Source: Cyanobium sp. NIES-981 (GTDB taxonomy: Bacteria > Cyanobacteriota > Cyanobacteriia > PCC-6307 > Cyanobiaceae). Taken from it: a stretch of 64,000 bases of DNA. Below the pieces are notes generated by a model, which made no database searches, was not told the origin of the DNA, and saw only the letters and a list, made by a program, of their open reading frames with translations. The position numbers and the translations under genes are program-made. Shown here in pieces: positions 1 to 64,000 of the stretch; the first letter of the stretch is position 1, and each line of letters starts with the position of its first letter. Location: contig CAMDVN010000004.1 in NCBI GenBank assembly GCA_945877595.1, positions 1 through 64,000 of the forward strand, read 5' to 3'.

Positions 1-310
1 CCGACTCCGAAAGGCCCAGCAGGCTCTGGATCGTGAGCTGAACCACCGCCAGCCCCCCCACCACCGAAAACACGGTCACGAAGCGACCGGCCGCGGAGAG
101 GGGTTGCACCTCCCCATAGCCAATCGTGGGGATCGTGATGGCCACCATCCAGTAGCAATCCCCCCAATCCCACCCCTCGCTGATCCGGTAGCCGATCGCC
201 GAGGCATTGACCACCAGGGCCAGGGCCAACAACGGCGTCAGCCAGGGGCGCCTGGAGCGGGTGGAGGGGGGCCGGCGGCGCCTGAAGGGGGAACGGAGCA
301 GCGATGGCAT
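1..310 (-). CDS. Ion channel (potassium channel family), partial
   Basis: Membrane ion-channel fragment, cut by the window edge so that the C-terminus is missing. Translating the minus strand from the ATG at 310 gives a basic Arg/Pro-rich N-terminus, a hydrophobic helix (LTPLLALALVVNASAIGYR), a pore helix with the selectivity-like motif TIGYGE, and the start of a second membrane helix (FVTVFSVVGGLAVVQL). This is the two-helix pore layout of bacterial K+ channels; specificity is inferred from the GYG filter. The preceding gene on this strand ends at 320, so the two may be co-transcribed. A regulatory domain after the pore cannot be judged. Confidence 0.8.
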   Translation of the reverse strand, partial: MPSLLRSPFRRRRPPSTRSRRPWLTPLLALALVVNASAIGYRISEGWDWGDCYWMVAITIPTIGYGEVQPLSAAGRFVTVFSVVGGLAVVQLTIQSLLGLSES

Positions 311-319
311 CAAGGTCGT

Positions 320-1162
320 TCAACCGAAACCCAGGGCACTGAGCACCTGGCTCGGCAACAAATCAGCCAGATGGGCGACCTCGCCCAGCCCGATCACCCC
401 CTGGCGCTGCGGCAGGGTCTCGGGGCCGCGGCCAAGGGCCACCAGCGGCACCCCCAGCAGCAGGGCTAGCTCCACGGTGATCGGATCGCTGGCCAGCACC
501 ACATCCGCACGCGCCACCAGGGCGGCGCGCTGGCGAACCTCAGACGCCGTGGCCGGTGATCGCTGCAGGCAGCGCAGCGTCGGCAGCTTGGCGGCGATCT
601 GGGCAGGCAGTCCGAGCCAGCGCTCTGCGGGCCAATCGGCAGCCCCACCCTGGGGCGCCAGCAGCAACAGCGGTCCATCACCGGCGGGAAGCAGACTGCT
701 GGCCTGGTCAAGGGCGGCCTTGGGCAAGGTGGGTCGAAACAACACCGCATCCAGGCTCACGCCGAGCGGCTTGAGGTAAGTCTCCAGGGTCTGATTGGGC
801 CACCCCCCAGCCGGCGCTGGCACGGTCTCGGTAGCCGAAAAGCCCCCCCGGGCGATGCGGGTGGGGATGTGGCTCATCGAGAGCATCAGATCCACCTGGC
901 GGCCCGTGGCCAGGTTGATACAGAGCTGAAAATCTGGTTCCCGCACCGAACCCAGCAGGTTGGCCCAGTCGGCCAGGGTGGCCGACCCAAAATCAAACGG
1001 GATCACCTTCTTGACCGCCGGCACCAAACTCCAGCAAGGGGCGAGGGCGGGCGCACAGGCGATGTGCACCTCCATCGAGAGCTGGTCGGCCACGGCCGCC
1101 ACCGCTGCAGTGGCCTGCAACTGCTCGGTGGCATCGCCCGGAATCAAAAACAGGGCGCGCAT
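320..1162 (-). CDS. Glycosyltransferase family 9-like protein
   Basis: A 280-residue protein resembling the ADP-heptose:LPS heptosyltransferase (GT9) fold. It begins [10 protein letters not shown] and has a glycine/proline-rich second half with [18 protein letters not shown], the region where GT9 enzymes bind the nucleotide sugar, followed by [26 protein letters not shown], which matches the family's late nucleotide-binding segment in layout. The reading frame runs open much further upstream, but that part is antisense to ispD, so the ATG at 1162 is chosen. It is divergent from ispD with about 100 bp between them. Acceptor and donor are unknown; a role in cell-envelope polysaccharide is inference. 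Confidence 0.75.
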
Positions 1163-1262
1163 GGTCGTTTCCCTTGGACGGCTCGATGGCCTGCTCAATG
1201 GCCTGATTGTATGGAGCTCAATTCGTTTGTCCCGTTCATGGGACTGCTTTGGGGAGAGAGTT

Positions 1263-1961
1263 GTGCATCTGCTGATTGCCGCCGCCGGTTCGGGGCGCCG
1301 CATGGGGGCGACGGGCAACAAGTTGCTCCTGCCCGTTGCCGGCCGGCCTGTACTGGCCTGGACCCTCGATGCAGCCCTGGCCTGCGAGGCGATCGTCTGG
1401 ATCGGCATCGTGGGCCAACCCATTGATGAGACCGCGATTGCGACGCTGGTGGCGGCGGCCTCAGCCACCAAACCGGTGGTCTGGATCGTGGGCGGTGACA
1501 CCCGGCAGGAGTCGGTGAGTCGGGGCCTCGCGGCCCTGCCCAAGGGGGCGGCAGGGGTGCTGATCCACGACGGCGCCCGCTGCCTGGTGGAGGGGGAGTT
1601 GCTGCAGCGCTGTGTGGCGGCAGTGCAGGGGGGGCTGGCGGTGATCGCCGCCACCCCGGTGACCGACACGATCAAACGGGTCGATCCCACCGGCACCATC
1701 ACCGCCACCCCGGCCCGCAGCGAGCTCTGGGCAGCCCAGACACCGCAGGGCTTTCCGGTGGAGCAACTGCGCGCCGCCCATGCCACTGCCGTGGAACAGG
1801 GCTGGGATGTCACCGATGACGCCGCCCTGTTTGAACGGCTGGGCCTGCCGGTGCAGGTGCTGGAGGCGCCCCCCTCCAACATCAAGCTCACCACCCCCTT
1901 TGACCTCACCATTGCCGAGGCCGTGTTGGCCCAACGGCTCAAGCCGGTTCAGCCAGACTGA
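1263..1961 (+). CDS. ispD: 2-C-methyl-D-erythritol 4-phosphate cytidylyltransferase
   Basis: IspD joins CTP to methylerythritol phosphate in the MEP isoprenoid pathway, which supplies carotenoids, phytol and quinone tails. The 232-residue protein has the nucleotide-binding start [13 protein letters not shown], then [17 protein letters not shown], the HDGARC motif, TPVTDTIKR and the C-terminal [10 protein letters not shown], all IspD hallmarks in order. The frame is open far upstream without homology; the GTG at 1263 is selected because GGGGAG lies just before it and the conserved domain starts at once. Its 3' end overlaps the convergent carboxypeptidase gene by 23 bp. Confidence 0.95.
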
Positions 1962-2859
1962 GTCGACCTGCGACCGCATCCAAGCAGGCCCGAACCCCCA
2001 AGGGCAGGGCGGCATTGCCGCCGCCGCCATGGCCCACGGGCAGGGCCGCTACCACGGGGATACCGAGATCAGCGGTGCGTTCACGCAGCACCTCGGCACT
2101 GCTGAAACCCTCCCCTTCGGGGTCATCGCAGGCCTCGAAGCGGCCCAGGCCTAGGCCCGCCAGCTGCTGCAGCAGCCCCGTCAGACGCCAGTGGGTGAGC
2201 AGCCGATCCAGCCGGTAAGGCGCCTCACCCACATCCTCAAGCACCAGGATCGCGCCGCGCAGATCCGGTAGGTAGGGCGTAGCCAGCAGGTGGGTGGCCA
2301 CGGTGAGGTTGGCCACCACCAGGGGGCCCTCGGCCACGCCGCCCTGCCACCCCTCACCGGTGAGGGCCTCAAGGGGTTCACCAAACAGCAGCCGTCGCAA
2401 ACGCTCCTGGCTCCAAGGCGGCTCCCCCGCCAGGCTGGTGAGCATGGGTCCATGCACGGCCCCACCCCTGCCCTGGGCCAGCCGGGCCCAGAGCAAGGTG
2501 GTCACATCGGAAAACCCCAACAGCCAACCAGCCCCCAAGGCCAGGTCTGGGATTTCGAGCAGACGGGCTGCCCCCCAGCCACCCCGCACACAGGCCCAGA
2601 GCCGCACCGCGTTCATGCCATCAGCAGGGGCGTCAGAGGGGAGCTGCAGATCGGCGGCGCGCTGATGGTCTGGGCCGGCCAAATAGCCCCAACGGCGCTG
2701 GGGCAGCTCAAACGACTCCACCACCAGGCCCCACTGCGTGAGCAGCGCCACCCCGGCCGCCAGCCGGTCCAGGCTCTCAGCCGACAGGGCTGAACTGGCC
2801 GCCACCAGGCGCACCCGATCCCCCTGGCGCAAAGGCGGCGGCTGGGTCAGAAACGCCAT
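1939..2859 (-). CDS. LD-carboxypeptidase, peptidase family S66
   Basis: Family S66 serine peptidases trim the terminal D-Ala from peptidoglycan tetrapeptides, mostly in muropeptide recycling. The 306-residue protein starts [20 protein letters not shown] and has the nucleophile block [13 protein letters not shown] (GxSD) near residue 120, then a C-terminal half with [20 protein letters not shown] and [18 protein letters not shown], typical of the family. Its ATG shares one base with the ubiA stop (TGATG), indicating translational coupling. No signal peptide is seen, which fits a cytoplasmic recycling enzyme. Confidence 0.88.
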
Positions 2860-3737
2860 CAGCTGCGCCCCACCACAAGCCCCAGCAACAGCAGCCCCCC
2901 CAGCAGCACCTGCCGCTGGAAATGGCGGCCATAGGTGCCGGCCGCCAGGGAGGGGCGCCGCAACAGCCAGGCCTCCCGCTGCATGCCCAGGGCGGCCAGG
3001 GCCCAAGGCAGCCAGAAGCCAGTCCCCACATCTTGTAGGGCTGAGGCCAAGCCCAGAGCCAGGGCCGCGATGCCGTAGCTCATCGCCACGGCGGCAGGGG
3101 CCCGTTCCCCCAGGCTGAGCGCACTGCTGCGAATGCCCACACGCGCATCGTCGTGGCGATCGGCCATGGCATACACCGTGTCGAAACCAAACGTCCAGAC
3201 CACCACCGCCAGCCAACAGAGCCCCAGGGGCCAACCTCCCGCCAGGGATCCATCCCGGGCCGCCCAGGGGATCAGCACCGCAAACCCCCAACACAGCGCC
3301 AACACCAACTGGGGATAGGCCAACCAACGCTTGGCCGAGGGGTAAAGCAGCACCGGCGGCAGGGCCGCCACGGCGAGCAGCAGGCAAAGACCCCGGGCCG
3401 CGGCCGGCAGGGCCAGCACCACCGCCAGGGCCAGCACCAGGCACACCAGCAGCAGGGCCACCGCCGCCGCCACGCTCACCCTGCCGGCCGCCAGCGGACG
3501 GGACGCCGTGCGCTCCACCAGGGGATCGAGCTGGCGGTCCCAGAGGTCATTGGCGATGCAGCCGGCGCCACTCACCGCCAGAGCCCCGAGCACGATCCAG
3601 CCCACCAACGGTGCCGGTGGGGGGCCGGCGGCACCGAGCCAGAGGCTCCAGCCAGCAGGGATCAGCAGGATCAGGCGGCCACTGGGCTTGTGCCAGCGCA
3701 GCAGCTCTAGCCAGACGCCAAGGCGGCTGGGGGGCAT
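2859..3737 (-). CDS. ubiA: 4-hydroxybenzoate polyprenyltransferase (UbiA family)
   Basis: Integral membrane prenyltransferase that attaches a polyprenyl chain to 4-hydroxybenzoate; in cyanobacteria this feeds plastoquinone synthesis. The 292-residue protein has the first Asp-rich motif NDLWDRQLDPLVERT near residue 64 followed by SRPLAAGRVS, and the second region DTVYAMADRHDDARVGIRS near residue 186. About eight or nine hydrophobic helices surround them. It is followed by the overlapping LD-carboxypeptidase gene and is divergent from the small gene at 3797. Substrate assignment rests on family and lineage. Confidence 0.93.
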   Translation of the reverse strand: MPPSRLGVWLELLRWHKPSGRLILLIPAGWSLWLGAAGPPPAPLVGWIVLGALAVSGAGCIANDLWDRQLDPLVERTASRPLAAGRVSVAAAVALLLVCLVLALAVVLALPAAARGLCLLLAVAALPPVLLYPSAKRWLAYPQLVLALCWGFAVLIPWAARDGSLAGGWPLGLCWLAVVVWTFGFDTVYAMADRHDDARVGIRSSALSLGERAPAAVAMSYGIAALALGLASALQDVGTGFWLPWALAALGMQREAWLLRRPSLAAGTYGRHFQRQVLLGGLLLLGLVVGRS

Positions 3738-3796
3738 TGGGGCAGAGCGGATCGGCGCAAGCTACCCCCAGCGACCGCGACCCATAGGGTGGAGGC

Positions 3797-4282
3797 ATGG
3801 CCTGGCACACCCGACGCTCAAATCGCAGCAGTTTTGGCGGCAGCCGTGACCACCACTACGGAGCGCTGCAACATCCTGATGCCTGGGAAGGGGAACCAGA
3901 CCCCGATCCCGACGCGGCCGGCCTCCATGCCCAAACCCGCATCCGCAGCTCGGCCAAGCAGGCCGAACTGGCCGCAGCCCGCCAAGCCGGTGCCAGCGAT
4001 TCCCAAATTCGAGCCCTGATCGAAAGCCTCACCTTGCTGGCCGGCCAACTGGGCAGCGGTGAACGGCTCGACTGGTCAGTGCGCTTTGAGGCCAAAGCCC
4101 GAAGCTTGTGTTTGCGCTGGCGGCTGCTCCCAGCCCCTGGTGCCCCCGGTGCCCCTGACGCTGAAGCGCCCCTGCCGTGGCAAACCAGGCGCTTTGGTGG
4201 CAAGGCCTCATTCCAGGGGTCTAGTCAAGCCAAGGGCAACCCGGCCAAGCGGGGCTTTAGCCCGCCCCCCCTGCCGGGGTAG
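3797..4282 (+). CDS. Hypothetical protein between ubiA and ppx
   Basis: Unrecognised 161-residue protein. It is hydrophilic, with an Asp/Pro/Ala-rich N-terminal third, a likely helix (AKQAELAAARQAG, then SQIRALIESLTLLAGQLG) and a basic, Pro/Gly-rich tail; no membrane segment or signal peptide is visible. A GGTGGAGG ribosome-binding site sits close to the ATG. Its TAG stop overlaps a possible GTG start of ppx by one base (TAGTG), so the two may be coupled. Codon usage looks like that of the neighbours. The start and frame are supported only by the ribosome-binding site and the context. Confidence 0.6.
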   Translation: MAWHTRRSNRSSFGGSRDHHYGALQHPDAWEGEPDPDPDAAGLHAQTRIRSSAKQAELAAARQAGASDSQIRALIESLTLLAGQLGSGERLDWSVRFEAKARSLCLRWRLLPAPGAPGAPDAEAPLPWQTRRFGGKASFQGSSQAKGNPAKRGFSPPPLPG

Positions 4283-4311
4283 TGGCAAAGTGGCGCGGCC
4301 GCGTCTGTCCG

Positions 4312-5949
4312 ATGCCCCAGGCCCCCAACGCAGCAACCCGGCGCGTTGCCGCCATCGACATCGGCACCAATTCGATTCACCTGCTGATTGCGGCGGTGGA
4401 CCCAGAGCTGAGCAGCTTCAGCGTGGTGCTGGCCGAGAAAGCGACCACCCGCCTTGGCGAGCGTGACCCCCAAACGGGAAACCTGAGCCCCGAATCGATC
4501 GAGAGGGCCTTCCAGACCCTGCGCCACTGCGCTGAGCTAGCCAAGAGCCATGGCGTCGAGCAGATCGTGACAGCGGCCACCAGTGCGGTGCGAGAAGCCC
4601 CAAATGGCCGCGATTTCCTGGTTTCCCTGCAGGAGAATCTGGGCCTGGAAGTCGATCTGGTGAGCGGCCCTGAGGAGGCCCGGCTGATTTACCTGGGCGT
4701 GCTCTCCGGGATGAGCTTTGGCGAGCAGCCGCACCTGATCATCGACATCGGCGGAGGCTCCACCGAACTGATCCTGGCCGATGGCCGCGATGAACGGGTG
4801 CTTAGCAGCACCCGCATCGGTGCGGTGCGGCTCCACCGCGACTTTGGCCAGGAGGATCCGCTTCCTGCCGATCGCCGCTCCTTTCTGATTGCCTACATCC
4901 AGGGGGCGATCGATCCAGCCGTGGCCCAGGTGAAGGCCGCCCTGCAGCCTGGCGAAAGACCGCTGATGGTGGGCACCAGCGGCACCGCCATGGCCCTGGC
5001 GGCCCTGGCGGCAGCAGAAGATCCCCGGCCGCCGCTCAAGCTGCAGGGCTACCGACTCAGCAAGGAGCGCATTGACCAACTGGTGAGCCGACTGGTCACG
5101 ATGACCCCGGCCCAGCGCAAGGCCCTACCAGCCCTCAACGAACGACGGGCCGAGATCATCGTGCCGGGCGCCCTGATCCTGCAGACCACGATGGCCATGC
5201 TGCAGGCCCCTGAACTGGTGGTCTGTGACCGCGCCCTGCGGGAGGGGTTGATCGTGGACTGGATGCTGCGCAACCAGTTGCTCAGCGACCGCTTCGCCTT
5301 CCAGAGCACAATCCGCGAGCGCACCGTGCGCCACCTGGCCCAGGGATTTGGCGTTGACTTGCAGCGGGCCGAGCGGGTTGCGGCCCATGCCCTCTCCCTC
5401 TACGGCCAAACCCGCGATCTGCTGCATGACGACAACGGCGAGGGCCGGCAGCTGCTCTGGGCCGCCGCCCTGCTGCACACCTGTGGCCAACACATCAACG
5501 TCAACGCCTATCACAAGCACACCTGGTACCTGATCCGCCATGGCGAGTTATTGGGCTACACCGAATCCGAACACCTGATGGTGGCCGCCATCGCGCGCTA
5601 CCACCGGCGCGGGCTGCCCAAAAAGCGGCATGAGTCATGGCAGGTCATCGACGGTCGCCAAAACCGCCGCACCGTGGCCTCAATGGCCCTGCTGCTGCGC
5701 CTGGCCGCCTCCCTCGACCGCCGGCCCGCCACCGTGGTGGGCAGCATCGACGTGCGACAGATCAAGCACGTCAGTGGCGAGGTCAAGGGACTGGAGATCC
5801 AGCTGCTGCCGGCTGCTGATCCAGAGGGCCATGGCCCCGGTGGCACAGATCTGAGCCTGGAGCGCTGGAGTTTGCAATTGTGCGCCGGTGCCGTGCTTGA
5901 AGCGAGCGGCCTGGTGCTCAGCGTGCCGGAGCCTGCCGCCCAGCCTTAA
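4312..5949 (+). CDS. ppx: Exopolyphosphatase (Ppx/GppA family)
   Basis: Releases orthophosphate from polyphosphate ends, or hydrolyses pppGpp to ppGpp; the family covers both. The protein of about 545 residues starts with an ASKHA phosphate loop, AAIDIGTNSIHLLIA, has the second loop LIIDIGGGSTELIL, and a catalytic Glu region around SGPEEARLIYLGVLSG. The C-terminal part carries an HD-like helical domain (LLHTCGQHINVNAYHKHTWY, then ARYHRRG), as in long Ppx forms. The ATG at 4312 is preferred; a GTG at 4282 in the same frame would add ten residues and overlap the previous stop. The 3' end overlaps the convergent RodZ-like gene by 32 bp. Confidence 0.93.
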   Translation: MPQAPNAATRRVAAIDIGTNSIHLLIAAVDPELSSFSVVLAEKATTRLGERDPQTGNLSPESIERAFQTLRHCAELAKSHGVEQIVTAATSAVREAPNGRDFLVSLQENLGLEVDLVSGPEEARLIYLGVLSGMSFGEQPHLIIDIGGGSTELILADGRDERVLSSTRIGAVRLHRDFGQEDPLPADRRSFLIAYIQGAIDPAVAQVKAALQPGERPLMVGTSGTAMALAALAAAEDPRPPLKLQGYRLSKERIDQLVSRLVTMTPAQRKALPALNERRAEIIVPGALILQTTMAMLQAPELVVCDRALREGLIVDWMLRNQLLSDRFAFQSTIRERTVRHLAQGFGVDLQRAERVAAHALSLYGQTRDLLHDDNGEGRQLLWAAALLHTCGQHINVNAYHKHTWYLIRHGELLGYTESEHLMVAAIARYHRRGLPKKRHESWQVIDGRQNRRTVASMALLLRLAASLDRRPATVVGSIDVRQIKHVSGEVKGLEIQLLPAADPEGHGPGGTDLSLERWSLQLCAGAVLEASGLVLSVPEPAAQP

Positions 5950-6973
5950 CTGACTGGGGGCCGGCCACTGGATAGATCGTCCAACGAATCTCGGAAATCG
6001 TGCCCAGCGGCATGGCCGGGCCCTTGCCGATTCGGGCCTTAACCAGGTCGGGACGACCGGCCAGCACCCGCAGGCCGCGATCCAGGGGGAAGGCCCTTTC
6101 CCCCTTAAACGTGCCCATGAACAGGCGCTCTCCACCCTGGAGCCGGCGCACCTCCAACCAGCTCACTTGGGAGGTGGTAAGCACCAGCAGGCTGGTCTCT
6201 CCAACCTGAGTGGGCACCTTGCCTACTGGGAGAGGGGCTGCTGGGAGAGGGGCTGCCGGCATCGAGGCTGCCGGAAGCCGTGCAGGAGGCGTGAGCGCTG
6301 CCACTGGCCAACGGGGTAATCGATGAAAGCCTCCATAGAGAGCACTGGCGAGACCGGCCACCAGGGCTAGAGATGCCAACCGACCCCAACGGAAACCCGG
6401 CATGGGCCCAGGACCACCCCAGCGCCGCGAACGGACTTGCTGCGTTTGGGGTTGCGCCAAAAATTGAGCGCCGGGCTTCCCATCGCGTTGATGGGGTGTC
6501 CCCTGGGGGGGATCACGATCTGGTTTGACACGATCTGCTTTAACACGATCGTCCCTAGCACGATCACGCTTGAACCGTTCTGGATTGAGCGTGGCTCTGG
6601 TGCTGTTGAAGCTCTCGCTTTGACGCAGGGCCTCGATCTCAGCATCGATCGCCACCCCCAGGCAAGCCGCTATGCGCCGGGCCTGAGCAATAACAAAGAC
6701 GGGTTCGGGCAACCGGGCGCGATCCCCCCCTTCCAACGAGGCCAGCTGCTCCTGGCCCATATGGAGACGACGCGCCAGCTCCGGCACGTCAAGGCCCTGG
6801 GCCTGGCGCGCTTGGCTCAGCAACTGCCCCAAAGCCACCAGTGCGGGAATCGGCGGCAGCTCCACAACGCCGTCGCGCTGAGGAGTTACCCCCGGATCCG
6901 ATTCGCCAGACAGGGAGTGGCCAGAGACCTCAGCAGGCTGGGGACCATTGCTCAAGGAAGGATCCACCGTCAT
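5918..6973 (-). CDS. RodZ-like helix-turn-helix membrane protein
   Basis: A 351-residue protein with an N-terminal helix-turn-helix of the cytoskeletal RodZ type (LGQLLSQARQAQGLDVPELA through QEQLASLEGGD), a long charged linker, one transmembrane helix (LASLALVAGLASALYGGF) and a C-terminal extracytoplasmic beta domain beginning near SLLVLTTSQVSWLEVRRL (DUF4115-like). RodZ links MreB to the envelope during cell elongation. The linker contains internal repeats (DRVKADRVKPDR and PAAPLPAAPLP). The ATG at 6973 is taken; the frame is open further upstream without similarity. Confidence 0.8.
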   Translation of the reverse strand: MTVDPSLSNGPQPAEVSGHSLSGESDPGVTPQRDGVVELPPIPALVALGQLLSQARQAQGLDVPELARRLHMGQEQLASLEGGDRARLPEPVFVIAQARRIAACLGVAIDAEIEALRQSESFNSTRATLNPERFKRDRARDDRVKADRVKPDRDPPQGTPHQRDGKPGAQFLAQPQTQQVRSRRWGGPGPMPGFRWGRLASLALVAGLASALYGGFHRLPRWPVAALTPPARLPAASMPAAPLPAAPLPVGKVPTQVGETSLLVLTTSQVSWLEVRRLQGGERLFMGTFKGERAFPLDRGLRVLAGRPDLVKARIGKGPAMPLGTISEIRWTIYPVAGPQSVKAGRQAPAR

Positions 6974-7190
6974 GGAGTCAATTGTGCCGTGGATCGGGGG
7001 CAACGTCGATGTGCTTGCGCAATCTGGGTAGAAACCGGTTCGCTCAAGTGCAATGGTCAAAGCATCGATCTCCAGACCAATTCTGTTCTTCTCGAACAGA
7101 GCAAAACAAGGACGGTCGATCTGCCCATCAGTGCCATCCAATCAATCGCAAGGCATCCACCCAAGACCAACGCCATCCCCACCAACCCAA

Positions 7191-7280
7191 ACCAAGCTGT
7201 CCCAGACCGAGCCGCCCCAAACCGAGCCGCCCCAAACCGAGCCGCCCCAAACCAGGCTGTTCCATACCGAGCTGTCCCAG
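7191..7280. repeat. 15-bp tandem repeat array, six units
   Basis: Six consecutive 15-bp units. Three central copies are identical (accgagccgccccaa at 7206, 7221 and 7236); the flanking units at 7191, 7251 and 7266 are diverged (accaagctgtcccag, accaggctgttccat, accgagctgtcccag). The array lies between the RodZ-like gene and tRNA-Val. ORFs crossing it only read repeat peptides, so it is treated as non-coding. Confidence 0.9.
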
Positions 7281-7352
7281 CCCAAACCAGCTCACCCAAG
7301 CAGCTGGCCGAAACCCGCCCAATTCAATCCGAATCTCTGCCGAGGAACTCAA

Positions 7353-7403
7353 CGCCCATCAACTGAACCGCAATCCAAAAAAATACGGTTCAGTTGATGG
7401 GCG
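7353..7403. repeat. Perfect 18-bp inverted repeat
   Basis: Arms at 7353-7370 (cgcccatcaactgaaccg) and 7386-7403 are exact reverse complements, separated by a 15-nt A-rich loop. It lies just downstream of the minus-strand tRNA-Val. There is no T-run after either arm, so it is not a canonical intrinsic terminator. Confidence 0.9.
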
Positions 7404-7429
7404 AGCCATCAAACAACAAATAAATTCGA

Positions 7430-7501
<72 letters not shown>

Positions 7502-8014
7502 GTACCAAGCAAGTCGCCTGATCTCATTCATCTTAAAACATCATCTGCCGCGAGGGGCAGGCGGGCTGCACGCTCCGCTTGGTGATGGGACATTCGGCCC
7601 TGGGCACTTCAGCGAGCACCCTGCCCTGGTTAATGGCTCGGCCTACCGGGACTACGGCCTGGACCTACTGGGCCTATGGCCGGGCCTTGTCCGAGGCCGA
7701 CGTCAGCCTGCTGCTGCCCTGGCCCGAATCCCAACCAACCCAGTGGCCTCTATTTGACGCCTTGACGCCTGTCGCCTTGACGCCCCACGCAGTTGGCTGC
7801 TGCTGGGTTTGAGCGGGGTCCTGGCAGCCAAGCGCATGGGGATGCAGATCGAGGCGATTGGTTGGAGCCGATTGGTCAGACCGCGATCATCCACCGCGAT
7901 CGGCGAGCATGGAGCAACGATCAGTCCTGCTGTCCTTTAGCCGTTGTGAGCTCCACCGACCCCGTTGCCCCTGCTCCGAGCCCATGGACCGACACGGCGC
8001 CATCCCCCACTGAA
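7502..8014. other. 513-bp stretch without a recognised gene
   Basis: Between tRNA-Val and the chosen start of the Mqo-like gene. A short plus-strand ORF (7579-7812, 77 residues, containing TSASTLPWLMARPTGTTAWT) has no family I recognise, and no other frame is convincing. The Mqo-like frame is open back to about 7793, so up to 74 further N-terminal residues are possible but look non-conserved. The stretch may hold the promoter and decayed sequence. Confidence 0.5.
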
Positions 8015-9448
8015 ATGGAAGTGGAAGTGGATGTGGATGTGGATGTGGATGTGGATGTGGATGTGGATGTGCTGATTGTGGGAGGAGGAGTCTGTGGTAC
8101 AGCTCTGCTATTTGAGTTGGCTCGCTACACCGACCTTCACCACATTGCCCTAGTTGAGCGCTACGACGCGCTAGCCCAGGTGAATTCGAAAGCCACCAAC
8201 AACAGTCAGACAATTCACTGCGGCGACATCGAGACCAACTACACCCTGGAGAAAGCCCTACGCGTGAAGCGCACGGCCGAAATGATCGTGCACTACGCAG
8301 AGCTGCTCGATCCAGAGAGCCGAGATCGCTGTGTGTTTCGTACCCCCAAGATGGTGCTGGGGGTAGGAGCGGCCGAATGCACCTTTCTGCGCGAGCGTTT
8401 TGAACGATTCTCGCCTCATTTTCCAGCCATGGAGCTGCTTAACAAAGAGCAGATCGCCACGTGGGAACCCCAAGTTGCCCGGCACAATGGCCAGCTGCGC
8501 CCCGAGGAGCTAGTGGCCATCGGCATTCGCCACACCTACACCGCCGTTGACTACGAAGCCCTTTCCACCTCATTTGTGGAGCAGGCCCAGGCCGCTGTGG
8601 CCGGCAGCAACAGACAGCTGGATCTGCGCCTTGGAACGGCCGTGGAGACGATCACAGCCGTTGACCACAATGGCTCCGGCTATCTGGTCAAGCTCAGTAC
8701 CGGCCAGCGGATCCGAGCCCGTCATGTGGTGGTCAACGCCGGCGCCCATAGCCTGCTGATGGCCCAGCAAATGGGCTACGGGCTGGAGTACTCATGTTTG
8801 CCTGTGGCCGGCAGTTTCTACTTCACGCCTGATCTCCTGCGCGGCAAGGTCTATACCGTTCAGAACGACAAACTGCCCTTTGCGGCCATCCATGGTGACC
8901 CCGATGTGCGGGCACCGGGCAAGACACGGTTTGGGCCCACCGCCCTGTTGCTCCCCATGCTCGAGCGTTACAAGCCATCCTCATTCTGGGACTTTCTCAA
9001 AGTGCTCCGGCTCGATTGGGCCGTGCTGAACGTGCTGTGGCAACTCTTCCGCATCGCCGATATCCGCAACTACATCCTCAAAAATCTTCTCTTCGAAGTG
9101 CCCTGGCTGCGTCGCCGTCTGTTTCTGGCCGATGCCCGCAAGATTGTGCCGGCCATGCAGCTGAGCGACCTCAGCTTTGCCGAGGGCTACGGCGGCGTCA
9201 GGCCGCAGCTGATCAACAAAATCGAACGCAAACTGATGCTCGGCGAGGCCCGGATCGCACCCCGCCCGGGCCTGGTTTTCAACGTGACCCCCTCCCCCGG
9301 AGGCACCTGTTGCCTGGGGAATGCTGCCAGCGACGTGGAGGCCATTGCCGCACGTCTTGGCTGCCAGTTTGATCACCAGCGGCTGGCCCGTGAGCTCTAT
9401 GGCGAAGGCTCAGGCACCGCCGCGGAAGAGGTGATGGTGGCTGGCTGA
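8015..9448 (+). CDS. mqo: FAD-dependent malate:quinone oxidoreductase-like protein
   Basis: Resembles membrane-associated malate:quinone oxidoreductase, which oxidises malate to oxaloacetate and passes electrons to quinone. After a Glu/Asp-Val repeat comes the dinucleotide-binding motif VLIVGGGVCGTALLFELARY, then the family-typical NNSQTIHCGDIETNYTLEKA and, near the C-terminus, FNVTPSPGGTCCLGNAASD. Length is about 477 residues. The ATG at 8015 directly precedes the (DV)7 tract; a GTG at 7946 would lengthen the N-terminus. The 3' end overlaps convergent cobM by 39 bp. Other 2-hydroxyacid oxidoreductases (L-2-hydroxyglutarate type) share the fold, so the substrate is not certain. Confidence 0.8.
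   Translation: MEVEVDVDVDVDVDVDVDVLIVGGGVCGTALLFELARYTDLHHIALVERYDALAQVNSKATNNSQTIHCGDIETNYTLEKALRVKRTAEMIVHYAELLDPESRDRCVFRTPKMVLGVGAAECTFLRERFERFSPHFPAMELLNKEQIATWEPQVARHNGQLRPEELVAIGIRHTYTAVDYEALSTSFVEQAQAAVAGSNRQLDLRLGTAVETITAVDHNGSGYLVKLSTGQRIRARHVVVNAGAHSLLMAQQMGYGLEYSCLPVAGSFYFTPDLLRGKVYTVQNDKLPFAAIHGDPDVRAPGKTRFGPTALLLPMLERYKPSSFWDFLKVLRLDWAVLNVLWQLFRIADIRNYILKNLLFEVPWLRRRLFLADARKIVPAMQLSDLSFAEGYGGVRPQLINKIERKLMLGEARIAPRPGLVFNVTPSPGGTCCLGNAASDVEAIAARLGCQFDHQRLARELYGEGSGTAAEEVMVAG
8030..8071 (+). repeat. Hexanucleotide repeat (GATGTG)7 inside the Mqo-like ORF
   Basis: Seven perfect in-frame GATGTG copies encode (Asp-Val)7 immediately before the FAD-binding motif. They are preceded by two diverged GAAGTG units. 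Six-base steps change length without changing the frame. Confidence 0.95.
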
Positions 9449-10174
9449 ATAGAGCTTGGACCTCGCCCCCTCAGGAGCAGCCAAGGCAGGACTCACGACG
9501 TACAGCGTGGTGCGGATCAGCTGCCGCTCCTGACTCACGGCCGCCATCTCCGCAAGGGGAACCACCGTGAGCCACTGGTCGGGCCAACTGACCCGATAAC
9601 CAATGGCGACGGGGGTTTCGGCGGGGTAGTGCTTGAGCAACTCGGCCTGCACCTCCTCCACATGGCGGGCACTGAGATAAAGACAGAGGGAGGCATTGAG
9701 CGCAGCCAGCCGCTCGAGGGATTCGCGCTCAGGCACTCCCGTGCGGCCTCCAGCACGGCCGAGAACAATGGTCTGAACCAGCCCAGGAATGGTCAGTTCA
9801 CTCTGCAGGGCAGAAGCAACAGCCTGGTAAGCGCTGAGGCCCGGCACCACGTCCACGTCAAGTCCGGCATCGGAGAGCCGGCAGATTTGTTCGGCCAGCG
9901 CCCCATACAGGCAGGGATCACCATCGTGCAGGCGCACCACCCGCAGCCCCTGGCGGGCACGATCGATCATCACGGCCATCACCTCCTCAAGCGTGAGGGT
10001 GCTGGTCCGGAGCTGTTCACAGCCCGAGGGAGCAAGGGCGGGAATCTGGGGATTGATGAGGGAGTCGGTCCAAACGAGCACGTCGGCCTGCTCAAGCAGC
10101 CTCAAGGCCCGTAGGGTGAGCAGATCCGGGGCCCCTGGACCAGCCCCCACGATCCAGACTGGATGGTCACTCAT
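9410..10174 (-). CDS. cobM: Precorrin-4 C11-methyltransferase
   Basis: SAM-dependent methylation of precorrin-4 at C11 in cobalamin synthesis (CobM/CbiF family). The 254-residue tetrapyrrole methylase starts [20 protein letters not shown], has [12 protein letters not shown] (the SAM-loop GDP motif) near residue 82, [15 protein letters not shown], and the CobM-typical [19 protein letters not shown]. Its start overlaps the lgt stop by 4 bp (ATGA), so it is probably the last gene of petC-petA-lgt-cobM. Confidence 0.95.
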
Positions 10175-11028
10175 CGCAAAACTCCACTGGGATCAGGCAA
10201 GGGTTGGCGGCGGCCATAGAGCCACCACATGCCGCAGGCTCCGAGGCCGATGAGCAGCAAGCTCATCAACTGGGCCATGCGCAGGCCTCCAGAGCAATCG
10301 GGAGGCAGCCCAGCAAGGCAGAGCGGATCAAGCCGCAAGGCTTCGATCCAAACCCGGCCGCTGCTGTAAGCCATGAGATAGACACAGCTGAGGGCCCCCG
10401 CTGGCAACCGGATTCGCCCGCGCAGTCCTGCCCGAAACAGCAGCAGGAGCAGGGCACAAACCCCGAGGTTCCAGAGCGATTCGTACAGAAACGTGGGATG
10501 GAAATAGAGCGCGTCGTAAAACTCAGGCGGTCGATTCGCGGCCGGGATCGTGAGTTTCCAAGGCAGGTTGGTCGGCAGCCCAAAAGCTTCTGAATTGAAG
10601 AAATTTCCCCAACGGCCGATCGCCTGGCCCAAGGCCACCGCAGGCACCAGCACATCCAGAAGCGGCCAGAAGCGCTGGCGACGCCAGCGGCAGTAAAGGA
10701 GGACCGTCAGGGTGCCGCCCAGCAGGGCGCCATGGATGGCGATCCCGCCACGCCAGATGGCCAGAGCACCAAGCCAATCGGCTGAATACTGGCGCCACTC
10801 CAACACCACGTAATACAGACGGGCCCCAATCACAGCCCCCAGCACCATCAGGGGCAGCAAATCCCCCACCAAGGCTGGATCAAGGCCACGGGCCCTGGCC
10901 AACCGGGTGGCCATCCCCAGGCCCACCAACACCGCCAAAGCGATCAGCAGGCCATACCAACGCAAGGCAAAAGGGCCCAGCTGGAAAACCAGGGGCCCCG
11001 GGGAGATGAAACCAAAAAACGAGGTCAA
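10171..11028 (-). CDS. lgt: Prolipoprotein diacylglyceryl transferase
   Basis: Transfers diacylglycerol from phosphatidylglycerol to the lipobox cysteine of prelipoproteins in the cytoplasmic membrane. The 285-residue protein has about seven hydrophobic helices, [18 protein letters not shown] near the N-terminus, [12 protein letters not shown], and the signature [18 protein letters not shown], followed by [10 protein letters not shown]; these are Lgt landmarks. It lies 10 bp downstream of petA and overlaps cobM by 4 bp, consistent with one transcript. Confidence 0.96.
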
Positions 11029-11038
11029 AGGATCAACC

Positions 11039-11986
11039 TCAGATGAGGCCTTCAGCTGCCTGAACCTTCTCCACCTGACGCTTCTTCAGCACCAACATGA
11101 TCTGGGCGAGAGCCACGGCCGCAAAGAAAGCGAGCATGCCGTAGATCCGCACAGGGTTCTGGAGCACGATCTCGGTGTCGATCTGGCCAAATCCACCCAC
11201 ATTGGGGTCGTTGGTCAGGGCTGCTCCTGCTTCAACGGCATCACCCACAGCAATGGTCAAGGTGGGGCCAGCAGGCACTGTTTCACTCACACTGCCACCA
11301 TCTGCGGTGCTGATCTCAACCACCGAGGCGCCGTTGTCGGATGCGGTGATGGCCTTGATGGTGCCGGCGGCAGGGGCCGTGAACACGCCGTTGTTGCTCT
11401 TTTCACCAGTGGGATAAACCTGACCGCGGCCGCGGTTCCCGCCCACGTGAATCGAATATTTGCCGAAATGAATGGCACTGTCGGTGCCGGGGTCAGGGGA
11501 GAGGATCGGGAAAACAATCTCCTGATGCTGATCGCCAGGCAGGGGACCCACCAACAGGATGTTGGGCTGATCCTCCGAGTACTGGGTGTAATAGATACCG
11601 GCGGTCTCTTCCTTGAGCTCATCGCTGAGACGATCAGCGGGAGCCAGGGTGAAACCATCAGGAAGCATCACCACAGCCCCAACGTTGAGGCCCGTGAGAC
11701 TGCCATCGCCGGAGACCTGTTGGGCCGTGGTGTCATAGGGAATCTCCACCACGGCCTTAAAGACGGTGTCAGGCATCACGGCCTGGGGCACCTCGATCCG
11801 GGTGGCTTTCTTGGCCAGGTGGCAGTTGGCACAGACGATCTTGCCGGTGGCCTCACGCGGGCTGGCGTAGTTCTGCTGGGCCCAGAAGGGATAAGCCCAG
11901 CTGGGGCTTGCCCCGGTCACCAGGGTTGTGAGCAGCAGGCCAAGGCCCAGAACGGTACCGAGGCAGGAGGAAAAGAGACGGCGCAT
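11039..11986 (-). CDS. petA: Apocytochrome f
   Basis: Cytochrome f is the c-type cytochrome of the b6f complex that passes electrons to plastocyanin or cytochrome c6. The 315-residue precursor has a signal peptide ending at WA, the mature start [17 protein letters not shown] whose first Tyr is an axial ligand, the haem motif CANCH, a large lumenal beta domain and a C-terminal membrane anchor ([19 protein letters not shown]). The ATG at 11986 (MRRLFSS) is chosen; an upstream in-frame ATG at 12040 would overlap petC. petC lies directly upstream, the usual petCA order. Confidence 0.97.
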
Positions 11987-12030
11987 GGAGGGTCTGACGA
12001 CGGATCGAACGACGGGAGCGAAAAGCGAGA

Positions 12031-12579
12031 TCAGGCCCACCAGGGCTTGTCACCGTTGCGGAAATCGGTCTCGGTCCACTGGCTGAGGAACACGGTGTCG
12101 TTGTCGACAGAGACGTGGGCCAGGGGAAGTGAGAGGGGTGCCGGACCACGCACAACCTTGCCGGTGGCGTCGTATTGGGAGCCGTGGCAGGGACACATGA
12201 ATTTATTGGCGCCACTGTTCCAGGGCACCACGCAACCCAGGTGGGTGCAGATGGCGTTGATGCCGTAACTGCCGATGGCGTCATTGCCCTCGACGATCAA
12301 GTAGGTGGGATCACCCTTCAGGCCCTGCACCAGATTGCGGTCACCCTCTTTGTGGGTGCTCAGCCAGCCGGTGGCCGTCACCGTGTTGCCGAGTTCGTCT
12401 TTGGCGGTGGTACCACCGCCACCGCCGGCAGCCCTGGGGGGGATGAAATAGTTGACCACTGGATACAGGGCTCCGAGGGCCACCCCGGTCACCGAGCCGA
12501 AGGTCAACAGGTTCATGAACTGGCGCCGACCCATCCCGGGCACGTCACCGGCAGGGGAAGCTGCAGGAATCTGGGTCAT
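12031..12579 (-). CDS. petC: Cytochrome b6f Rieske iron-sulfur protein
   Basis: Rieske 2Fe-2S subunit that takes electrons from plastoquinol and hands them to cytochrome f. The 182-residue protein has a GRRQFMNLL leader of twin-arginine-like type, one membrane helix ([20 protein letters not shown]), a Gly-rich hinge, and the cluster motifs CTHLGC and CPCHGSQYD near residues 109-134. It is the first gene of the petC-petA-lgt-cobM run; the upstream region to the divergent DUF3067 gene is about 100 bp and should contain the operon promoter. Confidence 0.98.
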
Positions 12580-12685
12580 ACAGGGCAGTCCGGTCGCCGG
12601 CGCAACGTGGCGCTCACATTAGAACTTGCCCTTGCCACGATGTGTCGCAAGACCAATCCTGTCACCAGGGCTGCAACATGCTGTT

Positions 12686-13033
12686 GTGCAAGACACCCCA
12701 GGGCCCAACGGCGTGATCCCCCTCAGCGCTGCCGAATTGATCGAGCTGCTGCAACAGCGCTGGCAGGCCTCCTACGACCTCCAACTGGTGCAGCGGCGGG
12801 GCCGGCTCTACCTCCAGGTGATGTGGGGCTATCAGGAGCAGCAGTCTTTCCCGCTGAGCCGGGACGACTACGAACACCACATCGCCGAGCTGGTGTTGGT
12901 GCTCAACAGCCTGGGGGTGCAAGATGACGTGCGTGGCTGGCTGCAGGCCTGCACCGACCGGCCACGGCTCGGCAAGGCCCTCTCCCTCCCCCTCGATTTG
13001 CCGCCTGGACGAGCCAGCGAATTTGTGCTGTGA
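12686..13033 (+). CDS. DUF3067 family protein
   Basis: Small protein found in cyanobacteria and plastid-bearing eukaryotes, of unknown function. The conserved body runs from LIELLQQRWQASYDLQLVQR through LYLQVMWGYQEQQSFPLS to RPRLGKALSLPLDLPPGRAS, matching the family in order and length. There is no ATG next to the domain: GTG at 12686 (115 residues) or GTG at 12713 are the likely starts, and an ATG at 12626 would add 20 non-conserved residues. No signal peptide or membrane helix is seen. It is divergent from petC and converges on tatC with an 11-bp gap. Confidence 0.8.
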   Translation: MQDTPGPNGVIPLSAAELIELLQQRWQASYDLQLVQRRGRLYLQVMWGYQEQQSFPLSRDDYEHHIAELVLVLNSLGVQDDVRGWLQACTDRPRLGKALSLPLDLPPGRASEFVL

Positions 13034-13043
13034 GCCAACGCAA

Positions 13044-13877
13044 TCAGCCAGCCGGAAGCGACGCGGCCGGCCGTAGCCGCTCGGCCAACGCCACCAGGGC
13101 CACTCCCAACAAGAACAACGCCGTGATGGCCCCGCTGAGCAAGAGCATCGTGACCGGGTCGGTCGATGGCGTCAGCACGGCGCCTGCCACTGCTGCGATC
13201 AGCACCACCCAGCGCCAGGCCGAGAGCATTGGCTTGGCCCTCACCAGACCCAGCACCCCGAGCAACAGCTGGAGCACCGGCAGCTGAAACGCCAGGGCCG
13301 TGGCCACCATCAGCAGGAGCACAAAGTCGAGATAGCGCTCAATCGACCAGGCCGGCTCCACCACATCGGCGCCATAACTCACCAGAAACTGCAGTGCAGC
13401 CGGCACCAGCGCCCACCAGGCGAAGGCCAGACCAGCGGCAAACAACACGGCTGATCCGGCCACCGCCGGGGCCACCAGGCGTCGCTCGCGGCGGGTGAGC
13501 CCAGGCAACACAAACGCCAAGGCCTCATAGAGCACATAGGGAAGGGCGAGGGTGAGGCCCGCATAGCCCGCCACCTTCAACGACACAAACAGGAATTCAC
13601 CCGGGGCCAACTGCAAGAAGCGAATCCCGTGGGCGGGCTGCTCCAGCAAGCGCACCAACGGTCGAACCAGCAACAGACAGCCCGCCGCGGCCACCACCAC
13701 GGCCAAAAGACCGCGCAACACGCGGCGGCGCAACTCCTCAAGATGGTCGACGAGACTCATCTCGACTTCCCCCGGGAACTCCGTACCCGGGTTGGCGTCG
13801 CGAGCTGAGTTCACCAGGATCGGCGCGGGAGCCGGCAGCGGCGTTTCGGGAACCGTCAGGGGATCAGGGCTGGTCAT
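13044..13877 (-). CDS. tatC: Sec-independent protein translocase TatC
   Basis: Core membrane subunit of the twin-arginine pathway; it recognises RR signal peptides of folded proteins such as the Rieske protein. The 277-residue protein has a Pro-rich N-terminal extension, then the signature MSLVDHLEELRRRVLRGLLA, LAPGEFLFVSLKVAGYAGL, and six hydrophobic helices including FVLPGLTRRERRLVAP. The start overlaps the stop of the upstream NFACT gene by 4 bp (ATGA). Confidence 0.96.
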   Translation of the reverse strand: MTSPDPLTVPETPLPAPAPILVNSARDANPGTEFPGEVEMSLVDHLEELRRRVLRGLLAVVVAAAGCLLLVRPLVRLLEQPAHGIRFLQLAPGEFLFVSLKVAGYAGLTLALPYVLYEALAFVLPGLTRRERRLVAPAVAGSAVLFAAGLAFAWWALVPAALQFLVSYGADVVEPAWSIERYLDFVLLLMVATALAFQLPVLQLLLGVLGLVRAKPMLSAWRWVVLIAAVAGAVLTPSTDPVTMLLLSGAITALFLLGVALVALAERLRPAASLPAG

Positions 13878-15580
13878 GGCAGCGGCGCTTCGGCCAGGCT
13901 AGGGACCCCGTTCAAGAGCGCGACGGCCCGGTGGGGCTCACCCCACAGGACCGTGCCACCTTGATGACGCACGGTGCCCAGAGCTGCACCAGGAATGCGC
14001 TGCAGGGCATCGGTCTCCACCATCACCACAGGCACACGGCGATTGCCGCGGGCGCGGCTGAAATAGGCGGCCACGTCGGCAGCCGCATCGAGATCGAAGC
14101 TGTCGGCAGGCCCCTCAGAGGCCTTGAGAACAACATGACTGCCCGGACACTCTTGGGCATGGAACCAGAGGTCGCCGCGGCGGGCGAGCTTCAAGCTGAT
14201 CCAGGCATTCTGGCGGTGGTTGCGCCCCACCTGAAGCCGCAGACCGGCCGGGGAGGCCAGTTCGAGGGGCTGGGGCTGGCCCTGGTCGGCAGGTAGACGC
14301 CGGCTGGAGCGGCGACTGGGGCCGGGACGACCAGGTGGAGGACCACCAGAGCTGCGACCGGCTGAGCGCGCCAAAAACTCTGGCTCGAGGTCGAGCACCA
14401 AACTCTGCAGGGCCGCGAGGTTGTCGGCCTGCTCGAGGTAGGTGACACTGGCCTCCAGCCACTGCAAACGCTGCATGTGGGTCGCGATCCGGAGGTTGAT
14501 CGCCGCTCCCGAGCGGCGCAATTTTCGGGCCTGCTTGTAGAGCTTCTGAGCGCGATCGATCTGCTCACGGCCAGGATTGGCCTGGCTCAGCAGACCATCC
14601 GCCTCCTGCTGGAACGATTCGCTTTGGGACACGGCAGCCAGCAGGCCCTGCTGCTGCAGAAGCTGCTCGCCTTCGCGCGCGATGGCCTGCTGGAGCCGCT
14701 GACACCACTGGTGCTGGAGCTGGCCATGGTCACGAATCGCCAAGACTTGGATGTAGTACTGCGCCAAGCCCTCGTTCACAGAACCAAGGCCGGGCTCCTC
14801 TCCCCAGCAGCGGTAGTGATCCTCCCGCTGCCAGTAGCCAAAACACTGCTGCTCGAGCGCCCGCAACCAGCACTGCCAGCGGCCGTGGAGGGCCAGCCAC
14901 TGAGCCTCCGTGAGAGAGCCCACCAGGGTGGACAGGAGGGTGGCATCGTCCAGTGGATCCACCAACTGGCGCCCCAGAGCAGGGCTGATCCCCTGGTAAC
15001 TGCGCAGCAGGGCCTCGGCCAGCGGCAGGTCTTGCAGCTGCAGCCGTCGCTGCCAACTGGCCCGAGACTCACCGAGCAGCGGCGGCTCCCCCTGCAGGGG
15101 CGGTGGAGACTGGTAAAGATCACCGGTTCCGATCGGACGCCAGCGCGACTGCTGCTGCCGCACCTGGCGCGCCAGCGTCACCACCCGGCGCTGACCATCC
15201 AGCAAAAACACATTGCTGTGGCGACCCATGAGCTCCAGGACCAGCCAGCGCTCGATCGGATCGCCGGGCCGCCGGGCAAAACCAAACTCCACCACCCGCT
15301 CCCAGCCCACCTGTTGCAGGTGGATCAGGGCCAGGCCCCGCAGGCCATGCTGCAACTGCTGGGCCAGGGTGCTGCCCTCCCCCTGGCGGGGCGGCGGCGC
15401 GATGGCATGAAGCCGTGGGGCCTCGGCCTGCCAGCTGAGTTCGAGCCAATGGATGCCATTGAGGCTGCGCAGCCCCAGCTGCAGGGCATGGCCTCGGCCC
15501 TGCTGGGCCTTTTCAAACCGGCTGGGCAGCAGGGCTGGGGCCAGCTCAGCCACCACAGCTTTCAGGCTGGTGAGGTCCAT
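13874..15580 (-). CDS. NFACT/RqcH-type RNA-binding protein
   Basis: Family also called fibronectin-binding or Rqc2-homologue: it binds obstructed large ribosomal subunits and recruits tRNA-Ala for quality control. The protein of about 568 residues has an NFACT-N domain beginning MDLTSLKAVVAELAPALLPS, a coiled-coil middle (QKLYKQARKLRRSGAAINL) and a C-terminal NFACT-R domain with WISLKLARRGDLWFHAQECP and GSHVVLK. A Ser/Arg/Pro/Gly-rich linker precedes the last domain. An in-frame ATG at 15640 would add 20 residues and is possible. It is coupled to tatC downstream. Confidence 0.88.
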   Translation of the reverse strand: MDLTSLKAVVAELAPALLPSRFEKAQQGRGHALQLGLRSLNGIHWLELSWQAEAPRLHAIAPPPRQGEGSTLAQQLQHGLRGLALIHLQQVGWERVVEFGFARRPGDPIERWLVLELMGRHSNVFLLDGQRRVVTLARQVRQQQSRWRPIGTGDLYQSPPPLQGEPPLLGESRASWQRRLQLQDLPLAEALLRSYQGISPALGRQLVDPLDDATLLSTLVGSLTEAQWLALHGRWQCWLRALEQQCFGYWQREDHYRCWGEEPGLGSVNEGLAQYYIQVLAIRDHGQLQHQWCQRLQQAIAREGEQLLQQQGLLAAVSQSESFQQEADGLLSQANPGREQIDRAQKLYKQARKLRRSGAAINLRIATHMQRLQWLEASVTYLEQADNLAALQSLVLDLEPEFLARSAGRSSGGPPPGRPGPSRRSSRRLPADQGQPQPLELASPAGLRLQVGRNHRQNAWISLKLARRGDLWFHAQECPGSHVVLKASEGPADSFDLDAAADVAAYFSRARGNRRVPVVMVETDALQRIPGAALGTVRHQGGTVLWGEPHRAVALLNGVPSLAEAPLP

Positions 15581-15694
15581 CGGCTGAAGCTTGGGCTGGG
15601 TCAAAGCCACGGTGGCCGGTGGTGAGCCTGGAGGGCCCATGAAGGGGGCTTCTACTCTGCAGGTCCAGAGCCCCTTGCCGCCACCGTGATCGCC

Positions 15695-16273
15695 ATGGCC
15701 AGCCCTCCCACCGGTCGTCTCACCGTGATCACCGGGCCCAGTGGCGTGGGCAAGGGAACCCTGGTGAACCAATTGCTACAGCGACATCCTGAGATCTGGC
15801 TATCGATCTCGGCCACGACCCGCCTGCCCCGCACCGGCGAAGCAGACGGTGTTCAGTATTTGTTCTTAAGCCGAGACGACTTTGAGCAACGGGTGGCCAC
15901 AGGGGGCTTCTTGGAGTGGGCCGAATTTGCCGGCAACCTCTACGGAACCCCGCGTCAACCGGTCGAGGCGAAGCTCGCCGAAGGCCGGCCTGTGCTCCTC
16001 GAGATCGAACTCGAGGGAGCACGTCAGGTGCGACAGAGCTTCCCCGCCGCGTTTCAACTGTTCCTGAAGCCGCCCTCACTGGCTGAGCTGGAACGACGGA
16101 TCCGTGGGCGCGGCACCGACAGCGAGGAGGCGATCGTTCGTCGGCTCGAGCGGGCCCGGGTTGAATTGGCCGCCGAAGCCGAATTTGATGCCGCCCTGAT
16201 CAATGGAGATCTCCATGGGGCCCTGGAGGTCTTGGAGCAGCTCATGGGCTTGACCACGGCCATCGACACCTGA
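15695..16273 (+). CDS. gmk: Guanylate kinase
   Basis: Phosphorylates GMP to GDP with ATP. The 192-residue protein has the P-loop [15 protein letters not shown] at its start, STATTRxPRxGE-type residues ([20 protein letters not shown]) for GMP binding, [15 protein letters not shown], and the lid region [17 protein letters not shown]. The ATG at 15695 is preferred to an in-frame GTG at 15686. It converges on psaF-psaJ, with the psaJ terminator in the intergenic space. Confidence 0.96.
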
Positions 16274-16310
16274 ACCGCTGAACCGCTGAACCGCTCAACC
16301 GACCCTGGAC

Positions 16311-16335
16311 AAAAAAAACGGCCCATTGAGGGCCG
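16311..16335 (-). terminator. Intrinsic terminator of psaF-psaJ
   Basis: On the minus strand downstream of psaJ: a 6-bp stem CGGCCC/GGGCCG with a TCAAT loop followed by eight T residues. It sits 30 bp after the psaJ stop. Next to it, toward gmk, is a short tandem repeat of ctgaaccg units. Confidence 0.92.
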
Positions 16336-16364
16336 CTGTCCATCGCGATTTGAGCTCAGTCCCT

Positions 16365-16481
16365 TCACATCGGGTGAAAGAGAAGATCAGGGAAAAAGCG
16401 GTTGAACTCGATCATGATGCCCGCGGTTACACCAAACCAAATGGCGGCAAACACCGGAGCAGTGGTCAGAAATTTTTTCAT
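16365..16481 (-). CDS. psaJ: Photosystem I subunit IX (PsaJ)
   Basis: A 38-residue single-helix subunit of photosystem I next to PsaF. Translation of the minus strand from ATG at 16481 gives [20 protein letters not shown], then [15 protein letters not shown] and HPM before TGA, matching PsaJ in length and sequence. It follows psaF by about 50 bp and is followed by a clear terminator. Confidence 0.97.
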
Positions 16482-16534
16482 GGTGAAGATCTAAGAAATG
16501 TCTGAAGTCAACAACCAGCAATCACCGCGAGGGG

Positions 16535-17026
16535 TCAGCGCGGAGATACGGTGATCTTGTCATCCGACTCGAGCAACTTGCCACTGGTGAGCTCACCGAA
16601 AGCGGCGAGAGGCCAGGTCGCAGCACCAATGGTGCTTTTAATCGCCAGGGGAAGATCGATCTGGATCTCATGCATGGTGGCGTCCTTGCGACCACGCACA
16701 GCAATCACGTAGCTGCGACCAGCCCAGCCGATGCAACCAGCGATGTAGAGGAACGCGATACCCGGGATCATGAAGTCGCCGGCATGGCTCCAGCGGCCAT
16801 CCACGATCAGATGGGGCAGGCCATCCGCACCGCACACGGCCTGGCTATACATCTCAAAACGAGCCTTGGCCTGGTCGGTTTTCGCACCGGCTGCGCGCTG
16901 CTGAAAGCGAGCGCTCTCGGCGCAGGGGGTGAGGCCAGCGACGTCGGCATGGGCCGCCGGGGCCACACCGATGAGCAGGAAAACGGAGAGAAGTGCTGCG
17001 AACAGCCGGGGGAAAAGACGGCGCAT
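16535..17026 (-). CDS. psaF: Photosystem I subunit III (PsaF)
   Basis: Lumenal/membrane photosystem I subunit involved in donor docking and antenna contact. The 163-residue precursor has a signal peptide (LFAALLSVFLLIGVAPAAHA), the mature start DVAGLTPCAES, a second Cys in YSQAVCGADGLPHLIVDGRW, and a membrane helix FMIPGIAFLYIAGCIGWAGR. psaF-psaJ are co-oriented and divergent from tsaD, a familiar cyanobacterial arrangement. Confidence 0.98.
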   Translation of the reverse strand: MRRLFPRLFAALLSVFLLIGVAPAAHADVAGLTPCAESARFQQRAAGAKTDQAKARFEMYSQAVCGADGLPHLIVDGRWSHAGDFMIPGIAFLYIAGCIGWAGRSYVIAVRGRKDATMHEIQIDLPLAIKSTIGAATWPLAAFGELTSGKLLESDDKITVSPR

Positions 17027-17091
17027 GGGCGTGGTGTGCTGCCGCAGGGCAGGATGTCACTGAATGAGAATAAGAGAGCCAAGCTGAGCTG

Positions 17092-18162
17092 ATGCCAACG
17101 GTTCTAGCCCTCGAAACAAGTTGTGACGAGTCAGCGGCGGCGATTGTGCGGGATCGCACGGTGTTGGCGAGTGCCGTGGCCTCCCAGGTGGAGGAGCATG
17201 CCCGCTGGGGCGGCGTGGTCCCTGAGATCGCCTCACGGCGCCATGTTGAAGCCCTGCCAGGGCTGATCGACCAGGTGGTCGAGGCCAGCGGCGTGGCCAT
17301 CGCCGAGCTCGACGGCATTGCCGCCACCGTGGCCCCCGGCCTGGCCGGGGCACTGCTGGTGGCCTCCGTGACCGCGCGCACCCTGGCCCGCCTTCACAAC
17401 AAACCCTTCTTGGGTGTTCACCACCTTGAGGGTCATCTGTGCTCGGCCCAGCTCGATGAGCAGCCCCCCAACCCTCCCTATCTGGTGTTGCTGGTGAGTG
17501 GGGGCCATACCGAGCTGGTGCGGGTGAATGGTCCCGGGGATTACCTGCGCCTGGGCCGCAGCCACGACGATGCCGCCGGAGAGGCTTTTGACAAGGTGGC
17601 GCGCCTGCTGAACCTGGGCTACCCCGGCGGGCCCGCGATCGAAGCCGCCGCTGCGGGGGGTGATCCCCACCGTTTTGCCTTGCCCAAAGGGCGCGTCTCG
17701 CGCCCCGAAGGAGGTTTTTACCCTTATGACTTCAGCTTCAGCGGGCTCAAAACAGCCATGCTGCGCCAGGTGAGATCGCTGCAACAGCAGGCCGAGCAGA
17801 GCGAAGGCGAACCCTTGCCGGTGGCCGACCTGGCCGCCAGTTTTGAGCAGGTGGTGGCCGAGGTCCTGGTTGAGCGCAGTTGCCGTTGCGCCGCCGAGCA
17901 TCGTCTCTCCACCCTGGTCTTGGTGGGCGGGGTGGCCGCCAACCAACGGTTGCGAGCCCTGCTCGAGACCCGCTGCCAACGCGATGGCCTGCAGTGGCGA
18001 CTGGCTCCTTTGACCTATTGCACCGACAACGCGGCCATGGTGGGCGTGGCGGGCTGCCAATGGCTCAAGGCGGGCGCCGCCAGTGCCATCGAGCTGGGGA
18101 TTGCAGCCCGATGGCCCCTGGAGCAAGCCCGGCGGCTCTACGAAACCTCAGCTTGCTTTTAA
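17092..18162 (+). CDS. tsaD: tRNA N6-adenosine threonylcarbamoyltransferase
   Basis: TsaD transfers the threonylcarbamoyl group to A37 of ANN-decoding tRNAs. The 356-residue protein begins [16 protein letters not shown], has the metal-binding HxxGH motif HHLEGHL near residue 110, [40 protein letters not shown] and CTDNAAMV, the full series of TsaD motifs. It is divergent from psaF; hli follows with a 36-bp gap. A small palindrome (TTTAAG/CTTAAA) overlaps the end of the gene. Confidence 0.97.
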
Positions 18163-18198
18163 GCGGCTTAAACTCGCTTGACACCACCCATCGCTGTG

Positions 18199-18462
18199 AT
18201 GGCCTCCATGAACCAAGTCACGGAGCAAGTCATTGAGCAAGTCACCGCAAAATCCGCGACAGCCACCACGAACCAGCTCACGAGCACCGAAGGCATCGAG
18301 CCGGGTTACGAGCCCGTAAGTCCCCGTGAACTCAATGCGTGGCGCCGGGGCTTCACACCCCAAGCTGAGATCTGGAACGGGCGGCTGGCGATGATCGGAC
18401 TCTCGGTCGGTCTCTCGGTGCTGGTGGCGGCAAGGTTGCTGACCGACTTCACAATGCCCTGA
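18199..18462 (+). CDS. High-light-inducible protein (Hlip/SCP family)
   Basis: Single-helix chlorophyll-binding stress protein of the thylakoid, related to LHC helix 1/3. The motif EIWNGRLAMIGLSVGLSVLV near the C-terminus holds the chlorophyll-ligating Glu/Asn-Arg pattern. The N-terminal half is hydrophilic with a repeated QVTEQVIEQV segment. The ATG at 18199 (MASMNQV) is chosen; the frame is open slightly further upstream from a TTG. The stop lies inside the first unit of a 15-bp tandem repeat. Confidence 0.92.
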   Translation: MASMNQVTEQVIEQVTAKSATATTNQLTSTEGIEPGYEPVSPRELNAWRRGFTPQAEIWNGRLAMIGLSVGLSVLVAARLLTDFTMP

Positions 18463-18500
18463 CCATGAACGCCCTGACCATGAACGCCCTGACCATGAAC
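18456..18500. repeat. 15-bp tandem repeat, three perfect copies
   Basis: Unit gccctgaccatgaac repeats exactly at 18456, 18471 and 18486, with a diverged fourth copy after it. The first copy contains the hli stop codon and the array ends just before the pilT stop, so it fills the gap between convergent genes. Confidence 0.95.
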
Positions 18501-18513
18501 GCCCAGGCCATGA

Positions 18514-19755
18514 TCATCGGCGCCCCCGCAGGGCCTGGCCCAGTTCACTGGGTTTGAGACTCTGGGCCAGAGCGTCTTCAGCGGTGCACCTGCCGGCTTC
18601 AACCAAGGCCAGCAGAGCCTGGTTGGAGGTTTGCATCCCATCAAAGCCACTGCGGGCCATGATCTCCTCGATCGCGTCGAGCTCACCGCGCTGGATGTAG
18701 TCCTTGCAGGCATCGGTGTTGATCAAGATGTCGTGATAGGCGCAGCGCTTGCCGTCTTGGGTCTTGAGCAACCCCTGGGCCACCACGCCGAGCAGGGATT
18801 CCGACACCGCCCGGCGAACGGCTTCCTGCTCTGCCGCCGGAAACAGCCCCAGGATGCGTTCAACGGTCTTAACGGCTGAGTTGGTGTGCAGGGTGCCAAA
18901 CACCAGATGACCGGTCTGGGAGGCCTCAAGTGCTGTTGCCAAGGTCTCTCGGTCGCGAATCTCCCCGATCAGGATCACGTCGGGGTCTTCCCGCAGAGCT
19001 GCCCGCAGGGCGTTCTGAAACAGCTTGGTGTGCTGGCCCACCTCCCGCTGGCGAATCAACGACTCACGGCTCTGGTGCACAAATTCGACCGGATCCTCGA
19101 TGGTGAGGATGTGACGGCGGAGGTTGCGGTTGATCCAATCGATCATCGCCGCCAAGGTCGTGCTCTTGCCTGAACCTGTGGGACCGGTGACGAGGATCAT
19201 GCCCTTGGGCCGGCTGGAGAGCTCCTTGAGCACCTCGGGCAGCTGCAGATCCTCGAGGCTGACAATGGTTTGGGGAATCAGACGCAGCACCATGGCGGTG
19301 CCGCGCACCGTATCCAACACATTGATGCGCACCCGCACAAAAGGAAAGGCATAGGAGCCGTCGTACTCCTTGTCACGCTGGAAGCAATCGATCTGGACCG
19401 GGCTGAGGATCTCCCGCAGCCAGCGTCCAAAGGTGGCTGCATCGGTGCTGGGCCAGCCCGTGCGCTGCATCTCGCCACGGGCCCTGAAACGGGGCTCTTC
19501 GCCGATGCCCAGGTGCACATCGGAATGGCCCTCGGCCGCAGCGATGCGCAAGATCTCTTCGAGACTGGCCGGCCCCTGACCAGCCAGGGGCTCTGGCGGG
19601 GCGTGTGTCTCTGGCGAAGCGAAGGGTGCCTGCCCAGGCGCAGCCGGGGGAGCCGAGGCCGCGCCCAACCCCGGGAAAGGCGAACCAGGAAAGGGCATCA
19701 CCCCTGGGAAGGGTGTGGCCCCTGGGAAGGGGGACGGAGAATCGGCCAAACCCAT
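18514..19755 (-). CDS. pilT: Type IV pilus twitching ATPase PilT
   Basis: Hexameric ATPase that retracts type IV pili (motility, DNA uptake). The 413-residue protein has a Walker A GPTGSGKSTTLAAMIDW, Asp box HILTIEDPVEFVH, Walker B PDVILIGEIRDRETL, His box TGHLVFGTLHTNSAV, and the AIEEIMARSGFDGM C-terminal region. The N-terminus carries a Pro/Gly repeat (TPFPGVMPFPGSPFPG) not usual for the family. The ATG at 19755 is chosen because upstream sequence in frame lacks similarity. Divergent from wecB by 76 bp. Confidence 0.95.
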   Translation of the reverse strand: MGLADSPSPFPGATPFPGVMPFPGSPFPGLGAASAPPAAPGQAPFASPETHAPPEPLAGQGPASLEEILRIAAAEGHSDVHLGIGEEPRFRARGEMQRTGWPSTDAATFGRWLREILSPVQIDCFQRDKEYDGSYAFPFVRVRINVLDTVRGTAMVLRLIPQTIVSLEDLQLPEVLKELSSRPKGMILVTGPTGSGKSTTLAAMIDWINRNLRRHILTIEDPVEFVHQSRESLIRQREVGQHTKLFQNALRAALREDPDVILIGEIRDRETLATALEASQTGHLVFGTLHTNSAVKTVERILGLFPAAEQEAVRRAVSESLLGVVAQGLLKTQDGKRCAYHDILINTDACKDYIQRGELDAIEEIMARSGFDGMQTSNQALLALVEAGRCTAEDALAQSLKPSELGQALRGRR

Positions 19756-19831
19756 GGAAGAACGCGCGACTGCGGCGGATCCCCAGCTTCGCGCCTTGGG
19801 CCTGGCTTGTCTTGGCACATAGGATCCGGGG

Positions 19832-20965
19832 GTGCGCCGCGCAGCCTTGACGCCTCTTCCCCTGGTCACGATCGTGCTGGGCACCAGGCCCGAAGCGATC
19901 AAACTGGCGCCGGTGATCCAGGCTTTTCAGCAAGCTCCTGACTTCCGCACCCGGGTGGTGCTTACCGGCCAGCACCGCGAGATGGTGAGCCAGGTGATGG
20001 ATCTCTTTGGCATCACGGCCGACCACGACCTGGCCCTCATGGCCCCCAAGCAGACCCTCACCCACATCACATGTGGGGCTTTGCAGGGTCTCGAGCACGA
20101 CTTCCAGACCCATCGGCCAGATTTGGTGCTGGTGCAGGGCGACACCACCACCGCCTTTGCCTCAGCCCTGGCCGCCTTCTATGGCCAGATTCCGGTGGGA
20201 CACGTCGAGGCAGGGCTGCGCACCGACAACCTGCTCGACCCCTTCCCCGAGGAGGCCAACCGGCGCCTGATTTCCCAGCTGGCCCAACTGCACTTCGCAC
20301 CCACGCCAGTGTCGGCGGCCAATTGCAGAGCCTCGGGCGTGGTGGGTGAGATCCTCACCACCGGCAACACCGTGATCGACGCCCTGCTGCTGATGGCCCA
20401 AAAGGCCGCCCCCTTTGCGCTGCCAGGGCTTGACGTGACCCAACAGCGGCTGATTCTGGCCACGGTGCATCGACGCGAAAACTGGGGTGAGCGGCTGCAG
20501 GCGATCGGCCAGGGCTTTCTGCAACTGCTAGAGCGCTTCCCCGACGTGGTGATCCTGCTGCCCCTGCACCGCAACCCCACGGTGCGCGAGCCGCTGCAGG
20601 CCCTGCTGGGGGATCACCCCCGCGCCTTTTTAACCGAACCCCTCGACTACGACCGCCTCGTGGCGGCCATGCGCGACGCCACCCTGGTGCTGTCCGATTC
20701 GGGAGGTCTGCAGGAGGAAGCACCAGCCCTCGGCAAGCCCGTGCTGGTCTTGCGCCGCACCACCGAACGCCCTGAAGCCGTGGATGCCGGCACGGCCCGG
20801 CTGATCGGCACCGAAACGGCCGACATTGTGGCCGAGGCCTCCCGGTTGCTCGAGGATTCGGACGCCTACAACGCCATGGCCCGGGCCCACAACCCCTTTG
20901 GCGATGGCCAGGCCAGCGGCAGAATCGTGGCCGCATCAAGGGCCTTCTTGCAGGGTGCCGCGTAG
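19832..20965 (+). CDS. wecB: UDP-N-acetylglucosamine 2-epimerase (non-hydrolysing)
   Basis: Interconverts UDP-GlcNAc and UDP-ManNAc for surface polysaccharides. The 377-residue protein starts with VTIVLGTRPEAIKLAPVIQA, has LTGQHREMV, LVQGDTTTAFASALAAFY, GHVEAGLRT, PFPEEANRRLIS, LATVHRRENWGE, LSDSGGLQEEAP and TTERPEA, the full WecB motif set. Translation starts at GTG 19832, 76 bp from divergent pilT. No obvious polysaccharide cluster surrounds it. Confidence 0.96.
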   Translation: MRRAALTPLPLVTIVLGTRPEAIKLAPVIQAFQQAPDFRTRVVLTGQHREMVSQVMDLFGITADHDLALMAPKQTLTHITCGALQGLEHDFQTHRPDLVLVQGDTTTAFASALAAFYGQIPVGHVEAGLRTDNLLDPFPEEANRRLISQLAQLHFAPTPVSAANCRASGVVGEILTTGNTVIDALLLMAQKAAPFALPGLDVTQQRLILATVHRRENWGERLQAIGQGFLQLLERFPDVVILLPLHRNPTVREPLQALLGDHPRAFLTEPLDYDRLVAAMRDATLVLSDSGGLQEEAPALGKPVLVLRRTTERPEAVDAGTARLIGTETADIVAEASRLLEDSDAYNAMARAHNPFGDGQASGRIVAASRAFLQGAA

Positions 20966-21017
20966 GGGAACTCCCTTGAAGGCCTCCTTAGGCTGACTAG
21001 CTCAAGCTCAACGGTCC

Positions 21018-21320
21018 ATGGCTCCAGTTGCCCTGAATCCTGACCAACTCTCCCGACTTGCCGCTGACCTGCCCCTATGGGCGCTGGTCAACGGCACCAT
21101 CCTGCGGCGTCAGATGCGGTTCGAGGACTTCGCAGCCGCGTTTGGCTTCATGACCCGCGTTGCGCTCAAGGCAGAGGCGATGGGCCATCACCCCGAATGG
21201 AGAAACGTCTGGAACCGGGTTGAGATTGATCTGACCACCCACGATCTGGGCGGCCTGTCCCAACTCGACCTCGACCTAGCCCGATTCATCGATGCCATCA
21301 CACCCATGACCAGTCCCTGA
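21018..21320 (+). CDS. Pterin-4a-carbinolamine dehydratase
   Basis: A 100-residue protein of the PCD/DCoH family, which dehydrates 4a-hydroxytetrahydropterins. Diagnostic residues are in [20 protein letters not shown] (His-His-Pro-Glu-Trp) and the closing [18 protein letters not shown]. In cyanobacteria without phenylalanine hydroxylase these proteins may serve other pterin or photosystem-related roles; the true substrate is not shown here. A terminator follows at 21380. Confidence 0.93.
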
Positions 21321-21379
21321 CCAAGCCATGACGAAGACCTGACCAGTCCCTGACGCGGTGATGATTGAGCCCAACCTGG

Positions 21380-21404
21380 CGTTGAGCCTCACTCAACGTT
21401 TTTT
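21380..21404 (+). terminator. Intrinsic terminator after the pterin dehydratase
   Basis: Seven-bp stem CGTTGAG/CTCAACG with a CCTCA loop followed by six T. It overlaps the stop codon of the convergent membrane-fusion gene. A 15-bp direct repeat (tgaccagtccctgac at 21307 and 21340) lies just upstream. Confidence 0.88.
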
Positions 21405-22526
21405 CTTCGCCCAGGGCGGCAAGTCGATGAACACCCGGCTGCCGGCCTTAACACCCGAGAGGATTTGGGTATTGCGGCCACTGCTCACCCCCAACTCCAC
21501 AGGCTGAAATTTGGGTTGGCGATCGGGGCCCACCAGCAAGACACCCGGGCGGCCCAATTCAGTCACCACCGCCACGGTGGGAACGAGCGTATCCGCCTGA
21601 ATCGTGCCGGTCTGAAAGTCGATGTCGGCGGTCATGCCGATGCGCAACTCAGGCGGCAAACCAAGCAACTGCAAGGTGACCTCAAAGGACGTCACGTTGT
21701 TGGTCTTGATCGCCCGCGGAGCGATCTTGCGGATGCGAGCGGCGAAACGGCGGTCTGGAAAAGCATCCACCCGCACCGTGGCCGACTGGCCCACCCGCAG
21801 CCGACCCACGTCGCTTTCGGGCACCTTGGCCACAGCCTCGAGACCGCGCGCCACTTCCACGATCGAGGAGCTGGTGGCACCGAGGCTGGTCGAAGCGGTG
21901 GTGGTGGGGGTCACAAAGGCCCCTCGATCGGCATAGCGCTGGCTGATCTGGCCATCAAAGGGAGAGCGGACCACCAGCTCATCGCGCTCGATGCCGCGCT
22001 GCTCGAGCCGTTCGCGGGCGGCATCCACCCCTGCTCGGTCAACCTCGTAGGCGCTCAAGGCCTTGTTGTAGTCATCGGCGCTGATCGCACGGTTCCGAAA
22101 CAGCTGCTGGCGCCGCTGCCACTCACTGCGACTGCGGGCCAGATTGGCCTCAGCGGAGCGCAGGTTGGCCTGTAACTCCTGGCGCCGATCCACCAAGTCA
22201 CCGCTGTCCATCAAGGCCAAGGACTGACCGCGGCGCACCCGGTCGCCCTCATCCACATAGAGCTGCACCAGCACCCCCTGACGCCTGGGGCTCACATTGA
22301 CCCGCTCGATCGCATCGAGCTCACCACTGGCCGAGATCACCCCGGGCAAGCTGCCGGATTCGGCCACCACGGTGTAACGAGCCAAGGATTGCTGCTCTTG
22401 AGCCGTGCGACGCCCGTTGGCCACCGCCACGCCCCCCACCACCAGCACCGCGGCCGAGATTCCCAGCCAAAACCGGCGTCGCCGCATCAAACCTCCGCGT
22501 CGCTGCACGGGAGCATCAGCAGCCAT
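21393..22526 (-). CDS. Periplasmic adaptor (membrane fusion) protein, HlyD/MacA type
   Basis: Membrane-fusion subunit that links an inner-membrane exporter to an outer-membrane channel. About 377 residues: a basic N-terminus and membrane anchor (RRRRFWLGISAAVLVVGGVA), a split biotinyl-lipoyl domain (RQGVLVQLYVDEGDRVRRG and SPFDGQISQRYADRGAFV), a coiled-coil hairpin between them, then a beta-barrel region (VPESDVGRLRVGQSATVRV). No cognate permease is adjacent. The ATG at 22526 is preferred; the frame is open to 22757, but that extension runs across a tandem-repeat array and looks like spurious coding. Confidence 0.87.
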   Translation of the reverse strand: MAADAPVQRRGGLMRRRRFWLGISAAVLVVGGVAVANGRRTAQEQQSLARYTVVAESGSLPGVISASGELDAIERVNVSPRRQGVLVQLYVDEGDRVRRGQSLALMDSGDLVDRRQELQANLRSAEANLARSRSEWQRRQQLFRNRAISADDYNKALSAYEVDRAGVDAARERLEQRGIERDELVVRSPFDGQISQRYADRGAFVTPTTTASTSLGATSSSIVEVARGLEAVAKVPESDVGRLRVGQSATVRVDAFPDRRFAARIRKIAPRAIKTNNVTSFEVTLQLLGLPPELRIGMTADIDFQTGTIQADTLVPTVAVVTELGRPGVLLVGPDRQPKFQPVELGVSSGRNTQILSGVKAGSRVFIDLPPWAKKKR

Positions 22527-22613
22527 GGGCCTCGACGATGGATTGGCGGGCTTGGGAGGCAAGAGGCTGGAAATGGCCCGGGCAGCAACTGGGGTAAGTC
22601 TCGCGGGCTGAGG

Positions 22614-22699
22614 GCCGCATTGGCGAGGGCTCCATTGGCGAGGCTGCATTGGGGAGGCTGCAATGGGGAAGCTGCATTGGCGAGACTCCATTGGCGAGG
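22614..22699. repeat. 14-15-bp tandem repeat array, about six units
   Basis: Units related to gctgcattggcgagg begin at 22614, 22629, 22644, 22658, 22672 and 22686, with substitutions. The array lies between the start of the membrane-fusion gene and ychF. On the minus strand it would add a repetitive N-terminus (SPMQPRQWSPRQC) to the former. Confidence 0.88.
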
Positions 22700-22785
22700 G
22701 CATCCGGGCCGCGTCAAGCGGCGATCCGACGGGCGAGCGAAACGATGGGCCGGACACCCAAGTCAGCTCGCTTTAGATTGAGTGG

Positions 22786-23877
22786 ATGCTTAAAGCCGGA
22801 ATCGTGGGACTGCCCAATGTGGGCAAGTCAACCCTGTTCAACGCCCTGGTGGCCAATGCCCAGGCCGAAGCCGCCAATTACCCGTTCTGCACCATCGAGC
22901 CCAATTCGGGGGTGGTGGCGGTGCCCGACCCCCGCTTGGCCCAGCTCTCGGCAGTGAGCCACAGCAAGGAGATCATCCCGACCCGGGTGGAGTTTGTTGA
23001 TATCGCTGGCCTGGTCGAAGGGGCCAGCCAAGGCGAAGGCCTTGGCAACAAGTTCCTGGCCAACATCCGCGAAGTTGACGCGATCGTGCATGTGGTGCGT
23101 TGCTTCGAGAACGACGACGTGATCCACGTCTCGGGCTCCGTGGATCCGCTGCGCGACGCCGAGGTGATCAATCTGGAGCTCGGTTTGTCTGATTTAGCCC
23201 AGGTGGAGAAGCGCCGAGATCGGCTCAAGAAACAACTGCGTACCAGCAAGGAGGCCCAGCTGGAGGACGCCGCCCTTGAGCAGATCCAGGCGGTGCTCGA
23301 GCAGGGCGGTGCGGCCCGATCCGTGTCGCTCGATCCAGATCAGACCGCCATGCTCAAGCCCCTCGGCCTGCTCACCGCGAAGCCGATCATCTACGCCACC
23401 AACGTGAGCGAAGACGACCTGGCCAGCGGCAATGCCTTTGTGGAGTCGATCCAGACCCTGGCGGCCCGGGAGGGGGCTGAAACCGTTCGGATCTCAGCCC
23501 AGGTGGAAGCCGAGCTGATCGAACTGCCCGAGAGTGATCGCGCCGAATTTCTGGCGGGCCTGGGGGTCGCAGAAGGTGGTCTGGCCAGCCTGATCCGGGC
23601 CACGTACCGCCTGCTGGGCCTCCGCACCTATTTCACGACCGGTGAGAAGGAAACTCGCGCCTGGACCATCCAGGCCGGCATGACCGCACCCCAGGCTGCC
23701 GGTGTGATCCACACCGACTTTGAACGCGGTTTCATCCGGGCCCAAACCATCGGCTACAAGCAACTGATGGAGGCCGGTTCCTTAGCCGAAGCCCGCAACA
23801 AGGGCTGGCTGCGGGCCGAGGGCAAGGAGTACGTGGTCAACGAAGGGGATGTGATGGAGTTCCTGTTCAACGTGTGA
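22786..23877 (+). CDS. ychF: Ribosome-binding ATPase YchF
   Basis: Obg-family NTPase that prefers ATP and associates with ribosomes and stress responses. The 363-residue protein starts MLKAGIVGLPNVGKSTLFNA (P-loop), has NYPFCTIEPNSGVVAVPDPR, DIAGLVEGASQGEGLGNKFL, VHVVRCFENDDVIHVSG, the NxxE-type ATP-specificity region YATNVSEDDLA, and a C-terminal TGS domain ending EGKEYVVNEGDVMEFLFNV. Complete and unremarkable. Confidence 0.97.
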   Translation: MLKAGIVGLPNVGKSTLFNALVANAQAEAANYPFCTIEPNSGVVAVPDPRLAQLSAVSHSKEIIPTRVEFVDIAGLVEGASQGEGLGNKFLANIREVDAIVHVVRCFENDDVIHVSGSVDPLRDAEVINLELGLSDLAQVEKRRDRLKKQLRTSKEAQLEDAALEQIQAVLEQGGAARSVSLDPDQTAMLKPLGLLTAKPIIYATNVSEDDLASGNAFVESIQTLAAREGAETVRISAQVEAELIELPESDRAEFLAGLGVAEGGLASLIRATYRLLGLRTYFTTGEKETRAWTIQAGMTAPQAAGVIHTDFERGFIRAQTIGYKQLMEAGSLAEARNKGWLRAEGKEYVVNEGDVMEFLFNV

Positions 23878-23916
23878 GGCTTGAACCTTCACAATGGATA
23901 GAGCCAGTCCCATGCC

Positions 23917-24162
23917 ATGACCACCCAGCAGCCCATCGAGCCGAATGACGCTGCCACCCATGCCGGAGCTGGCGGCTTGACAGAAGCCGGGGATCCCTCA
24001 GGCAATGCCCCCCACCCCCACGATTTCGAGGTGCAGAAGCAGAAGCACCAGCAGATCCGCAACGACCCCGATTACGACGATTGGGAATACGGCACCGAGC
24101 CCCTGCCCCACGAGGCGTGGGTCAAGGGCCAGGGCATCAACCCCGCCGTCCCTTCGGATTGA
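23917..24162 (+). CDS. Small acidic hypothetical protein
   Basis: An 81-residue hydrophilic protein without membrane helices. The first half is Ala/Pro/Gly-rich and probably disordered; the second (HDFEVQKQKHQQIRNDPDYD followed by DWEYGTEPLPHEAW) is charged and aromatic and looks conserved-like, but I do not recognise a named family. It follows ychF by 39 bp and may be read from the same transcript. Its last 26 bp overlap the convergent MFS gene. Confidence 0.65.
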   Translation: MTTQQPIEPNDAATHAGAGGLTEAGDPSGNAPHPHDFEVQKQKHQQIRNDPDYDDWEYGTEPLPHEAWVKGQGINPAVPSD

Positions 24163-25438
24163 TCCGGTAGAGGATCTTCGGCACTCCCGAACCGGATCCA
24201 GCCGGCCCACTCAGCACCCCCAGCAGATTGCGACGCTGAATCCTGTCGATGCGCTGCACCACCAGCAGCGCCAACCCCGCCGCCGCCGCCATCAGCGTCC
24301 AAACCCCAACCCCATGGCCTTGGCCATCGAGGAGCCGGCCAGCCAACAGGGGCGCCGCGAGGCCGCTGAGGGCAAAACATTGTGAAAACAACGCCATGGC
24401 CAGGCCCTGGTGCTGAGGTGGACTGAGCTCCACGATCGCCTCGGTGGCCGTGGGCAAAAAGGCGGCCTCGCCAAGGGCCAGAGGCAGCTGGGCCAGCACC
24501 ACCATCGCCAGGCCCGCCGATGGGATGAAGGAACTGAGCGCTAGCAGCAGGCTTCCCACCACAAAACACACCAGGCTCAGACCGAGCCCAACCGTGACTG
24601 GCCGGTCGGCCAGCCAGCGCCCCACGGGCCACTGCAGCAGCACCAGCAAGCCGAGCTGCAGCCCAATCAGCAGGGCGCCCAGGCCTTCGGCCATCGGGGC
24701 TCGCTGCAATCCACCACGCACCAGATCCAGGGGCAGGGCGCTCTGCATCAGGGCTGGCACCGCTGTCGCCACCAGCGAAACCAGCAGCACGGGCACCAGG
24801 GGCGGCACCCACTGCTGCCAGGGCTGGGCGGGCACCGATGGCTCACGGCTCGGCGAACCAGGCAGTGGCCGCCAGAGCAGCAGGGCCACCACGGTGACCA
24901 GACACACCAAATCGACCACATAGATCCCGCGCAGCAGCCCAACCGACGCCAGCAGAGCCCCCAACAAGGCTCCACTGGCAATGCCGAGCGCGTCACCGGT
25001 GCGCACCAGGGCAAAACCCCGCGCCGAACCCAGCTCCCCGGCCGTGAGCGGCACCGCCAGCTCCATCGCCGGCCAATACAACCCCATGGCGATACCCAGC
25101 AGCAGCTGGCCCACCACATAGGGCCCGGGGCTGTTGGCAGCGACCAAGTTGAGGTCACCGCCCACGGCGGCCAGCGCCGCCAACAGCACCGGCACCGAGC
25201 AGCGCAGACCGCGATCCAACAGGGCACCACTCACAAAGCGGCCCAAGGTGCCCGCCAGGGCCGCCAACGCCAGTCCCTCGGTCACGCTGGTCGCCGTAAA
25301 AGCCTCCAGATGGAAGACAAGCGGGGTCAGATACAGCACGCCCCCAGCGCCAAATGAGGCAATCAGGCGGATCAGAGCCACCTCGCGCAGTGGCACGGGA
25401 AACTGGATCCACCAGGGCTGATCCGCGCTCGCCCTCAC
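24137..25438 (-). CDS. MFS transporter
   Basis: Major facilitator superfamily carrier, about 433 residues with twelve hydrophobic segments. Segments such as VALIRLIASFGAGGVLYLTP, LAALAGTLGRFVSGALLDRG (the loop 2-3 motif region) and GLALVRTGDALGIASGALLG are typical. Substrate cannot be told; neighbours give no clue. GTG at 25438 is chosen; a TTG at 25453 is the alternative. The hydrolase gene starts on the other strand only 2 bp away, so promoters of both must lie inside each other's coding region or the starts are further in. Confidence 0.85.
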   Translation of the reverse strand: MRASADQPWWIQFPVPLREVALIRLIASFGAGGVLYLTPLVFHLEAFTATSVTEGLALAALAGTLGRFVSGALLDRGLRCSVPVLLAALAAVGGDLNLVAANSPGPYVVGQLLLGIAMGLYWPAMELAVPLTAGELGSARGFALVRTGDALGIASGALLGALLASVGLLRGIYVVDLVCLVTVVALLLWRPLPGSPSREPSVPAQPWQQWVPPLVPVLLVSLVATAVPALMQSALPLDLVRGGLQRAPMAEGLGALLIGLQLGLLVLLQWPVGRWLADRPVTVGLGLSLVCFVVGSLLLALSSFIPSAGLAMVVLAQLPLALGEAAFLPTATEAIVELSPPQHQGLAMALFSQCFALSGLAAPLLAGRLLDGQGHGVGVWTLMAAAAGLALLVVQRIDRIQRRNLLGVLSGPAGSGSGVPKILYRINPKGRRG

Positions 25439-25440
25439 CT

Positions 25441-27078
25441 GTGCCTGTTTCAAACGCCTATCGCCGCATCGTGGGGGTCTTTGCCAGTTTGCTGCTGGCG
25501 GGCCCCTGGTTCACGCTGGCTGGTCCAGGCCTGGGATCAGCCCGGGCCGCCGAGCAACTGGAGCTCCAGCTCGATGGCCTAGCAATCCCGATCGAGCTGG
25601 AGCAGCTCGAGGCCTGGAGCCGTGATCCCGACCGCAGCCGCAATGACCTGGCGGTGTGGCTCAACCTGCTCGATCGTCGCAGTCGCCAAGACCTGGTGCA
25701 GCTGCTGCGGGCTCCCCTACTGCTCGACCAGAGCTTCGGCGAACAACTGCTGGGCAGCTGGACCGGCCAGCAGATGCTCAACGAGGTCGGCCAACTGCTG
25801 CGCAGCAGTAACGGCAGCAACAGCAGTTACGGCAGCAGCAGCAGCAACGGCAGCAACAGCTCCGCCCTGCTTTACCAGACCCTGCAGCAGCTGCTCCGCA
25901 CCCGCAAGCAGGTGACCACCCTTGAGTTGCTGCGGGCCCTGCCGGTCGAACGGCTCGAACTGCATCTCGATGGGGTTTTGGAGCTGGCCCAGCAATGGCG
26001 CGACCAACTCGATCGGCAGCGCCTGGCCTTGCAGCAGCTACGGTTTCTGGCCCTGCCACGGCGAAAGGCCCTGCCGCTGGTGCTCGCCAATGGGGCCAGC
26101 CCCCTTGCCATCCAACGCAACTTGGCCGTGGCCCATCGGAGCGGCCCCCTGCCCCTGCAGATCTGGCCCAGCCCCAAACCCAGCCCAGGCCCCTGGGTGG
26201 TGCTGATGCCGGGGCTGGGGGGCAGTGCCGGGCAGTTGGGCTGGCTGGCCGCAGCGCTGGCGAGCTGGGGCTGGCCCGTGGTGGTCCTCGACCACCCTGG
26301 CAGCGATGCGGTGGCCATGCAGGCGGCCCTGGTGGGCCAACGGCCGCCGCCGGGTGCCGAAACGCTCCCCGAACGCCTCGACGACCTCCAGGCCGTGCTG
26401 CAGGCCCAGCAGCGCGGCGAGCTGGCCGAGCTCAGCGTGCCGCCGGGGCAGCCCGTGGTGTTGATGGGGCACTCCCTGGGCGGGCTGGCCGCCCTGATGG
26501 CGGCCGGTCTCAAGCCGGAGCCAGGCCTGGCGCAGCGCTGCCGAAAGGCTCTGCAGCGCTTGCCGCTCACCAACCTCTCAAGGCTGCTCCAGTGCCAGTT
26601 GCCCCAGAGCCTCCCCCCCCAGCCCCGCATCCGGCAGACTCCAATTGCCGGGGTTGTGGCCTTCAACGGATTCGGCAGCCTGCTGTGGCCCAGCCAGGGG
26701 TTGGTCAGTTTGGAGGTGCCGGTGCTGCTGGTGGGGGGCAGCCTCGATCTGGTGACCCCGCCACTCAGTGAACAGCTGGATGTGTTTCTGCCCCGGGCCC
26801 ATCCCCGCAACCGGCTGGTGATGGTGGAAGGGGGCAGTCATTTCTCACCGGTGCGGGTGACCCGCCAGGGCCATGCCCTGTTCCAGCTGGGCGATGAGTT
26901 GGTGGGGGTGGAACCGCGCAAGGTGCAGCAGTTGCTGCTGCAATTCACCGCTGAATTCCTCAAGGGAATCGACGATCCGCTGCTGCTCTCGCCCCAGCAA
27001 CGCGACCAGAACGGCGTTCGGGCCTACGTGCTCGATCCAACGGAAGCTCGCCGCTGGAAGCGCCAAATCCGCTACTGA
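25441..27078 (+). CDS. Secreted alpha/beta hydrolase with DUF1400 domain
   Basis: A 545-residue exported hydrolase of a cyanobacterial family. A signal peptide (IVGVFASLLLAGPWFTLAGP, cleavage near ARA-AEQ) precedes a DUF1400-type helical domain (LDGLAIPIELEQLEAWSRD). An Asn/Ser/Gly repeat linker follows near residue 125. The alpha/beta hydrolase part has the nucleophile elbow LMGHSLGGLAALMAAG, an acid region (GGSLDLVTPP) and a His region (VEGGSHFSPVRVT). The substrate, perhaps a lipid or ester, is unknown. Start GTG 25441 is inferred from the signal peptide. Confidence 0.85.
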   Translation: MPVSNAYRRIVGVFASLLLAGPWFTLAGPGLGSARAAEQLELQLDGLAIPIELEQLEAWSRDPDRSRNDLAVWLNLLDRRSRQDLVQLLRAPLLLDQSFGEQLLGSWTGQQMLNEVGQLLRSSNGSNSSYGSSSSNGSNSSALLYQTLQQLLRTRKQVTTLELLRALPVERLELHLDGVLELAQQWRDQLDRQRLALQQLRFLALPRRKALPLVLANGASPLAIQRNLAVAHRSGPLPLQIWPSPKPSPGPWVVLMPGLGGSAGQLGWLAAALASWGWPVVVLDHPGSDAVAMQAALVGQRPPPGAETLPERLDDLQAVLQAQQRGELAELSVPPGQPVVLMGHSLGGLAALMAAGLKPEPGLAQRCRKALQRLPLTNLSRLLQCQLPQSLPPQPRIRQTPIAGVVAFNGFGSLLWPSQGLVSLEVPVLLVGGSLDLVTPPLSEQLDVFLPRAHPRNRLVMVEGGSHFSPVRVTRQGHALFQLGDELVGVEPRKVQQLLLQFTAEFLKGIDDPLLLSPQQRDQNGVRAYVLDPTEARRWKRQIRY

Positions 27079-27092
27079 GCCGGGGCTGATGC

Positions 27093-28124
27093 CTAGAAGT
27101 CAAGGCGGGGATCGAGCCAGGCCACCAACAGATCCACCGCCACGGTCACCAGCACCACGAGGCCCGCCACCACCACCACGATGCCCTGCACGAGGGGATA
27201 GTCCCGTTGGGCGATGGCCTCCTGCAGGCGGGCCGCCACCCCAGGCCACGAGAAGGTCACCTCGATCAGCAGCGCCCCGCCGATCAGGGAGGCCACGGTG
27301 ATGCCGATGATGGTGAACACCGGTAGGAGGGCATTGGGCAGGGCATGGCGGAGGATCAGGCGACGCTCGCTCAACCCGCGACTGCGGGCCGCCTCCACAT
27401 AGTCAGAGCCCATGGCCCGGCGCAGGTTGAGGCGCAGGGCATTGGCAAAGATGCCCGAGAGCAGTAGGGCCAAGGTGCCCGCCGGCAGGGCCAGGTGGCG
27501 CAGGCTGCCGCTGAGGGCCTGCCACTGGCCATGGGCCAAACCCAGCCGCATGCTGTCGACGAGATAAAAGCCCGAACCCGTAGGTGGCAGCAGGGTGGGA
27601 GGGAACCGTCCACCCACAGGCAACCACCCCAGCCACACCGCAAAGATCAGCTGGGCCGCCATCGCCGCCCAAAACGGCGGCAGGGCATAGGTGCCGATCC
27701 CATAGAGCCGCGCCGCCAGATCGACCGATCCCTCGGCGCGGGCGATGCCGCTAAAGCCCACCGCCAGGCCCACCACAGCCGCCAGCACCAGGGCCACGGC
27801 CCCCAGCTCCAAACTGGCGGGCAGGGTTTGACCAATCACGGCGGTGACGGGCTCCTGGTTGGTGAGCGACACCCCGAGATCGCCCCGAAGCAGCTGGACG
27901 AGGAAGGCAGCGTATTGGTGCAGCAAGGGCTGATCCAAACCCAGCTGAACCCGCAGCGCAGCCCGAGCAGCCTCCGGCGCCCTGCTGCCCAGGAGGGCGT
28001 CGATTGGATCACCCGGGGCCAGCCGCAACAGCAGAAAGACCAAACTGGCGAGTAGGCACAGCATCAGCGGCGCCAGGGCCACCCGGGTCAAGCCGTAGCG
28101 CAGCAATCGTCCCCGCCGGCTCAT
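27093..28124 (-). CDS. ABC transporter permease, DppB/OppB type
   Basis: Inner-membrane permease of peptide/nickel-type ABC importers. The 343-residue protein has six hydrophobic helices, the N-terminal LRLAPGDPIDALLGSRAPEA region, GDLGVSLTNQEPVTAVI, and the EAA loop DYVEAARSRGLSERRLILRH for ATPase contact. Its start overlaps the stop of the upstream binding-protein gene by 4 bp. No DppC-type partner or ATPase gene follows; the next gene is on the other strand. Confidence 0.92.
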   Translation of the reverse strand: MSRRGRLLRYGLTRVALAPLMLCLLASLVFLLLRLAPGDPIDALLGSRAPEAARAALRVQLGLDQPLLHQYAAFLVQLLRGDLGVSLTNQEPVTAVIGQTLPASLELGAVALVLAAVVGLAVGFSGIARAEGSVDLAARLYGIGTYALPPFWAAMAAQLIFAVWLGWLPVGGRFPPTLLPPTGSGFYLVDSMRLGLAHGQWQALSGSLRHLALPAGTLALLLSGIFANALRLNLRRAMGSDYVEAARSRGLSERRLILRHALPNALLPVFTIIGITVASLIGGALLIEVTFSWPGVAARLQEAIAQRDYPLVQGIVVVVAGLVVLVTVAVDLLVAWLDPRLDF

Positions 28125-29689
28125 TGGCGCCTCATCTCCTGGAGCACCACCCGACCGGAGCCATCGAAGCGGGGCACCGCCAAGCTTGGCCGCACCCAGA
28201 TGCGGGGCGCCACCAACCACAGCGGTAGGTAGGGATTGGCGGCAGCTGTCTGCCGCTGGATCCGCTCCAGCAAGGCGCGCCTCGCCGTGCCGGCCAACGC
28301 CGCACTGCGCTGCAGCTCAGCGGCAAGGCCCGGCCGGCTCCAAAAGCTTCCACTGGCGGCGCTGGCACCCTTGAGACACCGGTCACCGCGAGCCTGTTCG
28401 CAGCCCAGCAGCGGCACCAGGTAATTGTCGGCGTCGGGAAAGTCACCCATCCAATCGAGCACGATCATCGGAAAGTTGCCATCGCCGAGCTGGCGGTAGG
28501 CGGTGGTGGATTCCATGCCCTGCACCTGCAACTCCACGCAATCGCCGAGGTCTTGGCGCAGCAAGGCCTGCCAGGTGAGCGCAAACAGCTTGTCACTCGG
28601 AATGTTGGAGCGAAACGTGAGGGGCAAGACCAGCCGTCGGCCCCGGCAGTAGCCCGCTTGGCGGTAGAGCTGGCGAGCCCGCCCAGGGTCATACCGAGGC
28701 CAGGCCGGGTGCTCCCCCCCCGCCAACACCGGCGGCACCAGGCTGCGCAGGGGAGAACGCAACCCCTGACTCACCCGCGCGGCAATGCGCTGCCGATCGA
28801 GGCTGAAGGCCACGGCCTGTCGCAGCAACGGCCGATCAAGCGGTGGCTGGTCCGTGAGGAGGGTGAGGTAGCCGATCTCCAGGGCCGGCCCCACCGCCTC
28901 GCGCAGGGCACCCCGGTTCGCCTGGCGATGCAGCGCCGCCTGCTGATCCACCTCGAGACTGGTCGACAGCAAGGCATCCACCTCCCCGCTCTGCAGGGCG
29001 CCATAGAGGGCCGTGGAGTTGCTTAGCGAAACCAGATCGAGCCCCTGGTTGCTGGGCTTGGCACCCCAATAGCCAGCAAAGGGTTCAAGCCGCTGCTGCT
29101 GGGGTGTGAAGAAACTGAGCCGGTAGGGGCCCGTGCCCACAAAGCGATCGCTGAGCTGGCGCCGGCCATGGCGGCGATAGGCCGCGGGGGAGAGGGGGGT
29201 GAGGTTGATGGCGCTGAGCAGCTCAGCCATGGCGCTGTAGGGGCGCTTGAGCTCCAGCTCCAGGGTGTGGCTCCCCGTGGCCCGAACCGCCGTCACCCGC
29301 TCGCCGAGCAGATAACTGAGCTTGCCGATGGCCAAAAAACGCTCCAGCGAAAACACCATCGCCGCCGCATCAAATGGCGTGCCGTCGTGAAAACGAACGC
29401 CACGGCGCAAGCTCACCTCCACCCGGAGACCATCGGCGCTGAAGCGGGGCAGCGCCACGGCCAACCGGGGCTGAATGCGTCCATCAGCACCGATCGCATA
29501 GAGCGGATCGCCAAGGGCGCTCAAGACCTGCATGGCCCCAAAGGTGTAGGCACCCGCGGGATCGACCGTATCGATTCGGTTGCGGCTCGCCACGATCAGG
29601 CGATCGGGGGACCGGGGCGGCTGGCACCCCACCAGGGTCAGCCCCAGCAGGGGTGCAGCCAGCAGGCGAGCCAGGCGTGCCAAACCCAT
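28121..29689 (-). CDS. ABC transporter substrate-binding lipoprotein (SBP family 5)
   Basis: Periplasmic binding protein of the peptide/nickel importer class, 522 residues. It has a lipoprotein signal with lipobox LVGC (LLAAPLLGLTLVGCQPP), the family 5 region VSLRRGVRFHDGTPFDAAAM, then QAVAFSLDRQRIAARV in the core, and ends with a C-terminal lobe. A conserved-looking hypothetical gene ends one codon upstream (TGA directly before ATG) and the permease overlaps downstream, so three genes form one unit. The ligand is not predictable. Confidence 0.92.
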   Translation of the reverse strand: MGLARLARLLAAPLLGLTLVGCQPPRSPDRLIVASRNRIDTVDPAGAYTFGAMQVLSALGDPLYAIGADGRIQPRLAVALPRFSADGLRVEVSLRRGVRFHDGTPFDAAAMVFSLERFLAIGKLSYLLGERVTAVRATGSHTLELELKRPYSAMAELLSAINLTPLSPAAYRRHGRRQLSDRFVGTGPYRLSFFTPQQQRLEPFAGYWGAKPSNQGLDLVSLSNSTALYGALQSGEVDALLSTSLEVDQQAALHRQANRGALREAVGPALEIGYLTLLTDQPPLDRPLLRQAVAFSLDRQRIAARVSQGLRSPLRSLVPPVLAGGEHPAWPRYDPGRARQLYRQAGYCRGRRLVLPLTFRSNIPSDKLFALTWQALLRQDLGDCVELQVQGMESTTAYRQLGDGNFPMIVLDWMGDFPDADNYLVPLLGCEQARGDRCLKGASAASGSFWSRPGLAAELQRSAALAGTARRALLERIQRQTAAANPYLPLWLVAPRIWVRPSLAVPRFDGSGRVVLQEMRRQ

Positions 29690-29953
29690 TCAGGGGCGCG
29701 GTCCAGGCGAATAGCTGCTGGGCTGGGGGCGGTGGGGGGCACCTGTATGCAGCTGCTGCAATGAGATTTCAAACACCGGACATCCCCGGCGGGCCAAGGG
29801 CCAGCGGCGCAGCCAGCAGCGATCGTGTCGCTCATCCACGGCGATCACCTGATAGAGCTGATCATCACCCTGGAGGCGCCAACAGTCACCCTGACGGGGC
29901 AGGGAGGCTGGCAGGCGGGAGGCTGGTGGGCGGGAGGCGCTGGCAAAGGTCAT
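29690..29953 (-). CDS. Small hypothetical protein upstream of the ABC genes
   Basis: An 87-residue protein with a compact middle, RQGDCWRLQGDDQLYQVIAV followed by DERHDRCWLRRWPLARRG, flanked by Pro/Arg/Ser-rich ends. The middle suggests a small beta domain. I do not recognise a named family. Its TGA stop directly abuts the ATG of the substrate-binding protein, which argues for real translation and coupling. No signal peptide is visible. Confidence 0.65.
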   Translation of the reverse strand: MTFASASRPPASRLPASLPRQGDCWRLQGDDQLYQVIAVDERHDRCWLRRWPLARRGCPVFEISLQQLHTGAPHRPQPSSYSPGPRP

Positions 29954-30144
29954 GACTCAATCGGCGAGACGACGCAACAAGCAGGGAGACCAGTGGAGGA
30001 AAAAAGAGAAGAGGCCCCTTCAGCTGCGAGCAAGGCTTCCAAAGCTCAACACATTGAAACGTTCATTTGGCTACCAAACGGCGGGGTCGTGCGCAGATGG
30101 CGACACAGCCACTGTGAACCACCGCCAGCCCCACCCACCTGTGA

Positions 30145-31473
30145 TCAAAGGGTGCGCAGGCAAGCTGCCACAGACCGAACGTCGGGTAGGGCCTCAATCG
30201 CCGCCAAGGCCGAACGGAAGGCCGCTTCCCGTACCTCATGGGTGATCACGACGATTTCGGCCCCCTCAGCGGCATCAACTGAGGGCTGAAATTGCACGAT
30301 CGACTGGATGGAAACTCCCTCCTCGCCAAAACAGGAGCCGATTTTGCCGATCACACCGGCCTGATCTGTGGTGCGGAGACGAACGTAATTGCGATGGTGG
30401 GTTCCAGCCGGATCGACCAAAGCGCAGGGCCGCCAGGTCCTACCCGCCAGCAGGGGATCCAGGGGAGCAACCGCACCTGGCGGCAGGGCACGTTCCACCT
30501 GTCGAATGCCGGCGATGTTGAGGATGTCGGCGACGACGGCCGAAGCCGTGGGCCCGGCGCCCGCCCCAGGCCCATAAAACATCACCCGTCCCACCGGATC
30601 CGCTTCAACCAAGATCGCGTTGTTGACCCCGTGCACCCCGGCGAGGGGGTGATCCTTGGGGAGCAGGGTGGGATGCACCCGCACATCCAGCTCAGCAGCC
30701 CCTTCAGCCGAAAGGCCAACCTGCTCGGCCACGGCAAGCAGCTTGACCCCAAAGCCAAGCTGGGCTGCATAGGCCACGTCACGGGCATCAAGGCTGTCGA
30801 TGCCGGCGGTGGGAATTGCAGCGCGCGGCACCGAACCGCCAAAGGCGAGGGCGGCCAAAATCGCGATTTTGTCGGCAGCATCATGGCCCTGCACATCGGC
30901 GGCGGGATCGGCTTCGGCGTAGCCCAGCCGCTGGGCGTCAGCCAGCACCTCGGCATAGGCCGCACCCTCATCGGCCATGCGGCTGAGGATGTAATTGGTG
31001 GTGCCGTTGATGATGCCGCTCACCCGTTGGATGCGGTTGGCACCGAGCGACTGCTTGAGGGGCTCAATGATCGGAATGCCGCCACCCACGGCTGCCTCGA
31101 TCAGCACGTAGACCCCTTGGGCCGTGGCTGCCGCGGCAATCTCCTCGCCATAGCGAGCGATCACCGCCTTGTTGGCCGTGACCACCGGCTTGCCGGCAGC
31201 AATGGCCCGCAAGATCAAGCTTCGGGCCGGCTCCAGGCCGCCCATCACCTCCACCACGATGTCGACGCTGGGATCGTCGACCACGGCCTCGGGGCTGCCG
31301 GTCAGCAGTTCAGGGGCCAGGTTGATCGGCCTTGGCCGTTGCAGATCCCGCACAGCCACCCGCCTCAACTGCAGCTCGGCTACCAGCGGATGGCGTCCCT
31401 GCGGACTCGCCACAATCGCCGCCACCCCGGCTCCCACCGTGCCAAGGCCAAGCAAGCCGATGCCGATGGTCAT
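30145..31473 (-). CDS. hom: Homoserine dehydrogenase
   Basis: NAD(P)H-dependent reduction of aspartate semialdehyde to homoserine in threonine/methionine synthesis. The 442-residue protein has the Rossmann start IGIGLLGLGTVGAGVAAIV, the catalytic-domain signature GYAEADPAADVQGHDAADKI, GIINGTTNYILSRM, and a C-terminal ACT domain (VRLRTTDQAGVIGKIGSCFG) for feedback regulation. The 190 bp between its end and the next downstream gene hold no recognised feature. Confidence 0.97.
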   Translation of the reverse strand: MTIGIGLLGLGTVGAGVAAIVASPQGRHPLVAELQLRRVAVRDLQRPRPINLAPELLTGSPEAVVDDPSVDIVVEVMGGLEPARSLILRAIAAGKPVVTANKAVIARYGEEIAAAATAQGVYVLIEAAVGGGIPIIEPLKQSLGANRIQRVSGIINGTTNYILSRMADEGAAYAEVLADAQRLGYAEADPAADVQGHDAADKIAILAALAFGGSVPRAAIPTAGIDSLDARDVAYAAQLGFGVKLLAVAEQVGLSAEGAAELDVRVHPTLLPKDHPLAGVHGVNNAILVEADPVGRVMFYGPGAGAGPTASAVVADILNIAGIRQVERALPPGAVAPLDPLLAGRTWRPCALVDPAGTHHRNYVRLRTTDQAGVIGKIGSCFGEEGVSIQSIVQFQPSVDAAEGAEIVVITHEVREAAFRSALAAIEALPDVRSVAACLRTL

Positions 31474-31506
31474 GAAGCAGAGGCGATGTGTGCGTGATCC
31501 TAGAAA

Positions 31507-31938
31507 TCACTCGGCCAAGCCTTGGAGCGCGAGCACCCGAGCCTGGGCCTGCATCATTTTGAAAATGTTGAGAAAGCCATTAGCCCGCGATGGGGTGAGG
31601 CTGGCCTGCAGGCCGGTCTGGGCCATGAAGCCCGGGTCCAGATCTGCGACTTGGGCTGGGCTGAGACCCTCGAGACCAGCCATTAGCAGTGCCAAGAGCC
31701 CTTTGGTGATCGCCGCGTCGGAATCTCCCTGCCAGTGGAGCCGGCCTTCCATCAGCTGGCCCACCACATACACCTGGGAGACGCAACCCTTGACCTTGAA
31801 GACGTCCTGGCGAAATTCGTCGGGCAATGGCTCCAGTTTTTTGGCAAGCCAAAGCACGTACTCGTAGCGACGGCGGGGATCGGCCGTGCTGGCCAATCGC
31901 TCCACCATGGTGTCGAGGGCTTCGCTGCCGGTGGCCAT
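31507..31938 (-). CDS. sufE: Cysteine desulfuration protein SufE
   Basis: SufE accepts sulfane sulfur from a SufS-type cysteine desulfurase for iron-sulfur assembly. The 143-residue protein contains RYEYVLWLAKKLEPLPDEFR and the acceptor-cysteine motif VKGCVSQVYVVG, then ANGFLNIFKMMQAQA at the C-terminus. ATG 31938 is chosen as it follows the upstream stop by 4 bp; an ATG at 32007 in the same frame would overlap that gene. A SufS partner is not in the window. Confidence 0.93.
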   Translation of the reverse strand: MATGSEALDTMVERLASTADPRRRYEYVLWLAKKLEPLPDEFRQDVFKVKGCVSQVYVVGQLMEGRLHWQGDSDAAITKGLLALLMAGLEGLSPAQVADLDPGFMAQTGLQASLTPSRANGFLNIFKMMQAQARVLALQGLAE

Positions 31939-31942
31939 GGGT

Positions 31943-32539
31943 TCAGCTCCGGTGGTTTCGGTTGCGATCAGGCTTGTGTTGCCGTTTCCTATTGAGTTTG
32001 CGGTCAAGCTGGCGGCCGCGGTAGTTCAGCTGCAATCTCCCCGAGAAGCCTCCCCAGAGGCCTCCCCAGAGAGCAACCCCTCCCACCAGCAGCCATGGCG
32101 CTGCGTCGAGCCAGTGCCACGGAGGGCGCTCCGGTGAGACCGCCGGCACCGTGATGAAGGCGGAGGAGGTCCTGGTGGAGAGGGTTGCAGGCAGCTCGAG
32201 ATAATCGCGGTGACCAGCCCCCAGATCGACCTTCAGCTCCCAGGAGGGACCCACTCCCGCAGGCAGCTGGAAACGCAAACTTCCTTGCTGATCGGTGCTT
32301 CCGACCACCAACGACTGCTCTCCCCCTGGAGAAACGAGGCTCACCTGGGCCCCCGCAGCGGGTTGGCCACTGCCGAAGCGGCTGTCGAGCACCAGGGTGT
32401 CGTGGAGACCTTGGAGGCGTTCAAGGGTGCTCTCAATGGCATGGGCCCGAACAGGGGAGGCCGCAGCCAGGGTCAGGAGGGCCAGCAGCGGTGGCGAGAG
32501 CACCAACGCGCGCAGCACGGCAGTTGAGGGGCGCAGCAT
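31943..32539 (-). CDS. Exported protein with Ig-like beta domain and membrane anchor
   Basis: A 198-residue protein with a signal peptide (LSPPLLALLTLAAASPVRA), a mature start HAIESTLERLQGLHDTLVLD, a beta-rich domain with PAAGAQVSLVSPGGEQSLVV and STDQQGSLRFQLPAG (like carboxypeptidase-regulatory or CopC-like folds), a C-terminal hydrophobic helix (APWLLVGGVALWGGLWGG) and a basic tail. This resembles envelope proteins seen near metal transporters, but no such transporter is adjacent. Function unknown. Confidence 0.7.
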   Translation of the reverse strand: MLRPSTAVLRALVLSPPLLALLTLAAASPVRAHAIESTLERLQGLHDTLVLDSRFGSGQPAAGAQVSLVSPGGEQSLVVGSTDQQGSLRFQLPAGVGPSWELKVDLGAGHRDYLELPATLSTRTSSAFITVPAVSPERPPWHWLDAAPWLLVGGVALWGGLWGGFSGRLQLNYRGRQLDRKLNRKRQHKPDRNRNHRS

Positions 32540-32546
32540 CGCGAAA

Positions 32547-32699
32547 TCAGGAGTCTTTCCAGCGGCTGTCGGAGGTCTTGCCGGCCTGCACCATGCGCAC
32601 CATCGAACTGACCATCATCGAGAGGGCGCCGCTGCTGACCCCACGGCTCTCAAGCTCGGCAGCCAGCACACGATCTGGCGCAGAAGCCGCGGCTTGCAT
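32547..32699 (-). CDS. Small hypothetical protein (50 residues)
   Basis: Short helical protein: MQAAASAPDRVLAAELESRG, then VSSGALSMMVSSMVRMVQAG and KTSDSRWKDS. Composition and packing between the exported protein (8-bp gap) and the folate gene on the same strand suggest a real gene, but I recognise no family. A longer reading from 32753 is possible; the ATG at 32699 directly precedes the helical part. Confidence 0.5.
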   Translation of the reverse strand: MQAAASAPDRVLAAELESRGVSSGALSMMVSSMVRMVQAGKTSDSRWKDS

Positions 32700-32790
32700 G
32701 AGATTTGCAGGGAGAGCCAAGGAGCATCGGGTCACTGAATCCGATCCTGGCAAACAACAGCCTCAGCCGCGATGAGCAAGGCACGAATTG

Positions 32791-33387
32791 TCAAGTTTGG
32801 GGGCGGCGAAGCCCTCCCTCATCGATCCAGCCATCAAAGGGGATGTCCCAGGGATCGCCGGGGAGGGTGTCGACCACACAAGCCTCCGGCACGATCACCA
32901 CGGCCGGCACGGCACGCCAGGCGGGGTCGGCCCTGAGCCGGTCGTACCAGCCACCGCCGTAGCCCAGGCGCACCCCACCGCGGTCAACCGCCAGGGCCGG
33001 CACCAGCAACAGCACCAGTTGCACAGGAGCCAGGGCCGGCAGTTCGGCGGCAGGGGCTGGGATGTCGCAATCGTCGGGCTGCAGCACGGTCCCGATGGGC
33101 CAGGGGCGATACAGCAGCCGCCCGGCAGCAACCGCCGGCAGGGCCAGGGGCCAGCCCAGCCTCCGCAGGGCCGGCCCCAGATTGGGCTCGCCGTTGAGGG
33201 GCCAAAACACTCCCACATGCCGATCAGAAGACCGCCGCTGATCCCGCAGCAATGGCTCCAGAAAGTCGCTTAGGTGATGGTCCAACTGCTGCTGCAGGCC
33301 TGCGGCGTGCTGGCGGCGCACCCTGCGGTAATGACGGCGCAGCGCTGCTTTGTCTCTGGAGGCAGCCAAACCGGGGGAGATCGTCAT
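32791..33387 (-). CDS. 5-formyltetrahydrofolate cyclo-ligase
   Basis: Converts 5-formyl-THF to 5,10-methenyl-THF with ATP. The 198-residue protein starts with a basic N-terminal helix (DKAALRRHYRRVRRQHAAG), has GVFWPLNGEPNLGPALR, and the C-terminal signature VRLGYGGGWYDRLRADPAW. ATG 33387 is taken (MTISPGLAASRDK); the frame is open to 33420, but that would overlap ruvC. Confidence 0.93.
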   Translation of the reverse strand: MTISPGLAASRDKAALRRHYRRVRRQHAAGLQQQLDHHLSDFLEPLLRDQRRSSDRHVGVFWPLNGEPNLGPALRRLGWPLALPAVAAGRLLYRPWPIGTVLQPDDCDIPAPAAELPALAPVQLVLLLVPALAVDRGGVRLGYGGGWYDRLRADPAWRAVPAVVIVPEACVVDTLPGDPWDIPFDGWIDEGGLRRPQT

Positions 33388-33404
33388 CAGCAAGGAGGGG
33401 CTCC

Positions 33405-33869
33405 TCAGCGCTGAAACCAACCGGTGAGCGCCACGGCCAAGGCGTCGGCGGCATCGTCGGGCCGTGGCGGGGTGTCGAGGTTGAGCTCACGCATCACCGC
33501 CTCCAGCACCTCGTCTTTGTGGGCATGACCCGAGCCGGCCAGGGCGAGTTTGATCTGCATCGGAGGAAATTCAACGGCCGGGACCTTGAGCCGGGCCAGG
33601 GTCATCATCACCACCCCCCGGGCCTGCACCACGGAAATTGTGGTGCTGGATCGATAGAAAAAAAACTTCTCAACCGCCGCCAAATCAGGGGACCAGCGGC
33701 GCAGCAGGAGGCGAAGGTCGCGGGCAATTTCCACCAGCCGGTCGCCCTCGGGCACGCCGGCCTCGGTGCGAATGATGCCGCAGTCAAGCAAGCGCTGGTC
33801 GCGCCCCTCAACCTCGATCACGCCGTAGCCCACCCGAGCCAGGCCTGGATCGATGCCGAAGATGCGCAC
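33405..33869 (-). CDS. ruvC: Holliday junction resolvase RuvC
   Basis: Endonuclease that resolves Holliday junctions with RuvAB. The 154-residue protein begins [20 protein letters not shown] (first catalytic Asp), has [20 protein letters not shown] (Glu), and the C-terminal acidic motif [15 protein letters not shown]. Its ATG directly follows the chlI stop. Complete for the family. Confidence 0.96.
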
Positions 33870-34958
33870 TCAGGCCGCCAGCGCCAGCTCAAAGGCGCGG
33901 CGATCGGTGGCCTCGGGCCGCTCAAACACCTTGCAGAACACCTTCACCACCCGATCGCCGGAGTCGATCTGCTCGAGGGGGTCTTTGCGAAGGCGGTGCC
34001 TTAGGCAGCAGGCCACCACCCGTGCCACATCATTTTCATCGACCACGTTGCGGCCCTCAAACGCCGCCAGCGCCCGGGCCGCCCGGTTGGTGACGATGTC
34101 GCCGCGCAGGCCATCCACATCGAGTTCGCCGCAGACCGCCGAAATGCGGATCCGCAGATCGCCGTCGATCTGCACCTGGCTCAGGCGCTGCTGGGCCTCC
34201 ACCACCCGGGCCTGCAGGGCCTCCTGATCGGCCTGCACCGAAGCATTGAAACCATCGGGATCGTTATCGAAGGCGGTGCGCTGATCCACCACCTGCACCC
34301 GCAACTCGGGATCACGCACCGTACGCACTTCCACACTCATGCCGAAACGATCCAGGAGCTGGGGCCGCAATTCGCCCTCCTCGGGGTTGCCCGAGCCGAT
34401 CAGCACAAAGCGGGCTGGGTGCCGCACGCTCACACCCTCGCGCTCCACCGTGTTCCACCCAGAAGCAGCCGAATCGAGCAGCACATCAACCAGGTGATCG
34501 TCGAGCAGGTTGACCTCGTCGACATAGAGCAGGCCCCGGTTGGCCTTGGCCAGCAGGCCCGGTTCAAAAGCCCGCACACCCTCGCTGAGGGCCTTTTCAA
34601 TGTCGATCGTGCCGCAGAGGCGATCCTCGGTCGCCCCCAGGGGCAGGTCCACCATCGGCACCTGCCGTTTCTCAATCGGCAGCGGCTCGCCCCCGGAGGC
34701 GCGCTCACTCACCTCGGCGCTCTGGAGGTCGGGGTCGACCGGTGAACTGTTGTAGGGGTCACCCGCCACCACGTCGATCTCGGGCAGCAAGTCGGCCAGC
34801 GCCCGGATTGTGGTCGATTTGCCGGTGCCTCGATCGCCCATGATCATGACCCCGCCGATGCGGGGATCGATCACGTTGAGCAGCAGGGCCAACTTCATTT
34901 CCTCCTGGCCCACCACCTGGGTGAAGGGGAAGACCCTGCGCTTGCGGGCTGGATTCAC
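33870..34958 (-). CDS. chlI: Magnesium chelatase ATPase subunit I
   Basis: AAA+ motor of magnesium chelatase, which inserts Mg2+ into protoporphyrin IX, the first committed step of chlorophyll synthesis. The 362-residue protein starts RRVFPFTQVVGQEEMKLALL, has Walker A MGDRGTGKSTTIRALAD, Walker B LLYVDEVNLLDDHLV, the sensor region GSGNPEEGELRPQLLDRFG, and C-terminal RAARALAAFEGRNVVDENDV. Its start overlaps the DUF3370 stop by 4 bp. A typical cyanobacterial ChlI in length. Confidence 0.98.
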   Translation of the reverse strand: MNPARKRRVFPFTQVVGQEEMKLALLLNVIDPRIGGVMIMGDRGTGKSTTIRALADLLPEIDVVAGDPYNSSPVDPDLQSAEVSERASGGEPLPIEKRQVPMVDLPLGATEDRLCGTIDIEKALSEGVRAFEPGLLAKANRGLLYVDEVNLLDDHLVDVLLDSAASGWNTVEREGVSVRHPARFVLIGSGNPEEGELRPQLLDRFGMSVEVRTVRDPELRVQVVDQRTAFDNDPDGFNASVQADQEALQARVVEAQQRLSQVQIDGDLRIRISAVCGELDVDGLRGDIVTNRAARALAAFEGRNVVDENDVARVVACCLRHRLRKDPLEQIDSGDRVVKVFCKVFERPEATDRRAFELALAA

Positions 34959-36412
34959 GGTGCGGCGACGGGTACAGGGGCTGGCTGGGATTGTTTCACA
35001 GGCGCCTCAACAGGCAGCAGGCTGAGCACCTGGGGCGGCGTGGCGTCGGCTGGGTAAATCAGTCGCACCCGCAAGCTGCGCTCGGCGCCAGGGGCCAGGG
35101 TCACCGTGCCGAGGGCAGGCCCCGGCTGACCCTGGCGCAGCACCAGATGGAATCCCTGACGCCCCGGGCCGGGGGCATCGAGGCCACTCACCTCGACCGT
35201 GCCGCGAAACATCACCGCCTTGGCAGGAGTGCTGTTGAAGCGGAGCCCGCCAAGGGCCTGGTTGCCCTTGAGCGGCGATTCCAAGGCGAGACGCAGGGCT
35301 GCGGGCCTAGCCGAGGTGTTGCGCAACGGAATCGTGAGGTCGTATTCAACCCCGTAATTGCCATGGGCAGCCCAGGCCGTGCCGGGGTAGTAGGCCTTCA
35401 GCGCAGCGGTCTGGACCTGGGCTGTGCCCAGGCTGCCCCGCTCGAGGGAGGCAATCGGCCATGACAGCGGCGCCCGGCTGGTGCTCAGCCAAGCCTGGCC
35501 TGGATCGGTGATTCGGCCGCTCCAGGTGCTGCCCACCTGCACCCCACTCACGCGCGAGTAGATCATCGCGCCGGGCGCGCCGCGGGGGCTGGCCTGGTGT
35601 TCCTTCGGGCTCAGGGGGCCATCGAGCAAGCGGGCCCAGGTCTCAGGAGGAGGGGCTTGGTCGTTGGGACCAAAGGCCGCCAAGGTGGCCAAATCCAGCG
35701 GCCCATCGCTGTGGAGCCGCAACTGCAGGTTGCGACCGTTGAGCAAGGGGTCGAGGCCCCGCACCGGCAAAGGCAGCACCATCAAGGTGGTGAGGGCATC
35801 GGCCGGCAGGAGCCACTGCTCCGGCAACTGGGCCGACCGCTGCCGCAGCAGCAGTTCGGTGGCCACCCGGCTGCCGGGCCCGGCAAACACCGGCGTGAGC
35901 CCCTGGGGCAGCACGGCCGGCAAGGGCAAGAAGGGCGCGCCGCTCTGGGTTGGATCCACAGACTGGGAGAGGGCCGTGGAGCCCGCCAGCAGCCTCAGAT
36001 TCACCGGTCGGGGGCCACGGGGACGGGCCACCACGGCCATCCAAAGGGTGGAATCGAGGCTCTCGGGCCTGCCCGCGTACACATGGTGGCTGAACAGATC
36101 AAAGCGCCCCTGCAGTGGCACATCGAGATGGGCCGCAGCCACCCCACGTTTCCCCGCCGCAAAGGTTGACAACAGGATGCCCGGCCCGCTGATCAGCTCG
36201 GGGTTGTTGTCGTTGACCACCAAGACCGTATCGAGGCCGCCGGGCAGGGGTGCCACCGCCTGGGGACGCAGCCAGATCGTCGCCTGGGGGGCGGGTTGGG
36301 CGGAGACCGCTTGGGTCGCGGCCAGCAGAGCGCCCGAAGCCATCCCAACCACAGAAAGCCCAACCACCAAGACCCGAGGGGCCGGGTTCAGCCCACTGAA
36401 TGACCGTCTCAT
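34955..36412 (-). CDS. DUF3370 family exported protein
   Basis: A 485-residue exported cyanobacterial protein of unknown function. It has a signal peptide (VVGLSVVGMASGALLAATQA ending near SAQ), then the family-typical WLRPQAVAPLPGGLDTVLVV and NDNNPELISGPGILLSTF, AMIYSRVSGVQVGSTWSGRI, and YYPGTAWAAHGNYGVEYDLT. It overlaps chlI by 4 bp and the serine-hydrolase gene by 4 bp, so it belongs to one long transcription unit. An envelope location is inferred from the signal peptide. Confidence 0.87.
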   Translation of the reverse strand: MRRSFSGLNPAPRVLVVGLSVVGMASGALLAATQAVSAQPAPQATIWLRPQAVAPLPGGLDTVLVVNDNNPELISGPGILLSTFAAGKRGVAAAHLDVPLQGRFDLFSHHVYAGRPESLDSTLWMAVVARPRGPRPVNLRLLAGSTALSQSVDPTQSGAPFLPLPAVLPQGLTPVFAGPGSRVATELLLRQRSAQLPEQWLLPADALTTLMVLPLPVRGLDPLLNGRNLQLRLHSDGPLDLATLAAFGPNDQAPPPETWARLLDGPLSPKEHQASPRGAPGAMIYSRVSGVQVGSTWSGRITDPGQAWLSTSRAPLSWPIASLERGSLGTAQVQTAALKAYYPGTAWAAHGNYGVEYDLTIPLRNTSARPAALRLALESPLKGNQALGGLRFNSTPAKAVMFRGTVEVSGLDAPGPGRQGFHLVLRQGQPGPALGTVTLAPGAERSLRVRLIYPADATPPQVLSLLPVEAPVKQSQPAPVPVAAP

Positions 36413-37479
36413 CGGCGTCCCACCAAGGTGCTCGAGACGGCCGCCGCCATGGCGCGAATCAGGTCGGTGGATCGGGGGTCGTTGAAAGGTCCTTTGACCA
36501 TGAAGGCCATCACGGCGCGCTGACCCGTGGGGAGCTGCACGAGGGCCGCATCGGCATAGGCGATCCCAATGTCGCCCGTTTTGTTGTAAGTGGTGATTCC
36601 AAAGCTGCGCAACTCGCTGTCGGGATCGGCCGAATCACCGCCCAGGCCCTGCAGCAATCCCAGGGGAATCAGGGTGTTGGTGCGCGATGAGGCCATGATT
36701 TCGCGAAACAGGTCGCGAGCGCGGGGTCCCAGCTTCTCGCCCGTATCCACCAACGCGATCGCGCGGGCCAGATCGCGGGCACTGGTGGTGTTGGTGCCCT
36801 TGAGGTCGGGCAACCAATTGTTGACCACCGTGGCCCCCAGGCCCAGGGCCGCAAACTGCGCATTGAGGGAGAGCTTGCCGCCAAGGCGCTTGATCAAGAG
36901 GTTGGTGGCGCTGTTGTCGCTGACCCGGATCATCTCGGTGGCGGCCTCAAAGAAGGGGAAACGGGTGCCCACCGGCCGACTGGCCATCCAGCCGGCGCCG
37001 CCGCCCACCACCTCCTTGGTGAGGGGCAGGGGTTCATTCCAGCGCAGGCGGCCCGCGTTGAACGCATCGAGGCCCACCAGCAAGATCGGGGTCTTAATCG
37101 AGCTAGCAGCGGGCAGGGGCAGGTCGGGTTGCATCTGGGCAAAGCGACCGTCGTCGAGAACCAGCAGGTAGCCGGAGGCGCTGAGATCCTTATGGGCTGC
37201 CGCCAGGCTGCTCCAGCGATTGGACAGGGCCGTGATCTCCTGCCGAGGTTCAAACCGCCCGACCGTGCCCGCGGCGGGCCCAAAACCGCTGGAGGAGGGC
37301 TGGGTCTCCGGGCTCGTTGTGGCGGCGCCCTGGGCGAGCCGCGGCGCCAACAGTTTGAGGCTGGTGCCGGTGATCACCCCCAGGCCGATGCCCATCACAG
37401 CCAGGCGGAGTACCAAGCGCAGGGGCGCCATCCAGGGGCGGGGGGTACTGCGAGGAGGACGGCCACTCGGCACGAACAA
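36409..37479 (-). CDS. Class A beta-lactamase-like serine hydrolase
   Basis: Serine hydrolase of the class A beta-lactamase/D-Ala-D-Ala-peptidase fold, 356 residues. An N-terminal hydrophobic anchor (RLVLRLAVMGIGLGVITGTS) is followed by a linker, then the SxxK motif SSIKTPILLVG, the SDN motif (IRVSDNSATNLLIKRLGG) and the third motif in ITTYNKTGDIG. The motifs support catalysis; whether it hydrolyses beta-lactams or acts on peptidoglycan cannot be told. Its stop overlaps the DUF3370 start. Confidence 0.88.
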   Translation of the reverse strand: MFVPSGRPPRSTPRPWMAPLRLVLRLAVMGIGLGVITGTSLKLLAPRLAQGAATTSPETQPSSSGFGPAAGTVGRFEPRQEITALSNRWSSLAAAHKDLSASGYLLVLDDGRFAQMQPDLPLPAASSIKTPILLVGLDAFNAGRLRWNEPLPLTKEVVGGGAGWMASRPVGTRFPFFEAATEMIRVSDNSATNLLIKRLGGKLSLNAQFAALGLGATVVNNWLPDLKGTNTTSARDLARAIALVDTGEKLGPRARDLFREIMASSRTNTLIPLGLLQGLGGDSADPDSELRSFGITTYNKTGDIGIAYADAALVQLPTGQRAVMAFMVKGPFNDPRSTDLIRAMAAAVSSTLVGRR

Positions 37480-37497
37480 TCGGCAGGGATCCCGACG

Positions 37498-38319
37498 CTA
37501 AGGGGTGTTGTCCACAGCCCAGCGGCACTGACGCACCATGCCCCGCAGCAGGGCGGCCTCCTCGGCACTTAAGCCCGAGCGCTGCAACAGGCCTCGCAAC
37601 TTGGCCATACGGGCCGCCGCGGTGTGGGGATAGAGAAATCCCACCTGCATCAACAGGGCCTCGGCATCCGAAAACAGCGCCTCGATGGCGCCGCGGGGAG
37701 CCAGCGCAAGCTCCAATGACGGCGATGGCGCCTCGCCAGCAGAGGCCTCAATGAGGTGGTGCAGTTCATGCAACACCACGGCAACGGCATGGGAGAGGTT
37801 GAGGGAGCGATAACCCGGCCCGGTGGTCAGGCGCAGCAACTGTCCCGCCTGCAGCAGCTCATCGGCAGCCAGACCACGGTCTTCCCGCCCAAACACCAGG
37901 GCTAGCGGCGGTGGATGGATGGGCGGTGGATGGATAGGCGGTGGGGCCTGTAGGCCTGCGATCGCGGGGGCGAGCAACCAAGCCAGGGCAGGCTCGAGGG
38001 CGAGGGGTTCGCGGGGTTCTCCTTCACCGCGACCACTGGTGGCCACCACTTGAGAGCAATCGGCGAGCGCCTCAGCCAAGGTCGAAAAGTGGCGCGCCTC
38101 TGCCAACACACCACCTCCGTGCACGGCCATCCGCTGGGCCTCTTCGGCCAGGGGATTGCACCGGGGGGCCACCAGCCGCAGCTCAATGGCCAGCTGTGGT
38201 GAGCTGAAATTGGCACAGAGCCTGGCCACACTGCCCACATTGAGCGGTCCGGCCGGCTCCACCAGCACAAGGGCCAGGTGAAAGGGTCGCAGCTCCTGAT
38301 CCTGAGACGACTGGCTCAA
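37498..38319 (-). CDS. SPOUT RNA methyltransferase, TrmJ/TrmH type
   Basis: SAM-dependent 2'-O-methyltransferase with a trefoil knot; TrmJ enzymes act on tRNA position 32. It has [20 protein letters not shown] near the N-terminus, then [18 protein letters not shown] and [20 protein letters not shown], which form the knot and SAM site, plus the helical tail [21 protein letters not shown] (PPIHP) repeat interrupts the middle. No ATG lies before the domain; TTG at 38319 overlaps the cytM stop (TTGA) and is the likely start. Confidence 0.87.
37907..37943 (-). repeat. 15-bp in-frame repeat within the TrmJ-type gene
   Basis: Two full units of ggcggtggatggat(g/a) at 37907 and 37922 and a partial third. 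On the coding strand they give the pentads [12 protein letters not shown] between two conserved blocks of the methyltransferase, where such a Pro/His loop is not expected. Confidence 0.85.
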
Positions 38320-38702
38320 ACCAGGCTCTGCAGGTAGGCCAGCAGATCGGCCATCGCCTGGGGCTCCGGCTGGAAGCGGGGCATCGGCGGTGTGCGTCCA
38401 CTCACCACCTGCTGAATCAACTGACGGTTGTTTTTGCGCTGGGCAACCCCGTGCAGGTTGGGACCGACCAGCCCCTGGCCGGCAATGCCGTGACATCCGG
38501 CGCAATTGAGCAGAAAGAGACGACTGCCGGTTTCAGCCACCCCACTCAATTCCAAGGTGGTGCGGGTGTAGGGATCGCTGCGGGCAGCCGGCAGCACCAG
38601 CAACACCACCACGATGCAGGCCGTGGCAAAGGCCACCAGCAGGGCCCCCACAAGACCCCGACGGTTCGAATCTGGAGGAGCGGGAACGGGCGGCGTGGTC
38701 AC
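38316..38702 (-). CDS. cytM: Cytochrome cM
   Basis: Membrane-anchored c-type cytochrome of cyanobacteria linked to electron-transport balance. The 128-residue protein has an N-terminal anchor ([20 protein letters not shown]), the haem motif CAGCH in [20 protein letters not shown], and the axial Met region [13 protein letters not shown], followed by the closing helix [11 protein letters not shown]. It is divergent from petG (75 bp), a common cyanobacterial pairing, and its stop overlaps the TTG start of the methyltransferase gene. Confidence 0.93.
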
Positions 38703-38777
38703 AAAAGCTCAGAAAGACTCGCGTTAATGGCCAGGCACATGGAAGAATTGGACCTCGACCGACATTTCGGCTTTCCC

Positions 38778-38891
38778 ATGATCGAACCCCTGCTCTGCGG
38801 CATCGTGCTCGGTCTGATTCCCGTGACGCTTCTCGGCCTGTTCATTGCAGCCTGGAATCAGTATCGCCGCGGCAGCCTGCTCGACAGCTGA
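38778..38891 (+). CDS. petG: Cytochrome b6f complex subunit 5 (PetG)
   Basis: A 37-residue single-helix b6f subunit needed for complex stability. The sequence [20 protein letters not shown] followed by [13 protein letters not shown] is diagnostic. The frame is open upstream to 38727, but the PetG start is the ATG at 38778. Its last 50 bp overlap the convergent rsmD 3' end, leaving no room for a terminator before rsmD. Confidence 0.97.
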
Positions 38892-39573
38892 GCTGCAGCG
38901 TCACCACTTCGGTGGCTCCATAGCGGCGCCGATCCTGGAGTTCAAATCCTGGCGGCACGTCAGGAACCCCGCTGCGGGCGCATTCCCAGAGCAGCAGCCC
39001 ATCGGGATTCAGCCAATCTCCAGCCCGCACCGCCAAGGTGAGCGGTTCATACAGACCTGCGGCATAGGGGGGATCCAGATAAATCAAATCAAAACCATCG
39101 GCGCGTCCAGCCGGCCCAGCATCGGAATGGTGCTCAAGAGCCTTGCGTTGAAGGCCAGCACGTTCAAGCTCCTTGAGCTCAAGGGTATTGCGCTCAAGGA
39201 GCTTCTGCTGAAGTCCATTCCGCTGAAGCCTTGGCTTGTTCTGGCTCGGTCCAGACAGCCACTGCTGGGCGTCTTGATGATCAAGGCGCCATTCCCCTGG
39301 ATCATGGAGCCCTGAGGCCACGGCAGCCAGGTTGGCCCGGGCCACTTGGGCGATGCGACGGTCCTGCTCGACGGCGATCACCAGCGAGGCGCCGTGCTGC
39401 AGAGCCTCGCAGGCCATGACCCCACTACCGCTGCAGAGATCCAGCCAGCGGCAACCGCTCAGCCGCGGGGCCAAACGATTGAACACCGCCAGCCTCACCC
39501 GAGCCGCCGTTGGACGGGCCCGATCCCCGGGCGGGCTCTGCAATTTGCGGCCACCACTGAGCCGCAGGCTCAT
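38842..39573 (-). CDS. rsmD: 16S rRNA (guanine(966)-N(2))-methyltransferase RsmD
   Basis: Methylates G966 of 16S rRNA. The 243-residue protein has [20 protein letters not shown], motif [21 protein letters not shown], motif [11 protein letters not shown], and the catalytic DPPY motif ([18 protein letters not shown]). Between DAQQWLSG and [11 protein letters not shown] lies an extra segment of about 45 residues dominated by a five-residue repeat. The methylase core is otherwise complete. It follows hisH by 10 bp and overlaps petG by 50 bp. Confidence 0.9.
39133..39237 (-). repeat. Seven-unit 15-bp repeat inserted in rsmD
   Basis: Seven consecutive 15-bp units (starts 39133, 39148, 39163, 39178, 39193, 39208, 39223), each resembling ctcaagnnnnttnng. 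On the coding strand they give pentads [30 protein letters not shown] and RKALE, with Leu at a fixed place in each. Confidence 0.88.
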
Positions 39574-39583
39574 GGCTTCGGAC

Positions 39584-40231
39584 TCATGACTTCGGACGCT
39601 GGGCGCCCAGCCAGCCCAGCCAGCGCCGCAGCATCACCTCACCACTGGGGCCCGACTTCTCAGGATGGAATTGGCAGGCGCCAATGGCTCCTTGCCACAC
39701 TGCAGCGGCCACACGGTGTCCGGCAAAGGCCACTTCGGCCGTGGTGCAGCGTGGATCGGTGGGCTCAGCGGCGTAGGAATGCACGAAATACATCCAGGCC
39801 TCGACACTGGCATTGGGCAGCAGCGGACTCGGTGTCGCAGGGATTAGAGGCTCCCAGCCCATGTGGGGGATGGGATCACCCACCCGGCGGGGCAGAGCCC
39901 TCACCCGACCCGCAAGGATGCCAAGTCCTTCAGCCTGCCCCTCATCGCTGGCCTCAAACAACAATTGCAAGCCCAGGCATATGCCGAGAAGAGGCTCTCC
40001 AGCGGAGCACCACTGACGCAGCGGCTCGACCAATTCGGCCCCATGCAGCTGCTCCATGGCTGGATCAAACGCTCCAACCCCAGGCAGTACCAGGGCATCA
40101 CAGCCCTCGAATGCCGCCGGTGAAGCCACGGGAACCACTTGGGCACCCAGTCGTTCAAAGGCGCGCTGCACCGAGTGCAGGTTGCCCATGCCGTAGTCAA
40201 TGAGACCGATGCGGATGCTGGTGGTGCACAG
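39584..40231 (-). CDS. hisH: Imidazole glycerol phosphate synthase, glutaminase subunit HisH
   Basis: Provides ammonia for HisF in histidine synthesis. The triad is visible: nucleophile Cys in LLGICLGLQLLFEASD, and His/Glu in CQFHPEKSGPSG. The conserved N-terminus RIGLIDYGMGNLHSVQRAFE extends upstream of the first ATG (40189), yet no ATG, GTG or TTG exists in frame before it. A CTG at 40231, preceded by GAGG about nine bases upstream, is proposed; it gives 215 residues starting with CTTSIRIGLIDYG after the initiator. It lies 29 bp after trxA and 10 bp before rsmD. Confidence 0.88.
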   Translation of the reverse strand: MCTTSIRIGLIDYGMGNLHSVQRAFERLGAQVVPVASPAAFEGCDALVLPGVGAFDPAMEQLHGAELVEPLRQWCSAGEPLLGICLGLQLLFEASDEGQAEGLGILAGRVRALPRRVGDPIPHMGWEPLIPATPSPLLPNASVEAWMYFVHSYAAEPTDPRCTTAEVAFAGHRVAAAVWQGAIGACQFHPEKSGPSGEVMLRRWLGWLGAQRPKS

Positions 40232-40260
40232 ATTGGGTTCCCTCAGGGAAAGGTTGACGT

Positions 40261-40584
40261 TCAGAGGTACTTGGCCAGGGTGCTCGAGAGGGTGGTCTTG
40301 GGCACAGCTCCCACAACGGTATCCACCTTCTGACCACCTTTGAAAATCATCAGGGTGGGGATGCTGCGAATCCCGTACTGGCTGGCCACGTTGGGATTTT
40401 CATCGGTGTTGAGCTTGAAGACCTTGATCTTGCCGTCAAATTCCTTGGCAATTTCGTCGACAATCGGAGCCACCATGCGGCAAGGGCCGCACCACGGGGC
40501 CCAGAAATCAACCAGCACGGGCACGTCACTCTTGAGCACATCTTGCTCAAATGAGGCGTCGGTGACAGCGGCAGCGCTGGACAT
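40261..40584 (-). CDS. trxA: Thioredoxin
   Basis: A 107-residue m-type thioredoxin, a general dithiol reductant that in cyanobacteria is reduced by ferredoxin-thioredoxin reductase. The active site WCGPC appears in [20 protein letters not shown], followed by the cis-Pro region [11 protein letters not shown]. Starts ATG 40584. First gene of trxA-hisH-rsmD. Confidence 0.97.
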
Positions 40585-40911
40585 CCTTGATGGGAACAGG
40601 GTTCCGGGAATCTAGCAAGATTTTTGCAGTCGGCCCACGCGTGACGATGCAGGGCAACAAGCCGTTGCAGGTCCCTGGGCAGAACCAGCGACTGCAGATG
40701 TTGGCCAGGTGATGGGCTGGCGTTGGCCAGGCGAGGACCGCTGGCGTTGGTCAGCCAGTGAACTGGCACTGGCCAGCCAGTGATCCGCTGACCAGACGGT
40801 GATCGGGCGAAGACAAAAAGCCCGGGCGCGCCGGGCCGGGGGTGTGAGGAGTGTGCGAGCCGTAGCCCCCACACCTTCAGGATAGGGCGCCCAAGGGCCT
40901 CTCCTCACGGG
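40585..40911. other. Intergenic region with short repeats and a terminator
   Basis: 327 bp without a recognisable gene. It should hold the trxA promoter. Short direct repeats occur: ctggcgttgg(c/t)cag at 40717 and 40741, and cagccagtga at 40752 and 40774. The guaB3 terminator is at 40814-40836. Confidence 0.7.
40814..40836 (-). terminator. Intrinsic terminator of guaB3
   Basis: On the minus strand, about 75 bp after the guaB3 stop: stem GCCCGG/CCGGGC with a CGCGC loop, followed by five T residues. Confidence 0.88.
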
Positions 40912-42075
40912 TCATTTGCCCATGCCCAGCTGCTGAGCCTTCTGATAGACCTTGCCCTCGGTCAACAGGGAGGGTGCAACCACCACCTCCACCTGTTGCA
41001 TCTCTTTGAGCGTGCGGGCCCCCAGGGTTCCCATCGACGTGCGAATGCAGCCCAGGAGGTTCTGGGTGCCGTCATCGAGACCGGCCGGTCCACGCAGAAT
41101 CTTTTCGAGGCTGCCGGTTGTGCCCACCTTGATGCGAGTGCCGCGCGGCAGCACCGGGCTCGGCGTGGCCATGCCCCAGTGAAAGCCACGCCCGGGGGCC
41201 TCAGCAGCACGGGCAATCGGCGAGCCGATCATCACCGCATCAGCGCCGCAAGCCAGGCATTTGCAGATGTCGCCACCGGTGACAATGCCACCGTCGGCGA
41301 CGATCGGCACGTAGCGGCCACTCTCACGGTGGTAGTCGTCCCGGGCAGAGGCACAGTCGGCCACTGAGGTGGCCTGGGGAATGCCGATCCCGAGCACACC
41401 CCGGCTGGTGCAGGCAGCACCGGGCCCGATGCCCACCATGACGCCGGCTGCTCCGGCGCGCATCAACTTGAGGGCCACCTCGTAGGTCACGCAATTGCCG
41501 ATCACAACCGGAACGCCGAAATCGCGACACAAGGCCTCCAAATCCAGGCTCTCTTGACCCTCGGGACCAATGTGCTCGGTGGAGACCACCGTGGCCTGAA
41601 CAAAGAACAGTTCGGCGCCGGCTTCGGCGATCGCCTTGCCAAATTTCAAAGCCGCGACCGGGGTCGCGCTCACGGCTGCGATCCCACCCGCCTGCTTGAT
41701 CTCAGCGATCCGCTGTCGAATCAGGTCTTCGCGCACCGGCTGGCTGTAGAGCTCCTGCATCAGCGCGACGAAGCCGTCGTTGCCGACGGCAGCAATGCGG
41801 TCGAGCACCGGGTTGGGGTCCTCATAGCGGCACTGCACGCCCTCAAGATTCAAGACACCAAGAGCGCCAAGCTTGGTGAGCGCCGCACACATGGCCACAT
41901 CCACCACGCCATCCATGGCGCTGGCGATGATCGGGATCTCGCGGTGCAGGCCGCCCAGGCTCCAACTGCTGTCGGTCACGGCTGGGTCGACCGTCCGACC
42001 GCCGGGAACCAGGGCAATTTCATCGATGCCGTAGGCGCGGCGAACGGTGCGGGAACGGCCGAGCTGTATGTCCAC
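40912..42075 (-). CDS. IMP dehydrogenase-family protein GuaB3
   Basis: GuaB3 proteins are IMPDH/GMP-reductase family members without CBS domains, common in actinobacteria and cyanobacteria; they bind purine nucleotides. The 387-residue TIM barrel begins VDIQLGRSRTVRRAYGIDEI, has IIASAMDGVVDVAMCAALTK, the active-site loop GVMVGIGPGAACTSRGVLGI with Cys, and the phosphate-binding VADGGIVTGGDICKCLACGA plus DAVMIGSPIARAAEAPG. Start GTG 42075. Whether it is IMP dehydrogenase or GMP reductase is not decided by sequence alone. Confidence 0.9.
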   Translation of the reverse strand: MDIQLGRSRTVRRAYGIDEIALVPGGRTVDPAVTDSSWSLGGLHREIPIIASAMDGVVDVAMCAALTKLGALGVLNLEGVQCRYEDPNPVLDRIAAVGNDGFVALMQELYSQPVREDLIRQRIAEIKQAGGIAAVSATPVAALKFGKAIAEAGAELFFVQATVVSTEHIGPEGQESLDLEALCRDFGVPVVIGNCVTYEVALKLMRAGAAGVMVGIGPGAACTSRGVLGIGIPQATSVADCASARDDYHRESGRYVPIVADGGIVTGGDICKCLACGADAVMIGSPIARAAEAPGRGFHWGMATPSPVLPRGTRIKVGTTGSLEKILRGPAGLDDGTQNLLGCIRTSMGTLGARTLKEMQQVEVVVAPSLLTEGKVYQKAQQLGMGK

Positions 42076-42141
42076 CAAGAACCGGAAGCATTCGGGCCAA
42101 GCTATCAACCGACCCGTTGGCCCAGCAGAACGGGGCCAGGC

Positions 42142-42579
42142 TCAACCCTGCCCCCGAAACGCCCGCCAGCGCAGCTGCACAAGCTCAAGCAGTTGCTGAC
42201 GCTGGTCGCTGCGCACCAGCCGGGGGGCTCCGTAGCGAACCAGCCAGACCAGGCCAACCAATTCAAGCAACCCCGGCACCAGGGGCAGGCTTTCAAACGC
42301 ACCCAACAAAGCCGCGTAGACCCGCAGGATCAACAACAGGACCAGCAGCGCCGCGCCAATCGTGATCGCAGAGCGGGAGCGCTCCCAGAGGTCCTGGGGA
42401 GCCCCACTGGACCACCAGGCACCCACCTTGCCGATGAGCAGATCCCACTCACCGCCCTGGTCAGAATCGGAAGCTAGGGGTGGCACTTCGATCGAGGAGG
42501 CCACGCCGGAATCGAGGCTTGGATTGGGGATCTGAATTGGGTTGGGGTTGGGGTTAAGGCTGGTGGAGGAGTCGGCCAT
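42142..42579 (-). CDS. CAAD domain-containing thylakoid protein (CURT1-like)
   Basis: CAAD domains occur as appendices of some cyanobacterial aminoacyl-tRNA synthetases and in CurT/CURT1 proteins that bend thylakoid membranes. The 145-residue protein has an Asn/Pro repeat N-terminus (NPNPNPIQIPNPS), an amphipathic helix, two membrane helices (ITIGAALLVLLLILRVYAAL and LPLVPGLLELVGLVWLVRY) and an amphipathic C-terminus. Length and layout fit a stand-alone CAAD protein. It lies 66 bp upstream of guaB3 and 71 bp downstream of the homocysteine gene. Confidence 0.85.
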   Translation of the reverse strand: MADSSTSLNPNPNPIQIPNPSLDSGVASSIEVPPLASDSDQGGEWDLLIGKVGAWWSSGAPQDLWERSRSAITIGAALLVLLLILRVYAALLGAFESLPLVPGLLELVGLVWLVRYGAPRLVRSDQRQQLLELVQLRWRAFRGQG

Positions 42580-42650
42580 CGGATCGATCCAGCCGGCACG
42601 GCTGCCAGCACACGCGTACCGAAATCTTAAGTCGTTTGTACCGGGTTGAT

Positions 42651-43832
42651 TCAGGTCTCTAGGGGGATCCAGCCAGCGCGGTCACTCAGCGGACGCAGCG
42701 GCAATTGCAACGGGAAGCGTCCGTCGATGAGCTGGGCCACCAGCTCGTGCGCGGCCGCCGCTGCCAACCTGGGGCTGTGGGCTGGGGCACAGCGGATCGT
42801 GCGGCCATCGAGCTGAAAGTGCCCTTGCTGCAGTTGGCCGTAGGAGACGGAGCCCAAACAGGGCTTAATCCGACGTGGGATCGCCAAATCCAGCACCGGG
42901 GCTTCCAGCTCCGCAGGGCCTGTGGCAGCCTGACGAGCCAGCGCAGGATTGAGCAGCGGCACCGGTGCGGCGATCGGAATCATCAGCCCGGTGCCGTGGC
43001 CCTCGAAAAAGCAACTTCGCACCCACTCGGGGCGCAGGGCTTCAAGATCGACGGCCACCGCTGCCGCCGCACCAGGGATGAGGGCATGGCCACTGGGCTG
43101 GCGGCGGGACGCTGGGTTGTGGCCGCTACCCGAGCCCACCACCCAGCCCACTCCACCCCCCACCAGCACAGGGGACCCTGGCCCCAGCAGCCCCAGCCCG
43201 GGCATGCAGAGTCCAATGCTGCCGGCCCCACCACAGCTGTAGAGCGCCGAGGCCAACGGCCCCAACAGCGGCCCGTAGCTGGTGCGCAACAGCCCCTCGG
43301 CGCTGCTCACAGCCACCAGGCCGTTTTCGGCAATGCCGCGATGCAGCAACAGCCGGGCCATACCGATCTGGGCGAGGCCAAGGCTGCCGCCCAACTCCAG
43401 GCGAGGCTGCAGGTGGGTGCCCTCGCCGAGGGCACTGAGCGGCAAGCGCTCTCCGCTGAGCAAGGCCGTGAGCAACTGGGCGCCACTGCGGCGCAGGGGC
43501 TCCACCAGCCCTCCGCCAATCGGAAAGCTCAGATCGGCGCTGCCACCACCCACCAGGGCCGCCACCCCCCCCAACTGCAATTCGCGCAGGCGAATCGGGG
43601 GTTCAGCCGGCCCAAGGGAAAGCAGCAAGCTGCCTTGGTCGGTGAAGACCGCATCGGCAGCCACCACCACATCAATCGCTCGGTAGGCCGCCTTGAGACC
43701 CGACGCAGCGACCCGAGCTCGAAACTCAGCGGCGGTAGCCACACACAGGGATCCCCTGGCCTGGCGTTCCAGGAGCTGCGGGCCCGTACGCAGGGGCCAA
43801 TCGTCCGATGGCGAGGGCATTCGCTGCATCAT
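42651..43832 (-). CDS. Homocysteine biosynthesis family protein (DUF39/HcyBio)
   Basis: DUF39 proteins convert aspartate semialdehyde to homocysteine with sulfide in methanogens; bacterial roles are less sure. The 393-residue protein has IDVVVAADAVFTDQGSLLLS, RLRELQLGGVAALVGGGSAD, LGGSLGLAQIGMARLLLHRG and a central Gly-rich region PVLVGGGVGWVVGSGSGHNP, ending with GRTIRCAPAHSPRLAAAAAH. No ferredoxin or CBS partner domain is fused. ATG 43832 with GGGGGG just upstream is used; ATG 43820 is an alternative. hom in this window acts on the same precursor. Confidence 0.8.
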   Translation of the reverse strand: MMQRMPSPSDDWPLRTGPQLLERQARGSLCVATAAEFRARVAASGLKAAYRAIDVVVAADAVFTDQGSLLLSLGPAEPPIRLRELQLGGVAALVGGGSADLSFPIGGGLVEPLRRSGAQLLTALLSGERLPLSALGEGTHLQPRLELGGSLGLAQIGMARLLLHRGIAENGLVAVSSAEGLLRTSYGPLLGPLASALYSCGGAGSIGLCMPGLGLLGPGSPVLVGGGVGWVVGSGSGHNPASRRQPSGHALIPGAAAAVAVDLEALRPEWVRSCFFEGHGTGLMIPIAAPVPLLNPALARQAATGPAELEAPVLDLAIPRRIKPCLGSVSYGQLQQGHFQLDGRTIRCAPAHSPRLAAAAAHELVAQLIDGRFPLQLPLRPLSDRAGWIPLET

Positions 43833-43941
43833 CGACCCCCCGCGACGACCTGCCCCAACAGCCTTGCGCCCAGACCTGCGTCAAAAACGGTGCAAGAGGG
43901 AGGGGTTTGGATAGAATTGGCGTTGCTCAAGGCGGCCATGC

Positions 43942-46533
43942 ATGGCGGATCCCCGGGTCATCCAGACCGACCTGCGCAACGAGATGTCGCGCTCCTACTT
44001 GGAGTACGCCATGAGCGTGATCGTGGGCCGGGCCCTGCCCGATGCCCGCGACGGCCTCAAACCAGTGCATCGCCGCATCCTCTATGCGATGTACGAACTG
44101 GGCCTCACCAGCGATCGTCCCTATCGCAAATGCGCCCGGGTGGTGGGCGAAGTGCTCGGTAAATATCACCCCCACGGCGACACCGCGGTCTATGACGCTT
44201 TGGTGCGCATGGCCCAAGACTTCTCCATGCGGATGCCCCTTATCGATGGGCATGGAAACTTTGGATCGGTGGATAACGATCCCCCTGCCGCGATGCGCTA
44301 CACCGAGTCGCGATTGCAGGCCCTAACCACCGACAGTCTGCTCGACGACATCGAAGCCGAAACGGTCGACTTTGCCGACAATTTCGACGGGTCGCAGCAG
44401 GAGCCCACGGTGATGCCGGCCCGCATCCCGCAGTTGCTGCTGAATGGCTCCTCCGGCATCGCTGTGGGAATGGCCACCAACATTCCTCCCCACAACCTCA
44501 GCGAACTGATCGACGGGGTGTTGGCCCTAGTTGCCAACCCCGAAATCGAAGATCGGGCCTTATTGGCGATCATCCCAGGACCCGATTTCCCGACTGGCGG
44601 CCAAATTTTGGGTCGCACCGGTATTCGTGAGACCTACACCACCGGACGAGGTTCGGTCACGATGCGTGGGGTGGCTTCCATTGAGACCCTCGAAGTGCCC
44701 GGGCGTCCAGACCGGGATGCGGTGATCATCACCCAGCTTCCCTACCAAACCAACAAGGCGGCGTTGATTGAACGCATCGCCGAAATGGTCAATGATAAGA
44801 AGTTAGAGGGCATCTCTGACATCCGCGATGAATCCGACCGCGATGGCATGCGGATCGTGATCGAGCTCCGGCGTGATGCCTATCCCCAAGTTGTGCTCAA
44901 CAACCTCTTCAAGCTCACCCCGCTCCAAAACAACTTCAGTGCCTACATGCTGGCGTTGGTTAAGGGCGAGCCTGTACTGCTCACCCTGCGCAAGATGTTG
45001 CAGGTGTTCATCGATTTTAGAATCGAGACGATTGAGCGTCGCACCCGGTATTTTCTACGCAAAGCTGAAGAACGCGACCACATTCTGCTTGGTCTGCTGC
45101 TGGCCCTCGACCAGCTCGATCCAATCATTGCCTTAATCCGAGCCGCCTCCGACACCGCCACGGCCCGCCAGCAACTTCAGGATCGCCACGGCCTCAGTGA
45201 AATTCAAGCCGATGCCATCCTGCAGATGCAGCTGCGCCGGCTCACAGCACTCGAGGCCGACAAGATTCGGTTGGAGCATGAAGACCTTGTCGCCAAGATC
45301 GCCGACTACAAAGACATTTTAGGTCGGCGTGAGCGCGTGCTCACCTTGATCACTCAAGAGCTGCACACGATCCGCAGCCGGTACGACTCACCACGTCGTA
45401 CCGAGATTCTCGACATCGAGGGCGGCCTTGAAGACATTGACCTGATCGCCAACGAACGCTCGGTCGTCCTGCTGACTGAGAACGGTTACCTCAAGCGGAT
45501 GCCGGTCAATGAATTCGAAGCCACCAGCCGCGGCACCCGTGGCAAGGCCGGCACCAAGAGTCAGGGAGAAGAGGGCGTCAAGCTGTTCATCAGCTGCAAC
45601 GATCACGACGCCTTGCTGCTGTTCTCAGATCGCGGCGTGGTCTATTCGATTCCGGCCTATCGCGTGCCCCTCTGCAGCCGCTCCGCCAAAGGCACCCCAG
45701 TCGTGCAGTTGCTGCCGATCCCCCGAGAGGAGGCCATCACATCGCTGCTCTCAGTCAGTGCCTTCGATGACACCATGCAACTGGTGATGCTCACCAGTGG
45801 CGGCTACATCAAACGCACCCGCCTGTCTGCCTTCGCCAACATCCGCTCCAACGGCCTGATCGCCATTTCCCTGGAAGACGGGGATGCACTGCGCTGGGTG
45901 CGGCTGGCCACCCCCGGCGACAGCCTGTTGATCGGCTCCCTGCACGGCATGACGATCCATTTTCGGCTCAGTGATGAGGAGTTACGACCCCTGGGCCGCA
46001 CAGCCCGCGGGGTGCGTGCCATGAACCTGCGCAACGGCGATCAACTGGTGAGCATGGATGTGCTCCCCGCCGAACTGGCCGATCGGGTCGCCAACAGCGC
46101 GGTCGGACTCGAAGAAGGCGAAGCCGATGGCGAGATCAGTGCCGATGGCCTCGATACGGAGGAAGTCTCCTCCAGCAGCGAGGGTCCCTGGGTTCTGGTG
46201 GCCAGTGCCAGCGGCCTGGGCAAACGGGTACCAGTGGATCAGTTTCGCCTGCAAAAGCGGGCGGGCATGGGGTTGCGAGCGATCAAGTTTCGCCGCGCAG
46301 GCGATGTGCTGGTGGGGCTCAAAGTACTCGGGGCAGGAGAGGAGCTGCTGCTGGTGAGCGAGCGCGGCGTGATCGTGAGAATGAAAGCCGATGCGATCCC
46401 CCAGCAATCCCGTGCCGCCACCGGCGTAAGGCTGCAGAAACTGGATGCAGGCGACCGGCTCACCGAGGTGGTGCTGGTGCCACCGGTTGCAGAAGAGGAA
46501 ACGGTCGAACCCGCCAACGAGGAGACAGCCTGA
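43942..46533 (+). CDS. gyrA: DNA gyrase subunit A
   Basis: Breaks and rejoins DNA in the gyrase A2B2 complex. The 863-residue protein has the winged-helix core [20 protein letters not shown], the region [20 protein letters not shown], and catalytic Tyr at about residue 120 in [14 protein letters not shown]-terminal beta-pinwheel blades follow ([20 protein letters not shown], which replaces a canonical GyrA box; then [16 protein letters not shown]). The tail is acidic. Start ATG 43942. The next gene starts 14 bp after the stop. Confidence 0.97.
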
Positions 46534-46547
46534 CCACCACGATCCCC

Positions 46548-47711
46548 ATGGCCGAAGCGCAGCCATTGGGAGGCGATCTCTGGATCGCCAACACGGTCGT
46601 TGACCTGATTCAGGGAGATGTGCGTGAGCATCTGCCGCTTGAGCGCATTCCCCTCAAGGGTGATGTGCTGGGCCTGGGCACAACGACCAGCATCGACAAC
46701 GGCGAACTCACCTTTCTGCATCAGCCCGGCGGCGACACAACGATCTGGAAGTGCCAAGCCAGTGATGGTGGCATCCGCCGTCTGCGCCCCGGTGATGGCA
46801 GCAGTCACTTTCCCTATGTGTGCTTCAGCGGTGATGCCAGCGCCTCGCGCACCCCGGTTGAGCTGAGCCTGCTCGGTTCCCAGGGCAACCGCCCGCTCCA
46901 GGAGCTGGTGGGCGAAGCGATCGAGACGCTGCAGCAGCGGGGCGAGCTACCCCAAGCCCCTCTCTACGGACTTCGGCTGGTGTCCCGCTGGCAGTCGTTG
47001 ATTATCACCGTGGCCTCCAAGCTCTGCATGGGGCAGCAGCGCCGCAACAGTGGAATTGCCAAGGCTGCATCTGGGGAGGGTACAGCCGCCGATTCGATCT
47101 ACACCCGCCTCCAGCACTACCGCCTCAGTGAAGACGATCCAGCCGAAGCTGCTGATGCGATTCGCTTTCTGGGCCGTTCCCTGCAGTGGGACTGTTGCGG
47201 CTTTTGGGACAACAACCCCAGCAGCGGCCGGGTCACCGTGCCGACCGCCGGGGCCAACCTGCACCTGCATGGATGCAGCACAGACCTGCGCTACGGCGGC
47301 CATCTGCACCATGAACACGAGCAGACAGTTCTCAAGGAGATCGAAAGCCTTGTTCTCTATCCATTGCAGCGGGTGCATCACCTCGCCAGTGATCTAGCGA
47401 TCGAAGCGCTTGAATACAACGCTGGATTTGTCCATTTCAAAGTTATCAATCTCGGGTCAATGGATGTCAGCGACGTTGGGGTCGCCGTCGTGATCGACAA
47501 CGTTTACGACAGCCACCGTTATCTGAGACTTCCCTGGCTAAGTGCAGGTGAATCCGAGAGTTTCAAGATGGCATTAGCGCTGCCGGCCGGCCGCCATCGT
47601 CTCCAAGTGATTGCTGATCCCGAGCGTGACATTCTGGAAGACGAAGCCCAACGAACCAACAACGTTGCCAGCATCGACGTGACGGTTGTGACGTCAATGC
47701 TCCAATCCTGA
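46548..47711 (+). CDS. Acetolactate decarboxylase-like protein with C-terminal CARDB domain
   Basis: A 387-residue two-domain protein. Residues about 8-270 resemble acetolactate decarboxylase (AlsD/BudA): VLGLGTTTSIDNGELTFL with Glu53, LYGLRLVSRWQS with Arg143, and CGFWDNNPSSGRVTVPTAGA followed by NLHLHGCSTDLRYGGH. The His239/His241 and His252 spacing matches the HLH...GGH zinc ligands of that family. Residues about 295-380 form a CARDB-type beta domain (FKVINLGSMDVSDVGVAVVI ... EDEAQRTNNVASIDV). No signal peptide is visible. The stop shares a base with the crtL start (TGATG). True substrate is open; the fusion is unusual. Confidence 0.68.
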   Translation: MAEAQPLGGDLWIANTVVDLIQGDVREHLPLERIPLKGDVLGLGTTTSIDNGELTFLHQPGGDTTIWKCQASDGGIRRLRPGDGSSHFPYVCFSGDASASRTPVELSLLGSQGNRPLQELVGEAIETLQQRGELPQAPLYGLRLVSRWQSLIITVASKLCMGQQRRNSGIAKAASGEGTAADSIYTRLQHYRLSEDDPAEAADAIRFLGRSLQWDCCGFWDNNPSSGRVTVPTAGANLHLHGCSTDLRYGGHLHHEHEQTVLKEIESLVLYPLQRVHHLASDLAIEALEYNAGFVHFKVINLGSMDVSDVGVAVVIDNVYDSHRYLRLPWLSAGESESFKMALALPAGRHRLQVIADPERDILEDEAQRTNNVASIDVTVVTSMLQS

Positions 47712-49042
47712 TGGCAACCCCAGGCGCTGTTGAGGTGCTGGTGGTAGGTGGCGGACCGGCAGCGCTGGCCATCGCAACGGCCCTTGCTGAAGAAGGTGTC
47801 AACATTGGCGTGCTCAGTGCCGCCAGCCTCAGCACTCCCTGGACCAACACCTACGGCATCTGGGGCGAGGAGGTTGATGCGCTGGGGCTGGCCCATCTGC
47901 TCAGCCATCGCTGGAGCCACACCGTGAGCTACTTCGGCACCGGCAGTGACCAGGCCGAAGCCAAGGCCAACCAACCCACGAACCATGGCCGTGACTACGG
48001 CCTGTTTGACAAGCAGAAGCTCCAACAGCACTGGTTGGCTCAGCTCAAAGGGGCAAATGTGTCGTGCTGGATCGACCATGCCAATGGCATCAGCCATGGA
48101 CCGCAGACCTCCGCGGTGCACCGTGCAGGTGGCGGGGAGCTAAAGGCTCGGCTGGTGATCGATGCCACTGGTCACAAGCCTGCATTCGTGAAGTCCACCC
48201 CTCAGCAGAAAAGGCCGGAGTCGCCCGTGGCAGGTCAGGCGGCCTATGGCGTCGTGGGGCGATTCTCGCGGCCGCCGATCGAAACGGACCAGTTCGTCTT
48301 CATGGACTACCGCAGCCATCACCTCAGCGACCAGCAGCGACAAGAACCACCATCCTTCCTGTATGCCATGCACCTGGGAGGTGATGATTACTTCGTGGAG
48401 GAAACATCTCTGGCCTTGGCGCCGGCACTGCCATTTGAAGTGCTGAAACAACGCCTGGAGCAACGTCTAATGCGGCGCGGCAGCACGCTCACCGACGTGA
48501 TCCATGAGGAGTATTGCCTCTTTCCGATGAACCCTGCGCTACCAGATCTCCATCAGAGAGTGGTGGGGTTTGGAGGGTCCGCCGGCATGGTGCATCCAGC
48601 GTCCGGCTACATGGTGGGCAGCGTGCTGCGGCGAGCTCCTGAGCTCGCGAAAACCATCAGTGATCTGTTGCAAAAGAACAGCCTGGCTGGAGAGGAGCTG
48701 GCCCAGCAAACCTGGCAAGCACTCTGGCCGCCTGACAGACGTCTAAAGCGAGAATTCTTCCGGTTCGGCCTTAACAAGTTGATGGGCTTTGACGAGCAAC
48801 GACTGCGCCATCACTTCCACACGTTCTTTACCTTGCCCGATCACGACTGGTACGGGTTTCTGACCAACACCTTGACCCCCGCAGAACTGACCATGGCCAT
48901 GGTGCGCCTGTTTGCTCTGGCACCGTGGGACGTGCGTGCCGGTCTGCTGTTCCCAGCACAGGCAGCCCCAGGGCTCCCTGTGCCCTTGCCCTCTGTGCCG
49001 CTGCCCTGCCCAATCAATCAACAAACAAACGGGCGCGGCTGA
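47711..49042 (+). CDS. crtL: Lycopene cyclase (CrtL family)
   Basis: Flavin-dependent cyclase that converts lycopene to beta- (or epsilon-) ring carotenoids. The 443-residue protein has the dinucleotide motif VEVLVVGGGPAALAIATALA, the signature TPWTNTYGIWGEEVDALGL, LVIDATGHKP, the cyclase motif ETSLALAPALPFEVLKQRLE, and FGGSAGMVHPASGYMVG, all typical of plant-type CrtL. Beta versus epsilon specificity cannot be assigned. It is translationally coupled to the AlsD-like gene. A long inverted repeat follows at 49115. Confidence 0.93.
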   Translation: MATPGAVEVLVVGGGPAALAIATALAEEGVNIGVLSAASLSTPWTNTYGIWGEEVDALGLAHLLSHRWSHTVSYFGTGSDQAEAKANQPTNHGRDYGLFDKQKLQQHWLAQLKGANVSCWIDHANGISHGPQTSAVHRAGGGELKARLVIDATGHKPAFVKSTPQQKRPESPVAGQAAYGVVGRFSRPPIETDQFVFMDYRSHHLSDQQRQEPPSFLYAMHLGGDDYFVEETSLALAPALPFEVLKQRLEQRLMRRGSTLTDVIHEEYCLFPMNPALPDLHQRVVGFGGSAGMVHPASGYMVGSVLRRAPELAKTISDLLQKNSLAGEELAQQTWQALWPPDRRLKREFFRFGLNKLMGFDEQRLRHHFHTFFTLPDHDWYGFLTNTLTPAELTMAMVRLFALAPWDVRAGLLFPAQAAPGLPVPLPSVPLPCPINQQTNGRG

Positions 49043-49114
49043 CAAGCCAAACAACCACTGCTAATTTGAATTGCAACAATGATGGACACCGAGCATCATT
49101 GACTAGCACCGAGA

Positions 49115-49159
49115 CCAAAGGACATCGCCGAGTCCTTCGGGCAAGGCGTTGTCCTTTGG
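49115..49159. repeat. 15-bp inverted repeat downstream of crtL
   Basis: Arms ccaaaggacatcgcc (49115-49129) and ggcgttgtcctttgg (49145-49159) pair with one mismatch around a 15-nt loop. There is no T-run. It lies between the crtL stop and a small secreted-protein gene and could act as an mRNA 3' stabiliser or attenuating hairpin. Confidence 0.8.
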
Positions 49160-49201
49160 GCTTTGCGCCCGCCAACACCATTCGTTCATCGCCGTCACTC
49201 C

Positions 49202-49474
49202 ATGCACCGTCTTCAATCCCTGCTCTTGGCCGCCGCCTTGACTGCCGTAGCTGTCATGCCGATGTCAGCCAAAGCCGACTCGTCCAAGTGCACCGGCAAA
49301 ATTAGGTCGATGGGCTACTTCATCACTGACATTGACTCTGACTGGGGCCGACCCTACGACAAGTTCTCTGCCATCAAAAACGGCAGGGAATATGACATCT
49401 GGGTCAACAAGAATACATGCAAAGTCGAGCAGACCGTCCTCGACAATGATCAAAGCACCCGATATAACGACTGA
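49202..49474 (+). CDS. Small secreted protein, PepSY-like
   Basis: A 90-residue exported protein. Signal peptide LQSLLLAAALTAVAVMPMSA is followed by KADSSKCTGKIRSMGYFITD, then SDWGRPYDKFSAIKNGREYD and IWVNKNTCKVEQTVL. The mature part has two Cys that could form a disulfide and a fold reminiscent of PepSY domains (short alpha-beta units with a basic surface). Function unknown. The ATG at 49202 fits the signal peptide; a strong terminator follows at 49525. Confidence 0.72.
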   Translation: MHRLQSLLLAAALTAVAVMPMSAKADSSKCTGKIRSMGYFITDIDSDWGRPYDKFSAIKNGREYDIWVNKNTCKVEQTVLDNDQSTRYND

Positions 49475-49524
49475 GAACACATCGACCGCTCAGTTTCGCC
49501 TGTAGCGCCACAACAACTAATTCA

Positions 49525-49549
49525 AGCCTGGCCTCGGCCAGGCTTTTTT
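49525..49549 (+). terminator. Intrinsic terminator
   Basis: Eight-bp perfect stem AGCCTGGC/GCCAGGCT, CTCG loop, then a run of six T (first T shared with the stem). It closes the gyrA-crtL side of the window, 50 bp after the small secreted-protein gene. Confidence 0.95.
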
Positions 49550-49743
49550 GTATTGGCCGCAGAGATAAATTGGAAAAGATACGATCACAAAGCCAAGGAA
49601 TCAATCGCATCGACAGCCGACAGCCGACAGCAATGATCTCCGAGGATTAGATCCGACAATCAGCCCCTGCAATTAATGCTTGTAATTGATGCCTGCAATT
49701 AATACCTTTAATTAATGCCCTCAATCCAATCGGGCAATCAAAG
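49550..49743. repeat. AT-rich intergenic region with 13-bp tandem repeat
   Basis: Four 13-bp units occupy 49668-49719 (tgcaattaatgct, tgtaattgatgcc, tgcaattaatacc, tttaattaatgcc). A small cgacagc triplication lies near 49613. No gene is seen. The AT content stands out from the surrounding GC-rich sequence. Confidence 0.85.
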
Positions 49744-50310
49744 TCAGTCATCAAAATCGGGCATTTCAACACGTAGATCCCAATGACCAGCGGGCAGATC
49801 CACGGCTGAGCTTCTGCCCTTTGCAACGACAGATCGCGTCAACAGGTCAATCCTGTAGGTGCCCAGCATGTCGGGATTGATCAGCCGTAAAGCAATGCCT
49901 ACCGGTGCGTCAGCCCCATGCCGCAGCGGTTCAGCCAGAGTGACAACCAATCGATCACTGCCAACACCGCTGCGCACCGAGATCGCCGCAGGAATCGTGC
50001 GCTGACAGCGGTGAATCTGTCTTAATTCAACACCTCTGACCGCAAGTCGGCAAAGCGTGACAGCACGAGGGTCTGGATTGAGGCTAAAAGCGGGTGCAAA
50101 CACCACGGTGAACGAAGCAGTGGGCTCCAGCTGGGGGGGCAACACCAGAACAAGCCGGGTATGGGCGCTACGAACCGAAGATTCAGCAAAGGCCGATAGG
50201 TGCGGGGTCGTTTGCGCCATCACAGGCTGAACACCTCCAGAACTGGCAACCAACGCAGTAGCAGCGAGCCCGGCTGCAAGAAAGAGACGGTTGAACGATG
50301 AACTCAGCAT
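49744..50310 (-). CDS. Exported protein of unknown function
   Basis: A 188-residue exported protein. A signal peptide (LFLAAGLAATALVASSGGVQ, cleavage near VMA-QTT) precedes a beta-rich domain: RLVLVLPPQLEPTASFTVVF, then DRLVVTLAEPLRHGADAPVG and NPDMLGTYRIDLLTRS. The layout recalls the cyanobacterial DUF2808 family (exported, PxGTY-type motif), but the match is weak. It lies 11 bp downstream of the broken porin gene on the same strand, so the two were probably co-transcribed. Confidence 0.68.
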   Translation of the reverse strand: MLSSSFNRLFLAAGLAATALVASSGGVQPVMAQTTPHLSAFAESSVRSAHTRLVLVLPPQLEPTASFTVVFAPAFSLNPDPRAVTLCRLAVRGVELRQIHRCQRTIPAAISVRSGVGSDRLVVTLAEPLRHGADAPVGIALRLINPDMLGTYRIDLLTRSVVAKGRSSAVDLPAGHWDLRVEMPDFDD

Positions 50311-50321
50311 GGATTGTCAAT

Positions 50322-52045
50322 TCAGAAACGAAATGTTGCCTTAACAACAAGACCGAAAACACCGAGGGTTGAGCCGTTGCTCGTTGGCAAGACAGCATCA
50401 TTCCAGGAGGAGTCGGATTGGCTGAGCTGACCACGCGGCCTGGGCAACCAGAAGAAGGCCGGCGTCAGCGACAAGGCATCCGTAACTTGAATTTTGTACC
50501 AAGCTTCCATGATCCAGCTGGTGTCATAGGCACCGCTCTGGCCAGTATTATTACTGAATGATGTCAAAAACTTTGGCTGGCCAATAGCAAGCCCAAGAGT
50601 ATTACCCCTCTCCAATACATTCTTCCACTCAAGACCCAACATCCACGATTGAGACTGGGCTCTCAGCAGTGGGCTCTCAGCAGTGGGCTCGCCGCATTGG
50701 GACCACTCAGGCTGTAGTTGTTCTGGTTGAATCCCCACCCAGCAGAAATGACAGGGACCCAATCTGAAGCCTTGGTGGGGTCCCAATAGCCGCTGATGCC
50801 AAAGGATTGAACAGCACCGTTCAGGCCTGGGGCCCAGGTGGGCCATGTCTGGGCTGATAGGGGGGTGATGATCTCATCTTGGCGGGCACCAGCCTGATTG
50901 AAGGTATAGGCCCCAACCATCGCCCAGCCCTGACCCACAAACCCCAGCTGGAGTGTGGTCGCACCACGACTGGCGTCCGTCAGGAGGCCGCCCTCACTGG
51001 GAATCCCGGTGGGAGCTCCCGCTGCGACATAAACGGCACTGGCCACCCAGTAGTGGGACTTGCGCCCCGGCTGCCTCCAACTCAGTCCAAGACCACCACC
51101 TTTGACATCGCTGTAGGCCCCCACCGCCCCGGCGTAGTCAAAAGCGCTGAGAATGCGCTCGCTGGTTCCATAGAGGGAAGGCCAGATCGCGAGCATGTCC
51201 TTCTGGCCAAGGCGTGGGCCGAAGGTCAGGGTGAACGCCGGGCCAAGGGGAAGCCGGTAATAAATTTTGTCGAGAGACAGAATGTTGTTACGGCAATCAC
51301 CCCTCTGCTGACTGCCTGGCGAACAGAATGGTGTGACCCCGTCAAGGCGAGACATGGGGGTAACCAGGTTGCCTCGCAGGCCTGAATAGGCCCCATCCCC
51401 TGCCCGCAGGCGGATCCTCAGCAGATCCTTGCCGCTGAACGAGGAATCGAAATTCAGTTGGATGTCATAGGTCAATGTGAGGGCATCCTGAAGCGAGTAG
51501 AGACTGCCAGTGCCTTCTGGATTGCCAACCCGGTACGTATTGCCGGGTCCAATCTGGTTGCCGTAGTAGTGGAGACCACCGAAATACCAGCGACTCTGAC
51601 CTCGCAACCGGGTTGTGGGCGCAAACCGGGTGGCCTCGAGCTCGCCCACAGCATGCTCAAGGGAGCCCAGCTTGATCTTGAGGGAGCTGATTTCTGGAGC
51701 CAGCTCCAGCAACAGCCGCCTCAGATGGTCAGTAACGAATCCAGGGGAGCGATCCAGACAGATCTGGAGCGCAACCGCAATCTGATAACGCCGAGCTGGG
51801 TCGTCGTCGTCAGCACCGGCAGAATCCGCACTGAGGGGGGAACACCCACCCACCTGCAGGACCTGCCGCGCCAGAGGCTCCAACGCCGACATCGGCAGGC
51901 CAGAAGCATGGCTAACTTCGGTGGCCTTAGGCCTCGAGAGACCTTTGTCAGTCAGATCATCCGAAGCCGAAGCGGGTGCAACCAGCAAAAACAAACTTGC
52001 CAAGCCAGATCCAGCGAAGAAACGACAGATCAATGGCATGAGCAA
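50322..52045 (-). pseudogene. Outer-membrane porin (cyanobacterial SLH/OprB type), frameshifted
   Basis: Porin of the family often called iron uptake porin: signal peptide (FFAGSGLASLFLLVAPASAS), a degraded S-layer-homology region, a coiled-coil linker (ISSLKIKLGSLEHAVGELEA) and a long beta-barrel (RLRGQSRWYFGGLHYYGNQI onward). The frame starting at 52045 ends early at 50663, yet the barrel continues in another frame (SQSWMLGLEWKNVLERGNTL) to the C-terminal VFGLVVKATFRF with terminal Phe. A 14-bp tandem duplication at 50656-50690 causes the shift; removing one unit restores a 569-residue ORF. As written, the last strands and the aromatic end signal are lost. Confidence 0.87.
50656..50690. repeat. 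14-bp tandem duplication that breaks the porin gene
   Basis: Unit tgggctctcagcag occurs at 50656-50669 and 50670-50683, followed by the first seven bases of a third copy. Because 14 is not a multiple of 3, the second copy shifts the frame and creates an early stop at 50663-50665. Confidence 0.95.
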
Positions 52046-52199
52046 ACCAAAACTCTTAAATTCATCAACTTAATACAAAAGTATTGCAGCTAAAAACAAA
52101 ATACCTTAAACTCTATGACAGAGTTTCCACCGCCACAAGCCGCAAATGCTGAGCTACTGCTTCACACGCACAAACAGCCTCAAGCAAGCACTTGGCTCC

Positions 52200-54620
52200 A
52201 TGGAAGGAAAAAGCAGAGGTCTTGGGATTGGGTCATTGGCACTTGGATTGCTGCTCGCCGCCCCCTGGCCAGCCTGGGGAGAGGTTCAACAACCGACCTG
52301 GGAATTACGGATCATTCACACATCTGACCAGGAGGCCGGCAAAAAGGCCCTGCTTGACATTCCCGGGATGATCGCCGTAATGGATCAACTTGACCGATTA
52401 CCCTATCCCAACACCCTCAAGGTGACCTCCGGTGATCTATTCATTGCCGGCCCATTCATGAATGCCAGCCAGTATCTTTATACCAACACTGCAGATTATC
52501 CCAGCAAGAAGCCAAATCAAAACACCCTCGAGCCCCTGGCCATGCGAGCTGGCCTTGCCGACATCATCATCAACAACAACCTCGGCTGGCAGGCGGCAGT
52601 CATCGGGAACCACGAATTTGACGGCATCAGCCAAACTGGTGGGGTGCTCAACGAGGGAAACTTTTTTCAACTGATTGGCCGGAATCCCAACCTGCAGAAC
52701 TATGACGGCAAGGGAATCGGATCCAACGCCAAAACCTATAAACAGGCCGGTGCCGGCATTGGCAAAGAAGGGTATCCCGGGGCAAACTTTCCCTATTTAT
52801 CAGTCAATCTGAATCTCGACTCCTTCAAAGCCAACATCAAGGGTGAAAGCATCTTCAAGGCCTACGGTCTCACAGATGCAAGGCAAACTCCCAAACAAGC
52901 CTCAGCCAACACATTGGCCCACTCCAGTGTGGTCTTGGTTGGAGGCACCAAGGTGGGGATCATCGGTGCCACGACGCCGTTCCTCCCCGACATCGTGGGA
53001 GGGATTGAGCCACACAACATGGTGGCCGGCAGCTACCGCACCAAAGAAACAAGCCCCACTGAGCAGGCAGCAGCCCTCAAGCCATTGATCAGCCGTGAGG
53101 TGGAAGCCCTGCAGAAACAGGGGATCAACAAGATCGTGCTGCTCACGCACTTGCAGGAGAGCGCCGTCGACGAAGCATTGACGCGTCAACTCGTTGATGC
53201 CGACATAGGGGTCGATGTGGTGATCGGGGGCGGATCCCACAAGGTGATGGGCCCGACCGACGGTGCCCAGCGCGGCATGTTGCGTGGCCTTGACCAGAGT
53301 TCAGTGATTGATCAGGAGGCAAAACAACGCCAAACCGTTCAACCCGCTCTGATTCCCTATCCGATGACCTTCATCGGCAAGGGGAACAAAGCCAAGGCCT
53401 ACTACGTCAATGGAGGTTCAAACTATGAATACTTGAACCAGTTGGTTGTGCGCTTTGACACCAAAGGCCAGGTCGTGGGTCACGATGCCAACAACAGCCG
53501 TCCCTGGAAAACAGATACAACCGGCGTCATTGGCATGCTAGGCAAGCAAGAATGGCAAAAATTGCCAGCAGTACAGCAACGCCAACAGATACAAAATCAC
53601 ATTCTGACCCAAAGCCAAAACCCTGCCTATCGCAACGCCATTGCAACGCTAAAATCCGTAGAAGGCTATATCAACAGCCTTGATCGCTTGCAATACGGTC
53701 AAACAAATGTATGGCTCAATGGCAGCAATGCCGACGTGCGCTCCAAGGAAACCAACTTGGGCAATCTCGTAGCAGACTCCCTGCTTTGGTACGGCCAGGA
53801 ATTGCATCGAAGCAACCCCGCACTGGCCGATATCCGCTCCATTGATGTGGCCTTCATCAACGGTGGTGGCATCCGTGACATGATCGGTACCGAGCAGGTG
53901 ATGCCCGACGAAACTGTGCATCGAGATCCGCCAGAAGCCAATGCAATACTAGGAAAACAAGCTGGCGAGATTTCCAAGCTGGATGTCGTCAATAGTCTGC
54001 GTTTTGACAATTCCATCACCGTTGGCACCATCACTTCAGCCCAGCTCAAACGCTCGGCTGAAGCGATGGTGGCCGAGGTGCGCCATGGAGGTTTTGGTCA
54101 AATCTCGGGCTTCCGCTTCCGCTATGACCCCAGCAGGCCCCGCGGTGAGCGAGTTCTCGAGATGGAGCTCACGAAGCCCAAGCGACTGGCCGATGGCCGG
54201 GTCGATGGCCGCACCCAAGAACAAGATGTCATCAGGTCGCTGGTGCGCCAGGGCAAGGTGGTCAATCCCAACGAAACACTGGGCTTGGTCACCATCACTT
54301 ACCTCGCCGAAGGCGGCGATGGCCAGGGCGGAGCCAAGCTCACCCAAAACATGAACCATGCGCACTGGATCGGCATAGCCGGGGCTGCACCGATCTGGAC
54401 AGCCGCAGGCCAAGCTGTTCCCAAACTTCTGACCCAAGCCGAGGCTCCGCCAGCCCTCAATTCAGGACTTCAACGACGTGAACTGGGCTTTGGCTCCTAC
54501 CGCGAAGCCCTTGGGGCCTACCTGGAGGCCAACCACGGGGAAGGGAAACCCAATCCAATCCGCACTCCAGATCCAAGTCCTAACAAAACAATTCGGATCA
54601 CCAACACGTTGGCCAAATGA
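52200..54620 (+). CDS. Exported 5'-nucleotidase-type metallophosphatase
   Basis: An exported two-domain enzyme of about 806 residues related to bacterial 5'-nucleotidase/2',3'-cyclic phosphodiesterase. Signal peptide GIGSLALGLLLAAPWPAWG. The metallophosphatase domain has LRIIHTSDQEAGKKALLDIP (Asp with Glu where many members have DxH), LKVTSGDLFIAGPFMN, AVIGNHEFDG, LLTHLQES and GVDVVIGGGSH. The C-terminal substrate domain has NLGNLVADSLLWYGQEL, AFINGGGIRDMIG and VNSLRFDNSITVGTITSAQL, as in 5'-nucleotidases. ATG 52200 directly precedes the signal peptide; ATG 52146 would extend it. Divergent from the porin. Substrate range is inferred. Confidence 0.87.
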   Translation: MEGKSRGLGIGSLALGLLLAAPWPAWGEVQQPTWELRIIHTSDQEAGKKALLDIPGMIAVMDQLDRLPYPNTLKVTSGDLFIAGPFMNASQYLYTNTADYPSKKPNQNTLEPLAMRAGLADIIINNNLGWQAAVIGNHEFDGISQTGGVLNEGNFFQLIGRNPNLQNYDGKGIGSNAKTYKQAGAGIGKEGYPGANFPYLSVNLNLDSFKANIKGESIFKAYGLTDARQTPKQASANTLAHSSVVLVGGTKVGIIGATTPFLPDIVGGIEPHNMVAGSYRTKETSPTEQAAALKPLISREVEALQKQGINKIVLLTHLQESAVDEALTRQLVDADIGVDVVIGGGSHKVMGPTDGAQRGMLRGLDQSSVIDQEAKQRQTVQPALIPYPMTFIGKGNKAKAYYVNGGSNYEYLNQLVVRFDTKGQVVGHDANNSRPWKTDTTGVIGMLGKQEWQKLPAVQQRQQIQNHILTQSQNPAYRNAIATLKSVEGYINSLDRLQYGQTNVWLNGSNADVRSKETNLGNLVADSLLWYGQELHRSNPALADIRSIDVAFINGGGIRDMIGTEQVMPDETVHRDPPEANAILGKQAGEISKLDVVNSLRFDNSITVGTITSAQLKRSAEAMVAEVRHGGFGQISGFRFRYDPSRPRGERVLEMELTKPKRLADGRVDGRTQEQDVIRSLVRQGKVVNPNETLGLVTITYLAEGGDGQGGAKLTQNMNHAHWIGIAGAAPIWTAAGQAVPKLLTQAEAPPALNSGLQRRELGFGSYREALGAYLEANHGEGKPNPIRTPDPSPNKTIRITNTLAK

Positions 54621-54829
54621 GAAGAAGACTTCGAGTCAACTAATCCAGACAACTAATCCAGGCCCAACACACGATCCACCCATCGACACCTAAATGTCAG
54701 CATGATGGAATTCTGTTGACAACATGCTCGGCAACAGTTGAGCAGCCTGGGCTTCCAAGTTTGATCAGTCCAAGCCAGCTCCACAGAGAATGGCGCTTGC
54801 TCGTAGGTCTTTGCCGACGATGACACCTG
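54621..54829. other. Intergenic region, no gene seen
   Basis: 209 bp with a weak 6-bp inverted pair (CTGTTG/CAACAG around 54714-54735) but no T-run and no coding potential I can support. Confidence 0.5.
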
Positions 54830-57013
54830 ATGACACTTTCCCGTGCCCTCCTGCGGCGCCTTTGGCCCCAACCCATCGGCAACCAGTGCTTGCTGATGCT
54901 GGGTGCCGGCGTCCTGTTTGGGCTGCTGGCGCCGGCCCAGACCCCCTGGCTCCAACCCCTGGCCACCATTTTTCTGCAGGCCTCGCAGATCGTGGTGATG
55001 CCTTTTTTAATTTGCGAGTTGATCGTGGGCTTCGGCCGGCTGCGTCCGGGTTCGCTGGGTGAGCTGGCCCGACGGGGTGGCGTGGTGCTGATGGGGCTGT
55101 GGATTGCCGCATCCGTCGTCGTGGTGATGCTTCCACTGGCCTTACCGCCGCTGGTGACCTCCGAATTTTTTGACACAGGCCTGTTTGAAACCAACGAGCC
55201 CACCGACCTGCTAACCACTTACCTGCCGAACAACAACTTTGGAGCCCTTGCCGGGGCCAATTTTCCTGCCGTGGTGCTGTTCAGTTGCCTGCTGGGCATC
55301 TTGCTGCAAGGCATCGACGAACGCGACCATCTGCTAGCTCCCTTGGGGGTCATGCGCACAGTGTTCGGCAAGCTCAACAGCCTGGTGGTTCGCCTGATTC
55401 CCTTTGGAATCTTTGCACTGATCGCCCTCAATGTGGCCAAGCTCAATGTGGAGCAGCTGATCCGAATCCAGGGCTTCTTGGCCCTGAGTGTGATTGCCTT
55501 CCTGGTCTTGAGCGTGGGGTGCACCGTGGCAGTGCTGGCCCTCACCCCCCTCAGCCCCCTGGTGCTCTGGCGGATTGTGCGGGGCCCCCTCGCCCTCACC
55601 GCCAGCAGCGCCAACCTGCTGATTGCCCTGCCCATGCTGGTCAGAAACCTTCAAGACGAGCTGCCCAGTCAGCTGGGGCCACGTGCCAACCCGGCGCGGC
55701 TCGCCGACATGGGTGAAGAACTGGCTCCGCTGGTGTCGCTTGGCTTTGCCCTACCCAACCTGGGCCAGGTGGCGGCCTTGATTTTCATACCCTTTTCGGC
55801 CTGGTATGTGGATCGGGCCCTCGAGCCAGCCAACACCGCAGCCATGTTGCTCAGTGCCATACCCACATCGGTGTCGGGTCTCAAGGCGGTGATCCGACAG
55901 GAACTGCTCCATTTGGGCCTGCCGATCGATCTGCTGCAACTCGTCTATATCAACGGCGAATGGGTCTATCGCCTGGAGAAAGTGCTCTCCCTTGAGGGGC
56001 TGGTGGTGCTGGCCGTGCTCGTGTATGCCCGCGGGGTGGGGGCCTGGCAGCCCAAGCCCCTGAAGGCCCTGACCGGGCTGAGCCTGGCCGTGGCCCTGGG
56101 CACGGGCCTGGGCTGGGGAAGCCGGATCAGCCTGGCAACCGCCCTGGAGGGCTCGTACCGCAACGACCAACGCCTGCTGGCCTTGACCACGGCACGCAGT
56201 GGTCGGGAGCCGATCGAGATGCGTGGCGTGCAGACAGCCCAGCCGGTGAGTCTCTCCGCCATCAAAGCCCGCGGCACGCTGCGGGTGGGCCTGCGTTCCG
56301 ACGGTCTGCCCTGGGCCTACCGAAACAACCATGGCGATCTGGTTGGTTTTGATGTGGACCTGCTCAAGAGCCTGGCGACCAACCTGGGTGTGCTCCTGCA
56401 GCTGCAGGAGGCACCGATAGCCAAGCTGGAGGCTCGGCTCTCCCTGGGCCAGCTTGATTTGGTCGCCGGGGGCATCCAGACGAGTCCCGGCCGAGCGATT
56501 CGCCATGAACTGAGCCGCAGTTACCTCACCGTGAACCTTGGCCTGGTCGTTGCTGATCAGAAGGTCAAGGCCTTGCAGGGTGGTGCGGTTCACCCCCAGC
56601 TCCAACCGATCCGATTGGCGGTGAGGGATGCCGAAATGATCAGCCCCGGGCTGGAGAGTCAGATCGCCAGGCGCCTTGGCGACGGCCGCAACAGGGCACG
56701 GGTGGAATTCATCCCGATTGATTCCAAGGATGAGTTCTTCTCAAAGGCGGGCCAACAACGCTTCGACGGTTTGTTGACACCCGCTGAATCGGGTGCATCC
56801 TGGGCCGTGCTGAATCCGGGCACCTCGCTGGTGACACCCTTTAGGGACGACCTCAGCAACGAACTCGTGCTGATGATCGGGGGCCGAGATGCCACCTTTC
56901 GGCGTTACCTCAATGGTTGGCTGGCTCGGGAACAGGCCCAGGGCCGGATCGACGAACTCTTCAATTACTGGATTCTGATGAAGGATGAAGCGGCCCCAGC
57001 GCTGCCCGGCTGA
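54830..57013 (+). CDS. DAACS-type symporter fused to periplasmic binding-protein domain
   Basis: A 727-residue fusion. Residues 1-440 resemble the dicarboxylate/amino acid:cation symporter family: hydrophobic helices, IVVMPFLICELIVGFGRL, LPNNNFGALAGANFPAVVLF, VRLIPFGIFALIALNVAKLN, and the Ser-rich re-entrant loop LTASSANLLIALPMLVRNL. Residues 474-727 form a solute-binding protein family 3 domain: IKARGTLRVGLRSDGLPWAY, GDLVGFDVDLLKSLATNLG, LGQLDLVAGGIQTSPGR. The binding domain would face the periplasm. The ligand is probably an amino or dicarboxylic acid. The stop region overlaps the GH57 gene by 53 bp. Confidence 0.85.
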   Translation: MTLSRALLRRLWPQPIGNQCLLMLGAGVLFGLLAPAQTPWLQPLATIFLQASQIVVMPFLICELIVGFGRLRPGSLGELARRGGVVLMGLWIAASVVVVMLPLALPPLVTSEFFDTGLFETNEPTDLLTTYLPNNNFGALAGANFPAVVLFSCLLGILLQGIDERDHLLAPLGVMRTVFGKLNSLVVRLIPFGIFALIALNVAKLNVEQLIRIQGFLALSVIAFLVLSVGCTVAVLALTPLSPLVLWRIVRGPLALTASSANLLIALPMLVRNLQDELPSQLGPRANPARLADMGEELAPLVSLGFALPNLGQVAALIFIPFSAWYVDRALEPANTAAMLLSAIPTSVSGLKAVIRQELLHLGLPIDLLQLVYINGEWVYRLEKVLSLEGLVVLAVLVYARGVGAWQPKPLKALTGLSLAVALGTGLGWGSRISLATALEGSYRNDQRLLALTTARSGREPIEMRGVQTAQPVSLSAIKARGTLRVGLRSDGLPWAYRNNHGDLVGFDVDLLKSLATNLGVLLQLQEAPIAKLEARLSLGQLDLVAGGIQTSPGRAIRHELSRSYLTVNLGLVVADQKVKALQGGAVHPQLQPIRLAVRDAEMISPGLESQIARRLGDGRNRARVEFIPIDSKDEFFSKAGQQRFDGLLTPAESGASWAVLNPGTSLVTPFRDDLSNELVLMIGGRDATFRRYLNGWLAREQAQGRIDELFNYWILMKDEAAPALPG

Positions 57014-58565
57014 CCCAATCGGCGGCATTGAGCCAGGGGAAGAGACCGTCTTCGTCCTGGATGGCTTCAAGCCAGCCCTGGGGCAGTGGCGTGTCGTTGT
57101 TGATCGCATCCATCAGCCGCCAGAAGCGGTCGAGATGGCGCTGGATGCGTTCGCGGGCCAGGTCGGTGGTGGTGCCAGCGCGCAGAATGAAGCTCCAGTC
57201 GGAGCTTTGCGCCAACAACAGCTCACGGCCAGCCTGGGTGAGAAGGTCGCGCTGTGAGGCGCTACCCACTCCGCGATTAACCCTCCGCACCATCGCAGCT
57301 GAGGCGCGCTGCCACTCGATGACCACCCAGGCATTGGTGTTGTTGAGCCAATAATCGTGGTAGCCCCCCTGGCCCCAGCTGCTGGGCGACGGGCGGCACA
57401 CCTGCAAGGGCTGGTCCTCGGCCAACACGTCGCGAAGGGTCACCAGCCGCACTCCCGCCGCGGGTGCCTGCCTGAACAGCTCGGCCAAAAACATCGGCCC
57501 CTCGAACCACCAGTGCCCAAAGAGCTCGGCGTCAAAGGGGGCCACGAGCAGGGGTGAGCGGTCCATCGAACCCTCCAGGCTGGTGAGTTCGGCGGCACGA
57601 CCCTGCAAGTAATGGGCGGCGTGGGCCAGGGTTTGGGCCTCAGCGGCGGCGGGGTCGTAGGGCTGCTTCTGGTCAAGGGGGCAGTCTTGGGCGGTCACCC
57701 GCATCAATTTGAGGCCCAGGGGACGCCGGGTGGTAATGCCCTGCTCCACGAGTGCAACCTCGGGCAGATCCCAGCCCAAATCACGATGAAACTCGCGGTA
57801 GACCCCATTGCCGGGGTAGCCGTCACGGGCACTCCAAACCGGAAGGGTGGCGGTGCTGTCGCGGCCGAAGAAGGCCACCCCAGCAGGCGAGCAAATCGGT
57901 GCATAAACCCCATAACGGGGGCGGGGCAGGGCATGCAGCAGGCCATGGCCATCGAGCACTGAATACCGCAGACCACTGCTCACAAGCTGTTGGTCGAGGC
58001 CCTCGTAGTAGGCGCACTCAGGTAGCCAGATGCCAAGGGGGCGCTCGCCAAATTGGCGCTCGTGTTCGCGAACAGCGGTCAGCAGCTGGGCGCGCACGGC
58101 CTCCGGGGTCTGGCGCAGCAGCGGCAGGTAGCCATGGGTGGCCCCACAGGTGATCAGATCGAGCACCCCCTGTTGCTGCAAGAGACCAAATCGCGGCACC
58201 AGCTCGCCGCCGTAGGCGAGCCACTGGGCCTCGACGCGATCGAGCGTGCTGGCCAGATGTTGAGCTGCACTCTCCAGGGCTGGGGGCGCCTGCTGGAGCA
58301 ACACCCGCCGTTGCTGCAGCCAGGGCCCAAAGCGAGCGTTGAGGGCCGGATCGGCCAGCAGGGTCAACAGGGTGGGAGAGAGCCCGAGGGTGAGCTTGGG
58401 CCGTTGGGCGGGGTCGGCAGCGGCGGCCTCCAAAACCGCCAGCAGTGGCAGATAACTCTCCTGCAATGCCTGGAAATACCAGTCTTCCTCGAGCGAGCCC
58501 ATCTCCCCCGAGCGCACATAGGGAAGATGGGCGTGAAGCACGAGGGCCAGATCTCCCACGGACAT
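56961..58565 (-). CDS. GH57 1,4-alpha-glucan branching-type enzyme
   Basis: Glycoside hydrolase family 57, the group annotated as alpha-glucan branching enzyme; acts on glycogen-like glucans. The 534-residue protein begins MSVGDLALVLHAHLPYVRSG, has CGATHGYLPLL, the nucleophile region GIWLPECAYYEGLD (Glu) and the acid/base region APFDAELFGHWWFEGP (Asp), then a DUF1957-like helical end. ATG 58565 is used; the upstream frame is not conserved. No signal peptide, so cytoplasmic. Confidence 0.92.
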   Translation of the reverse strand: MSVGDLALVLHAHLPYVRSGEMGSLEEDWYFQALQESYLPLLAVLEAAAADPAQRPKLTLGLSPTLLTLLADPALNARFGPWLQQRRVLLQQAPPALESAAQHLASTLDRVEAQWLAYGGELVPRFGLLQQQGVLDLITCGATHGYLPLLRQTPEAVRAQLLTAVREHERQFGERPLGIWLPECAYYEGLDQQLVSSGLRYSVLDGHGLLHALPRPRYGVYAPICSPAGVAFFGRDSTATLPVWSARDGYPGNGVYREFHRDLGWDLPEVALVEQGITTRRPLGLKLMRVTAQDCPLDQKQPYDPAAAEAQTLAHAAHYLQGRAAELTSLEGSMDRSPLLVAPFDAELFGHWWFEGPMFLAELFRQAPAAGVRLVTLRDVLAEDQPLQVCRPSPSSWGQGGYHDYWLNNTNAWVVIEWQRASAAMVRRVNRGVGSASQRDLLTQAGRELLLAQSSDWSFILRAGTTTDLARERIQRHLDRFWRLMDAINNDTPLPQGWLEAIQDEDGLFPWLNAADWVSRAALGPLHPSSESSN

Positions 58566-58814
58566 GGCCTCAGCACACAAACCAAATCCTAAGGCCAGTC
58601 CACTCGCCTGCACTCTTTGCGGCACCGAATGAGACGCCGCAACCAGGCCTGCGGGATCCGAACAACCAACAACGGATGAGTTGATTCACAGGACCGACGA
58701 GGGCTAAAGACAGCCAAACTCCCAGAACAACATCAAAAGAAATACCAAAATACGCATTGACACTCAGATACCGGATCTAGCATCACAAAAGAAAACCAAT
58801 GACACTGAAACGCC
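58566..58814. other. Intergenic region, no gene seen
   Basis: 249 bp between divergent GH57 and guanine deaminase genes; AT-richer toward the latter. It must carry their promoters, but no clear operator or small gene is recognisable. Confidence 0.5.
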
Positions 58815-60299
58815 ATGATCCCAGGGAGTTGCATCGCCAAGGCCACTTCGCAAATCAATAACAATAACCATCAAAAATCAACCCCATCCAAAATCACACG
58901 CAAACGATTACCAAAGCCTCTCCAGCTAGTGCTGGCCCTGCAGGCAGTTGGCCTGGCAGCGCTGACAGCCTTCACAGGCGCAAAAGCCGAACAAGCCAAA
59001 AGAGAAACCGCTTATCGTGCCAGCATCCTGCACTTTTTAAGCGACCCTGCCACAACAAAGGATAAATCCTATGAGTACATTAAAGATGGCCTCTTGATCG
59101 TACGAGATGGTCAGATTGTGTCAGCAGGGCCCTACAAAAGTTCCATCGCAAAGCTCGCAAAAACTTCGAATGTCGTCAACTACTCGGGATACTTGATCAC
59201 CCCCGGATTCGTTGATGCGCACGTTCACTATCCCCAGGTCGAGATCATTGCCTCCTACGGCGAACAACTAATCGAGTGGCTCAATACCTATGTATTTCCA
59301 GCTGAACGAAAATACTCAAATAGCCAATATGCAAGAGAAAAAGCCGAATTTTTCCTCAGCCAACTGATCAAAAACGGCACCACTACCGCCTTGGTTTTTG
59401 CAACGGTTGACCCCACCTCAGTCAACGCCTTCTTCGAAGCCGCCTTGGCCAAGAACATGCGCATGATTGCCGGAAAGGTCCTGATGGATCGCAATGCACC
59501 TGCATACCTACTTGACACACCAGAAAGTGGCTACCAAGAGAGCCTCAATCTAATTAAAAAATGGCACGGAGTTGGACGACTTTCCTATGCCATTACCCCA
59601 CGATTTGCCCCAACCTCATCACCCGCACAACTCCAGGCTGCTGGACGCCTTAAGGCCGAATTTCCCAGCGCATATGTCCACACCCATCTGTCGGAAAACA
59701 AAAACGAAATTGCCTGGGTCAAAAGCCTCTTTCCCGAGCGAAAAGGCTATCTTGACGTCTATCACCATTATGGCTTAACAGGGCCCAGATCAATTTTTGC
59801 GCATGCAGTGCATCTCGATCCAAAAGACGAGGTCAATACAATCATAAAAACCAAATCAGTTCTAGCTTTTTGCCCGACCTCCAATCTTTTTCTTGGCAGC
59901 GGCCTGTTTCCGTTTAGAACACTACGTGATGCCGGTGCCAGAATCGCTCTTGGCACTGATGTCGGAGCCGGAACCTCTTTATCGATTCTTGCAACACTGA
60001 ACGAAGGCTACAAAGTAGCGCAATTGCAACAACAAAAATTATCCCCACTCGAGGGCTTTTACCTGGCAACCCTGGGAGGGGCCCAGAGCTTGAGCCTGGC
60101 CGATCGAATTGGCAACTTTCTGCCCGGGAAAGAAGCGGATTTCATCGTACTAGACCCAAAAGCAACGGCAATCTCCAAACTAAGACTTGACAAGAGCCAA
60201 ACCCTTGAAGAAATGCTTTTTGCATTAATGATTCTTGGAGATGACCGCAACATCAAAGCAACTTATGTCGCAGGCGTAAAACAACATGAACAGCCCTAA
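58815..60299 (+). CDS. guaD: Guanine deaminase-like amidohydrolase with signal peptide
   Basis: Amidohydrolase matching guanine deaminase, which turns guanine into xanthine and ammonia. The domain begins AYRASILHFLSDPATTKDKS, has the metal motif PGFVDAHVHYPQ, NGTTTALVFATVDPTSVNAF, VHTHLSENKNE, HAVHL, FCPTSNLFLGSGLFP and LGTDVGAGTS. Before it lies about 65 residues with a basic stretch and a hydrophobic segment (LPKPLQLVLALQAVGLAALT ... GAKA-EQ) that reads as a Sec signal peptide; canonical guanine deaminases are cytosolic. The gene is AT- and Lys-rich compared with its neighbours. Confidence 0.85.
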   Translation: MIPGSCIAKATSQINNNNHQKSTPSKITRKRLPKPLQLVLALQAVGLAALTAFTGAKAEQAKRETAYRASILHFLSDPATTKDKSYEYIKDGLLIVRDGQIVSAGPYKSSIAKLAKTSNVVNYSGYLITPGFVDAHVHYPQVEIIASYGEQLIEWLNTYVFPAERKYSNSQYAREKAEFFLSQLIKNGTTTALVFATVDPTSVNAFFEAALAKNMRMIAGKVLMDRNAPAYLLDTPESGYQESLNLIKKWHGVGRLSYAITPRFAPTSSPAQLQAAGRLKAEFPSAYVHTHLSENKNEIAWVKSLFPERKGYLDVYHHYGLTGPRSIFAHAVHLDPKDEVNTIIKTKSVLAFCPTSNLFLGSGLFPFRTLRDAGARIALGTDVGAGTSLSILATLNEGYKVAQLQQQKLSPLEGFYLATLGGAQSLSLADRIGNFLPGKEADFIVLDPKATAISKLRLDKSQTLEEMLFALMILGDDRNIKATYVAGVKQHEQP

Positions 60300-60329
60300 G
60301 ACAAACAACAAAGCAGCTCAGCAGCCATG

Positions 60330-60363
60330 CTCCTCGACAGCCATCGCTCCTCGACAGCCATCG
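60330..60363. repeat. 17-bp tandem duplication
   Basis: ctcctcgacagccatcg occurs twice in direct succession (60330 and 60347), in the leader between guanine deaminase and nucleoside hydrolase. Confidence 0.9.
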
Positions 60364-60485
60364 AAGCCCAGCTCTGCATGCAAAATTGGCAGCACATGAC
60401 AGTTAAAATACGACAAAAATCAGCAATGACCAATAGGATACCTACCCTGATCGGACAATTAGCCCAGGCCTGCAGGGACGCGACA

Positions 60486-61655
60486 ATGCCATTCTTGAAC
60501 ATGCCACGAGCCTTGAAACGCCCCAGCAGCCCGGCATTGTTGCCAATGCTTTTAATGTCACTGGCCGTCAATGTGTCAGTTGCCAGCCCAGCCGCCAAGG
60601 CCGCTCCATGGATCATCGATACCGACATGGGCACCGATGACTGGATTGCTCTGTTGTTCTTTGCCAGGCAACAACGCGAGTCCATCACCGCCATCACTGT
60701 CTCGGGTAACGGGTTGTCGCATTGCCAGGCAGGCAGGGACAATGCAGCCTCGCTGTTGAGGCTCTCGGATCCCAACGCCCCGATGCCGCCGATCGGCTGT
60801 GGTTCAAACCAGCCACTAGATGGATTTGCCAGCTATCCACAACCCTGGCGCCGCGGTAGCGACCAGATGATGGGACAAACGCTACCGGCGCCGGCCAAAG
60901 CCGTCGTTGATGCCGATCTCGATAGCACTGCCCTGCTTGCCCTTACCTTGCGGCAGGCCAAAGAACCGATGCGGATCCTGACCATCGGCACCATGAGCAA
61001 CTTGGCAAGCGTCCTCACAGCTGAGCCAGCATTGAAGAGCAAGATTTTTGAGGTGGTCTCGATGGCCGGGGCTGTCGATGTGCCCGGAAACGTCAGAGTG
61101 CACGGGTTCACTGAAGGGAACCCCAACGGCAAAGCCGAGTGGAATCTTTATATCGATCCTGTTGCTGCACAAATCGTCTTCTCAGCAGGTTTGCCGATTC
61201 GCCTGGTGCCACTTGATGCGACGAACAAGGTGCCACTGACACGAGCATTTGTTGATCGCTTTCACCGTGAAACCGTTGGCGCCGATGCCAACGTTGTCAG
61301 CAACTGGTTCGCTCAGTTATTAAAGCCGGAGATGGGTGAATACTTTCACTGGGACCCCATGGCTGCGGTGTTGGCCTTGCGTCCTGAACTGTGCCAACGC
61401 CTCGAGAGGCGCAACCTGCGCGTCATGGCTTCAGCTGATCCCGACCAGCGCAGCCAACCCTTTGAAGCGGCCAGCAAACAACCAGTACTCAATTGGCAGG
61501 GACAACCACGCCGTATCCTTGACCGGAAGGCCGCTGGCGCCCTGATCAACGACTCCCGGAGCCACCCCGTCCAGGCTTGCCTCAAGGCCGACGGTGCGGC
61601 CGTCGAGGAAACCCTGATCCAGGCGTTTACAAGCAAGACCCCGGCACGCCCCTAG
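60486..61655 (+). CDS. Exported nucleoside hydrolase (IUNH family)
   Basis: Inosine/uridine-preferring nucleoside hydrolase family: splits ribonucleosides into base and ribose. The Ca2+-binding cluster DTDMGTDD in APWIIDTDMGTDDWIALLFF, the loop LTIGTMSNLASVL, AEWNLYIDPVAAQIVFSAG and the final Asp region HWDPMAAVLALRPEL are present. A hydrophobic leader (SPALLPMLLMSLAVNVSVAS, ending AKA-APW) marks export, unusual for this mostly cytosolic family. The frame is open upstream to 60327; ATG 60486 is preferred for its AGGGA site 7 bases upstream. Length 389 residues. Confidence 0.87.
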   Translation: MPFLNMPRALKRPSSPALLPMLLMSLAVNVSVASPAAKAAPWIIDTDMGTDDWIALLFFARQQRESITAITVSGNGLSHCQAGRDNAASLLRLSDPNAPMPPIGCGSNQPLDGFASYPQPWRRGSDQMMGQTLPAPAKAVVDADLDSTALLALTLRQAKEPMRILTIGTMSNLASVLTAEPALKSKIFEVVSMAGAVDVPGNVRVHGFTEGNPNGKAEWNLYIDPVAAQIVFSAGLPIRLVPLDATNKVPLTRAFVDRFHRETVGADANVVSNWFAQLLKPEMGEYFHWDPMAAVLALRPELCQRLERRNLRVMASADPDQRSQPFEAASKQPVLNWQGQPRRILDRKAAGALINDSRSHPVQACLKADGAAVEETLIQAFTSKTPARP

Positions 61656-61704
61656 AATGGGGCTAACTCATAGTTGCTCCGCATAAGGGCGCCTGAATCC
61701 AGTC

Positions 61705-63348
61705 ATGGCCCGAGATCCCGGCCGCGTTCTGATTTTCGATACCACCCTGCGCGATGGCGAGCAGTCGCCTGGTGCCAGCCTCAACCTCGAGGAGAAGCTG
61801 GCAATCGCCCAGCAGCTGGCACGGCTGCAGGTCGACATCATCGAAGCAGGTTTCCCCTACGCCAGCCCCGGCGATTTCAATGCCGTGCAGCGCATCGCTG
61901 CCTCCGTGGGCACCGCCGACGGCCCAGTGATCTGCGGCCTGGCCCGCGCCGCGGCCGGCGACATCAAAGCCTGCGCCGAGGCGGTGGGCCCGGCAGCCCA
62001 CAAGCGCATCCACACCTTCATCGCCACCAGCGACATTCACCTCGAGCACAAGCTGCGTAAGAGCCGCTCCGAGGTGCTGGCGATCACCGCCGAGATGGTG
62101 GCCTATGCGCGATCCCTGGTCGACGACGTCGAATTTTCCTGCGAAGACGCCGGCCGCAGTGATCCGGAGTTCATGCACCAGGTGATCGAAGCCGCTATCG
62201 CAGCCGGTGCCACCACGATCAACATCCCCGACACGGTGGGGTACGCCACTCCGGCCGAATTCGGTGGATTGATCGCCGGCATCAACGCCCACGTTCCAAA
62301 CATCGAGCAGGCCGTGATCTCGGTGCACGGCCACAATGACCTGGGTTTGGCAGTCGCCAACTTCTTAGAAGCAGTCAAAAATGGCGCTCGCCAGCTCGAA
62401 TGCACGATCAACGGCATCGGCGAACGGGCCGGCAACGCCTCGCTCGAGGAGCTGGTCATGGCTCTGCACGTGCGCCGCAGCTACTTCAATCCCTTTCTGG
62501 GACGCCCAGCCGAGAGCATCGAGCCGCTCACGGGGGTTCGCACCGAGGAGATCACCAAGACTTCGCGCCTGGTGAGCAACCTCACCGGCATGGCCGTGCA
62601 GCCCAACAAGGCCATCGTGGGTGCCAACGCCTTTGCCCATGAGAGCGGCATCCACCAAGACGGGGTCCTCAAAAACCGCCTCACCTACGAAATCATTGAC
62701 GCCCGCACGGTGGGCTTGGCCGACAACCGCATTTCCCTGGGCAAGCTGAGCGGCCGCAGCGCCTTTCGGGCCCGGCTAGAGGAACTGGGCTACACCCTCG
62801 AGCGCGACGTCCTCGACGACGCCTTTGCACGCTTCAAGGAGCTGGCCGACCGCAAGCGCGAAATTGGCGACCGTGACCTCGAAGCCATTGTCAGCGAGCA
62901 GGTGCAGCAGCACGATGTGGCCCATTACGTCCTCAAGAGCGTGCAGGTGAGCTGCGGCACGGGCCTGCAGCCCACCGCCACGGTCACCCTGTGCTTTGGC
63001 GACGGCACCGAGCGCACCGAAGCGGCAATTGGCACCGGACCAGTGGATGCGGTCTGCCAGGCCCTTAACAACCTGGCCCAGGTGCCCAACGACCTGGTTG
63101 AGTTTTCGGTCAAGAGCGTCACCGAGGGCATCGATGCGATGGGCGACGTCACGATCAGGCTGCGGGCCAATGGGGTGCTGTACTCAGGCCACTCGGCCAA
63201 CACCGACATCGTGGTGGCCGCGGCCCAAGCTTTCGTCAACGCCCTCAACCGCTTGGTGACAGGCGGCCGTCAGCTGCCCCTGCATCCGCAAAAGACACCC
63301 CTGCCGGCCCTGGGTGACCTGCCCCTGGCCGAGCGCCCACGGGTATGA
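61705..63348 (+). CDS. leuA: 2-isopropylmalate synthase
   Basis: Condenses acetyl-CoA with 2-oxoisovalerate, the first step of leucine synthesis. The 547-residue protein starts [20 protein letters not shown], has [28 protein letters not shown], the metal motif [45 protein letters not shown], and a C-terminal LeuA allosteric domain ([20 protein letters not shown]) for leucine feedback. Start ATG 61705. The stop is 8 bp before the next gene. Confidence 0.97.
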
Positions 63349-63355
63349 AACGGGT

Positions 63356-64000
63356 ATGAAAGAACAGTCCACCCCGGTGGCCACGGCCCTGCAGCTGAGT
63401 GTGCTGTTGCTGCTGGCCCTAGCGATGCTGGTGCCGCTGCTCTGGCTGGTGAGCACCTCGCTCAAGGGTCCGGCTGAAAATATTTTCACTAGCCCGCCAG
63501 CGCTGCTGCCAACTCAACCCAGCCTGGAGGCCTACGGACGCCTGTTTTCAGGCAGTCCCATGGGGACTTACCTGCTCAACAGCACGATTGTGAGCAGCCT
63601 GGCGGTGTTGGCCAACCTGCTGTTTTGCTCGCTGGCGGCCTATCCACTGGCGCGGCTGCGCTTTGCCGGTCGCGGTCTGGTGCTGGCCCTGGTGGTGGCC
63701 ACGATTCTGATCCCGTTTCAGGTGGTGATGATCCCGCTGTACCTGCTGATGGTCCAGATCGGCCTGCGCAACACCTTGGCGGCGCTGATCATTCCCCAAG
63801 CCGCCACCGCCTTTGGGATTTTTCTGCTGCGCCAGAGCTTTGTGGGGGTGCCGGTGGAGCTCGAGGAGGCGGCCCGATGCGACGGCTGCAGCCCAGTGGG
63901 TGAATGGTGGAACGTGATGATCCCAGCCGCCAAGGCAGACCTGATCACCCTGGCGATGTTTGTGTTTATCGGCACCTGGAGCGACTTCCTCTGGCCCCTG
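63356..64000 (+). CDS. ABC transporter permease (sugar type, MalG-like), partial
   Basis: Fragment of an inner-membrane permease of carbohydrate ABC importers, truncated by the window end at residue 215. It has an N-terminal helix (LQLSVLLLLALAMLVPLLWL), STSLKGPAENIF, FSGSPMGTYLLNSTIVSSLA, further helices, and the EAA loop VELEEAARCDGCSPVGEWWN for contact with the ATPase. Other subunits are presumably beyond the window. It begins 8 bp after leuA; an 11-bp duplication (cgggtatgaaa) covers the junction. Confidence 0.9.
   Translation, partial: MKEQSTPVATALQLSVLLLLALAMLVPLLWLVSTSLKGPAENIFTSPPALLPTQPSLEAYGRLFSGSPMGTYLLNSTIVSSLAVLANLLFCSLAAYPLARLRFAGRGLVLALVVATILIPFQVVMIPLYLLMVQIGLRNTLAALIIPQAATAFGIFLLRQSFVGVPVELEEAARCDGCSPVGEWWNVMIPAAKADLITLAMFVFIGTWSDFLWPL

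Follow-up and report, generated by a model that had tools for sequence, protein, structure and literature searches.

A 14-bp tandem duplication interrupts an accessory SomA/OprB-type porin gene in Cyanobium sp. NIES-981

The window analyzed here, 64,000 nucleotides of a Cyanobium sp. NIES-981 contig, carries on its minus strand a porin gene (from a TTG at 52045, with an in-frame ATG at 52039, to 50322) whose reading frame is interrupted by a 14-bp tandem duplication. We regard this gene, with good confidence, as a recent loss-of-function allele of an accessory SomA/OprB-type porin that goes back to this one duplication and is potentially revertible. A preliminary description of the locus had offered three readings, namely a phase-variable switch, a recent loss in this strain and an assembly artefact, and recent loss in the lineage fits the evidence best.

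Layout of the interrupted gene

The 5′ part of the gene (50663-52045, minus strand; from the list of open reading frames) encodes a signal peptide, a putative SLH-like N-terminal segment and the first part of the barrel, with a length of 460 aa counted from the TTG or 458 aa from the ATG. Its frame ends at a TGA (50665-50663 on the minus strand) inside the second copy of the repeat. The 3′ part (50322-50669, minus strand) lies in another frame, open from 50873 to 50325, and encodes the OprB C-terminal region with the last residues KATFRF and a terminal Phe. This part has an OprB barrel domain (Pfam OprB; E = 1.3e-11; profile positions 260-359 of 372), scoring 45 bits against a cut-off of 22.9. 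The 5′ part was not recognized by Pfam; orthologues span the 5′ and 3′ parts in a single frame. When one copy of the repeat unit is counted the frame is restored to 1710 bp, and the 569 codons previously given for it are correct with the TTG start (567 codons from the ATG). As the gene stands, no single frame runs through to the C-terminal aromatic residue, with the break at 50663 and the Phe in a different frame. The locus is a broken, pseudogene-like relative of SomA-type OprB porins and not a working member of that family.

The N-terminal segment sits where related porins have their SLH domain, and a profile built on related porins hit solved SLH proteins; no Pfam SLH match was obtained for the segment itself. 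The AlphaFold prediction for a related porin, built from 12 sequences, was unusable (mean pLDDT 30.7). At about 50%, the GC content of the 3′ part (50322-50644) is below that of both the 5′ part (about 60%) and the genome as a whole (63%).

The duplication occupies 50656-50690. The unit tgggctctcagcag is present twice with zero mismatches (50656-50669 and 50670-50683), and the match extends 7 bp further into a partial third copy (50684-50690), giving 2.5 perfect copies (TRF score 71), in agreement with the preliminary description. Seven exact tandem units of at least 10 bp were found in the window compared to a mean of about 0.4 expected from 20 third-order Markov shuffles, indicating that the porin repeat is not due to chance. 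No further copy of the unit was detected elsewhere in the genome with up to 3 mismatches allowed, which indicates a local duplication and rules out a dispersed repeat family. An exact-pattern scan of viral contigs returned no match. The unit contains a TGA in each reading frame, and the frame entering the array stops in copy 2, so that arrays of two or more copies are all off and the gene is open with a single copy only.

A −1 ribosomal shift that still yields a full-length porin was considered, as the required shift is −1 and the two porin frames overlap by about 200 nt. However, no X XXY YYZ heptamer is present in the zero frame of the overlap (there are two, both out of phase), and the orthologues have no comparable arrangement. 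Recoding was rejected on the lack of an in-phase slippery site in the frame overlap and is extremely improbable.

Orthologues and the ancestral state

Orthologues of the porin were identified in six genomes (G226, G162, G224, G227, G218 and G066), all from another genus of the family, with matches at E = 1e-94 or better and the next best match at about 1e-82. The 5′ part shows 45-51% identity to the six; for the 3′ part, identity to orthologues is 51-55% (92-115 residues compared). All six have one open frame across the junction, and five of them align gap-free at the junction when one copy is counted, the sixth being more divergent. The junction reads WGLSHNVYDHDGAYAASSLLSATSQSWMLG in G162 compared to WGFNQNNYSLSGPNAASPLLRA followed by QSQSWMLG in the window, and the pattern held by the five orthologues is AAS-x-LL-x-x-x-SQSWMLG compared to AASPLLRA/QSQSWMLG in the window. 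A repeat at the junction position is absent from all six. A search was also made for orthologues in which a second copy is balanced by a compensating indel, a finding that would have contradicted the earlier account; none occurred among the six. As the six orthologues are open through the junction and five agree with the single-copy length at each residue, this comparison, which had been proposed as a check on copy number, indicates that the single-copy form is the ancestral one and the two-copy form is derived.

DNA and protein searches of five other genomes of the window's genus returned no orthologue, only paralogues with up to 43% identity. A scan of contigs returned only porins at 36-41% identity, a result that names the group and is uninformative for the junction. 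The porins of the genome analyzed here resemble those of Cyanobium and freshwater Synechococcus. At least four other OprB genes with open frames are present in the same genome as the interrupted porin.

The gene neighbourhood was compared with that of the orthologues. An intact gene for an exported DUF2808-like protein (49744-50310, minus strand) lies 12 bp downstream of the porin and is likely co-transcribed with it. The gene directly 3′ of the porin orthologue in G162 has 27% identity (E = 1e-6) to this DUF2808-like gene and a weak DUF2808 match below the cut-off; the occurrence of a DUF2808-like gene after the porin in both the window and G162 supports their orthology. On the other side lies a divergent 5′-nucleotidase family gene (52146-54620, plus strand; Pfam 5_nucleotid_C, E = 7.5e-22). 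A promoter or regulon common to this gene and the porin was considered and rejected. The neighbour was not found next to either the G162 or the G066 orthologue, and a promoter scan gave no signal exceeding chance. Two further features were noted nearby. A 7-bp unit occurring three times and an AT-rich 26-bp repeat are located downstream of the DUF2808-like gene (49611-49725), and a single ORF at 54830-57013 fuses a sodium:dicarboxylate symporter (Pfam SDF) with a family 3 solute-binding domain (SBP_bac_3); this domain pairing looked unusual.

Origin and effect of the duplication

The 7-mer GAGCCCA precedes the duplicated unit and occurs again at its end, 14 bp apart, so that in the single-copy sequence the unit is flanked by a short direct repeat, the arrangement looked for as microhomology. 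The stretch of the gene that was examined (1376 nt) contains two direct-repeat pairs of at least 7 bp with a spacing of 7-20 bp, and the GAGCCCA pair is one of them. Judging from the sequence, the duplication probably arose by slippage between these two 7-mers, an event in replication, or in repair, that would have duplicated the 14 bp once. The resulting frame shift would lead into the TGA in copy 2 and end translation about 110 residues early. The truncated product is without the region of OprB profile positions 260-359 (of 372) and without the C-terminal aromatic residue, both of which are encoded in the displaced frame, and in this respect the loss described earlier is borne out. A product lacking the end of the barrel and the aromatic C-terminus should not be inserted by the outer-membrane protein assembly process, and the assembly of this porin would be expected to fail.

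Loss of the porin would be tolerable given the at least four open OprB genes elsewhere in the genome. In Anabaena, single mutants of related porin genes are viable, with mostly changed salt, metal or envelope-stress tolerance (PMC9705863). The event also appears to be recent, as the 3′ part has kept as much identity to the orthologues (51-55%) as the 5′ part (46-49%) and carries no additional stop or shift, and the copies of the unit do not differ from each other. Identity to the closest orthologues is only about 50%, too low for measuring either the age of the duplication or any relaxed selection.

Exact tandem duplications numbered 20 in 184 kb of this genome compared to 4 in 61 kb of the congener G005 and, for the other genus, 3 in G162 and 1 in G066 (80 kb sampled from each), although these are small, non-random samples and the excess in this genome is an indication only. 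Six of the seven non-triplet tandem duplications in the 184-kb sample are intergenic, lie at gene borders or sit immediately upstream of genes, and the porin is the only gene in the sample interrupted by one. Such a distribution is consistent with a mutational process that acts generally and is then filtered by selection, the porin being a tolerated exception. Within the window, a near-perfect 14-bp tandem duplication at a hisH/rsmD-like border (39569-39597) and a perfect 11-bp tandem duplication at a leuA/ABC-permease-like border (63339-63361) each double a stop/start region and break no gene. Another of the tandem duplications is at 60329-60363. Tandem arrays of imperfect repeats (periods of 14, 20 and 15 bp), mostly non-genic, were also observed (window 22613-22699; L071 8942-9036 and 9140-9228).

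The break could also be an artefact of assembly or binning, in which case the true sequence would be single-copy or the contig would mix strains. The contig (C4) belongs to a fragmented draft of 2.57 Mb in 143 contigs (88.6% complete, 1.66% contamination, GC 63%), and a second assembly of the species was not found. However, the array is about 35 bp, below any current read length, making a mis-assembled copy number unlikely, and the other short tandem duplications of the genome lie at gene borders or in frame, as real sequence would. We consider an artefact unlikely.

Reversibility and comparison with known systems

The preliminary description had suggested that slippage between the copies could switch the porin on and off. 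The part of this suggestion that holds is the reversal itself, as the same slippage could in principle remove the extra copy again, passively and at low frequency. That the extra copy could be lost passively is plausible given the reversible short intragenic duplications known from pneumococcal capsule loci and fission yeast. The part that finds no support is an adaptive switch, with only one perfect extra copy, stops in all frames and no repeat in the orthologues.

An evolved phase-variation locus, in which the repeat would be maintained to turn the porin on and off, e.g., for escape from phages that use it as a receptor, would be consistent with a surface protein gene that has a non-triplet tandem repeat (a 14-bp unit in 2.5 copies) inside its ORF, and a reversible mechanism is known in pneumococcal capsule genes (Waite 2001, 2003, as cited in PMC4022640). 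Against it, the array has 2.5 copies only, the unit has no second locus in the genome, and reversion as given in PMC4022640 is at most about 1e-5 for insertions up to 9 bp. Moreover, the porin is off at any copy number of two or more, no array is present in the six orthologues and at least four other OprB genes are available, all of which argues against such a locus; an evolved switch is distinctly unlikely. Typical contingency loci have many repeat copies and several open states. Copy changes at the porin would not alternate between several open and closed states, the single-copy state alone being open. We also considered a free-living picocyanobacterium in which short tandem duplications arise at a raised rate and the population stays mixed for on and off states of the accessory porin, one 14-bp copy being frequently gained and lost, e.g., under cyanophage selection, and regard this as highly unlikely. 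Nothing in the evidence points to an evolved on/off switch, and the mutation is of an ordinary type.

The preferred reading, a recent and potentially revertible loss, makes the porin a further example of a surface gene lost via a short tandem duplication, and a two-copy repeat alone is no evidence of phase variation. If population reads held both alleles, the locus would provide a simple natural system for reversible porin loss in picocyanobacteria.

Four known systems invite comparison. The porin shares a non-triplet repeat inside a gene for a surface protein with the classic contingency loci, which carry many-copy simple repeats, but its repeat is few-copy, has no alternative in-frame copy numbers and is absent in relatives. 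In the pneumococcal capsule genes cap3A, cap8E and tts, phase variation occurs via spontaneous intragenic sequence duplication (Waite et al., 2001, 2003, via PMC4022640). As these loci are presented in that source, a short tandem duplication in an ORF for a surface feature likewise shifts the frame and can be lost; phase variation there was seen in culture, whereas the porin is known from one assembled allele. The ssp1 gene of fission yeast undergoes microhomology-mediated tandem duplication (Dan et al., 2021, via the review PMC13207564), and the case as reviewed resembles the porin in that short direct repeats flank the unit and the step from one copy to two creates a premature stop. It differs in that the porin is bacterial and the one pointer to its mechanism is the 7-bp repeat pair. 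Finally, SLH-domain SomA/OprB-type porins of cyanobacteria include SomA and SomB of Synechocystis and Alr4550 and its relatives of Anabaena (PMC9705863). The porin of the window differs from these in belonging to a divergent, sporadic subfamily and in being interrupted by a frameshift, and is like them in its OprB C-terminal region, its putative SLH-like N-terminal segment, its aromatic C-terminus and the presence of several paralogues per genome.
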